A stretch of DNA of 38,469 bases, taken from Bacteroidota bacterium (lineage in GTDB: Bacteria; Bacteroidota; Bacteroidia; Chitinophagales; Chitinophagaceae). Each line of letters opens with the position of its first letter. The first letter of the stretch is position 1. A model generated the notes under the pieces. The model made no database searches, had not been told where the DNA came from, and worked only from the letters and a program-made list of their open reading frames with translations. Below are positions 1-38,469 of the stretch, in pieces. The stretch covers positions 4,573 through 43,041 of the forward strand of contig JABDEZ010000011.1 of assembly GCA_013286835.1 (NCBI GenBank), in the 5' to 3' direction. The translations under genes and the position numbers were made by a program.

Positions 1-1410
1 GTTTGCCTTGGTTGTACCATCTCCATCGGTAACACGCAGTATGTAGTGGCCAGCTGCAAGGTCGCTCAGCATGTACTCGCCAGTTGTACCTGTGGCTTCA
101 TATACTGCGCTTACGCTACGGCCTGCCATATCATATACAACCAACTTGTCTCCAGCCTTTAAGCCATTCACACTTACTTTGCTCGTAAACGGATTGGGAT
201 AAACACTGATACCATTGTTATTAGCTACATTGCCTACTCCTTCGTTATACGGCGTAAAGTCTATCTCCAGCGGGGTTGCCGTTGTTACTGCGTTGTAGCA
301 GGTACCGTTATATGGTGTAACAGGTACTATGCGGGCTGATATATAATCTATAGTTGGACGCGGGCTCTTTTTAAAGTTAATGTAGTTGACATTATGTGTA
401 GTGTCTATATAGGTGCTGGCATTTGCCCAATATATAGTGTAGTTACCGCCGCCATAGTTGCTGATGTTGGCTGTTACCGTTACTACCTGGTCGTCTATTG
501 CTGTCTTCGGGGCGCTCAGCTGGATGGTTGGCGTAACTCCATACTGGGTGGTGGCTACTACCGGCTGGCTGGTTACGTTGGTGGTATTGTAGCAACCGTT
601 AGCTGGTGTGTTCACTACTTCTGTTACCAGGTCGCCATTGTTGGGTGCATATGAATACGTGCTGGCTGTAGCACCGGCTACCGGTTGGCTGTTCACATAC
701 CATTGGTACGATCCCCCATATACATTACCATAACCCGTATAGTCAACTATTACGCCTGAGCAACCATTGTTGCTGCTGGCTGCTACTGAATCGTATGGCG
801 TGAAATTGCTGCCTACGACCGGGCTTACCTGGTTGCTCACTGCTACCGGTACCGTATAGCACGCTATAGCTGCATTGTTGGGCGTTGTTACTACTGCATA
901 TACCTGGTCGCCCGGGTTAGGTACAAAGCCATATTGACTTGCTGTAGATACAGGGTTTACCGCACTTGGGTATTTATACCATGCATATGTTGGGCTTTGC
1001 ACATTGGTTACTACTGTATAGGTAGCATTGGTGTACTGGCAGGCAGGGTTAGGACCTGTTATATTGGCCACCGGGGTTACCGCTGGTGAGGTGTTGATGC
1101 TTAGTGTGGCCGGGTTGCTGTAACCCGTACCGCAGGTACTGGTCATATAGGCACGGTACTGATAACCGTTCTGCGCTGCGGTGGCACCGCTTATGGTAAG
1201 AACAGACTGGTTAACGCCTGTGTACAAGCTGTTGCTGCTCAGGTTGACCCAGCTATTGCCATTGTTTACCTGCCACTGGTACGTGGTGGCCTGCCCACTG
1301 GCTATTGAGGTAAATGTTGTATTGGTGCCAGGGCATACCAGCTTGTTTACAGGATCTATATACGCACTACCATTGATCTGGGTATCCGGTATGTACGTAA
1401 CATAACTGTT
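1..1410. repeat. Long direct repeat, copy A (3' half of twin gene)
   Basis: Positions 1-1245 are identical by eye to 2679-3923 (constant offset 2678). From 1246 to about 1410 there are scattered single-base differences, and similarity is lost beyond about 1410. The repeat covers the C-terminal ~415 codons before the last few. It probably extends left of the window. Confidence 0.93.
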
Positions 1411-2325
1411 CTGAACGGGAGTTAGATAATACATAATATCGCCAAAGCCTTCGGTATAAGGTGCTATATAAACGGGAGGTGCTGTAGTAGCAATAGGAGG
1501 TGTTGAGAACAAACCATTATCAGCCCCTCCTAAGATAGTCACTTGCGATGAAGACAGCGGCATAGAAGAGCTAGCAGAATAATAATAGAGATACGTGTTG
1601 CCGCCTATAGCTGTGCTGACAGCAAACGTCTTATTGTTTGACGGATCGATAACAACAGGGGAAGGTAAATTTACAAACGACCAGTTTTGATATGACGCTG
1701 AAGAAAGCGGTTGATTAGCAATGACTTTGCCACTTAAACTAGCATCGTAGGAAGAAAGCTGCAAAAGCAGATTTGCTCCTCCGTTAAATTGATAGGTACC
1801 TAATGCTGTAACTATTAATTGTTGGTTAGGTTTGAAGTAAACTCCTGTTTGCTCAGTATCTGTTGTTGGGATAGAAAAATAATAGGTATAAGATCCTATA
1901 CTACTCATGGCTTGTCCATTAAACATGGTATATGGACCATCTAACGCTCCGTAGCCTGAAGCTGCTGTTGTATCAGGATTACCGTAGAACATGTAAATGG
2001 TACGTGTGCTGTTTGGTTTCAGGCTATCTATGCGAACGTATATCAACGTTGTAGCAGTATTAATGCCGGAGTCTATAAAATAACTGAACATTTTGAGGCC
2101 ATTGCAAGGTGTACCGAACCGAATGTCCTGGCCACTGTCCTGCATTTTATGGGCACTGATGAGTGCCTGTGTATTTACAGTTACCGCCATGGTGTAATTA
2201 AGAATGAGCTGGGGACTACTATTGGTTACGGCAAATGGCTTTTCGTACAGCCAGCCTGCAGGTTGTGCATAGGTTATGGCGCTGAGGCACACCATGATAA
2301 AGGAAAAAAGTAAGTTTTTTTTCAT
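1..2325 (-). CDS. T9SS-sorted surface protein, DUF2341-like plus Ig-like domains (twin copy A, partial at left edge)
   Basis: This gene is absent from the ORF track because its stop lies left of the window. I read it from the ATG at 2325: signal peptide MKKNLLFSFIMVCLSAITYA, then QPAGWLYEKPFAV, which opens a DUF2341-like domain (about residues 20-130, with motifs DIRFGTPCNG and YMFYGNPDTTA). A variable middle follows, then Ig-like segments around VCPGTNTTF and YQWQVNN, and a T9SS type A sorting domain (ISVYPNPF). By alignment with copy B only the last 6-7 codons plus the stop are missing, giving an inferred 781 aa. It should cross the inner membrane by Sec, pass T9SS and end attached to the cell surface or released. 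Its role is unknown; adhesion or glycan binding is a guess from the Ig-like folds. The 3' half is identical in DNA to copy B while the middle differs. Confidence 0.85.
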   Translation of the reverse strand, partial: MKKNLLFSFIMVCLSAITYAQPAGWLYEKPFAVTNSSPQLILNYTMAVTVNTQALISAHKMQDSGQDIRFGTPCNGLKMFSYFIDSGINTATTLIYVRIDSLKPNSTRTIYMFYGNPDTTAASGYGALDGPYTMFNGQAMSSIGSYTYYFSIPTTDTEQTGVYFKPNQQLIVTALGTYQFNGGANLLLQLSSYDASLSGKVIANQPLSSASYQNWSFVNLPSPVVIDPSNNKTFAVSTAIGGNTYLYYYSASSSMPLSSSQVTILGGADNGLFSTPPIATTAPPVYIAPYTEGFGDIMYYLTPVQNSYVTYIPDTQINGSAYIDPVNKLVCPGTNTTFTSIASGQATTYQWQVNNGNSWVNLSSNSLYTGVNQSVLTISGATAAQNGYQYRAYMTSTCGTGYSNPATLSINTSPAVTPVANITGPNPACQYTNATYTVVTNVQSPTYAWYKYPSAVNPVSTASQYGFVPNPGDQVYAVVTTPNNAAIACYTVPVAVSNQVSPVVGSNFTPYDSVAASSNNGCSGVIVDYTGYGNVYGGSYQWYVNSQPVAGATASTYSYAPNNGDLVTEVVNTPANGCYNTTNVTSQPVVATTQYGVTPTIQLSAPKTAIDDQVVTVTANISNYGGGNYTIYWANASTYIDTTHNVNYINFKKSPRPTIDYISARIVPVTPYNGTCYNAVTTATPLEIDFTPYNEGVGNVANNNGISVYPNPFTSKVSVNGLKAGDKLVVYDMAGRSVSAVYEATGTTGEYMLSDLAAGHYILRVTDGDGTTKAN

Positions 2326-2657
2326 ACCCGGGATTGTTTTCTGCTTATAAAAATGCCACAGCAGCCGCTATGCGGTTACTGTAAAACGAAATGTACAGAT
2401 TTTTTTTAAAACTATTAACTTTTTTTTGACAACAGTATGATTTTTGCTATTTGTACAATACTGTGTATGAGGAAAAATCTGTTTTATATTCAGCTACTTA
2501 TATATAAATGCTTTTCAGTGTCTTTTCTGTAGTGTTGCCGAGCCTGGAAATTAAGACCGGTCTGACATTTCATTAATAAAACAATCCCGCAGGGTGTGCG
2601 GGACTGTTGGTTAGTTATGTATAGTATGAAGTGGGGTAGCCCCGCTTCGATCGTTTC
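2326..2657. other. Intergenic spacer between the twin genes
   Basis: This 332-bp AT-rich spacer has no credible ORF. It contains the terminator of copy B at 2574-2607 and must hold any separate promoter of copy A. The best minus-strand -7 candidate I see is TACATTTC near 2390 (one mismatch to TAnnTTTG) with no clear -33 TTG. A GACCGGTC palindrome lies near 2556. Nothing else stands out. Confidence 0.5.
2574..2607 (-). terminator. Intrinsic terminator after twin copy B
   Basis: Read on the minus strand, ACAGTCCCGC pairs with GCGGGATTGT (10 bp with one G-U pair) around a 7-nt loop and is followed by TTTTATT. It lies 50 bp past the stop of the gene at 2658, so copies A and B are probably separate transcription units unless readthrough occurs. 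Confidence 0.85.
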
Positions 2658-5000
2658 TTAGAGTTTGCTTACCGGCAGGTTTGCCTTGGTTGTACCATCT
2701 CCATCGGTAACACGCAGTATGTAGTGGCCAGCTGCAAGGTCGCTCAGCATGTACTCGCCAGTTGTACCTGTGGCTTCATATACTGCGCTTACGCTACGGC
2801 CTGCCATATCATATACAACCAACTTGTCTCCAGCCTTTAAGCCATTCACACTTACTTTGCTCGTAAACGGATTGGGATAAACACTGATACCATTGTTATT
2901 AGCTACATTGCCTACTCCTTCGTTATACGGCGTAAAGTCTATCTCCAGCGGGGTTGCCGTTGTTACTGCGTTGTAGCAGGTACCGTTATATGGTGTAACA
3001 GGTACTATGCGGGCTGATATATAATCTATAGTTGGACGCGGGCTCTTTTTAAAGTTAATGTAGTTGACATTATGTGTAGTGTCTATATAGGTGCTGGCAT
3101 TTGCCCAATATATAGTGTAGTTACCGCCGCCATAGTTGCTGATGTTGGCTGTTACCGTTACTACCTGGTCGTCTATTGCTGTCTTCGGGGCGCTCAGCTG
3201 GATGGTTGGCGTAACTCCATACTGGGTGGTGGCTACTACCGGCTGGCTGGTTACGTTGGTGGTATTGTAGCAACCGTTAGCTGGTGTGTTCACTACTTCT
3301 GTTACCAGGTCGCCATTGTTGGGTGCATATGAATACGTGCTGGCTGTAGCACCGGCTACCGGTTGGCTGTTCACATACCATTGGTACGATCCCCCATATA
3401 CATTACCATAACCCGTATAGTCAACTATTACGCCTGAGCAACCATTGTTGCTGCTGGCTGCTACTGAATCGTATGGCGTGAAATTGCTGCCTACGACCGG
3501 GCTTACCTGGTTGCTCACTGCTACCGGTACCGTATAGCACGCTATAGCTGCATTGTTGGGCGTTGTTACTACTGCATATACCTGGTCGCCCGGGTTAGGT
3601 ACAAAGCCATATTGACTTGCTGTAGATACAGGGTTTACCGCACTTGGGTATTTATACCATGCATATGTTGGGCTTTGCACATTGGTTACTACTGTATAGG
3701 TAGCATTGGTGTACTGGCAGGCAGGGTTAGGACCTGTTATATTGGCCACCGGGGTTACCGCTGGTGAGGTGTTGATGCTTAGTGTGGCCGGGTTGCTGTA
3801 ACCCGTACCGCAGGTACTGGTCATATAGGCACGGTACTGATAACCGTTCTGCGCTGCGGTGGCACCGCTTATGGTAAGAACAGACTGGTTAACGCCTGTG
3901 TACAAGCTGTTGCTGCTCAGGTTTACCCAGCTGTTGCCGTTGTTTACCTGCCACTGGTACGTGGTGGCCTGACCGCTGGCTATTGAGGTAAATGTTGTAT
4001 TGGTGCCAGGGCATACCAGTTTGTTTACAGGATCTATATACGCACTGCCGTTGATCTGTGTATCCGGTATGTACGTAACATAACTGTTAGGAACGGGTTG
4101 CAGGTAGTATTTAATATCTGTATAGCCTGCTATAGAAGATGATGGATTTGCAAATGGAGCTGTTACTGCTGTAGGCGTAATAAAAAAAGAGTTATTTACA
4201 TATCCCAACACGGAAACTTGCGATGATGTTGGCGGAATAGAAGTAGTTCCTCCATAATAATCGTTGAAGTCATCATCTAACGCGATAGATACACCATATG
4301 TTGAATCCGGATTGAGGAGAATAGGCTTGGCCAGATCAACAAATGTCCAGGTGGTTGAACCAAAAGTCCCCATTGCTTTGTTCGCAACCACAGCTCCACT
4401 TAAAGTTATAGGGTCATACTGTGACAACTGCATTATAGTTTGAGTAAATATTCCGAATGGTGAAAAAGCACCTAATGCAGTAACTAACAATTTCTTATTT
4501 GGCTGAAAATAAACACCTGTTTGCGTTGTATCGGTATGTGCACCACAACAAGTATTGTTTATAAAGGTGGAGTATGAACTATAATCCTGACCATTAAACA
4601 TTGTATATGGCCCATCTAGCGCGCTATAATTAGATGCCGCAGTAGTATCAGGGTTACCATAGAACATATAGATAGTGCGTGTGCTGTTTGGTTTTAAACT
4701 ATCAATAGTTACATAAATCAAAGTTGTTGCAGTGTTAATGCCGGAGTCAATAAAATAATTGAACATCCTGGTACCATCACATGGCGTACCAAAACGAATA
4801 TCCTGGCCACTGTCCTGCATTTTATGGGCACTGATGAGCGCTTGTGTATTTACAGTTACCGCCATGGTGTAATTAAGAATGAGCTGAGGGCTGCTGTTGG
4901 TTACCGCAAATGGCTTTTCGTACAGCCAACCAGCCGGCTGGGCATGTGCTGCGCCCAAGGAAAAAACAATAACCAATAGCGATAGTAATACTTTTTTCAT
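2658..5000 (-). CDS. T9SS-sorted surface protein, DUF2341-like plus Ig-like domains (twin copy B)
   Basis: A 780-aa protein with Sec signal MKKVLLSLLVIVFSLGAAHA. Residues about 21-130 match the DUF2341 pattern (GWLYEKPFAV, DIRFGTPCDG, YMFYGNPDTT). Residues about 130-310 are a copy-specific beta-rich segment (TGVYFQPNKKLLVTALG). Residues about 325-680 carry Ig/PKD-like repeats with regularly placed Cys (VCPGTNTTF, CQYTNATYTV, GCSGVIVDY). The last ~75 residues form a T9SS type A sorting domain beginning ISVYPNPF with the usual GxYxL and GHYILRV strands. The protein is expected at the cell surface. Its ligand is unknown. It is transcribed away from the proposed origin and ends in its own terminator. 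The last ~415 codons before the final few are nucleotide-identical to copy A. Confidence 0.92.
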   Translation of the reverse strand: MKKVLLSLLVIVFSLGAAHAQPAGWLYEKPFAVTNSSPQLILNYTMAVTVNTQALISAHKMQDSGQDIRFGTPCDGTRMFNYFIDSGINTATTLIYVTIDSLKPNSTRTIYMFYGNPDTTAASNYSALDGPYTMFNGQDYSSYSTFINNTCCGAHTDTTQTGVYFQPNKKLLVTALGAFSPFGIFTQTIMQLSQYDPITLSGAVVANKAMGTFGSTTWTFVDLAKPILLNPDSTYGVSIALDDDFNDYYGGTTSIPPTSSQVSVLGYVNNSFFITPTAVTAPFANPSSSIAGYTDIKYYLQPVPNSYVTYIPDTQINGSAYIDPVNKLVCPGTNTTFTSIASGQATTYQWQVNNGNSWVNLSSNSLYTGVNQSVLTISGATAAQNGYQYRAYMTSTCGTGYSNPATLSINTSPAVTPVANITGPNPACQYTNATYTVVTNVQSPTYAWYKYPSAVNPVSTASQYGFVPNPGDQVYAVVTTPNNAAIACYTVPVAVSNQVSPVVGSNFTPYDSVAASSNNGCSGVIVDYTGYGNVYGGSYQWYVNSQPVAGATASTYSYAPNNGDLVTEVVNTPANGCYNTTNVTSQPVVATTQYGVTPTIQLSAPKTAIDDQVVTVTANISNYGGGNYTIYWANASTYIDTTHNVNYINFKKSPRPTIDYISARIVPVTPYNGTCYNAVTTATPLEIDFTPYNEGVGNVANNNGISVYPNPFTSKVSVNGLKAGDKLVVYDMAGRSVSAVYEATGTTGEYMLSDLAAGHYILRVTDGDGTTKANLPVSKL
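2679..4088. repeat. Long direct repeat, copy B
   Basis: This is the partner of 1-1410. The first 1245 bp (2679-3923) are identical to 1-1245; the first mismatch is at 3924 (T here, G at 1246). Similarity fades after about 4088 and returns over the N-terminal coding part (about 4700-4960 against 2020-2280). Confidence 0.93.
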
Positions 5001-5063
5001 AGAGTCATTATTTGTAACGATAGAGAACTTAGTTTACAAGACGTACTAAAATTAAAATACGTT

Positions 5064-5126
5064 TGTGTATAAGTGGAAAATTACGACTGTTTGCTTTTAT
5101 TAACAAAATATTCTTGTTTATCCACA
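5064..5126. other. Pair of perfect DnaA boxes in the copy B / apaG spacer
   Basis: TGTGTATAA at 5064-5072 (reverse complement TTATACACA) and TTATCCACA at 5118-5126 are both perfect 9-mers of the bacterial DnaA box, in opposite orientation. They sit in a gene-free AT-rich 231-bp spacer (5001-5231). They could be an auxiliary DnaA-binding site of the origin region or a DnaA-controlled promoter for the gene ending at 2658. Confidence 0.6.
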
Positions 5127-5171
5127 AAGTAGTGGGAGCATTAGAAATAATAGACGGAAAGCTTTATAAAC

Positions 5172-5214
5172 AAATAAAGTGTGAAGGCGGGCTAGCACCA
5201 ATCACACTTTATTT
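5172..5214 (-). terminator. Terminator-like hairpin after apaG
   Basis: AAATAAAGTGTGA (5172-5184) pairs perfectly with TCACACTTTATTT (5202-5214) around a 17-nt loop, 18 bp past the apaG stop. Its stem ends in a short T-rich tail on the minus strand. The stem is A/T-rich at the base and the loop is long, so efficiency is uncertain. Confidence 0.6.
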
Positions 5215-5231
5215 ATTTAAAACATGAGTGA

Positions 5232-5618
5232 TTAATTCATTTTAAATGGTGCTATTAGTTGGAATTCCGGTATGCCCACTATTAACAGCTTTTTATTGTA
5301 CAGATTCTCCATTTTATAGGTGCCATACATTTTGCCCATTTCGCTGCGCAGGTTTACTGCCGATACGTACTGGTAGCTTTCACCGGGATCTATTACCGGT
5401 TGCTGGCCTATTACACCCTCACCTTCCACCTCGCGATGAGAGCCATTGCTGTCTGTGATATACCAATGTCGGCTGAGTAACTTTACAGGCATTGTGCCCA
5501 GATTCTCTATTGTAATGCGGTAAGCAAAAAGATATTCTGAGCTGAGCGGGTTGCTTTGGGCCGGCTGGTAGTAGGTTTCTACCGTTATGCTTACCCCTTC
5601 GGTTACCTGTTGCACCAT
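5232..5618 (-). CDS. apaG: ApaG domain protein
   Basis: At 128 aa this matches the whole ApaG family (normally ~125 aa), a single fibronectin-III-like beta sandwich. The signature is clear: RHWYITDSNG followed by EVEGEGVIGQQPVIDPGESYQY and then GKMYGTYKM. Family knowledge links ApaG to Co2+/Mg2+ resistance phenotypes in Salmonella, and the same fold occurs in eukaryotic F-box proteins; the biochemical activity is unsettled. It lies 55 bp after recX on the same strand, so recX-apaG may be co-transcribed and end at the hairpin at 5172-5214. The only -7 candidate just upstream is TATATTTA (one mismatch). Confidence 0.93.
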   Translation of the reverse strand: MVQQVTEGVSITVETYYQPAQSNPLSSEYLFAYRITIENLGTMPVKLLSRHWYITDSNGSHREVEGEGVIGQQPVIDPGESYQYVSAVNLRSEMGKMYGTYKMENLYNKKLLIVGIPEFQLIAPFKMN

Positions 5619-5673
5619 ATGTAATGCTGTTAGTATTGTAAATATACTAAATAAACAAACGAACTTCCAGCAT

Positions 5674-6126
5674 TCACGTATTTATCAATTTGTTAACCAG
5701 GTCCATTACTACATCTCGCTCATAACCTTTCTGCAGCAGGTAGGTATATAGTTTGGCTTTTTTTGCTGTTTTGCTGTTTACCTTCTTTAAACTCAGTGTT
5801 TTAGCAACAGCGAGTTTTTGCATCGTGGCAATGTAGGCATCATCATCTATTTCTTTCAGGGCCTTCTTAATGCAGTAAGGTGAAATACCATGAGATTTTA
5901 ACTGGTTTATGATCTTTACCTTACCCCATTGCAGCATCCTGAATTTGCCCCGTGCAAATGCTTTGGCATATCGTTCTTCATTGAGCAATCCAACTTCTAT
6001 AAGGGTAGCAATGTGTTGTTCCACTTCCGGGGTAGTACATCCCAGCTCGTAAAGTTTATTGCGTACATCTTTATGGCAACGTTCGCTATAGTTGCAGTAG
6101 TGATGAATTGCTGCTTGTATTTCCAT
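5674..6126 (-). CDS. recX: Regulatory protein RecX
   Basis: A 150-aa all-helical protein of three tandem three-helix repeats, the usual RecX size. The N-terminus YCNYSERCHKDVRNKLYELG is the family hallmark, and the second repeat shows LNEERYAKAFARGKFR and WGKVKIINQLKSHGIS. RecX binds the RecA filament and inhibits recombinase and co-protease activity in the cytoplasm. recA is not in the window. It lies 90 bp downstream of mnmG and 55 bp upstream of apaG on the same strand. A weak promoter (TTTG-N20-TATATTAA) may precede it. Confidence 0.9.
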   Translation of the reverse strand: MEIQAAIHHYCNYSERCHKDVRNKLYELGCTTPEVEQHIATLIEVGLLNEERYAKAFARGKFRMLQWGKVKIINQLKSHGISPYCIKKALKEIDDDAYIATMQKLAVAKTLSLKKVNSKTAKKAKLYTYLLQKGYERDVVMDLVNKLINT

Positions 6127-6216
6127 ACAGGGTTAATATACTCTAATCAGGTTTATACTACAAATTGCGTGTAAACTTGTTAATTGACCAGTCAAACATA
6201 TAATTTGCAAAAATCC

Positions 6217-8085
6217 CTACCTACCCATGTACACCATAAGTATTTGCACATCGCTGGGGTTTACCCCACTTATGCGACTTGCCTGGCCTAAGGTACGTGG
6301 TTTTATCTTTGCCAGCTTCTGTCGCGCTTCGGTAGATATGGCGTGCAACTTTTCATAATTGAAGGTTTCCGGTATCATAAGGCTTTCCAACCCTTCCATC
6401 TTTTTCACCAATTCCTTTTCTTTTTCAATATACACATCATACTTCACCTGTATCTCGGCCTGCTCTACCACCAACATATCCGGTTCATCCATTTCAGCAG
6501 CAAGTGTCGGTATGGCGGCGGCCATCTCCTTAATACCTATGCCTGGCCGCAGTAACAATTTTATTGCCCTGGTGCGCTCTACCAGTGCCGATGAATTGTT
6601 TTCCTGCAAAAACCCGTTGGCTTGTGCAGGCTCCACAGAGAAAGAAGCGAGTTTATTTTTCAGGTTTTCAACCTTTCCGCGTTTGGCTTGCATCAATGCC
6701 AGTCTTTCATCGCTGGCAAGCCCAATGCTGTGGCCCAGTTCTGTAAGGCGCAGGTCTGCATTATCTTGCCTGAGCAATGTTCTGAACTCAGCACGAGAGG
6801 TGAACATACGGTATGGTTCGTCTGTGCCTTTATTTATAAGGTCGTCTATGAGTACTCCTATGTAAGCTTCATTTCTGCCCAGGCTTACGGGTTCCAGTTC
6901 TTTAGCTTTGCGATGCGCGTTTATACCGGCCATTAGCCCCTGGCAAGCAGCTTCTTCATAACCTGTTGTGCCATTTATTTGTCCGGCAAAGAAAAGGTTA
7001 TTCACCAATTTGGTTTCAAGCGTATAGGTAAGCTGTGTTGGTGGAAAGTAATCGTATTCAATAGCATAACCGGGACGGAAGAACTTACATTTTTCAAAAC
7101 CGGGTACACTGCTTAATGCTTTGTATTGTACCTCTTCGGGCAACGACGTGCTGAAACCGTTTACGTATATCTCCACTGTATTCCAACCTTCAGGCTCTAC
7201 AAATAGCTGGTGACGGTCTTTCTCTGCAAAACGGGTAACCTTATCTTCTATGCTGGGGCAATACCGGGGACCACTTCCTTTGATCCTGCCCTGGTACATG
7301 GGCGATTTCTCAAACCCTGTCTTTAGTATATCGTGTACTTCCTGGCTGGTATAGGTTATCCAGCAGCAGCGTTGTTGTTTAGGTTGTATTCGTTGTATAG
7401 GCAGGTAAGAAAAGCCTACTATCTCTTCATCACCATCCTGTACTTCCATTTTGGTATAATCGAGACTCCGGCCATCTATACGCGGGGGCGTGCCTGTTTT
7501 GAGGCGGGCGCTATCAAAACCCAGACTAACCAGTTGTTCGGTAATACCAGTTGCCCCTTTCTCCCCCATTCTGCCACCTCCAAATTGCTTTTCGCCAATG
7601 TGTATTACCCCGTTTAGAAACGTACCATTGGTAAGCACCACCGATTTAGCGTATATACTATGCCCCATTCCTGTTACTACACCTTCAATTGTTCCACGTG
7701 AAACAATTAGTCCGTTAACGGTATCTTGCCAGAAATCTATGTTAGGTGTCTGTTCCAGCATTTCCCTCCAGGTGTTAGCAAACAGCACACGATCGTTTTG
7801 GGTACGAGGGCTCCACATTCCAGGACCCTTACTCTTGTTCAGCATCCTGAACTGTATCATGCTCTTATCGCTCACTATACCACTATAACCCCCAAGCGCA
7901 TCTATTTCTCTTACAATCTGACCTTTAGCTATACCACCCATTGCTGGGTTGCAACTCATTTGTGCAATGGTCTGCATATTCATAGTTACGAGCAGTACCT
8001 TACTGCCCATGTTTGCAGCAGCAGCAGCAGCTTCGCAGCCAGCATGGCCAGCGCCAACTACAATTACATCGTACTTTAAAAACAT
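6217..8085 (-). CDS. mnmG: tRNA uridine-5-carboxymethylaminomethyl synthase, large subunit (MnmG/GidA)
   Basis: At 622 aa it has the full length of MnmG. The FAD Rossmann motif GAGHAGCEAA is at residues 11-20, followed by MSCNPAMGGIAKGQIVREIDALGG and the family block FFAGQINGTTGYEEAACQGLMAGINA; the C-terminal helical tRNA/MnmE-binding domain ends in SGVNPSDVQILMVYMGR. With MnmE it installs the cmnm5 group on U34 of certain tRNAs using FAD and methylene-THF. mnmE is not nearby. A perfect parS site is embedded in its coding sequence at codons ~127-132. The promoter's -7 box TACCTTTG ends only 5 nt before the ATG. In many bacteria gidA is close to oriC and parAB, which fits the DnaA boxes and parS found here. 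Confidence 0.97.
   Translation of the reverse strand: MFLKYDVIVVGAGHAGCEAAAAAANMGSKVLLVTMNMQTIAQMSCNPAMGGIAKGQIVREIDALGGYSGIVSDKSMIQFRMLNKSKGPGMWSPRTQNDRVLFANTWREMLEQTPNIDFWQDTVNGLIVSRGTIEGVVTGMGHSIYAKSVVLTNGTFLNGVIHIGEKQFGGGRMGEKGATGITEQLVSLGFDSARLKTGTPPRIDGRSLDYTKMEVQDGDEEIVGFSYLPIQRIQPKQQRCCWITYTSQEVHDILKTGFEKSPMYQGRIKGSGPRYCPSIEDKVTRFAEKDRHQLFVEPEGWNTVEIYVNGFSTSLPEEVQYKALSSVPGFEKCKFFRPGYAIEYDYFPPTQLTYTLETKLVNNLFFAGQINGTTGYEEAACQGLMAGINAHRKAKELEPVSLGRNEAYIGVLIDDLINKGTDEPYRMFTSRAEFRTLLRQDNADLRLTELGHSIGLASDERLALMQAKRGKVENLKNKLASFSVEPAQANGFLQENNSSALVERTRAIKLLLRPGIGIKEMAAAIPTLAAEMDEPDMLVVEQAEIQVKYDVYIEKEKELVKKMEGLESLMIPETFNYEKLHAISTEARQKLAKIKPRTLGQASRISGVNPSDVQILMVYMGR
7690..7705. other. parS: parS centromere site, inside mnmG
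   Basis: TGTTCCACGTGAAACA is an exact match to the canonical 16-bp ParB-binding parS sequence known from Bacillus subtilis and conserved across bacterial phyla. It is read through by mnmG (codons for IVSRGTI). A second exact copy lies 1.1 kb away at 8838. Confidence 0.9.
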
Positions 8086-8090
8086 AACGG

Positions 8091-8098
8091 CAAAGGTA
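8091..8098 (-). promoter_or_regulatory. mnmG promoter -7 element, very close to the ATG
   Basis: On the minus strand TACCTTTG is a perfect Bacteroidota TAnnTTTG box, followed by CCGTT and then the mnmG ATG. A possible -33 TTG lies 22 nt upstream. Transcription would begin at or within a few bases of the start codon. Confidence 0.65.
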
Positions 8099-8231
8099 GG
8101 ATGAAATAGTGATTAACCATCAATACCCCTATATAAACGCAATACACCACAACAGAGAGGAAGAAAGTGAAATTATATTGTACCTTAGCAATAATTTAAA
8201 CAATTTTACGTTAAAATAAAAAGACATTTTT

Positions 8232-8837
8232 GTGAAAAGGTTTGTCATCACTTCATTTTGTTTACTCTCAATGCATGCACCAGCAGCATTAGCACAAACA
8301 ACATGGCATAAACCTAAGAAGCTATTAACAATTGGGTTCACAACAGGTGTAAATACATCTAAGACCAATTACTTCAAATCAATACCTTGTTCTACTTGCT
8401 ATACCAATGGCTTATATCTCCGCAGGTATATCAACAGGCATCTTTCGATGGAAAGTGGAATACAATTCTCTGCAGATCATTTTACTACTCCTGTAGTTAG
8501 GGTAACACCAGGTTACTATATATCTCGTACCCAACCTATTGCAACTAATATCCCATTTGCTATTCGTTACTATATGGGCCATGCTGATAAAAAACTGGTG
8601 CCTTCTATTGGTGCCGGCTGTTATTATAGCTTTGGATATAGAGTAATAAATAAAACAGACGGTTTACAACAAACGCCATCATCAAATCCTGCTTTTATTC
8701 CTTTTTATATGATGCAGGGCTTATCTTATAAGATAAGTACAAAGATAGAGTTGAATGAAACCATTCATTTTACTCCAAAAGACGAGAACCACTGCACTCA
8801 GCTTGGCATTGATTTAGGTATAGGATACCATTTATAA
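8232..8837 (+). CDS. Small secreted outer-membrane beta-barrel-like protein
   Basis: A 201-aa protein with a GTG start and signal peptide MKRFVITSFCLLSMHAPAALAQ. The mature part alternates polar and aromatic residues as in small 8-10-strand outer-membrane barrels (KKLLTIGFTTGVNTSK, YISRTQPIATNIPFAIRYYMG, PSIGAGCYYSFGYRV) and ends in a barrel-like last strand GIDLGIGYHL. It resembles PorT/OMP_b-brl-type proteins; the function is not known. It is divergent from mnmG and the only plus-strand gene left of the proposed origin. The stop TAA directly abuts the parS site at 8838. TACCTTAG at 8181-8188 is a possible -7 element with one mismatch. The neighbouring mnmG is far more conserved. Confidence 0.75.
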   Translation: MKRFVITSFCLLSMHAPAALAQTTWHKPKKLLTIGFTTGVNTSKTNYFKSIPCSTCYTNGLYLRRYINRHLSMESGIQFSADHFTTPVVRVTPGYYISRTQPIATNIPFAIRYYMGHADKKLVPSIGAGCYYSFGYRVINKTDGLQQTPSSNPAFIPFYMMQGLSYKISTKIELNETIHFTPKDENHCTQLGIDLGIGYHL

Positions 8838-8853
8838 TGTTCCACGTGAAACA
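8838..8853. other. parS: parS centromere site, intergenic
   Basis: TGTTCCACGTGAAACA again matches parS exactly over 16 bp and starts on the base after the stop codon of the gene at 8232. It is the second of two exact copies within 1.2 kb and lies about 3.4-4.1 kb from the DnaA-box cluster. Confidence 0.93.
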
Positions 8854-9234
8854 TTCTTAACTTCTAATTTCGGCTAAGGTTATAGCCAGAATCTAATTTT
8901 TCCCCTTCTATTTAAATAACTTAAGAACAGTATTGGACATACTGCAATATTAACCAGACAGGAATAGTTCTGTTAATTCTACCACGCAAAAGAAAAGAAC
9001 ATTTAATTGCACTTTAGCTGCCCCCTCCTTTAGTTTTTAAACAGATTTATGGATTAGATCTCAAATACCTCACGTTAATAGCATTCCAATACTATAATAA
9101 TTAGTACAAAAACTAATGGCATTAATAATAAAACCAATCGCTTTCTTTATCAACTTGTTCGATACACTACTATTTCTAAAATAAAAAAGCCATCCAGAGT
9201 GCTGGATGGCTTTTCAAATACTATTGGTTATTTC
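8854..9234. other. Gene-free spacer next to parS
   Basis: An AT-rich stretch of about 380 bp with no credible ORF. It contains the terminator at 9183-9214. I see no DnaA box, no repeat and no RNA gene in it. Confidence 0.5.
9183..9214. terminator. Intrinsic terminator, usable from both sides
   Basis: GCCATCCAG pairs with CTGGATGGC (9-bp stem, AGTG loop) flanked by AAAAAA before and TTTT after. It ends the minus-strand gene at 9235 (21 bp past its stop) and could also stop transcripts arriving from the gene at 8232. Confidence 0.92.
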
Positions 9235-11163
9235 TTATTTAGACAAAACTGTAAATGGTTTTGACATTGTAACACCATCAGCAATTACGAACATGTAATA
9301 CTGTCCGGCTGGCAGATTAGAAGTAGAGAAAGCGATATCTTCATTCTGAAGATTGCTCCTGTTATCCCACATCATGCCGCGACCTACAGCGTTCATAATA
9401 TTGAAGTAAACTTTAGAAGCACGTGTTGGCAGATCCAATTTAACATGAATATCTGTACCTACAGCAGGATTAGGATAAACTGAGAAATGAGAAGGAACGA
9501 CAGCAACATTCTGAACTGAATTCTGATGATTTTTTGAAGTATAGAACGCCATAGCAGGAGTTAATGCATCAAAATCCCTAATGCTAACTTGTGTAGGATC
9601 AGTAGTAGAAGTAACGAAAGGAATCATATCGAGACCCTGAGATACTGCACCTGTAAAGGCATCAGATGTGCTCTGGAATTCACCTCCAAAGAAATGCAAT
9701 GTATCAGTTAATTCAGATGCAACCAAGCGTCCCCAATAGTTAGTACGATCATCAGATACCAAAGAGAAACCAGACGGCATGTCAACAGCAAAGAAATAAG
9801 TGCTATTAGGCTCTGTATATGCTGTGGTACCTATATCACCAGCAGGATCGTTAATAGGTACAGTGAAAAACTTATAATTAGAATCGTTTGCAGTGAAAGT
9901 TTTAGAAGCTGTACCTATTTTGGTAAGTTCTGCACCCTGTATAATACCATCTTGTGCCTGACTATTTGAACCATCTACCCATTTAAACATAGAAATCAAC
10001 AGTGCACCATCCAACGTAAGATTATGTCTGCTGAAGTTTGTTGTATCATTATCTAATATAGCCAACTGAACCTGGGCAGCGCGGTAAGGACCATCTTTAA
10101 GGAAGAATAAAGGACCGTATATGTAATTAGTTGTACTTCCACCACCAGTTTCACCACCTATCATTGGTGCGCTTGCTACTGGATCCCAGCGACCCATACA
10201 GAACACAGAGTCAGTGATATATGAATATGTTTTTAGTGTATCATCGTTTGGATCAAGATCTGTAGCACCAAAAGATACATAGCTATTCATATCGTAACGA
10301 CCTTTTTGTGTTGCAACCGGATGGTAGATGCTATCATTAAACCTATTCTTCAATGAATCGCTGACAAGTATTGAACCAACATTCAATGTATCGGCACGCA
10401 GTTGGCTTTTAGCCCCACCTGTAGGAGTAAAATAAAGATCGTTATGGATAACAACGTTAGATTCTGCATTAGTACCTATATTAGCTACAGTACCAATATT
10501 GAACATATTATACTGAGATACCAAACCATTTGCACCGGTTACATGCGCCAAAGGTATTGCACCATATGCTGATACAGGAGTACTACCTGAAAGCATTGCA
10601 AGGTCATCAGCTAAACCAAAACCCCATGGAGATATTGAGATAGTATCAACACCACCTGCATATAAATTATTATTCAATGCAAGACCATCTGTGTTAGAGA
10701 TCATAATCACGGGAATATTGATCAATGTAGAATAGTTATTAGATGTGTTAGCAGCCATGTTTATTGGATCTGCACCTGGTACATTGTTTACTATAATAAC
10801 GCCCTGAGCATGTGCCAACCAGCAATAGTATGCTTTATCGCTAAAGAAATACTGACCTCTGAAGATAAGCGCCCACTTACCTGAAATCTTCGCGGAGTCT
10901 GCAGGGCTAAGTTTACCGCTCACCAAAGAATCAGTGATATTTGCTACCGGCACGTGATAATGACTGCCCAAAGCACCACCCCAAAAAGCTGTAACTACAG
11001 GGTTTGAAGAATAAGTAAACGTTTTAGGTCCACTTTGACTTGCAGGAGAGTTTACAATAAAGTGCCCTCCAAAATTTTGTTGCGCAAACTGCGCATTTGC
11101 ATTAAAAGATAAACCGGCTACCAGCGAAGTAAGCAACAGGTTGAGTAAAAAAAATTTCTTCAT
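9235..11163 (-). CDS. PA-domain secreted protein with T9SS sorting domain
   Basis: A 642-aa protein with signal peptide MKKFFLLNLLLTSLVAGLSFNANA. Residues about 60-185 look like a protease-associated (PA) domain (GKWALIFRGQYFFSDKAYYCWLAHAQGVIIVNN, INIPVIMISNTDGLAL), normally a binding or regulatory module on secreted peptidases; no peptidase motif is visible here. The long middle (about 200-550) is beta-rich and not recognised. The last ~80 residues form a T9SS type A sorting domain (FSVYPNPAVGTDIHV ... LPAGQYYMFVIADG), so it is probably exported to the cell surface. It has its own promoter (-7 box at 11216-11223) and terminator (9183-9214), so it is monocistronic. It is similar in architecture to secreted Bacteroidota proteins of unknown role. 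Confidence 0.85.
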   Translation of the reverse strand: MKKFFLLNLLLTSLVAGLSFNANAQFAQQNFGGHFIVNSPASQSGPKTFTYSSNPVVTAFWGGALGSHYHVPVANITDSLVSGKLSPADSAKISGKWALIFRGQYFFSDKAYYCWLAHAQGVIIVNNVPGADPINMAANTSNNYSTLINIPVIMISNTDGLALNNNLYAGGVDTISISPWGFGLADDLAMLSGSTPVSAYGAIPLAHVTGANGLVSQYNMFNIGTVANIGTNAESNVVIHNDLYFTPTGGAKSQLRADTLNVGSILVSDSLKNRFNDSIYHPVATQKGRYDMNSYVSFGATDLDPNDDTLKTYSYITDSVFCMGRWDPVASAPMIGGETGGGSTTNYIYGPLFFLKDGPYRAAQVQLAILDNDTTNFSRHNLTLDGALLISMFKWVDGSNSQAQDGIIQGAELTKIGTASKTFTANDSNYKFFTVPINDPAGDIGTTAYTEPNSTYFFAVDMPSGFSLVSDDRTNYWGRLVASELTDTLHFFGGEFQSTSDAFTGAVSQGLDMIPFVTSTTDPTQVSIRDFDALTPAMAFYTSKNHQNSVQNVAVVPSHFSVYPNPAVGTDIHVKLDLPTRASKVYFNIMNAVGRGMMWDNRSNLQNEDIAFSTSNLPAGQYYMFVIADGVTMSKPFTVLSK

Positions 11164-11206
11164 AATACTTTTTTAAGTTTTCAGATAGATTAATAAAGAT
11201 AAAGAC

Positions 11207-11226
11207 GACTAAAAACAAATTTAGTC
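11207..11226 (-). promoter_or_regulatory. Promoter -7 box inside an inverted repeat, for the PA-domain gene
   Basis: On the minus strand TAAATTTG (11216-11223) is a perfect TAnnTTTG box, 52 bp before the ATG at 11163. It sits within the inverted repeat GACTAAA-N6-TTTAGTC (11207-11226), which could be a regulator site or simply chance. A relaxed DnaA-like 9-mer TTATTCACA (minus strand of 11234-11242) lies just upstream. Confidence 0.55.
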
Positions 11227-11265
11227 CTAATAATGTGAATAAAAAATCTTTTTTTGTGGGTAAAG

Positions 11266-12270
11266 CTATACCAGCCCGAACTGCCTGCTCAATTTTAACA
11301 TACGATCTATTGGCTTTTTAGCTGCCAGCCGTATGTTTTCATCCATTTTTATTTCCGGCAATTCATATTTCATTGCCAAATAGATCTTTTCAAGTGTATT
11401 AAGTTTCATATGTGGACAGTCATTGCACGCACATGCATTATCTGGTGGTGCAGCTATAAAAGTTTTATTGGGTGCATTTTTTTGCATTTGGTGTAAAATA
11501 CCGGTTTCTGTTGCTACAATATAAGTACTTGCAGTATCTGCCTGGCTATACTTTAATATTTGCGTTGTAGAACCTATAAAATCAGCAATGCGTAAAATGG
11601 GCTCTTCACATTCAGGATGTGCTAATAATTTAGCTTCAGGATGACGCAGTTTTAGCCTGGTTATTTTCTCGAGCGAAAATAATTCATGCACCATACATGC
11701 ACCATTCCACAACAACATACTTCTTCCTGTTTTCTTGTTAATGTACCCACCCAGATTTTTATCTGGTGCGAAAATTATCTTCTGATCCACTGGTAAGCTT
11801 TCTACTATTTGCTGTGCATTAGATGAGGTGCAAATAATATCGCTTAATGCTTTAATGCCAGATGAACAGTTGATGTATGATATGACAAGATGATCTGGAT
11901 GTTTATCTTTAAATGCTTTGAAGAGCGGAGGAGGACAACTATCGCTTAATGAGCATCCTGCTTTAAGGTCTGGCAGAATAACCTTTTTTGAAGGGTTTAA
12001 TATTTTAGCTGTTTCAGCCATAAAGTGAACGCCAGCAAAAACAATCATATCGGCCTCTGTACCAGCAGCGTTTTGTGCAAGCCCCAAACTATCACCAATA
12101 TAGTCTGCAATATCTTGTATATCTGGTTCCTGGTAGTAATGTGCAAGTATAACTGCATTCTTCTCTTTCTTCAATTTACGAATCTCCTCAAACAAATCGA
12201 GAGAAGGATCAACGAGAACATCAACGAAACCATTTGTTTCAACCTGGGCGAGAGCGTTATCCACAGTCAT
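11266..12270 (-). CDS. nadA: Quinolinate synthase A
   Basis: A 334-aa full-length NadA. It condenses iminoaspartate with dihydroxyacetone phosphate to quinolinate in NAD synthesis, using a [4Fe-4S] cluster. The three expected cluster ligands are visible: Cys106 in [10 protein letters not shown], Cys192 in GACMVHE and Cys285 in CNDCPHM. Other family blocks include [21 protein letters not shown] and [14 protein letters not shown]. nadB and nadC are not next to it. The first codons contain a perfect DnaA box (12257-12265), and the gene starts at the left end of the proposed origin, running away from it. No clear promoter is visible in its immediate upstream A/T run. Confidence 0.97.
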
Positions 12271-12287
12271 AATAACTATAGTTAAAG

Positions 12288-12315
12288 TTTTTTAAAAAAA
12301 TATTATTATTAATTA
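12288..12315. other. 28-bp pure A/T run, candidate DNA-unwinding element
   Basis: An uninterrupted A/T stretch (T and A runs followed by TAT/TTA repeats) lies 23 bp from the perfect DnaA box at 12257. Placement next to DnaA boxes is what an unwinding element needs, but the A/T region beside the boxes at 12581-12624 is an equal candidate. Confidence 0.45.
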
Positions 12316-12921
12316 GGGCTGTTAATATGGGGATTAAAATAAGTTTCCCACATTGCAAATTAGCACTTTAAAGGTTTACGGAAAGTTATTAATACTCTAT
12401 ACACATATCAAACAGCTTTAAACAGCGGTTCTAACATGAAAATGTGGATAGTGGATTAAAAAAGCTGTGAGTAATTAGTTGGATGTTGATATCGTAGCAG
12501 GTGGTGTAAAAAGTCTAGTTCAAAAAGGGTAAAAATATTTTAAGCCGGAAACAAAAATCTTATCCTTTTTTAAAGTGCCATTATACACAGTTATCCACAC
12601 GCTATACATACGCTAAGTGTATAACGCAATGGTTATTAAAAACTTGCAAATATTAATAGGATAATTAATCGCTGAGAAATACTCGTTATATATAGTGTAA
12701 TAAAAAAAGTACCACGAAATCAGGACCACATATTATATGGTATAGAAGAACCGATTAGGGTTAAGTTAAAAACGGACTATTGTTGCCGTATATATAATGG
12801 TACAGATAAGGATGTTGCAGAAAATATCAAATATGGAGTATTAAATGGGAGGATAGTACCGAAATATTTAATAACAAATAAACTATTTGATACAATTAGT
12901 TTATAATCTCAATTTTTCGTA

Positions 12922-12929
12922 TAAATTTG
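12922..12929 (+). promoter_or_regulatory. ppiD promoter -7 element
   Basis: TAAATTTG is a perfect TAnnTTTG match 30 nt before the ATG of the gene at 12960. No TTG is present at the ideal -33 distance. It lies at the right end of the origin candidate, so initiation and ppiD transcription may interact. Confidence 0.6.
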
Positions 12930-12959
12930 CCGTCCTTACAATAAATATAAACAACCGTT

Positions 12960-15131
12960 ATGGCTGTAATTCAAAAAATAAGAAATAAGTACGGTAAAGT
13001 GGCGGCAGGTGTCATAGTGGTGGCGCTGCTCGGCTTTATACTCATGGATGCTGCGAGTGGCAGGTTTGGCGATTTGTTCGGTCACAACACTAGTGTTGTA
13101 AAGATCAATGGTGACAAAATAGATACCAGGGAATATTCGCTGAGAATGAAAGAGTTTGAAGTACTCTACACTATGTATAGTAAAACACATACGCTTGATG
13201 ATGCTACACGTGCCCAAATGAATGAGGAAGCCCTGAAGCTAATGATCTATGAAAAACTATCGGGCGAACAGTGCGATAAATTAGGATTGACAACTACTAA
13301 GGAAGAAGAACGCGAAATATTGTACAGCCCTAATGCTGACCCTATGGTTCAGCAATTTCAACTGCAAGGCCAGCCTATTTTTGCTAATCCGGAAACCGGC
13401 CAGTTCGATCCTCAGCGTGTACAGGCTTTTGAAAAACAAGCTGATCAATATGACCCTACAGGTAAAGCACGTGAACAATGGGAAACTGTAAAATCTTATG
13501 TGCTGCACAACAACAGGATCACAAAATTCAACTACCTGTTCATTAATGGTGTGCACACACCAAAATTTGTACTTGACCGCCAGCAAGCAGATGCAAATAC
13601 TATGACTAACATCAGTTATGTAAAAGTGCCGCTTACTGCTATTGCAGATAAAGATGTACCTGTAACCGATGATGACATGCAGGCTTACATGAAAAAATAT
13701 CCTGCAAGATTTAAAATAGATGAGCCTACACGTACTATAGAATATGTATCATTCGATATCAAACCATCTCACGAGGATACCGACCGTGCTGTAACAGCTC
13801 TGGCACAAGTAAAAAATGATTTCACTGCTGCAACAGATAATGAAAGCATAGTGAACCGTAACTCTGAAGATAAATATGCACCTGTATGGGTGAACAAAAA
13901 AGCTGCTACTAAAGGTTACGAAGATTCTATAGTAAATATGCCTGCAGGTGCCGTGTTCGGTCCGTATTTTATGAACAACATGTACCGCCTTACTAAAGTT
14001 ATAGAAAAGAAAGACCAGCCCGATTCTGTAAAATGCCGCCACATACTGGTGCGTACAAAAGCACAGGGTAAAGATGTACTGCCTGATAGTATAGCCAAGC
14101 AACGTGTAGATAGCATTGCTGAAGCTGTAAAAGCAGGCGCTGATTTTAAAGCACTGGCTCTTAAATATTCAGACGATGATGGCAGCAAAAAACAAGGGGG
14201 TGAATATTCCTTCCAGCTGGCACAAAAAACAGGATTATCTAAAGAATTTGGTGATTTTATTTTTGATGGCAAAACCGGCGAACATAAAATAGTAAAAGTA
14301 GAAAACGATAATTATAGCGGTTACCACTATATAGAGATACTGGATCAGAAAAATATAGCTCCGGCTGTTAAAATAGCATCGATAGACAAACCACTTTATG
14401 CAGGCGATAATACTGTAAACGCAGCCTACGCAAAAGCAACTGAATTTGCAGGTAATAATACCAACGCAAAAGCATTTGATGACATTGCTAAAAAACAAGA
14501 CCTGAACAAAAGGGTTGGTGATAATATAAAGATCCACGATTTCCAGGTACAAGGTTTAGGCCCTGCCCGCGAAATTGTAAGGTGGACCTATGAAGCTAAG
14601 CCAGGTGATATTTCTACTGTGTTCACTTTATCAGATGGCCGTTATGTGGTGGCTAAACTGCTGAGCGTACAAGATAAAGGATTGATGGCGATAACAGACC
14701 AGATACGCCCTCAGTTAGAGTCTATTGTAAGAAATGATAAAAAAGCTACCCAGTTGCTAGCAAAATATAAAGGCGTAACCAGCCTTCAGGCTGCGGCTCA
14801 AACCTCAGGCCAACAAGTAATGCATACAGATTCAGCAAGCCTTTCTGCTACTTACCTACCCAACCTGGGTTATGTACCTTCGGTTTTAGGTTATGCATTT
14901 TTCTCTGGTCTGCAACTGAATGCTGTATCGCCAGCTATAAAATCAGAAGATGGTGTTTATATAATAAGCCCTACCCAAAGATGGACAAAACCAGCTAGCG
15001 CAGCAGCTGCCCAGATGGAAATGCAACAAAGAGGCCAGATGGAAATGCAAACCCGCAACATGGTGGGCCAGCAATTGCAAGATATATTGATCAACAAAGC
15101 CAAGGTGGTTTATACCCCGGCCAATATGTAA
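12960..15131 (+). CDS. PpiD-like membrane-anchored peptidyl-prolyl isomerase / periplasmic foldase
   Basis: A 723-aa protein with a short cytoplasmic N-terminus (MAVIQKIRNKYGK), one membrane segment at residues 14-30 and a large periplasmic part. A SurA_N-like region begins with VVKINGDKI (47-54). A parvulin domain starts near residue 357 (VKCRHILVRT, ADFKALALKYSDDDGSKKQGG). A second, weaker chaperone-like region follows to the end. This order matches PpiD, which helps newly translocated proteins leave the SecYEG channel. Size is near that of Bacteroidota homologues. It has a TAAATTTG box 30 nt upstream and ends at a strong terminator, so it is monocistronic. It reads rightward, away from the proposed origin. 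Confidence 0.9.
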   Translation: MAVIQKIRNKYGKVAAGVIVVALLGFILMDAASGRFGDLFGHNTSVVKINGDKIDTREYSLRMKEFEVLYTMYSKTHTLDDATRAQMNEEALKLMIYEKLSGEQCDKLGLTTTKEEEREILYSPNADPMVQQFQLQGQPIFANPETGQFDPQRVQAFEKQADQYDPTGKAREQWETVKSYVLHNNRITKFNYLFINGVHTPKFVLDRQQADANTMTNISYVKVPLTAIADKDVPVTDDDMQAYMKKYPARFKIDEPTRTIEYVSFDIKPSHEDTDRAVTALAQVKNDFTAATDNESIVNRNSEDKYAPVWVNKKAATKGYEDSIVNMPAGAVFGPYFMNNMYRLTKVIEKKDQPDSVKCRHILVRTKAQGKDVLPDSIAKQRVDSIAEAVKAGADFKALALKYSDDDGSKKQGGEYSFQLAQKTGLSKEFGDFIFDGKTGEHKIVKVENDNYSGYHYIEILDQKNIAPAVKIASIDKPLYAGDNTVNAAYAKATEFAGNNTNAKAFDDIAKKQDLNKRVGDNIKIHDFQVQGLGPAREIVRWTYEAKPGDISTVFTLSDGRYVVAKLLSVQDKGLMAITDQIRPQLESIVRNDKKATQLLAKYKGVTSLQAAAQTSGQQVMHTDSASLSATYLPNLGYVPSVLGYAFFSGLQLNAVSPAIKSEDGVYIISPTQRWTKPASAAAAQMEMQQRGQMEMQTRNMVGQQLQDILINKAKVVYTPANM

Positions 15132-15151
15132 TATTTATAGAGTATTGATAA

Positions 15152-15186
15152 AAAAGAGAGGCAACCGTTTGGGTTGCCTCTCTTTT
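15152..15186. terminator. Strong intrinsic terminator after ppiD
   Basis: AAAAGAGAGGCAACC pairs over 15 bp with GGTTGCCTCTCTTTT around a GTTTG loop, 20 bp past the ppiD stop. The run of A before and T after the GC part means it can also stop minus-strand transcripts from the gene at 15222. Confidence 0.93.
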
Positions 15187-15221
15187 GGTTATTACACTAT
15201 ATGAGTAATAATTGCTGCGAG

Positions 15222-15839
15222 TTAGTGGTTATTATTTATTGTGTTTATAGCATTTTGTTGCGAGGTAATTATAATACGATACATCTTACTATTGATGTCT
15301 TTTATTTTTTGCAGTTCAGTAGCAAGGCTTGCTTCTGGATGCGGACCATCGAAATAAAAGTGCCAGAAATTTTTGATCAGAATATTTGAATAATCTTTGA
15401 GTACGTAAACAGTTAAATCCGGATCTGAAACAACCCTATCGTGCATACCATCCTGGAAATAACTCACTGCGTCTATCGCCCACTGCCCGCCAATTGCAAT
15501 ACGTACCATCTTTTTGTAGTAGGCAGTATCATTTACCACAAACAGTTTATTGAACAAGCCAATATGGTTTTTGGCATCGTAATACAAAAGGGCGCTAGTA
15601 TTTTCGCCACGTCCGTACAACGCGCACAGCTCTGTGAAGCTATTGGGGAAAACATCAAAAAACTGAAGTTGGTAGATGGCACCGTTTGGTTCTGTAGATT
15701 TAAAATAAAACAGTTTCAAAGAGTCTGCCTTTTTAATAAGGTTATCATTTGTTGTACTGAAGGCTGTTTGCGCTGCAATGTTGCTAAAGCCCAGAAATAA
15801 AAACGAACAGAGTGCCGGTATGAGGATATTAGATTTCAT
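15222..15839 (-). CDS. Hypothetical secreted protein
   Basis: I place the start at the ATG at 15839, not at the ORF-track start 15881, because the upstream codons lie in a terminator hairpin and MKSNILIPALCSFLFLGFSNIAAQ is a clean signal peptide. The resulting ~205-aa protein has a mixed alpha/beta mature part (LFYFKSTEPNGAIYQLQFFDVFPNSFTELCALYG, YKKMVRIAIGGQWAIDAVSYFQDGMHDRVV) that I do not recognise. The visible traits are export to the periplasm or beyond, no sorting domain and no lipobox. A perfect -7 box TATATTTG lies in the loop of the preceding terminator. It ends against the ppiD terminator in convergent orientation. Confidence 0.7.
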   Translation of the reverse strand: MKSNILIPALCSFLFLGFSNIAAQTAFSTTNDNLIKKADSLKLFYFKSTEPNGAIYQLQFFDVFPNSFTELCALYGRGENTSALLYYDAKNHIGLFNKLFVVNDTAYYKKMVRIAIGGQWAIDAVSYFQDGMHDRVVSDPDLTVYVLKDYSNILIKNFWHFYFDGPHPEASLATELQKIKDINSKMYRIIITSQQNAINTINNNH

Positions 15840-15850
15840 TATTTTACAAA

Positions 15851-15881
15851 ATGCCCTGTCGCAAATATAACGACAGGGCAT
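15851..15881 (-). terminator. Terminator of the aldo/keto reductase gene, with a -7 promoter box in its loop
   Basis: ATGCCCTGTCG (15851-15861) pairs over 11 bp with CGACAGGGCAT (15871-15881); on the minus strand it is followed by TTTTG. The 9-nt loop, on the minus strand, reads TTATATTTG and includes TATATTTG (15862-15869), a perfect -7 element that would drive the hypothetical gene starting at 15839. Confidence 0.8.
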
Positions 15882-15901
15882 ATAATAGTGTTACTTATTT
15901 C

Positions 15902-16885
15902 TTAGGCTATTACTGGTTTGTTTACCATTATGCGGTCTATCTTTTCCATAATTTCCCGTGTCAGCAGTGGGTAGAGTTCTACCGCTTTTAAATTTTCGGT
16001 GAGTTGCGAATCTCTTGTTGCGCCCAATATAGCTGTAGTAACGTTGGGGTTATGGATGCACCATGCAAGCGAAAGCGTTGCCAATGGGGTATTCAGTTCT
16101 TCAGCTATTTTGCTGAGCTCGCGTACTTTATCCAATTTATCGTCTGTGAGCACACTTTCTTTAAGCCATCCATATTTTTCAATTGCCAACCGCGACCCTT
16201 CGGGTACACCATTATTGTACTTGCCAGTAAGCAACCCCGAAGCTAAAGGACTCCAGATGGTAGTACCCATACCCATGTTTTTAAAAATGGGTAAATAATC
16301 GTGCTCCATTTTCTGGCGCTCAAAAAGGTTATATTGTGGTTGCTCCATAGCAGGGCCTATAAGGTGCAATTCTTTGGCCACTTTATGTGCTTCCTGTATT
16401 TCTTCGGCACTCCATTCGCTGGTACCCCAGTACAATATTTTGCCCTGTTGCAGCAATATGTTCATGGTCCACACAATTTCTTCCATTGGTGTGTTGGGAT
16501 CGGGGCGATGGCAAAAGAAAAGATCCAGATAATCGCTTTGCATTCTTACAAGTGCCTGGTGGCAGGCTTCGGTAAGGTGCTTACGACTCAAGCCCATTTG
16601 GTTGGGTTTGTTGTCTTTGCCTTTCATACCAAAAAATGCTTTGCTGGATATAACATAGGTAGTACGGTCCCAGTTTTTTCCTTTCAGTACGCGGCCCATT
16701 AATTCCTCGCTCCTGCCGCCTTCATAGGCTTCGGCATTGTCAAAAAAATTAATACCGTTATCGTAAGCGATGCCCATGAGCCTATCGGCTATGTGATCAT
16801 TATTTTGGTTGGCAAATGTAACCCATGACCCGTAACTGAGTACACTGAGTTGCAAACCAGACTTCCCCATTCTCCTGTATTCCAT
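15902..16885 (-). CDS. Aldo/keto reductase, potassium-channel beta-subunit-like
   Basis: A 327-aa (beta/alpha)8 oxidoreductase with the complete catalytic tetrad: Asp49 and Tyr54 in FDNAEAYEGGRSEELMG, Lys82 in ISSKAFFG and His126 in FFCHRPDP. The motifs GTSEWSAEEI, SPLASGLLTGKYNNG and TTAILGATRDSQLTENL place it in the Kv-beta/YghZ-like subgroup, NADPH-dependent reductases of aldehydes. The substrate cannot be told. It lies 42 bp downstream of the TlpA-like gene on the same strand and may share its transcript, ending at the hairpin at 15851-15881. Confidence 0.93.
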   Translation of the reverse strand: MEYRRMGKSGLQLSVLSYGSWVTFANQNNDHIADRLMGIAYDNGINFFDNAEAYEGGRSEELMGRVLKGKNWDRTTYVISSKAFFGMKGKDNKPNQMGLSRKHLTEACHQALVRMQSDYLDLFFCHRPDPNTPMEEIVWTMNILLQQGKILYWGTSEWSAEEIQEAHKVAKELHLIGPAMEQPQYNLFERQKMEHDYLPIFKNMGMGTTIWSPLASGLLTGKYNNGVPEGSRLAIEKYGWLKESVLTDDKLDKVRELSKIAEELNTPLATLSLAWCIHNPNVTTAILGATRDSQLTENLKAVELYPLLTREIMEKIDRIMVNKPVIA

Positions 16886-16927
16886 AAAAATTGTTGTTAG
16901 CTTGTTTTTAAACTGGAAGAATAAAAA

Positions 16928-18376
16928 CTATTCCAGCAATTTGTCTATCATTTTCACCAGCTTGTCGCCAGCGCTTGGCCGTATCTGTTCATCAGTTGCA
17001 AAGTTGCCGTTCTTATCTACAATGAAGTAAGCTGGTATGCCACTTATACCATACTGTTTCAGTTCTTCTGCCTGGAAGCCACCTGGCACACGTGTATTAA
17101 TTGCATCAGCCAGTTCATGTTTTTCCATGCCCTTTTTCCATGCCTCGTCCTGCTCATCTATAGACACGTAAACGAAAGCAACATTTTTATCTTTAAAATG
17201 TTCGCGAAGTAATTTTGCCGGTGGCATTTCTTTTGCGCAAGGCACGCACCAGCTTGCCCAGAAATCGACATACACTACTTTACCCTTCAGGTCGCTCAGT
17301 TTCATCTTTTTTCCACCAGAGGTATTAATAACAAAATCTATTGCCGGCATACCGGGGCTCATTTTCTTTTTTAAGTTCAGCTTGCTTTCTACCTCTGCGG
17401 TATAAGCACTCTTGGGGAAATGCGTTTTAAAATCCTTTACCTCTTGTTCCACCTCGGCAAGCGACAAATATTTTGAATAGGTTTCCACATGATGGGCCGT
17501 ATTGAACTCTGCTGATTTGGGGGGCATATGGGCATATGCCTGTTTTATTGAAATTGCAGTGAGCTGTTCGGTAGTATCTTTTGTAAAATGTGCCTTACCC
17601 CAAGCATGCACCTGAGCATCGTAAAAGGTATTGATGTACACATGGTATATAGGCATCATCAGCCACTCGTCATTGAATTTTTCAGGCACGTGCTGTACCA
17701 CGGTATATTCGTCCTTGGTAATGCTATCTATATTTATGCTATAGCTTTTCCTTTTTTTCATCTCGTGAAAGGTGGGGTACACCAACATGCTGTAATAGTT
17801 CTGGTATTGGTAAAATGTTTTCCAATACATTGCAAAGGATGGCGGAAGGCCGGTTTTATTTTGTTCCAGGTAATTGAGCTGTTTTTGAGCAGCGTCCTGC
17901 ACGCTTTTTTCAAATTCGGCAGGTTCCTGTATGTATATCTTGTTTACTTCTTGCTGGTAAGCATCCATAGGCTCGTATGTCAGGCTATGATGTGCCAGCA
18001 AATTTTGTATAGCTGCACCCTTACCGCTAAAAACAAGCGAGCTGTCAAAATTTTGTGCATTGTCTTGCATTACCAGATCATACCCCGGTTCTACTATCAT
18101 ATCGGTGCCCTGGTCACCGTGCTCTATGGTTACACTTGTATAGGGCATTGCCACAGGAAAGGTTATTGAAAAATTCCCTTGCGCATCGAGTTTTGAGTAA
18201 TACTTTTTATAGGGGTATGTTATATCTGGCTCGTACAGGTATTTTACATTTATACTGTCTGAGAGGCGATTGGTGATCTTTCCTTTCAGGGTAACTGTGC
18301 CCTTGGGTGTATCTTTTGCAGTAAGATGCCCTATTATCAGCTGGCAGGCAAGAAGTAAATAAATAGAGTGTTTCAT
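16928..18376 (-). CDS. TlpA-family thiol-disulfide oxidoreductase with DUF4369-like N-terminus
   Basis: The start is taken as the ATG at 18376 (MKHSIYLLLACQLIIGHLTA, a signal peptide); the longer ORF start at 18415 lies in the upstream terminator. The mature protein (~480 aa) begins with a beta-rich DUF4369-like region (GTVTLKGKITNRLSDSINV). A helical middle follows, then a C-terminal thioredoxin domain (about residues 345-480) with active site WASWCVPC and cis-Pro region GISGIPAYFIVDKNG. Such proteins reduce disulfides in periplasmic or outer-envelope partners, for example during cytochrome c assembly. No partner is encoded nearby. It probably heads a two-gene unit with the aldo/keto reductase. 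Confidence 0.9.
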   Translation of the reverse strand: MKHSIYLLLACQLIIGHLTAKDTPKGTVTLKGKITNRLSDSINVKYLYEPDITYPYKKYYSKLDAQGNFSITFPVAMPYTSVTIEHGDQGTDMIVEPGYDLVMQDNAQNFDSSLVFSGKGAAIQNLLAHHSLTYEPMDAYQQEVNKIYIQEPAEFEKSVQDAAQKQLNYLEQNKTGLPPSFAMYWKTFYQYQNYYSMLVYPTFHEMKKRKSYSINIDSITKDEYTVVQHVPEKFNDEWLMMPIYHVYINTFYDAQVHAWGKAHFTKDTTEQLTAISIKQAYAHMPPKSAEFNTAHHVETYSKYLSLAEVEQEVKDFKTHFPKSAYTAEVESKLNLKKKMSPGMPAIDFVINTSGGKKMKLSDLKGKVVYVDFWASWCVPCAKEMPPAKLLREHFKDKNVAFVYVSIDEQDEAWKKGMEKHELADAINTRVPGGFQAEELKQYGISGIPAYFIVDKNGNFATDEQIRPSAGDKLVKMIDKLLE

Positions 18377-18392
18377 AGCATAATAAATATAA

Positions 18393-18423
18393 AAAAACTG
18401 TTGCATGCTTTGCAACAGTTTTT
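18393..18423 (-). terminator. Intrinsic terminator after the DUF1015 gene
   Basis: AAAAACTGTTGCA pairs over 13 bp with TGCAACAGTTTTT around a 5-nt loop, 26 bp past the stop of the gene at 18449. It separates that operon from the TlpA-like gene and rules out the long TlpA start. Confidence 0.9.
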
Positions 18424-18448
18424 AATGAGTTCAGATTAACATTAGAGT

Positions 18449-19690
18449 TTAAAATCTATACACCACCAAACCGTCACGCACTTTGGGTTCAAACCATGTG
18501 CTTTTGGGTGGCATCACCTCGCCGCTGTCGGCTATGGCAAAAAGTTGTTGTATGCTAACTGGGTACAGGGCAAAAGCTGCTGCGGCTTCTCCACTATCTA
18601 CACGCTGCTGCAATTCGTGCAGCCCGCGGATGCCACCAACAAAATCTACCCTTTTATCTGTGCGGGGGTCATTTATGTTCAGCAGTTTCGATAAAATGTT
18701 TTCCTGCAGTATGCTTACATCCAGCACATCTATAGGTGTATCGGTAAAACTGTCGGGCAATGCTTCCAGCCTGTACCATGTTCCGTCCAGGTACATTCCA
18801 AAATCGTGCGGGCATTGTGGTTTATAGGGTTCCGGACCAATTTCTGAAACTGTAAAATCCTGATCGAGGTACTCCAGGAACTCTGCAATGTTCATTCCGT
18901 CCAGGTCTTTCACCACACGGTTGTAATCCATAATGTGCAGTTGGCTCGCCGGGAATATGCAGGTAATAAAATAATTGTATGGTGCGGTGTTGTCGCTATG
19001 TGCATCTTCTTCGCGCATTTCCATACACACCTTTGCTGCCGACGCTGCCCTGTGGTGGCCATCAGCTATGTAAGTGCATGGTACATTATTGGCATAGCCG
19101 GCAGTTATTGCATCTACTGTGGCAGCATCGTCAACCACCCATAGGGTATGTTGCACGCTATCTTCGGCAGTAAAATCGTAAGCAGGCGCATGATTACTTT
19201 TCCAGTCAGCAATTATCTGTTCTACAGTAGCCTCATCATTGTACGCCAGAAAAACCACCCCAGTTTGTGCCCGTGTTGCTTTTATGTGGTTGATGCGGTC
19301 CAGCTCTTTCTCAGGCCGGGTAAACTCGTGCTTCTTTATAGTGCCGTCAAAATAATCGTTCAGCGATGATCCGCAAACCAGGCCGGTTTGTGAGCGGCCG
19401 TTCATTACCAGGCGGTAGATATAGTAGCATGGAGTGCTGTCCTGTATTAATGTGCCATCGGCTATCATCTTTTCCAGGTTCTGTGCTGCTTTTTCATACA
19501 CAACGCTGCTGTGTACATCAATATTTTCCGGGAGATCTATTTCAGCACGTGTTACGTGGTAAAAGTTGTAAGGGTTGCTTGCAAAACGACGTGCTTCAGC
19601 TACGCTTACTACATCGTAAGGAAGCGTAGCCACTTTTTCGGCCAGTTCTTTTTCAGGCCGTAGCCCTTTAAATGGTGTTATAATTGCCAT
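18449..19690 (-). CDS. DUF1015 family protein
   Basis: A 413-aa protein matching DUF1015 along its length: N-terminal PFKGLRPEKELAEKVATLPYDVVS, then NPYNFYHVTRAE, KHEFTRPEKELDRINHIKATRAQTGVVFLAY and the hallmark YIADGHHRAASAAKV; it ends KSTWFEPKVRDGLVVYRF. The function is unknown. The gene is very often found with serine biosynthesis genes (serC, serA) in Bacteroidota, and the ADGHHR motif suggests an enzyme. Here it follows serC by 45 bp on the same strand, so co-transcription is likely; serA is missing from its usual place between or beside them. Confidence 0.93.
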   Translation of the reverse strand: MAIITPFKGLRPEKELAEKVATLPYDVVSVAEARRFASNPYNFYHVTRAEIDLPENIDVHSSVVYEKAAQNLEKMIADGTLIQDSTPCYYIYRLVMNGRSQTGLVCGSSLNDYFDGTIKKHEFTRPEKELDRINHIKATRAQTGVVFLAYNDEATVEQIIADWKSNHAPAYDFTAEDSVQHTLWVVDDAATVDAITAGYANNVPCTYIADGHHRAASAAKVCMEMREEDAHSDNTAPYNYFITCIFPASQLHIMDYNRVVKDLDGMNIAEFLEYLDQDFTVSEIGPEPYKPQCPHDFGMYLDGTWYRLEALPDSFTDTPIDVLDVSILQENILSKLLNINDPRTDKRVDFVGGIRGLHELQQRVDSGEAAAAFALYPVSIQQLFAIADSGEVMPPKSTWFEPKVRDGLVVYRF

Positions 19691-19735
19691 GTTTGTTTGT
19701 TATGCCGGATGGTACCGGCTAAAAAGTGATCAATA

Positions 19736-20833
19736 CTATTGTCTATTTTTTTCAAAATCATGCATTGCCTGCGCCAGTGTTTCTACTGCTGTGAGGCTCA
19801 CCGCGTTATATAACGACACTCTGAACCCACCCACAGAACGGTGTCCCTTTATGCCGGTAATATTCCGCGTTGCGCAAAAGTCGATAAAAGCTTTTTCATT
19901 ACTGCTATCGTGGGCAATAAAACATACATTCATCATACTCCTATCGGCTACAACATCTACCACGGGTTTAAAAACGGAATTTCGTTCTATTTCTGAGTAT
20001 AATAGTTGTGCCTTTTGTATGTTTTCAGCCTCAATGGCATTTATGCCCCGGGCCTTTGTCCACCGCAGCATGAGCAGCGATACATAAATAGCAAATACCG
20101 GCGGCGTATTGAGCATGCTTTGCTGTGCGGAATGTGCTTTATAAGTAAGCATATCGGGCATCGTGCGTTTCACCCGTTCCATAAGGTCTTTACGCAAAAC
20201 CACAAGAGTTACGCCAGCTGCCCCCAGGTTTTTTTGCACGGTTACATAAAACATGGCGTACTTGCTATAATCGCGGTGACAGCTGAAAATGTCGCTGCTC
20301 ATGTCGGCTATCAGCGGCACATCGCAAGTGGGGGTTGTATGCAATTGCGTACCGTAAATAGTATTGTTGGTAGTACAGTGCACATACTGCAGGCCGGCCG
20401 GTAATTGTGCGGGCCACATGGGTAGGTGTGTGTAGTTAATATCTTTTGTTGATGCCAGCAATTGTGCATTGCCATAGTACTTTGCTGCTTTGTATGCACT
20501 TTCGGCCCAGTACCCGCTATCTATGTAGCCTGCGTTTTCGCTCTCGCCTAAAAAGTTCATGGGTATCATACAAAATTGCATGCGGCCACCACCTTGCAGC
20601 CACAGTACCTCGTAGTCATCATTTAGGTTGCACAGTTCCTTTACCAATTGCCGGCTTTCATCCATTATGGCTACAAAGGCAGCATCGCGGTGGGGAATTT
20701 CAAGTATAGATAAACCACTGTTATCATAGTCGAGCACAGCTGCTGCGGCCTGCTGCAAAACTTCGGCAGGTAGGGCGGCGGGGCCGGCGTTAAAATTAAG
20801 TTTCCGTGTAAGGTCCGTGTTTGTCATCGTCAA
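19736..20833 (-). CDS. serC: Phosphoserine aminotransferase
   Basis: A 365-aa full-length SerC, the PLP enzyme that makes 3-phosphoserine from 3-phosphohydroxypyruvate and glutamate in serine synthesis. Visible signatures are NFNAGPAALPAEVL at the N-terminus, LWLQGGGRMQF for cofactor binding, CTTNNTIYGTQ (compare NETIxG in the family), IADMSSDIFSC, and the PLP lysine Lys201 in VTVQKNLGAAGVTL. The C-terminal RSVGGFRVSLYNAV is also typical. Its start overlaps the end of the DUF502 gene by 38 bp, implying translational coupling, and DUF1015 follows 45 bp downstream. Confidence 0.96.
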   Translation of the reverse strand: MTMTNTDLTRKLNFNAGPAALPAEVLQQAAAAVLDYDNSGLSILEIPHRDAAFVAIMDESRQLVKELCNLNDDYEVLWLQGGGRMQFCMIPMNFLGESENAGYIDSGYWAESAYKAAKYYGNAQLLASTKDINYTHLPMWPAQLPAGLQYVHCTTNNTIYGTQLHTTPTCDVPLIADMSSDIFSCHRDYSKYAMFYVTVQKNLGAAGVTLVVLRKDLMERVKRTMPDMLTYKAHSAQQSMLNTPPVFAIYVSLLMLRWTKARGINAIEAENIQKAQLLYSEIERNSVFKPVVDVVADRSMMNVCFIAHDSSNEKAFIDFCATRNITGIKGHRSVGGFRVSLYNAVSLTAVETLAQAMHDFEKNRQ

Positions 20834-21395
20834 TATTTGTTATTCCACCGCTTACTGCAAATTTCATCGCCTCGGCAGCGTTCATCCTGGTCACCGGTTT
20901 TATATATTTTGAATCGGTAACTATTACCCAACCGCTAATGGCATATGCATGTGGCATATATACAGCAGCCTTATTGCTCATGCCCAGGTGTGCCATATCT
21001 ACCTGCGTCATAAAACCAATGCGCCATATTTCTGGCGCCAGGTTCACACATACCCATACCGGCTTATTAAACCTTTTTTTATCGCCCACAAAAGAACTCA
21101 CCATATCGCGTATGGCAGAGTATAAATATTTTACGCCCGGTGTGCGCTCCAGCAAATGCCCAAAAGAATCGAACACCCACTTGCCTATAAAGAAGCGTGT
21201 ACCGAGGAAACCTACAAAAGTGACAAAGAGCACTATAATAAGAAAGCCAACACCACGTGGTATATGCTGTATGGGTATGAGGGTATCTATTTTATCGAAA
21301 ATGACATAGATAACATACGCAGTAATGGCCAAAGGGCTTAACAGGATAAGCCCCTGCAGGAATGACCTGAAAAACATGACCGCTAATTTGCGCAT
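20796..21395 (-). CDS. DUF502 inner-membrane protein
   Basis: A 199-aa protein with two hydrophobic segments at about residues 8-32 and 48-68, followed by a soluble C-terminal domain. DUF502 signatures are GLILLSPLAITAYVIYVIFD, GVGFLIIVLFVTFVGFLGTRF, ERTPGVKYLYSAIRDMVSSF and GWVIVTDSKYIKPVTRMNAAEAMKFAVSGG. The function of DUF502 is unknown. It is first of a three-gene run (DUF502-serC-DUF1015) and overlaps serC by 38 bp. An upstream -7 candidate TACCTTTT has one mismatch. Confidence 0.9.
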   Translation of the reverse strand: MRKLAVMFFRSFLQGLILLSPLAITAYVIYVIFDKIDTLIPIQHIPRGVGFLIIVLFVTFVGFLGTRFFIGKWVFDSFGHLLERTPGVKYLYSAIRDMVSSFVGDKKRFNKPVWVCVNLAPEIWRIGFMTQVDMAHLGMSNKAAVYMPHAYAISGWVIVTDSKYIKPVTRMNAAEAMKFAVSGGITNIDDDKHGPYTET

Positions 21396-21552
21396 CCGGC
21401 TGAGTGGTTTCTACTGCAAGATACAAAAAGGTAAAACCCTAAAGGTTAAGGAAAATGGTAAATGTGGAGGAATTTGAAAGAAAAATTATCGGTCACAATA
21501 AAAGCAAAAATTACACTTTTATCTAACCCTCCCATATGGTAAAACAAAAGTC

Positions 21553-21581
21553 TTTGAAATTCTCCATTCCTCTTATATTTG
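21553..21581 (+). promoter_or_regulatory. Promoter (TTTG-N17-TATATTTG) of the PagL-like gene
   Basis: TTTG at 21553-21556 and TATATTTG at 21574-21581 form a full Bacteroidota-type promoter with a 17-bp spacer. The ATG at 21586 is only 4 nt after the -7 box, so the transcript is probably leaderless. Confidence 0.75.
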
Positions 21582-21585
21582 TTTT

Positions 21586-22710
21586 ATGCGCCTATTGCTT
21601 TTTCTTATTCTATCGTTTGTATTAGGTACGACTGCTTTTGCGCAACAGGAAAACCCATTGACCGGCATTGGAATAGAGAATAATGAAATAGTGGGTAAAG
21701 TATTTAAGCATACCCCCAAATTTATATTGCCCATACCCAGCATCAGCAGCGCTTACGAGCTGAATATAGTGTTCAAAACCCATGGAACTAAGGAATGGCA
21801 GCAACGCCGCCGCTTCCCGGTATTGGGGGTGGCTTTTACTTATACTAACTATGGCATAGACTCTATATATGGCAGGGGTTTTGGTATCATCCCCAACTTC
21901 CAGATACCATTGGTGACGGGGAAAAAGCTGGAATGGACCCTGCGTATGGGTTTTGGCCTGGGCTACCTGACCAAGAAATATGAGCGTGCCCCCGGTTACG
22001 ACACCCTCAATGATGCCATAGGTTCCAACATCAATAACTTTACCCTTATCATGACCGACCTGCGGTATCACCTGAACCGCGACTGGGATATACAACTGGG
22101 AGGTAATTTCTCGCATATGTCCAATGCATCATTCAAACAGCCCAATCTGGGCATTAATATGTATGGCGCTCATATTGGGTTTCGTTACTTCCCCGAAGGA
22201 TCTAATCCTCAGCATACCATGCGTACATTAAAGCCACTGAAAGATCGTTGGCTGTTCCAGGTGCGCACCTCGCTTGCCATGGATGGATATGGTTCGTCAA
22301 ACGGGCCAGCCTTCCCGGTGTACCTGGCCGATGCTTATGTGAGCACGCGCTGGCTGAGCAAGAATAAAGCATTCGTGGGGATTGATTATGCTTACTATAC
22401 AGATATATATGCATTCTTGCGCAACAACGAAATATTGCCTGGACAGGAAGCAAAGAACTCTTATAAAAGCGCAGTTTTTGCAGGCAACGAATTTTTAATG
22501 GGCCGGGTAGGTTTGGTTTTGCAACTGGGCTACTATATAAAAAATGCCTACCTGCGTGCCCCGCAACCATACTACGAGAAAATTGGCGCTAACTTATATT
22601 TGGTAAAAAGAGAACAAGGCCCGCTGAAAGAACTTTTCTTAAGCGCTATGCTTAAAGCACACTCTACCATCGCAGAGCTGGCACAATTGGGGTTGGGTTT
22701 TGGATTTTAG
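21586..22710 (+). CDS. Acyloxyacyl hydrolase, PagL-like lipid A 3-O-deacylase
   Basis: A 374-aa protein with signal peptide MRLLLFLILSFVLGTTAFAQ. Residues about 75-205 match the PagL barrel with the catalytic His-x-Ser-Asn motif at His177-Ser179 (FSHMSNASFKQPNLGINMYG), followed by a barrel strand AHIGFRYF. The remaining ~170 residues form further barrel strands ending in AELAQLGLGFGF, an arrangement seen in Bacteroidota homologues, which are longer than Proteobacterial PagL. The family removes the 3-O acyl chain of lipid A in the outer membrane. It has a leaderless-type promoter and converges with the AbiEii gene, 8 bp away. Confidence 0.85.
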   Translation: MRLLLFLILSFVLGTTAFAQQENPLTGIGIENNEIVGKVFKHTPKFILPIPSISSAYELNIVFKTHGTKEWQQRRRFPVLGVAFTYTNYGIDSIYGRGFGIIPNFQIPLVTGKKLEWTLRMGFGLGYLTKKYERAPGYDTLNDAIGSNINNFTLIMTDLRYHLNRDWDIQLGGNFSHMSNASFKQPNLGINMYGAHIGFRYFPEGSNPQHTMRTLKPLKDRWLFQVRTSLAMDGYGSSNGPAFPVYLADAYVSTRWLSKNKAFVGIDYAYYTDIYAFLRNNEILPGQEAKNSYKSAVFAGNEFLMGRVGLVLQLGYYIKNAYLRAPQPYYEKIGANLYLVKREQGPLKELFLSAMLKAHSTIAELAQLGLGFGF

Positions 22711-22718
22711 AAAATATT

Positions 22719-23357
22719 TTACCATGGAGCTGTTGAAAAAACGCTGTCGGGTTGTTCCGGTATCTCTTTTAGTCGTTGTTCCAGTTTTTGCCAACTATAC
22801 TTAGCGTTCAATAAATGTATAGGCTCATGTTTATTTATTTCATCTGTATATTCAAGAGATTTTAAGATGATATAAGGATTTCTTTGTTTATATTTTGATT
22901 CGTAGGCGTTCACCATTTGTTGGAATGATAAGTAACAAGAAAGGCAAGCTATATCGATGAAATCTTTTAGTCGGGTGCCATTGCTTATAATAGCATTTAA
23001 TTTCATGGCTGCTATATCCTCAAGGCTGGCAAGCCTTATACCAGCAACAATCTGCAATGATTTTACCAATGGATAAGCATGTGTGATCAAATCGGTCTGG
23101 ACATTATTGATCTGGCCTTTAAGTGTATTTTTAGATTGGTAGTTTAACAGGAAATTTTTTTCTGAGAGACGGGCAAGTATTTCATCTTCATCAAAAGGAT
23201 TTATGGAAAATAAGTCAATATCAATACTGATCCTGTGTCCAATTTGTAAAGAAAGTGCCGTTCCTCCAACAAGGAAAAATTCGTTCAGCACTTCATCATT
23301 CATCAGTTCTTTTAAGAGTTCCAGTGTCCCTGGCGTGACTGTTTCCGTTCGTAACAT
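22719..23357 (-). CDS. AbiEii/AbiGii-type nucleotidyltransferase toxin
   Basis: A 212-aa protein with the minimal nucleotidyltransferase fold of the AbiEii family: FFLVGGTALSLQIGHRISIDIDLFS carries the GG(T/S) motif at residues 31-33 and the paired metal-binding Asp46/Asp48. It is followed by LASLEDIAAMKLNAIISNGTRLKDFIDI, the conserved downstream block. Family members act as toxins in type IV toxin-antitoxin and abortive-infection systems; MenT-type relatives modify tRNA. It overlaps the preceding small gene by 46 bp, so the two are coupled. There is no AbiEi winged-helix antitoxin; the partner is of another family. Confidence 0.87.
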   Translation of the reverse strand: MLRTETVTPGTLELLKELMNDEVLNEFFLVGGTALSLQIGHRISIDIDLFSINPFDEDEILARLSEKNFLLNYQSKNTLKGQINNVQTDLITHAYPLVKSLQIVAGIRLASLEDIAAMKLNAIISNGTRLKDFIDIACLSCYLSFQQMVNAYESKYKQRNPYIILKSLEYTDEINKHEPIHLLNAKYSWQKLEQRLKEIPEQPDSVFSTAPW

Positions 23358-23638
23358 TTCATTTCAGATAATGGGATATGGAAGACATTGCTTACAAAAT
23401 TCATATCCTTATCATTAAGATAAGGAATGTCTTTAATTATTTTTTTCACGCCGTCTTCACTATACATATTTAATATGGCGTTCCAGTCTTCAGGCCAGCC
23501 CCGCTCTATAACCCGCTGTACTACTATGTTTTTCATTAACTGGTAATCAAAATTAGCCAGATCATACTCCCAAAGCAGCGAAGGGTTTACCTTAGCGTCA
23601 GGATATTTTTTATGGTCTCTTAAATAAATATAGTTCAT
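23312..23638 (-). CDS. Small partner of the AbiEii protein, likely antitoxin (DUF6922-like)
   Basis: A 108-aa soluble protein: SLLWEYDLANFDYQLMKNIVVQRVIERGWPEDWNAILNMYSEDGVKKIIKDIPYLND. The pattern 'W.yd...fd.......iv.rVieRG...dw..l...yg...i' is familiar from small Bacteroidota genes placed upstream of AbiEii nucleotidyltransferases. I believe this is DUF6922, from memory only. Its position before the toxin, the 46-bp overlap and the small size fit an antitoxin, but no DNA-binding motif is visible. The operon start has no perfect -7 box; TATATTCG upstream has one mismatch. Confidence 0.7.
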   Translation of the reverse strand: MNYIYLRDHKKYPDAKVNPSLLWEYDLANFDYQLMKNIVVQRVIERGWPEDWNAILNMYSEDGVKKIIKDIPYLNDKDMNFVSNVFHIPLSEMKCYERKQSRQGHWNS

Positions 23639-23788
23639 AACAGCGTGCTATGTAAATACGAATATAAGAAAATAAGCAAAGGTTTTTTTAATGTCCTTAC
23701 CACCGCTTACAAAACCTATCCATATAAATCGTACGAATGAAGGCTCTGTGCAAAACAATGCAACTGTCATGCAAAAGTCACAATCTGA

Positions 23789-24679
23789 ATGACAATGACA
23801 AATCTACCTACCTTTGTCCTTGTGCCGAATGTAAAACAGATCACTAAGCCCCGTGCCGCCCAGCCTACACAAAGGTTTTTGGGAGATAATGCCACCGTAC
23901 TCAATAGCGAAGTATTGGAAATAAGCCGCCAAGTGCAGGCGGAGGTGATGGATGTAGCGTTCACAGAAGCAATAGAAGAGAAAGCCTGCTTATACCTTTT
24001 CCCCATAGATACCGGCAAATACTGCTTGCAACTGGCCTACTTGAAACGCAATGATACCGCAGTTAATACAGTCCAGGTATATTACATTACTTATTTACCA
24101 GAATATTTTGACCAGTTTGAAGCCGGGATATTGATGGCAAACCGTCCTTTCCGTTTCGACCAAACTACGGAACAGGAGTTCGCACCTTGCAGTACTGCAC
24201 ATATGCTGCTATCGCAATTGTCGAAGAAAGATGTGGTGAACCAATTTGTGCAGGCATTGCAACTTACAGAAACCACAACCCAGCTCTTGCGCCGTGCGCT
24301 ACAAAGCATTACCCTGCCATTTACATCCTGCCAGGTACCTGCATGTCGTTTCCTGGCAATGGATAGTGAGCGAGAAAAAATTTACGAAGCCCGTACCTAT
24401 ATAGAAAACAACCTGACGCAGATATTTACTATAAAGGAATTGAGCCGGAAAGTGGCCATGAATGAGTGCTATCTGAAAAAAGGATTTAAAACACTGGTAG
24501 GCAAGACCATACACGAATACCAGCAGTTCCTGCGTATTGAAAAAGCCAAAAGGCTGCTACAGGAAGAGGGCCAGACGGTGACTGATGTAGCAGGTACACT
24601 TGGTTTTAGCAGTATATCTCACTTCAGTACCGCGTTTAAAAAAGCCACGGGCATGAAGCCTTGTGAGTTGTTGAAGTAA
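23789..24679 (+). CDS. AraC-family transcriptional regulator
   Basis: A 296-aa protein whose last ~100 residues are a two-helix-turn-helix AraC domain: IYEARTYIENNLTQIFTIKELSRKVAMNECYLKKGFKTLVGKTIHEYQQFLRIEKAKRLL, then VTDVAGTLGFSSISHFSTAFKKATGMKPCELLK. The N-terminal ~190 residues are a ligand or partner domain of the type seen in Bacteroidota AraC proteins (related to PchR/YbtA-like sensors of siderophores), with no clear cupin motif. The target genes are unknown; it converges with the flippase 7 bp away and is divergent from the toxin operon with a 150-bp gap, so regulation of that operon is possible but unproven. Confidence 0.9.
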   Translation: MTMTNLPTFVLVPNVKQITKPRAAQPTQRFLGDNATVLNSEVLEISRQVQAEVMDVAFTEAIEEKACLYLFPIDTGKYCLQLAYLKRNDTAVNTVQVYYITYLPEYFDQFEAGILMANRPFRFDQTTEQEFAPCSTAHMLLSQLSKKDVVNQFVQALQLTETTTQLLRRALQSITLPFTSCQVPACRFLAMDSEREKIYEARTYIENNLTQIFTIKELSRKVAMNECYLKKGFKTLVGKTIHEYQQFLRIEKAKRLLQEEGQTVTDVAGTLGFSSISHFSTAFKKATGMKPCELLK

Positions 24680-24686
24680 GACGCAA

Positions 24687-26204
24687 TTACCCTTTTACAA
24701 ACTTGCCAAGAAAAGGCAATTGTTTCATTTCTTTTTGCTCAGCGGAAAATACCAAGCGTAAAAACAAGAAGAAGAGTACGCTTGCAGAAGTGACGTGTAT
24801 AACAATGTTATTACTTAATAAGCCCACGCCCTGTTGTACAAAGAAAAGGGTTATCATTACTACAAGGTAGGCCAGTAGCTTTTTAGGATTGTACGGTACC
24901 GGGAAATACATTTGCCCTACGAAGTAGGATAATATCATCATGCTGCTATAGGCTGCAAATGTGGCCCATGCGCAGGCATACATACCATACAAGGGTATAA
25001 AAGCAAAGTTGATAACCAATGTGATAACAGCACCTACCAATGTGATGATCATGCCCCAGTACATGCGATCTGTTATCTTGTACCACACGCTAAGATTGTA
25101 ATAGATACCCAGGCATACATTGGCGCTGAGCAATATAGGTACTACGCCCGCACCACTGCGATAAGAAGAACCCAGTATGAGGAAACGCTCCCAAACATCT
25201 ATATACAAAGAGGTGAACAGGAATGCAACACAGAGTACAATAACAAACCACTTCATAACCCTGGCGTAGGTTTTAGGTGCGTTTTTGTCTTTGCTCTGGT
25301 TAAAGAAGAATGGCTCAGCACTCATGCGAAAGGCCTGTATGAACAGTGTGATGAATATAGCCAGTTTATACTGAGCTGAATATATACCCACTGCTATCTT
25401 AGCCGCTTCCCGACTTCCGGGCATTAGCTTATCCAGCATAATACGATCCAGCGTTTCATTCACCATGCCGCCCAGCCCTACTATTACCATAGGTGCGCTG
25501 TACCACATCACCTTCTTCCAGATGTCTGCATAAAAACGAAAGCGATATGCACCCCATTCCTGCACCAACAATAGAAATGTAACTATGCTCTGTCCCAGTA
25601 AAGCCAGCAGCAAGAAGCCTGTGCTGTTATATTGTGCATACCATGTAGCATATGCCCCGCTGGGATGTTGTGCCACATACGTGGGGCTATAGGCTATAAA
25701 AAAAACAGTAAGAAAAATATTGACCACAATACCTGCCAGCTTGGTGAAAGCATACTTGCGTGGCCGCTCTTCCTGCCGTAGCCGTGCAAAAGGTATAGCG
25801 CTTAGTGTATCTATACTTACTACCAGCACGCACCAGGTTATATATTCAGTGTGTGTACCCAGCCGCAGGAAACCTGCAATGGGTGCACGGAGACCAATGA
25901 GTGCTGCGCTTAATAAAAAGGTACTTATAATAAGCGTTGTAAAAGTGGTTTGGAACAACTTCTTCTGGTCGGTACCCGAAGATGAGAACCTGAAGTAAGC
26001 GGTTTCCATACCGTAGGTATAGACAACGTTTACAAAAGCAAGGGCTGCCATCAGCACACTATAATCTCCGTAGTCGCCCTGGCCACGGGGCGAGTTAAGT
26101 AGGTACGTGACAATAGGAGTAAGCAGGTAGTTAAGCAGTCGTGCCCCTATATTGCTAAGGCCATACCATGCTGTTTGTCCTGCTAGTTTTTTTAATGAGG
26201 CCAA
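24687..26204 (-). CDS. Polysaccharide/lipid-linked oligosaccharide flippase (Wzx-like, MATE/MVF superfamily)
   Basis: A 505-aa integral membrane protein with about 14 hydrophobic segments. The N-terminus KKLAGQTAWYGLSNIGARLLNYLLTPIVTYLL and the block MVIVGLGGMVNETLDRIMLDKLMPG are typical of Bacteroidota 'lipopolysaccharide biosynthesis' flippases with a C-terminal polysaccharide_synt_C-like half. It should flip lipid-linked glycans across the inner membrane. The start codon is TTG: an in-frame TAA lies a few codons upstream and no ATG intervenes. The neighbouring O-acyltransferase cluster and the glycosyltransferase at the right edge suggest glycan metabolism in this part of the genome. Confidence 0.9.
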   Translation of the reverse strand: MASLKKLAGQTAWYGLSNIGARLLNYLLTPIVTYLLNSPRGQGDYGDYSVLMAALAFVNVVYTYGMETAYFRFSSSGTDQKKLFQTTFTTLIISTFLLSAALIGLRAPIAGFLRLGTHTEYITWCVLVVSIDTLSAIPFARLRQEERPRKYAFTKLAGIVVNIFLTVFFIAYSPTYVAQHPSGAYATWYAQYNSTGFLLLALLGQSIVTFLLLVQEWGAYRFRFYADIWKKVMWYSAPMVIVGLGGMVNETLDRIMLDKLMPGSREAAKIAVGIYSAQYKLAIFITLFIQAFRMSAEPFFFNQSKDKNAPKTYARVMKWFVIVLCVAFLFTSLYIDVWERFLILGSSYRSGAGVVPILLSANVCLGIYYNLSVWYKITDRMYWGMIITLVGAVITLVINFAFIPLYGMYACAWATFAAYSSMMILSYFVGQMYFPVPYNPKKLLAYLVVMITLFFVQQGVGLLSNNIVIHVTSASVLFFLFLRLVFSAEQKEMKQLPFLGKFVKG

Positions 26205-26334
26205 TGAGTTGTAAGATAGTCGTTAGTCAAAGTATAAGTAGAAAGCAATGTTCAGTCTGTTTATTGCGCACAGGCACACAGCCCCATTTTACCCTGCCTG
26301 TTTGTTGGCAGGTTCGCTCACATTCCCGTACTAT

Positions 26335-27372
26335 TTATTCTATCACCCAGGTTTCATTGCCCTGCAGCAATGCATCCAGTTTGCCTTTACCTTTTATGGC
26401 TATAGCTTCTTCCAGTTGCAGCTGCATTTCATCCTCGTAAGTAGCGCGTTCTGTGGCATAAAATACACCAAAAGGGCGTGGGAAGTGACCTGCTGTAGCC
26501 GGGTTGTCAAAAAAGCGGGTCAGTATCTGTGCTTTATAAAAATCGTGATCATCGTGTATCCACAGGTCGTCTGCGCTGTGGCCATTGTTCAGGTCCACCA
26601 GTCTGGGCTTATATCCATCCAGTACTATGCCTTTATCTTTATTGGCACCGTAAATAAGTGGTTTACCTTGCTCCAGCATCAGCGTTTCTTCCTGGCGACT
26701 GCTTTTTTCTGTAAAGACCTCGAAAGCACCATCATTGAAGATATTGCAGTTCTGGTATATTTCAAGCATAGATGTACCGTGGTGGTCGTTGGCACGGAGC
26801 AGCATTTGCTGAAAGTGCTTAGGATCACGGTCCATACTGCGGGCTATAAAAGTAGCATCTGCACCCAAGGCCAGAGCCAGTGGATTGAAAGGATGATCTA
26901 TACTACCCATTGGGGTACTTTTGGTCACCTTATTCTCTTCAGATGTTGGTGAGTATTGTCCCTTTGTAAGGCCGTATATCTGGTTGTTGAACAACAGGAT
27001 ATTTACATTAAAATTCCTGCGCAACAGGTGTATAGTATGGTTACCACCAATGCTCAGTCCATCGCCATCTCCTGTTACTATCCAAACACTCAGTTCGGGC
27101 CTTGTGGCTTTAAGGCCGCTGGCTATAGCCGTTGCACGACCATGAATGCTATGCATACCATAGGTATTCATATAGTACGGGAAGCGAGAGCTGCAACCTA
27201 TGCCCGATATAATAACAATATTTTCCCTGGGTATGCCGGTTTGGGGCAATATGGTCTGTACTTGTTTTAAAATAGAATAGTCTCCACATCCGGGGCACCA
27301 GCGCACTTCCTGGTCGGTAGCAAAATCTTTAGCTGTTAGGGCAGGGCCCTGTGGCGTTAATACATCACTCAT
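26335..27372 (-). CDS. 2-oxoacid:ferredoxin oxidoreductase, beta subunit (KorB-like)
   Basis: A 345-aa beta subunit of the thiamine-diphosphate 2-oxoacid:ferredoxin oxidoreductase family. N-terminal WCPGCGDYSILKQ gives part of the cluster/TPP region, GIGCSSRFPYYMNTYGMHSIHGRATAIASGLK follows, and the TPP/Mg motif is GDGDGLSIGGNHTIHLLRRN with FNNQIYGLTKGQYSPTS. Closest by pattern to 2-oxoglutarate:ferredoxin oxidoreductase, which makes or uses succinyl-CoA with reduced ferredoxin. The alpha subunit gene normally sits directly upstream; here the upstream neighbour is a divergent SGNH gene, so korA must be elsewhere. A weak -7 box TAACTTTA precedes it. Confidence 0.92.
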   Translation of the reverse strand: MSDVLTPQGPALTAKDFATDQEVRWCPGCGDYSILKQVQTILPQTGIPRENIVIISGIGCSSRFPYYMNTYGMHSIHGRATAIASGLKATRPELSVWIVTGDGDGLSIGGNHTIHLLRRNFNVNILLFNNQIYGLTKGQYSPTSEENKVTKSTPMGSIDHPFNPLALALGADATFIARSMDRDPKHFQQMLLRANDHHGTSMLEIYQNCNIFNDGAFEVFTEKSSRQEETLMLEQGKPLIYGANKDKGIVLDGYKPRLVDLNNGHSADDLWIHDDHDFYKAQILTRFFDNPATAGHFPRPFGVFYATERATYEDEMQLQLEEAIAIKGKGKLDALLQGNETWVIE

Positions 27373-27557
27373 AACAATAAATAGTATGGTAAAGTTACGC
27401 TATTGGGAGCATATTACATTTAGTGCAGCATCCATTTTGCCTATTGTAGAATAAGGAGCTATCATTTGCAAATGCCGCTTTGGTAATGCCAGGTAAAAAT
27501 ATTTCAATAAAAACGCGGATATTGATGCCGGGTTTCAGCTAAAAGCAGCTACAGCTA

Positions 27558-28472
27558 ATGAAAGAATTTGTAAAACGGCTTCTCCTCTTTATTTTACCAA
27601 TATTCATTGTTGCCATTATCCTGGAAGTAGTACTGCGCAGAATACCCAATAACTATTCCTATAAAAGAAAATACCTGGATGCGAATGCTCCATACATCAA
27701 TGTATTGGTCCTTGGCAATTCTCACGCTTTTTATGGCATAGACCCTTCCTATATTCATGGTAACTGTTTTAATGCCTGCTGTAATTCACAATCATTAGAC
27801 TATGACTGGGCAATCCTTCATAAATACAGCCATAAGTTGAATCATCTTAAATATATTGTGGTGCCCATAGATTATCCTTCGTTATACAAAAATCTAAATA
27901 ATACTGCAGAGGCGTGGAGGGTTAAAGATTACGTTATCTATTATGGCTTTTACCGGTCGACAAATATTGCTGACTATAGCGAACTTACAAGTAATAAGCT
28001 TTTAAATAATCTGCAAAGGATCATTAACTACTATTATAACAGGTCTTCTACAGATATTTATTGTTCAGCAACAGGCTGGGGAACAGATGACAACTCCAAA
28101 AACAAGCAAGACCTAACCTCAACCGGAGAAGTTACTGCAGCCAGGCACACAGAAAAGAATCCCGACTGTTTTAATGAAAATGTTGGAGTTGTAAAGGCTA
28201 TTATTGATGTAGCAAAGGCACAACATGCTAAAGTTATATTTTACACATCGCCGGCATACAAAACGTATGTACAGCACCTGGATACCAGCCAAATGAATAC
28301 TACTGTAAGAACAATGGCAAAAATAGTTGCTGATTGTAATAACAGCAGATATTATAACCTGCTTACAGACACTTTATTTACAGCAGCCGATTACTACGAT
28401 GCAGACCATCTAAACGAAAAAGGAGCAAAAAAACTCTCTTTGAAAATAGACAGTTTAATATTGACAGATTGA
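27558..28472 (+). CDS. Membrane-anchored SGNH/GDSL-like protein
   Basis: A 304-aa protein with an N-terminal membrane anchor (residues 6-25, LLLFILPIFIVAIILEVVL) and an exported domain. Block I is VLVLGNSHAFYGIDP with candidate nucleophile Ser55; block V is DADHLNEKGA with Asp281 and His284. These are the SGNH catalytic positions. The layout resembles AlgJ/AlgX- and DltD-like proteins that finish acyl transfer started by an MBOAT protein. It is convergent with, and 7 bp from, a second SGNH gene that follows an MBOAT gene, which points to surface-glycan O-acylation. The acceptor is unknown. Confidence 0.8.
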   Translation: MKEFVKRLLLFILPIFIVAIILEVVLRRIPNNYSYKRKYLDANAPYINVLVLGNSHAFYGIDPSYIHGNCFNACCNSQSLDYDWAILHKYSHKLNHLKYIVVPIDYPSLYKNLNNTAEAWRVKDYVIYYGFYRSTNIADYSELTSNKLLNNLQRIINYYYNRSSTDIYCSATGWGTDDNSKNKQDLTSTGEVTAARHTEKNPDCFNENVGVVKAIIDVAKAQHAKVIFYTSPAYKTYVQHLDTSQMNTTVRTMAKIVADCNNSRYYNLLTDTLFTAADYYDADHLNEKGAKKLSLKIDSLILTD

Positions 28473-28479
28473 TGTAAAG

Positions 28480-29499
28480 TCATCTTGCCTTGCCATATAG
28501 TTTTGCAAGGATAAATGACTGGAATTTTTGAACGCCGTAAACATTTAAATGGCCGCCCTGGTCTCTGAAGCTGGCATCGCTATAAAATGCCGTATCATAA
28601 ATGAAGTTCTTCCCAAACTGTTTATCAAGTTCAGCTACCTGTTTTTCTAACATACTGTCTGCGGCTGATCTTTGGCTGGGCATCATAATAAAAAAGGCTG
28701 TTACATTTTTCTCATTACAGAGGTCCAGCATTTTCTGCAGGTATATTTTATTTACTACCGACGTTTTTATATTCGATAACTCTTCCTCGTACAAAGGTTT
28801 TTCGGCGCTCCTTTTATAGAGTACTGAATCTGTAGAAAGCCCTACCACCCTGCCATAAGTAAGTTGGGTATTGCCATTAATGGGATGGCTTGTACCTGTA
28901 AATGCAAGGGGATTACTATTGTTACGCAGATAAACGTAAGCGCTATTAAGGCCACCAATTACAAAATCTTTTACCACCCGTATTTTTGAGCTGAGCACAG
29001 GATCGTTAAATGCGATATCTAATGGCGTTGAAAAATCAGAATGGCTGAGCGCATAATTCTCGTCATTATACTGCCTGGCTAATACCCTTACACTATCCAG
29101 ATAACTAGTAGGAATAATGCCATTGTAATAACTGCCGGTATAAAAAAAATATTGGCTTACCAGGTGGGTAAGTGTATAAGAAATGAAAACAGTATCGACC
29201 TTGTTAGTCGGATTTTGAAGGAGTAACCTTAGCTGGTAATATCCTTCAACGGGCGAAACACCTCCCATACATAAATTGGTAGCGTGAAGGTTCCTGGCAT
29301 CGAGCCCCAACTGCGTTTTGCTGTCGCCTATTATTACGTTTCCTTTTAAACCTCCTGCGGTAATTTTTTTATAAAGGGTAGTTTGTAATTCGTACTCGTA
29401 GCTTGCATAATACTTACGGGGTATCACCGTGTATAGTGCTGAAAAAATGAAGATCCAGATGAGTAAGAATATCGCTGCATTATATAGAAATCCTTTCAT
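28480..29499 (-). CDS. Membrane-anchored SGNH-like protein paired with MBOAT
   Basis: A 339-aa protein with an N-terminal anchor (residues 8-26, AAIFLLIWIFIFSALYTVI). Block I is GNVIIGDSKTQLGLDA (Ser60), a mid block is LCMGGVSPVEGYYQLRLLL, and the C-terminal block is DQGGHLNVYGVQKF (Asp313, His317). It starts 6 bp after the stop of the MBOAT gene, so the two are surely co-transcribed. By analogy with AlgI/AlgJ and DltB/DltD it should act outside the inner membrane, taking the acyl group from the MBOAT channel to a glycan or polymer. Sequence similarity to the convergent SGNH gene is low, so they are not a recent duplication. Confidence 0.82.
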   Translation of the reverse strand: MKGFLYNAAIFLLIWIFIFSALYTVIPRKYYASYEYELQTTLYKKITAGGLKGNVIIGDSKTQLGLDARNLHATNLCMGGVSPVEGYYQLRLLLQNPTNKVDTVFISYTLTHLVSQYFFYTGSYYNGIIPTSYLDSVRVLARQYNDENYALSHSDFSTPLDIAFNDPVLSSKIRVVKDFVIGGLNSAYVYLRNNSNPLAFTGTSHPINGNTQLTYGRVVGLSTDSVLYKRSAEKPLYEEELSNIKTSVVNKIYLQKMLDLCNEKNVTAFFIMMPSQRSAADSMLEKQVAELDKQFGKNFIYDTAFYSDASFRDQGGHLNVYGVQKFQSFILAKLYGKAR

Positions 29500-29505
29500 C
29501 CGGGG

Positions 29506-30951
29506 TTAAAATTTAAGGTAGATAAAAGGTTGTTCAAAACCGCTGAAAGTGAGTATCAGCAAAACCGCCAAACTATAAAAACCCCACCGGTATATTTTGG
29601 GCCATGTAAGCGCTATGTTTTCAAGTGCATGCTGTTTGTCTCTTTGCATCCACTCAAGTACTATCATAAAAGAGATGAAGAACAGGTTCATGGCATATGC
29701 CCACAGCGGAAAAAACAGCGGACTGGACGATGAAAACTTGAAGATATTGCAGTAGTACTGGAACGCTTGCGAAACACTGGCAGAGCGGAACAGCACCATA
29801 CTAAACATAACAAACAAGAAAGTGCCTGCTATATTTTTAAATTCGGTTAACGAAGGTAATGGTTTACCGGGCGCTACTTCTTTCCTTTTATTCATGCGGC
29901 CAGCCAGTATAAGGGGTATATAGCAGCAGCCATGTAAGAATCCCCACACCACGAATGTCCAGTGTGCGCCATGCCAGAAGCCAGAGATAAGAAAAGTAAC
30001 AAGTATAGAAATGATAAGCCCCCAATTGCCATAATAACGAAATCGGATGGACACAGGGGTAAACACATAGTCTGTAAGCCAAGAGGTAAGAGAGATATGC
30101 CACTTGCGCCAAAACTCAGCAATATTTTGTGCAAAGAAGGGGTAGTTGAAATTTCGTGTGATATTAAATCCGAGCAGTCGTGCAAAGCCTATGGCCATAT
30201 CAGAATAGCCTGAAAAGTCAGCGTATAGCTGCATGGTAAATAAGAAAACGCCGATGATCAAAATACCGCCATGCAGATTGGGCATATCGAAAATATAGTT
30301 GCTGATGGTAACACAGTTATCGGCTATCACTACCTTTTTAAATAAGCCCCATAATATTTGTCGCAGTCCATCGGTGGCCTGGTTGCGAATGAACATTCTC
30401 TTTTGTTCTAATTGTGGTACCAGGGTCCTAGTCCTGTCTATAGGCCCGGCAACCATACTTGGGAAGAAGGAAATGTAGGTAAAGAATATTATAATATCAG
30501 TTACTGGTTTTATTTTTCCGTTTTTTACATCGAACAGGTAGCTAAGCAAACGAAAGGTATAGAAGCTGATACCCAGCGGCAACAGTATATTTAAAGTTTG
30601 CAGGCTGGTATGTACATGCAGCTTGCTGGCTACAACAATAAATGATGCAATAAAAAAATTGGTGTACTTAAAATACAACAGTGTACCCACTAGCAACAGC
30701 AACCCTGTATTTAGAAATTGTCTTTTTGCCTTGGGGTTGGTTGATCTGTAAATGCCTATACCCAGCAAGTACGTGGCTAATGAACTGAAGATAAGAAGGA
30801 ATAGAAAATGCCAGTTCCACCAGGCATAAAAAAAATAGCTGCCTGCAAGCAACAGTACATTCTGAACTTTTACCGATCGATTGAATACAAACCAATACAA
30901 AAAGAAAAACAGCACGAAGAATGCAGCAAATGGCAGGGAATTAAAAAGCAT
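29506..30951 (-). CDS. MBOAT-family O-acyltransferase (AlgI-like)
   Basis: A 481-aa polytopic membrane protein. Family features: MLFNSLPFAAFFVLFFFLYW at the N-terminus, LLPLGISFYTFRLLSYLFDV, FFPSMVAGPIDR, QLYADFSGYSDMAIGFARLLGF, FWRKWHISLTSWLTDYVFTPV, and the catalytic-site block ISGFWHGAHWTFVVWGFLHG with His327. These proteins move acyl (usually acetyl) groups from cytoplasmic donors across the membrane to surface glycans. The SGNH gene 6 bp downstream is the expected partner. A -7 candidate TAATTTTA lies upstream with one mismatch. Confidence 0.94.
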   Translation of the reverse strand: MLFNSLPFAAFFVLFFFLYWFVFNRSVKVQNVLLLAGSYFFYAWWNWHFLFLLIFSSLATYLLGIGIYRSTNPKAKRQFLNTGLLLLVGTLLYFKYTNFFIASFIVVASKLHVHTSLQTLNILLPLGISFYTFRLLSYLFDVKNGKIKPVTDIIIFFTYISFFPSMVAGPIDRTRTLVPQLEQKRMFIRNQATDGLRQILWGLFKKVVIADNCVTISNYIFDMPNLHGGILIIGVFLFTMQLYADFSGYSDMAIGFARLLGFNITRNFNYPFFAQNIAEFWRKWHISLTSWLTDYVFTPVSIRFRYYGNWGLIISILVTFLISGFWHGAHWTFVVWGFLHGCCYIPLILAGRMNKRKEVAPGKPLPSLTEFKNIAGTFLFVMFSMVLFRSASVSQAFQYYCNIFKFSSSSPLFFPLWAYAMNLFFISFMIVLEWMQRDKQHALENIALTWPKIYRWGFYSLAVLLILTFSGFEQPFIYLKF

Positions 30952-31033
30952 TGTTACTGTTTAGAATAATGCCTAAAATTAAAGTTTTTGATCAAAAGAT
31001 ACGGAATGGTTTGTAGGACATTATTACCAGCCT

Positions 31034-31549
31034 TTACAACAATAGCTCATAATATAGTATATCTTCTATAATGCCGTCGGGCCATGCGCGTGGCTCGCGG
31101 TAGGTGTATTTAAAATTGAAATGTTGATTTGCTGCTTTAGAAATAATATTACTTTCCCTGTGTCCTACAAGCAGGCGTTTCAATCCATGTACGTGTGCCC
31201 AGCTTATCCGGGCCTCGTAAAGCATACGCGACAATCCTTTTCCTCTATGCACTTCTCTAATATAAGATTGCATCATTAATGCCGTTTCAGGATTGTTCTT
31301 GTCTATTATTATTCCTGTTATACCGATGGGCACTTCATTTAGGAATAGACCAAAATAGCCGGCATCGGGATTACTTACTTTGGCTGTCCAATAACTATCC
31401 GACAAGATTGATTCTTCAGCATGCCAGACGCTGTATTTCTCGGGCTCCAGGTACAACGCCTCAAGACGCATTTTTTTATAAATAGAAACATCTTCTGCAG
31501 TTAATTGCCGAATTGTATAGTTTGCATTTGTAGTGTTCATTTCGTCCAT
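31034..31549 (-). CDS. GNAT-family N-acetyltransferase
   Basis: A 171-aa GNAT fold: N-terminal YTIRQLTAEDVSIYKKMRLEAL, central beta strands YFGLFLNEVPIGITGIII, acetyl-CoA pyrophosphate loop REVHRGKGLSRMLYEAR, and C-terminal ESNIISKAANQHFNFKYTYRE. The substrate is unknown. Two ATGs are possible: 31549 (MDEMNTT) and 31540 (MNTT); the second gives a classic ATGA overlap with the stop of the upstream lipoprotein gene. Either way the two are translationally coupled. Confidence 0.88.
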   Translation of the reverse strand: MDEMNTTNANYTIRQLTAEDVSIYKKMRLEALYLEPEKYSVWHAEESILSDSYWTAKVSNPDAGYFGLFLNEVPIGITGIIIDKNNPETALMMQSYIREVHRGKGLSRMLYEARISWAHVHGLKRLLVGHRESNIISKAANQHFNFKYTYREPRAWPDGIIEDILYYELLL

Positions 31550-31893
31550 TCCTCAACTTTAAAGCCTGTTATTATAGAATCTTTCGAAAGAGTAAAATTT
31601 AAGGTCTTGACATGATCGGGATCAATACCATCCCAATGGATAATGATATTATAGCCTAATGAAATACTGTCAGAATAATCAGGGGTTGATAAAATGCCAA
31701 TTAGCTGATCATATTTTAACCCAACTAGTTTATGATTTGTTATTAGTTCTTTCAGCATTTTCTCACGACTTGGTAGAGGTAATGAAGGATCATTCATTTC
31801 AGTCCATTTCCTTTTATCGAAAGAAATATTGCATGCTGCAATTATTAGTAATGCTGTACAGAAAAGTATTATCCAAGAAAATTTTCTGATCAT
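31537..31893 (-). CDS. Small lipoprotein, BamE/SmpA-like
   Basis: A 118-aa protein with a lipoprotein signal ending in the lipobox LIIAAC (Cys at residue 20). The mature part, FDKRKWTEMNDPSLPLPSREKMLKELITNHKLVGLKYDQLIGILSTPDYSDSISLGYNI, has the helix-then-'GxxxxxvxxxLGxPd' layout of BamE/SmpA/OmlA-like folds, followed by a beta strand pair ending GFKVEEWTK. It probably sits in the inner leaflet of the outer membrane or at the inner membrane. The role is unknown. It follows the HipB-like gene by 28 bp and overlaps the GNAT gene. Confidence 0.75.
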   Translation of the reverse strand: MIRKFSWIILFCTALLIIAACNISFDKRKWTEMNDPSLPLPSREKMLKELITNHKLVGLKYDQLIGILSTPDYSDSISLGYNIIIHWDGIDPDHVKTLNFTLSKDSIITGFKVEEWTK

Positions 31894-31921
31894 TAACCAA
31901 CCATTTTATTGGGGCATTAAT

Positions 31922-32173
31922 CTAAGAACACTGCACATCCGCTTTCTCATTTATGAATTTTCGACGATCCATAGGGACAGGACCTAATTCGTATCCAAAT
32001 AATTTTAGTACTTGGTTAACCTTGTCCATCCTAAGTGTATTCTTCCCTTGTTCCATATCCCGCACAAAACGCAAGCCCACTCCTGCTTTTACGGCAAGGT
32101 CTGCCTGGGTGAGACCAGTTCTTTTTCTTCTTTCTTTTAGAAATAAAGAAATTGTATGAGGTGAATATTCCAT
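31922..32173 (-). CDS. HipB/Y4mF-like helix-turn-helix repressor
   Basis: An 83-aa single-domain XRE-family protein: FLKERRKRTGLTQADLAVKAGVGLRFVRDMEQGKNTLRMDKVNQVLKLFGYELGPVP. This closely follows the HipB/Y4mF antitoxin pattern. Such proteins repress their own operon and usually neutralise a HipA kinase. No HipA homologue follows; the next genes encode a lipoprotein and a GNAT. Three palindromic TATAC-N8-GTATA sites precede the gene, the nearest touching its ATG, and resemble HipB operators (TATCC-N8-GGATA), so autoregulation is very likely. Confidence 0.9.
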   Translation of the reverse strand: MEYSPHTISLFLKERRKRTGLTQADLAVKAGVGLRFVRDMEQGKNTLRMDKVNQVLKLFGYELGPVPMDRRKFINEKADVQCS

Positions 32174-32276
32174 TTATACCTGATAGGGTATAAAGATGCA
32201 AAAATACTCTATTTTATACCTGATAGGGTATAAAAAAATCAAATAGTTACCTAAATATACTCAATCGGGTATATTT
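32173..32276 (-). promoter_or_regulatory. Promoter with three evenly spaced operators for the HipB-like gene
   Basis: Palindromes of the form TATAC-N8-GTATA occur at 32175-32192, 32215-32232 and 32256-32273. The first two share a 20-bp core (TTATACCTGATAGGGTATAA) and the third has a different spacer. Spacing is 40 and 41 bp, close to four helical turns. A perfect -7 box, TATTTTTG on the minus strand (32199-32206), lies between sites 1 and 2, so site 1 covers the transcription start and site 2 the -33 region. Confidence 0.85.
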
Positions 32277-32309
32277 CGCGTTTCAAAGAATTTGCGAACA
32301 ATGCAAAAA

Positions 32310-32341
32310 AATAAGCCGCTCCGTGAAGGGAGCGGCTTATT
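32310..32341 (-). terminator. Intrinsic terminator after the OmpA/TSP3 gene
   Basis: AATAAGCCGCTCC pairs over 13 bp with GGAGCGGCTTATT around a 6-nt loop and is followed on the minus strand by TTTTTGC. It lies 22 bp past the stop of the gene at 32364. Confidence 0.93.
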
Positions 32342-32363
32342 AAAAGACAATTTATAAAAGGTT

Positions 32364-34658
32364 TTAGCTTTTTTTCAGCTCAAGGTGTACCCTGCGGTTT
32401 TTAGCCCGGCCAATTTTTGTTTTGTTGCTGGCGGCTGGGTGCTCTTCGCCATGTCCTGCAGCATGAAGCCTGTCGGCAGATATACCTTCTTTTACGAAGT
32501 AAGCTTTAACTGCTTCAGCACGCTCTTTTGATAATTTCATATTCATTTCAGGTTTACCAACGTTGTCGGTATAGCCGTCAATATTCATGTCGTTATCAGG
32601 GTATTCTTTCAGTATTTTCACAATATCGTTGAGCAGTGGGTAAGATGTAGTTTTTATTACACCTCTGCCGGTTTCAAATTCAATAGCGGTTGCTGCAAAG
32701 TCAAGTTTCTTCTTCACTTCCTGGGCTACTTCTTTTTTCTTAACAGGGCAACCATCATTTGATATTGGTCCGGGATCGTTAGGGCATTTATCCAGATTGT
32801 CTGGTATATTATCGCCATCGGTATCGGGGCAACCTTTAAATTTGGCAGGCCCGGCTTGCAAGGGGCAAGCATCTTCATTGTCAGGTATGCCATCACCATC
32901 AGTATCGGGGCAACCGTGAAACTGCGGAAGGCCAAATTTGTAAGGGCAGGCATCTTCACTGTCAGGCACACCATCACCATCACTATCGGGACAGCCATGC
33001 AGTTCTGCAAGCCCAGCTTGTGTAGGGCATTTGTCATCTATATCAGGTATGCCATCGCCATCCTTGTCGGGGCAGCCTTGTAGCGCAACTGCTCCAGAAT
33101 CATCAGGACAACGGTCATCACCATCGGCCACGCTATCCCTATCCCTGTCAGGGCAGCCCTTAGCAGTCAGCACACCTGGTATTAGCGGGCATTTGTCCAT
33201 ACGGTCAGATATATGGTCATGATCCCTGTCGCGTATTTTTTTCCTATTGATAGGTACAAATCCACCAGCATGTATGTTAAAGCCATATTGATTGTTATTG
33301 AATAATGCCAGCATATCATCGCTGCCTACAAAGAAGCCTGACACGCGTACACCAAAACCCAATTTGAAATGATCATCAAGGGAGCTATAGGTAACCGGTA
33401 CTGATACACCAATAAGTCGGGTATCGTAACGAGGAGTAAATGTGATCTGGTTATAATAGTAGTTACCAAAATCATTTTTGTTAGCCAGGTTAGCCAGATA
33501 GTTAACGCTTATGTAGAACTTGCTGTAGATGTGGTAGTCAACACCTGTCATTAAGGCGGTAGGTAGGTGAACTGTTGTAGATTTATGACTGCCGGTATCT
33601 ACCGATAAGTTATGAGACAGGGCATAATCACGGAAATCATTGTAGTTTTTAAATTGGGTAATAAGGTCGTTACCTGATAAGTAGCCATTGCCGGTGAAGT
33701 TTGCAGTAAAATTGCTGCCTTTGTAGGTGATGCCGCCAATATCAGTTACAGCAACTGATAATTTTAATTTATAACTGGCTTTATTCGGGTCTTTGTGCAT
33801 CGCCCCATCCATTTCGTAATAGTTGTTTTCAGAAGCTGGGTTCCACTCATATACCAAACCCAGATCGCCACCAACACCCGCTCCGCCGTTGGTGCCGCCA
33901 AAGAAACGGCTCATGATATCAGAACCAGCTATACCATTACTCAGATCTACCTGGGAATTAATAACGTTGCTGCCATATTCAAGATCGGTATTGTTGATCT
34001 GTAAAGAATCTGCTTTTGAATAATAGTGTGCATCCAGGTTTTTGCCTTTTATACCGGCATAACCTATGCCGCCCAGGTAGCGCGCAGTAAGCCCACCTTT
34101 TATTTCATGGTGCTCGTTTCTGAAAATGACGGCACTGTAACTAAGGCCAATTTCGCTCCATACCTGTGCTGTCCAGTTATAATTTTTTGAAGTAAAACCA
34201 TAGTCTGAGCTTGAACTGAATGTAGGATCGGTAATAATGCGATATACACTTTGGTCGAAGTTTGAAAATTGGTTGAACGCCCTTACACGGGTGGTTAGCG
34301 CAAGGGTATTTTTATCATTTATAGCATACATGATCCCAGGCCCACGCACCTCGCCATAAGGCGCCAGCATGTTAAACGGATTCTGTGAACCATAGTTAAA
34401 TATCTGATCGGTGGTAAGAGACTTATTATAGTTTGCCAATATATTGCTGGAACGTAACGTACCAATATTGGTGTTCACACCAGCATTGACAGAAAGGATA
34501 TCTACTGATATTTTTAAATGGTTATCAGCGCCATTTGCCGGGTTTAGGTATAGGCTATTGGTACCGCTCCAGAGACTGGTGGCTTCGCTAAAATACATCT
34601 GTGCCCGAGCTTGAGCAGCTATTATAATTATTATAACTGTGAGTGTAAATTTCTTCAT
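32364..34658 (-). CDS. OmpA-family outer-membrane protein with thrombospondin type 3 repeats
   Basis: A 764-aa protein: signal peptide MKKFTLTVIIIIIAAQARA, an N-terminal beta-barrel-like region of about 450 residues (starts YFSEATSLWSGTNSLYLNPAN, resembling DUF5723/PorP-like barrels), six 27-residue TSP3 repeats at residues 477-638 (consensus DxDGDGIPDxxDxCPxxxGxxxxxGCP), and a C-terminal OmpA peptidoglycan-binding domain from about 645 (FETGRGVIKTTSYPLLNDIVKIL, NIDGYTDNVGKPEMNMKLSKERAEAVKAYFV, KNRRVHLELKKS). The TSP3 repeats bind Ca2+ and act as a stiff linker between barrel and cell wall. It ends in a strong terminator and is monocistronic. Confidence 0.92.
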   Translation of the reverse strand: MKKFTLTVIIIIIAAQARAQMYFSEATSLWSGTNSLYLNPANGADNHLKISVDILSVNAGVNTNIGTLRSSNILANYNKSLTTDQIFNYGSQNPFNMLAPYGEVRGPGIMYAINDKNTLALTTRVRAFNQFSNFDQSVYRIITDPTFSSSSDYGFTSKNYNWTAQVWSEIGLSYSAVIFRNEHHEIKGGLTARYLGGIGYAGIKGKNLDAHYYSKADSLQINNTDLEYGSNVINSQVDLSNGIAGSDIMSRFFGGTNGGAGVGGDLGLVYEWNPASENNYYEMDGAMHKDPNKASYKLKLSVAVTDIGGITYKGSNFTANFTGNGYLSGNDLITQFKNYNDFRDYALSHNLSVDTGSHKSTTVHLPTALMTGVDYHIYSKFYISVNYLANLANKNDFGNYYYNQITFTPRYDTRLIGVSVPVTYSSLDDHFKLGFGVRVSGFFVGSDDMLALFNNNQYGFNIHAGGFVPINRKKIRDRDHDHISDRMDKCPLIPGVLTAKGCPDRDRDSVADGDDRCPDDSGAVALQGCPDKDGDGIPDIDDKCPTQAGLAELHGCPDSDGDGVPDSEDACPYKFGLPQFHGCPDTDGDGIPDNEDACPLQAGPAKFKGCPDTDGDNIPDNLDKCPNDPGPISNDGCPVKKKEVAQEVKKKLDFAATAIEFETGRGVIKTTSYPLLNDIVKILKEYPDNDMNIDGYTDNVGKPEMNMKLSKERAEAVKAYFVKEGISADRLHAAGHGEEHPAASNKTKIGRAKNRRVHLELKKS
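32745..33230. repeat. Six tandem 81-bp units encoding TSP3 calcium-binding repeats
   Basis: Six units of 81 bp (27 codons) in the OmpA-family gene. The four repeats encoded in the middle and 3' part share DNA such as CCATCACCATC and TATCGGGGCA, so the copies are partly homogenised; the first two (RDRDHDH and DRDSVADGD) are more diverged. Confidence 0.88.
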
Positions 34659-34839
34659 ATGAATTGTGTAATGTGGCTAAAACTAATTCACTTTAACATT
34701 TTCATGACAAAAATGATTGAAAAATAATGATTTAATATCAATTATTATAATCAACTTTTTGTGCCGGGGGTAAAAGGAAATATGTAACACTTAAAAAGAA
34801 CCCGTTTAGGATTTAATATTTTGCCGTATTATCGCAACC

Positions 34840-35991
34840 GTGAGTGCAGAAAAACAGGAAAAGTATGATGTAGTGATAGCTGGTGCCGGGCCGGCCGGTT
34901 GCGCATGTGCATTGGCATTGAAAGATGCAGGACTGAAAGTGGCCATGCTGGATAAAGAAGACTTTCCGCGCGATAAGGTGTGTGGAGATGCTATACCCGG
35001 CAGGGCAATAAAAGTGCTTAAAAACATATCACCAGTATTTGCAAAGGCTTTTAGTGATTTTCCTAAAAAATGTGGCACTCGCAAAACGCAACTTAACTTC
35101 AAAGGCAAACAATCTGAGTTTACCTGGGTAGTTGAAGCCTATACCTGCGCGCGTATGCAATTTGACAATTTCCTGTTCGACCTGGTGAAAAAACATACCA
35201 ATACGCATATATTAACAAGGCATAATATAGCAGGTGTTGACGTGCAGGAAGAAGATGTGACCATACAGATAAAAAACAAACCATCTATAACGGCTGATAT
35301 ACTGGTTGGTGCAGACGGAGCACATTCTATAACTGCAAAGCAGCTTACAGCCCGCATGCTGGATAGGGCGCACCATGTAGGATCGGTAAGGGCCTACTAT
35401 AAGAATGTGACCGGATTACAGGATGACACTACCGAGCTTTATTTTGACAAGCGCTACCTGCCCAGTTACCTATGGGTGTTCCCCCTACCCAACAATGTTT
35501 GTAATGTGGGTTTTGGTATGCTGAGTAGTGAAATAGCCAAAAGAAAAATAAATATTAAAAATACCTTTTACGATTTTATAAAAGAAACCCCTCTGCTGGC
35601 CGAAAAATTTAAAGGTGCTGAACAAATAAGTGCTTTAGAAGGATTTGGTTTACCGCTGGGGTCGAAACGGGTTCCAATGTCTGGCGACCGTTTTCTGCTG
35701 GCAGGTGATGCAGCATCACTGATAGATCCTTTTTCGGGCGACGGGATAGGAAATGCAATGACCAGTGGGCAAGCGGCTGCATTGCAGATTATAAAATGTT
35801 TTGAGGCGCATAATTTTACTGCCGCATTTATGCAACAGTATGATGCCGAAGTGCACCGCAAATTGGGTAAGGAGTTAAAAACACATGCTATAGCCCAGAG
35901 TGCGCTATCAAAAATGCCTGTATTGCTGGATATTTTATTTGCCGCTACCCGAAATAAAGTGCTGAAAAAAAGATTGCAGAAATACCTTTAA
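34840..35991 (+). CDS. FAD-dependent oxidoreductase, geranylgeranyl-reductase-like
   Basis: A 383-aa flavoprotein with a GTG start. N-terminal FAD motif DVVIAGAGPAGCACALALKDAGLKVAMLDKE, then the family block FPRDKVCGDAIPGRA, ILVGADGAHSITAKQL, and the second FAD block FLLAGDAASLIDPFSGDGIGNAMTSG. The CGD after FPRDKVC is typical of geranylgeranyl reductase/menaquinone-lipid reductase and related tryptophan-halogenase-like flavoproteins. The substrate is not known; prenyl lipid reduction is one option. The gene is divergent from OmpA with a 180-bp gap; no perfect -7 box is visible, the closest being TAATATTTTG at 34813-34822. Confidence 0.87.
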   Translation: MSAEKQEKYDVVIAGAGPAGCACALALKDAGLKVAMLDKEDFPRDKVCGDAIPGRAIKVLKNISPVFAKAFSDFPKKCGTRKTQLNFKGKQSEFTWVVEAYTCARMQFDNFLFDLVKKHTNTHILTRHNIAGVDVQEEDVTIQIKNKPSITADILVGADGAHSITAKQLTARMLDRAHHVGSVRAYYKNVTGLQDDTTELYFDKRYLPSYLWVFPLPNNVCNVGFGMLSSEIAKRKINIKNTFYDFIKETPLLAEKFKGAEQISALEGFGLPLGSKRVPMSGDRFLLAGDAASLIDPFSGDGIGNAMTSGQAAALQIIKCFEAHNFTAAFMQQYDAEVHRKLGKELKTHAIAQSALSKMPVLLDILFAATRNKVLKKRLQKYL

Positions 35992-36054
35992 TATATTGAC
36001 AGCGTGGTATAATATTGCTGTATAGATTTTTATCCATCCTTCTAAACATGCAGT

Positions 36055-36435
36055 ATGAAAACAGTAGTAATACCTAAGGGTTACCAGCAGGTGATGCCAT
36101 ACCTCATCCTGGATAATGCATCAGTCTTTATAGACTTTATGATAGATGTGTTTGATGCCGTAGAAATAATGCGCCACATGCGTGACGAACAAGTAATAAT
36201 GCATGCCGAAATAAAGCTGGGTGAGAGTGTAATAATGATAGCAGAAAGTACTGATAACTATACCAGCAGCCCGGCAGGAATGTTTGTATATGTGCCAGAT
36301 GCTGATGCTACATACAATAAAGCAATTGCAGCCGGAGCCACATCTGTAGCAACCCCATCTGATCAATCTTACGGGCGCAGTGCAGGTATAAAGGATGTAT
36401 ATGGCAACACCTGGTGGATAACGACAAATAAATAG
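36055..36435 (+). CDS. VOC-family protein (PhnB-like)
   Basis: A 126-aa single VOC (vicinal oxygen chelate) unit pair: VMPYLILDNASVFIDFMIDVFDAVEIMRHMRDEQVIMHAEIKLGESVIMIAE and FVYVPDADATYNKAIAAGATSVATPSDQSYGRSAGIKDVYGNTWWITT. The latter motif (DQ.YGxRxGxxxDpxGxxW) is the PhnB/YdcJ-like subgroup of glyoxalase/bleomycin-resistance proteins. The metal ligands His and Glu are present in MHAE and near the C-terminus. The substrate is unknown. It follows the flavoprotein by 63 bp and ends exactly where the convergent YceI gene ends. Confidence 0.88.
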   Translation: MKTVVIPKGYQQVMPYLILDNASVFIDFMIDVFDAVEIMRHMRDEQVIMHAEIKLGESVIMIAESTDNYTSSPAGMFVYVPDADATYNKAIAAGATSVATPSDQSYGRSAGIKDVYGNTWWITTNK

Positions 36436-36981
36436 CTAAGCTTTCTTTGCGCTCACACTCAGGTTAACATTCACCTGGTCTTCAATTTTGCCTTTTTCAC
36501 CTACTGTATAGTCTAGCCTGTTTAAGGTAAAATTGCCTTTAAACAACAAGCCATCATTGATTGGTGTAACTGTAAAAGGTATCATAATGGCTTTGGAAAT
36601 GCCTTTGATGGTGAGCTTACCATATAGTACATATGTACCAGGAGCGTTGCCTTTTTCTACCCGGCTGGAGATAATATGGACAGCAGGAAATTTACTAGCG
36701 TTGAAGAATTCTTCTTTTTTAAGATGTTCATCGCGCATGCCTATCCCTGTTTTAATACTTTCTGCATTTACGGATACATCAAAGGAAGAGCCTGGCAGAT
36801 CGGCCGGGTTGAAGGTGATACTACCTCTTAAATTGCTAAGTGTCCCTTGCACGGTACTTTTTACCAGCATATGGTTCACCACCTTAAAACTCACTTTTGA
36901 ATTTTGGCTCTCTGGTATGTAGTGTTGGCCGTTTGCAGCAGTGCTTAGCAGCAATAGCAATGAAACAAATAGTGTTTTCAT
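36436..36981 (-). CDS. YceI-family lipid-binding periplasmic protein
   Basis: A 181-aa protein with signal peptide MKTLFVSLLLLLSTAANG and a lipocalin-like YceI domain: YIPESQNSKVSFKVVNHMLVKSTVQGTLSNLRGSITFNPADLPGSSFDVSVNAESIKTGIGMRDEHLKKEEFFNASKFPAVHIIS, then GKLTIKGISKAIMIPFTV. YceI proteins bind long polyprenyl or isoprenoid lipids in a barrel. It converges with the VOC gene with no base between the two stop codons. Confidence 0.93.
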   Translation of the reverse strand: MKTLFVSLLLLLSTAANGQHYIPESQNSKVSFKVVNHMLVKSTVQGTLSNLRGSITFNPADLPGSSFDVSVNAESIKTGIGMRDEHLKKEEFFNASKFPAVHIISSRVEKGNAPGTYVLYGKLTIKGISKAIMIPFTVTPINDGLLFKGNFTLNRLDYTVGEKGKIEDQVNVNLSVSAKKA

Positions 36982-37023
36982 AGAAACTTTTTATGCGGTA
37001 TTGTAAAGGTCAGTAAAATAGCA

Positions 37024-37407
37024 TTATACCAAAGCACTCTTCTTTTTTCTTTGCCTGGTGTATAGCCAGGCCCACCTTATAAGTATCAGTTGCAAGGGCA
37101 GCCTGATGACACTGATCCAGAAACGGATGTCATGCTGGTACCCATAGTTCAGCGTGGTTTGTATGTTGGCCGGGAATACAGCTATAAGTAGCAGTATAAT
37201 GAGCCAGGTGGCAACACGCCTTGTTGCAACGGGCAGCAATAATACACCAAGCAAGGCCTCGCAAATGCCACTTATATATACCAGCAATTTTGGATAAGGT
37301 AACCACGGCGGCATTATAGAAACATAAACAGGCGTGTTTACAAAATGATTGATGCCTGCGCCTATGTAAAGTAACACCATTAAGTAGAACCAAAATTTCC
37401 ATTTCAT
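37024..37407 (-). CDS. DoxX-like small membrane protein
   Basis: I take the ATG at 37407 (MKWKFWFYLMVLLYIGAGINHF), not the ORF-track start 37596, because the longer form would overlap the nitroreductase gene and its promoter. The 127-aa product has four hydrophobic segments and the DoxX-family pattern GAGINHFVNTPVYVSIMPPWLPYPKLLVYISGICEALLGVLLL, ending KKKSALV. The function is unknown; family members are quinol-oxidase-like or stress-linked membrane proteins. It is divergent from the nitroreductase gene. Confidence 0.83.
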   Translation of the reverse strand: MKWKFWFYLMVLLYIGAGINHFVNTPVYVSIMPPWLPYPKLLVYISGICEALLGVLLLPVATRRVATWLIILLLIAVFPANIQTTLNYGYQHDIRFWISVIRLPLQLILIRWAWLYTRQRKKKSALV

Positions 37408-37481
37408 GAGCCGGCAGGTTAAGATAACATTATAATATACGCAAAAACAGCCCAATGGGATGGATAATAAAACCTTTGGTA

Positions 37482-37511
37482 TTGGGTATATGCCACTGCG
37501 CATTAACTTTG
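37482..37511 (+). promoter_or_regulatory. Promoter (TTG-N19-TAACTTTG) of the nitroreductase gene
   Basis: TTG at 37482-37484 and TAACTTTG at 37504-37511 form a complete Bacteroidota promoter with a 19-bp spacer. The -7 box ends 5 nt before the ATG at 37517, so the mRNA is probably leaderless. Confidence 0.75.
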
Positions 37512-37516
37512 CGGCT

Positions 37517-38101
37517 ATGAATAATGCATTTGAACAGGTAAAAGCAACCATAACGCAAAGACGTAGTGCCAAACTGGCCACGATGAACGGCAACATAATA
37601 CCCGATGAGCAAGTAAAAGAGCTATTGGAACTGGCACACTGGGCACCAACACATGGCCGTACAGAACCATGGAACTTTTTTGTTTATACTGGTGAGGCTT
37701 TGAAACAATTTGGTAAAGATCATGCTGATCTGCATTGGGGCATTACACCCGAAGAAAAGAGGCTGGAAGCGACTTATGAAAAACTAAAACATAATGGCGA
37801 TAATGCATCGCACCTCATTATTGCGGTAATGAAGCGCGGTACTAATGAAAAGATACCACAGATAGAAGAAATAGCTGCTGCATCTGCTGCAGTGCAAAAC
37901 ATATTGCTGGGTGCAACGGCTATGGGTATAGCATCTTTCTGGAGTAGCGGTGGCCTTACCCACAAACCTGAGCTGAAAGAATACCTGAAACTGGGACCAG
38001 ATGATATTATATTAGGTCTTATATACCTGGGCTATACTGACGAAGCAGTAGCAGAAGGCATGCGCAAAACTACCAGCGCTGAAAAAGTGTTTTGGATGTA
38101 G
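37517..38101 (+). CDS. Nitroreductase-family flavoprotein
   Basis: The start is set at the ATG at 37517 (MNNAFEQVKATITQRRS), not the ORF-track start 37460, because the promoter lies between them and the family begins with the 'I.qRRS' motif. The ~194-aa product carries RRSAKLATMNGNIIPDEQVKELLELAHWAPTHGRTEPWNFFVYTG (FMN-binding), ASAAVQNILLGATAMGIASFW and a C-terminal LGLIYLGYTDEA. It is close to the YdjA/NfnB-like single-domain group, which reduces nitro compounds, quinones or enones with NAD(P)H. It ends at a terminator shared with the convergent glycosyltransferase. Confidence 0.9.
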   Translation: MNNAFEQVKATITQRRSAKLATMNGNIIPDEQVKELLELAHWAPTHGRTEPWNFFVYTGEALKQFGKDHADLHWGITPEEKRLEATYEKLKHNGDNASHLIIAVMKRGTNEKIPQIEEIAAASAAVQNILLGATAMGIASFWSSGGLTHKPELKEYLKLGPDDIILGLIYLGYTDEAVAEGMRKTTSAEKVFWM

Positions 38102-38138
38102 TTGTTAAAACGATCAGCTAATATTTAAGAAAACAGAT

Positions 38139-38173
38139 AGATCAGGCGGGATACTTCCTGATCTTATTTTTTT
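38139..38173 (+). terminator. Intrinsic terminator after the nitroreductase gene
   Basis: AGATCAGG pairs over 8 bp with CCTGATCT around a 10-nt loop, followed by TATTTTTTT. The U-tract overlaps the last codons (Lys-Lys-stop) of the convergent glycosyltransferase gene. Confidence 0.8.
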
Positions 38174-38469
38174 GTGCCCACACACTTCATCATGCTCTCC
38201 CAAAGCCTATCGGCACAGTTATCCCAGGTAAATTTTTCAACCTGTGCAGGGGCGGCAGCTATCAGTTTTTTACGCAGTACTTCGTCTTTAAACAGCAGCT
38301 CCATTTTGTTGGCTATGTCCTGGGTATCGGTAGGGTCAACCAGCAAGCCGGCATCGCCTGCCACCTCTGGCATGCTGGATGTATTGCTTACTATAGCAGG
38401 TACATTGCATTTCAGTGCCTCAAGTATAGGTATGCCAAATCCTTCGAACAAGGATGCATATACCATAGC
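38164..38469 (-). CDS. Glycosyltransferase family 4, C-terminal part (runs off right edge)
   Basis: Only the last ~101 codons are in the window. They carry the GT4 (Glycos_transf_1) nucleotide-sugar site: YASLFEGFGIPILEALKCNVPAIVSNTSSMPEVAGDAGLLVDPTD, with the EGFGIPILEA block (the ExFGxxxxE motif) that contacts the donor sugar and nucleotide. The M at 38466 in the ORF track is internal, and the reading frame stays open to the edge. The product probably extends a surface glycan in the cytoplasm. It may belong to a cluster beyond the window. Confidence 0.92.
   Translation of the reverse strand, partial: AMVYASLFEGFGIPILEALKCNVPAIVSNTSSMPEVAGDAGLLVDPTDTQDIANKMELLFKDEVLRKKLIAAAPAQVEKFTWDNCADRLWESMMKCVGTKK

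Follow-up and report, generated by a model that had tools for sequence, protein, structure and literature searches.

Probable segmental gene conversion between two old twin genes for T9SS-exported surface proteins in a member of the Chitinophagaceae

Introduction

Two adjoining genes in a draft, 69%-complete genome of an uncultured member of the Chitinophagaceae encode putative surface proteins that share identical 3' halves and differ strongly in their middles, which raises the question of how one part of a gene pair is kept the same while another diverges. An earlier note on this DNA proposed ongoing gene conversion of the Ig-like and sorting part, selection diversifying the middle domain, or a cassette-like system of surface variation exported by the type IX secretion system (T9SS). 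We analyzed the whole stretch of 38,469 nucleotides (the window; C11:4573-43041) and compared it with the genome of Flavipsychrobacter sp. MAG_CO247, a species of the same genus, so that two genomes of the genus were covered in all. What emerges looks like a real but ordinary phenomenon, gene conversion between old twin genes, and not a surface-variation system.

Results

Architecture of the gene pair

The products of both genes (Table 1) have the same order of parts, with a signal-like start followed by DUF2341, a DUF4082-like middle, a weak Ig-like region and a T9SS sorting tail. The matches to DUF2341 (PF10102) score 39.7 and 37.6 bits against a gathering score of 23.4, and the type A sorting domain (Por_Secre_tail) lies above the cut-off in both genes with two models (TIGR04183, 39 bits against 23; PF18962, 37 bits against 27). 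Together with SprA, which was found in the sister species and not in the 69%-complete genome studied here, these tails support the export by T9SS that had been proposed. The middles reach 24.4 and 20.9 bits against the 28.4 required for DUF4082 (PF13313), which they appear to resemble without being filed as members, and the Ig_3 matches (PF13927) stay at 17 and 15.9 bits against 30. The papers found that name DUF2341 or DUF4082 mention them only in passing.

Table 1. Positions in the window of the twin genes and their parts.
Feature	Position	Strand	Remark
Gene 1, surface protein (DUF2341 / DUF4082-like / Ig-like / T9SS tail)	1..2325	-	Runs out of the window
Gene 2, tandem paralogue of gene 1, 780 aa, same architecture	2658..5000	-	
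Identical block, gene 1 copy (Ig-like region and sorting tail)	1..1245	-	1245/1245 bases
Identical block, gene 2 copy	2679..3923	-	1245/1245 bases
Near-identical extension of the block to the middle-domain border, gene 1	1246..1410	-	Only silent differences
Near-identical extension of the block, gene 2	3924..4088	-	Only silent differences
Diverged middle, gene 1, residues about 140-306, DUF4082-like	1408..1908	-	PF13313 E 3e-5, below gathering score
Diverged middle, gene 2, residues about 140-306, DUF4082-like	4083..4583	-	PF13313 E 4e-4, below gathering score
DUF2341 match, gene 1	1957..2133	-	PF10102 E 3e-9, above cut-off
DUF2341 match, gene 2	4617..4808	-	PF10102 E 7e-10, above cut-off
T9SS type A sorting tail, gene 1	10..204	-	TIGR04183 / PF18962 above cut-off
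T9SS type A sorting tail, gene 2	2688..2882	-	TIGR04183 / PF18962 above cut-off
Terminator-like hairpin, gene 2	2580..2608	-	
Signal-peptide-like start, gene 1, not homogenised	2266..2325	-	Read from sequence; 53% DNA identity to gene 2
Signal-peptide-like start, gene 2	4941..5000	-	Orthologous to sister species, 92% DNA identity

With 18 sequences, structure prediction of the middle yielded a beta-rich model in two parts (pLDDT 76), a prediction from three sequences having been useless (mean pLDDT 32.5). The best solved match of the 18-sequence model is the PHR domain 3no8 (E 1e-3, TM 0.53 by target length, rmsd 9.6), a predicted likeness that we take only as a lead; a sequence search of solved structures returned nothing convincing.

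Sorting-tail matches number about 100 in this genome and about 150 in that of the sister species, a large exported-protein repertoire in both, and another T9SS-tail protein of 642 aa lies at 9235-11163 of the window, with a partial M36 metallopeptidase match at residues 88-172 and a dN/dS of 0.10 between species. A gene for an OmpA-type outer-membrane protein (32364-34658) contains four repeats spaced by 81 bp (32780-33079) that read D-x-D-x-D-G, a calcium-binding-like pattern. Beyond typA (L004:1-1987; L038:3-4364) there is a gene for an NHL/Ig-like repeat protein with internal repeats of about 159 bp; here it forms a reading frame of 626 aa that ends in the first 145 bases of the contig. This end has the opposite orientation to that in the sister species, where the protein has at least 1454 aa, and a misassembly at the contig start is likely.

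Identity and divergence along the pair

All 1245 bases of the shared block match between the copies, synonymous sites included, as the earlier note had stated, and the edges are sharp, although the exactness of the match could be slightly overstated because the repeat touches a scaffold gap in a draft assembly and an assembler can collapse near-identical repeats. The block covers about 415 codons with no silent change, for which the chance is about 1e-30 even at the lowest silent rate found in adjoining sequence (6 of 48 codons, set at 0.15). Over the next 165 bp about nine differences appear, none of which changes an amino acid. The N-terminal coding parts align as well as had been described (dN of 0 for residues 21-72), and the middles are indeed strongly different, with a dN of 0.53 for residues 140-306 and saturated silent sites. 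Each gene has its own terminator-like hairpin, again in line with the earlier description, that of gene 1 being a near-identical twin of the gene 2 hairpin and lying left of the window at C11:4276-4304. The twins themselves thus stand, and only their limits, previously set at 1-4088, need revision, since the 3' terminator belongs to the unit and gene 2 reaches position 5000, for a feature of about 5 kb.

The scaffold gap and the reality of two genes

Position 1 of the window is the right edge of a scaffold gap of 100 N (C11:4473-4572), and the 95 bases to the left of this gap equal positions 1-95. Gene 1 in fact ends on the contig on that side (TTKANLPVSKL and the stop, at C11:4357), which continues with the terminator-like hairpin and then typA; with a contig overlap of 95 bp, gene 1 would encode 781 aa. 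The 95-base match most plausibly reflects an overlap with the end of the neighboring contig, and a third copy to the left of the window, where the earlier note had advised looking for further copies, was rejected on these grounds; none was found in this 69%-complete genome. That the tail of gene 1 is duplicated internally across the gap is also unlikely, as a contig of the sister species reads 138 bp into that end without one.

A gap with overlapping contig ends has the look of an unresolved repeat; the other N runs in 420 kb of the assembly separate ends that do not overlap. It could accordingly be argued that a single gene only seems to be twins, either through one repeat edge used twice or through the concatenation of alleles from two strains, and the start of the right contig exactly one base past the last difference between the copies is in keeping with this. 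We regard such an artefact as quite unlikely, given that one contig holds both distinct middles, both signal-like starts and both 5' flanks, that the terminators are copy-specific, and that a second, independently assembled species shows breaks within this repeat on either side, which would be expected if there, too, the repeat lay in two contexts.

Comparison with the sister species

In both species the pair sits between typA, to its left, and apaG, to its right. In MAG_CO247, typA lies at the end of one contig, apaG and gene 2 on another, and both contigs stop inside the repeat. Gene 1, with its middle, was not found in the MAG_CO247 assembly, as expected if it resides on short contigs between two repeats. 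The gene 2 middle has an orthologue there with 91% DNA identity (dS 0.30, dN 0.04, dN/dS 0.13), and is therefore under purifying selection; neighboring genes differ by a dS of 0.25-0.72 between the two species. As the dS of the gene 2 middle falls within this genus range and the paralogous middles are saturated, the middles separated before the species split, which places the duplication before it as well.

The shared block behaves in the opposite manner. The copies studied here, which are 100% identical to each other, share 89% identity with the sister species over the 138 bp compared. Copies that are 0% different within this genome, yet 11% different from the sister species, point to concerted evolution by segmental gene conversion, so that this part of the earlier proposal is well supported, and they date the homogenisation here to after the species split. 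In tracts, then, the paralogues are closer to each other within the genome than to their orthologues, the pattern by which concerted evolution is recognized.

At repeats, contig ends in the MAG_CO247 assembly overlap by 141 bases, a rule verified on two other contigs, C38 and C39, which have exactly 141 bases in common at their broken ends. This rule predicts a repeat in the sister species at about 2676-4079 in window coordinates, so that its 3' border would almost coincide with the one here and its other border would fall at the edge of the middle domain, and these contig ends suggest that the sister copies have been homogenised too. C38 and C39 (L133 and L134) start inside a T9SS sorting-tail gene and diverge after bases 1-141, and constitute a second T9SS cargo gene pair with a locally identical stretch.

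Trees and site patterns

The middle domains group as ((gene 2, sister gene 2), gene 1), and in a tree of the family the two middles are mutually nearest among the sampled homologues. The N-terminal tree joins genes 1 and 2 to the exclusion of sister gene 2, with modest support (0.74). Site patterns are orthologous at residues 1-20 (24:1) and 113-307 (208:16) and turn within-genome at residues 308-354 (12:4), the switch being located at the domain border that also bounds the identity. At 17 sites in residues 73-112, sister gene 2 resembles gene 1, and this DUF2341 patch shows a further exchange.

Cassette exchange and recent diversification

Identical flanks around differing middles are the layout that cassette systems need, in which middles shuffled among copies or strains would change the exposed domain, and surface export by T9SS is likely. 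Such systems are marked by several donor copies and by segments shuffled among close relatives; here there are only two full copies, the rest of the 69%-complete genome holds no silent cassettes, and neither a recombinase gene nor long inverted repeats lie beside the pair. Gene order is stable, and the same gene 2 middle adjoins apaG in both species. We thus consider the cassette-like variation of the earlier note very unlikely. A recent duplication of the whole gene followed by fast diversifying selection on the middle, which would also produce identical ends and a changed middle, is highly improbable and largely refuted, as the gene 2 middle predates the species split, the silent sites of the middles are saturated, and dN/dS comes to 0.13 for the species comparison and 0.24 for the paralogues.

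Discussion

The likely explanation of this locus is a long-standing tandem pair of genes for surface proteins exported by T9SS, with segmental gene conversion driving the concerted evolution of their shared parts. The duplication that created the pair preceded the split of the two sampled species. Since then, homologous recombination between copies about 2.7 kb apart, presumably by a RecA-type enzyme, would have replaced the sequence of the 3' half, with its Ig-like region, sorting tail and terminator, and, in patches, that of the DUF2341 region, leaving the signal-like starts and the DUF4082-like middles separate. That conversion halts at the middle is probably due to an identity too low for strand exchange there, and to selection against converted middles, the two having different, conserved roles. 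The sequence comparisons mark the middles as old, stable and paralogue-specific domains.

Both products may be cell-surface adhesins with interchangeable anchors, whose middles would bind different ligands; the most likely function is that of an adhesin pair with two different binding domains on a common stalk and anchor. An extension of this idea, which we find unlikely, is a maintained two-specificity set in which conversion itself is favored, as it would keep both anchors and stalks matched to one partner, while a sequence barrier would protect the two binding domains and the population may occasionally exchange middles.

The locus is a clear example of concerted evolution confined by domain borders in T9SS cargo, and its duplication can be dated against a species split. 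Homogenised repeats can be mapped from the contig ends of short-read genomes, as the C38/C39 pair illustrates; since pairs of this sort break assemblies, they are probably under-counted.

Proteins with DUF2341, a DUF4082-like domain and a T9SS tail occur in Chitinophagaceae and relatives and share the architecture of the N-terminal and middle parts at about 26-36% identity, as one or two matches per genome spread across the order; a tandem homogenised pair was found in none of the genomes sampled outside this genus. The genome of Flavobacterium psychrophilum (PMC5808330) was dropped as a parallel for gene conversion, its mention being a reference title. The RgpA, Kgp and HagA proteins of Porphyromonas gingivalis are likewise T9SS cargo, in which differing N-terminal domains are followed by repeated adhesin regions at the C-terminal side, and their repeats confound short-read assembly, with gene conversion proposed as a source of variation (PMC5266723). 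They belong to other domain families, however, and are not a tandem pair, and the exchange between strains reported for them is not seen here. Segmental gene conversion is also known between the release factors RF1 and RF2 in Bacteroidia and Chloroflexi (PMC4530459). These are not surface proteins, whereas the genes described here form a tandem pair with a more recent, identical shared tract; in both systems, the paralogues swap only the domain of common role and the specificity domain keeps its own lineage.
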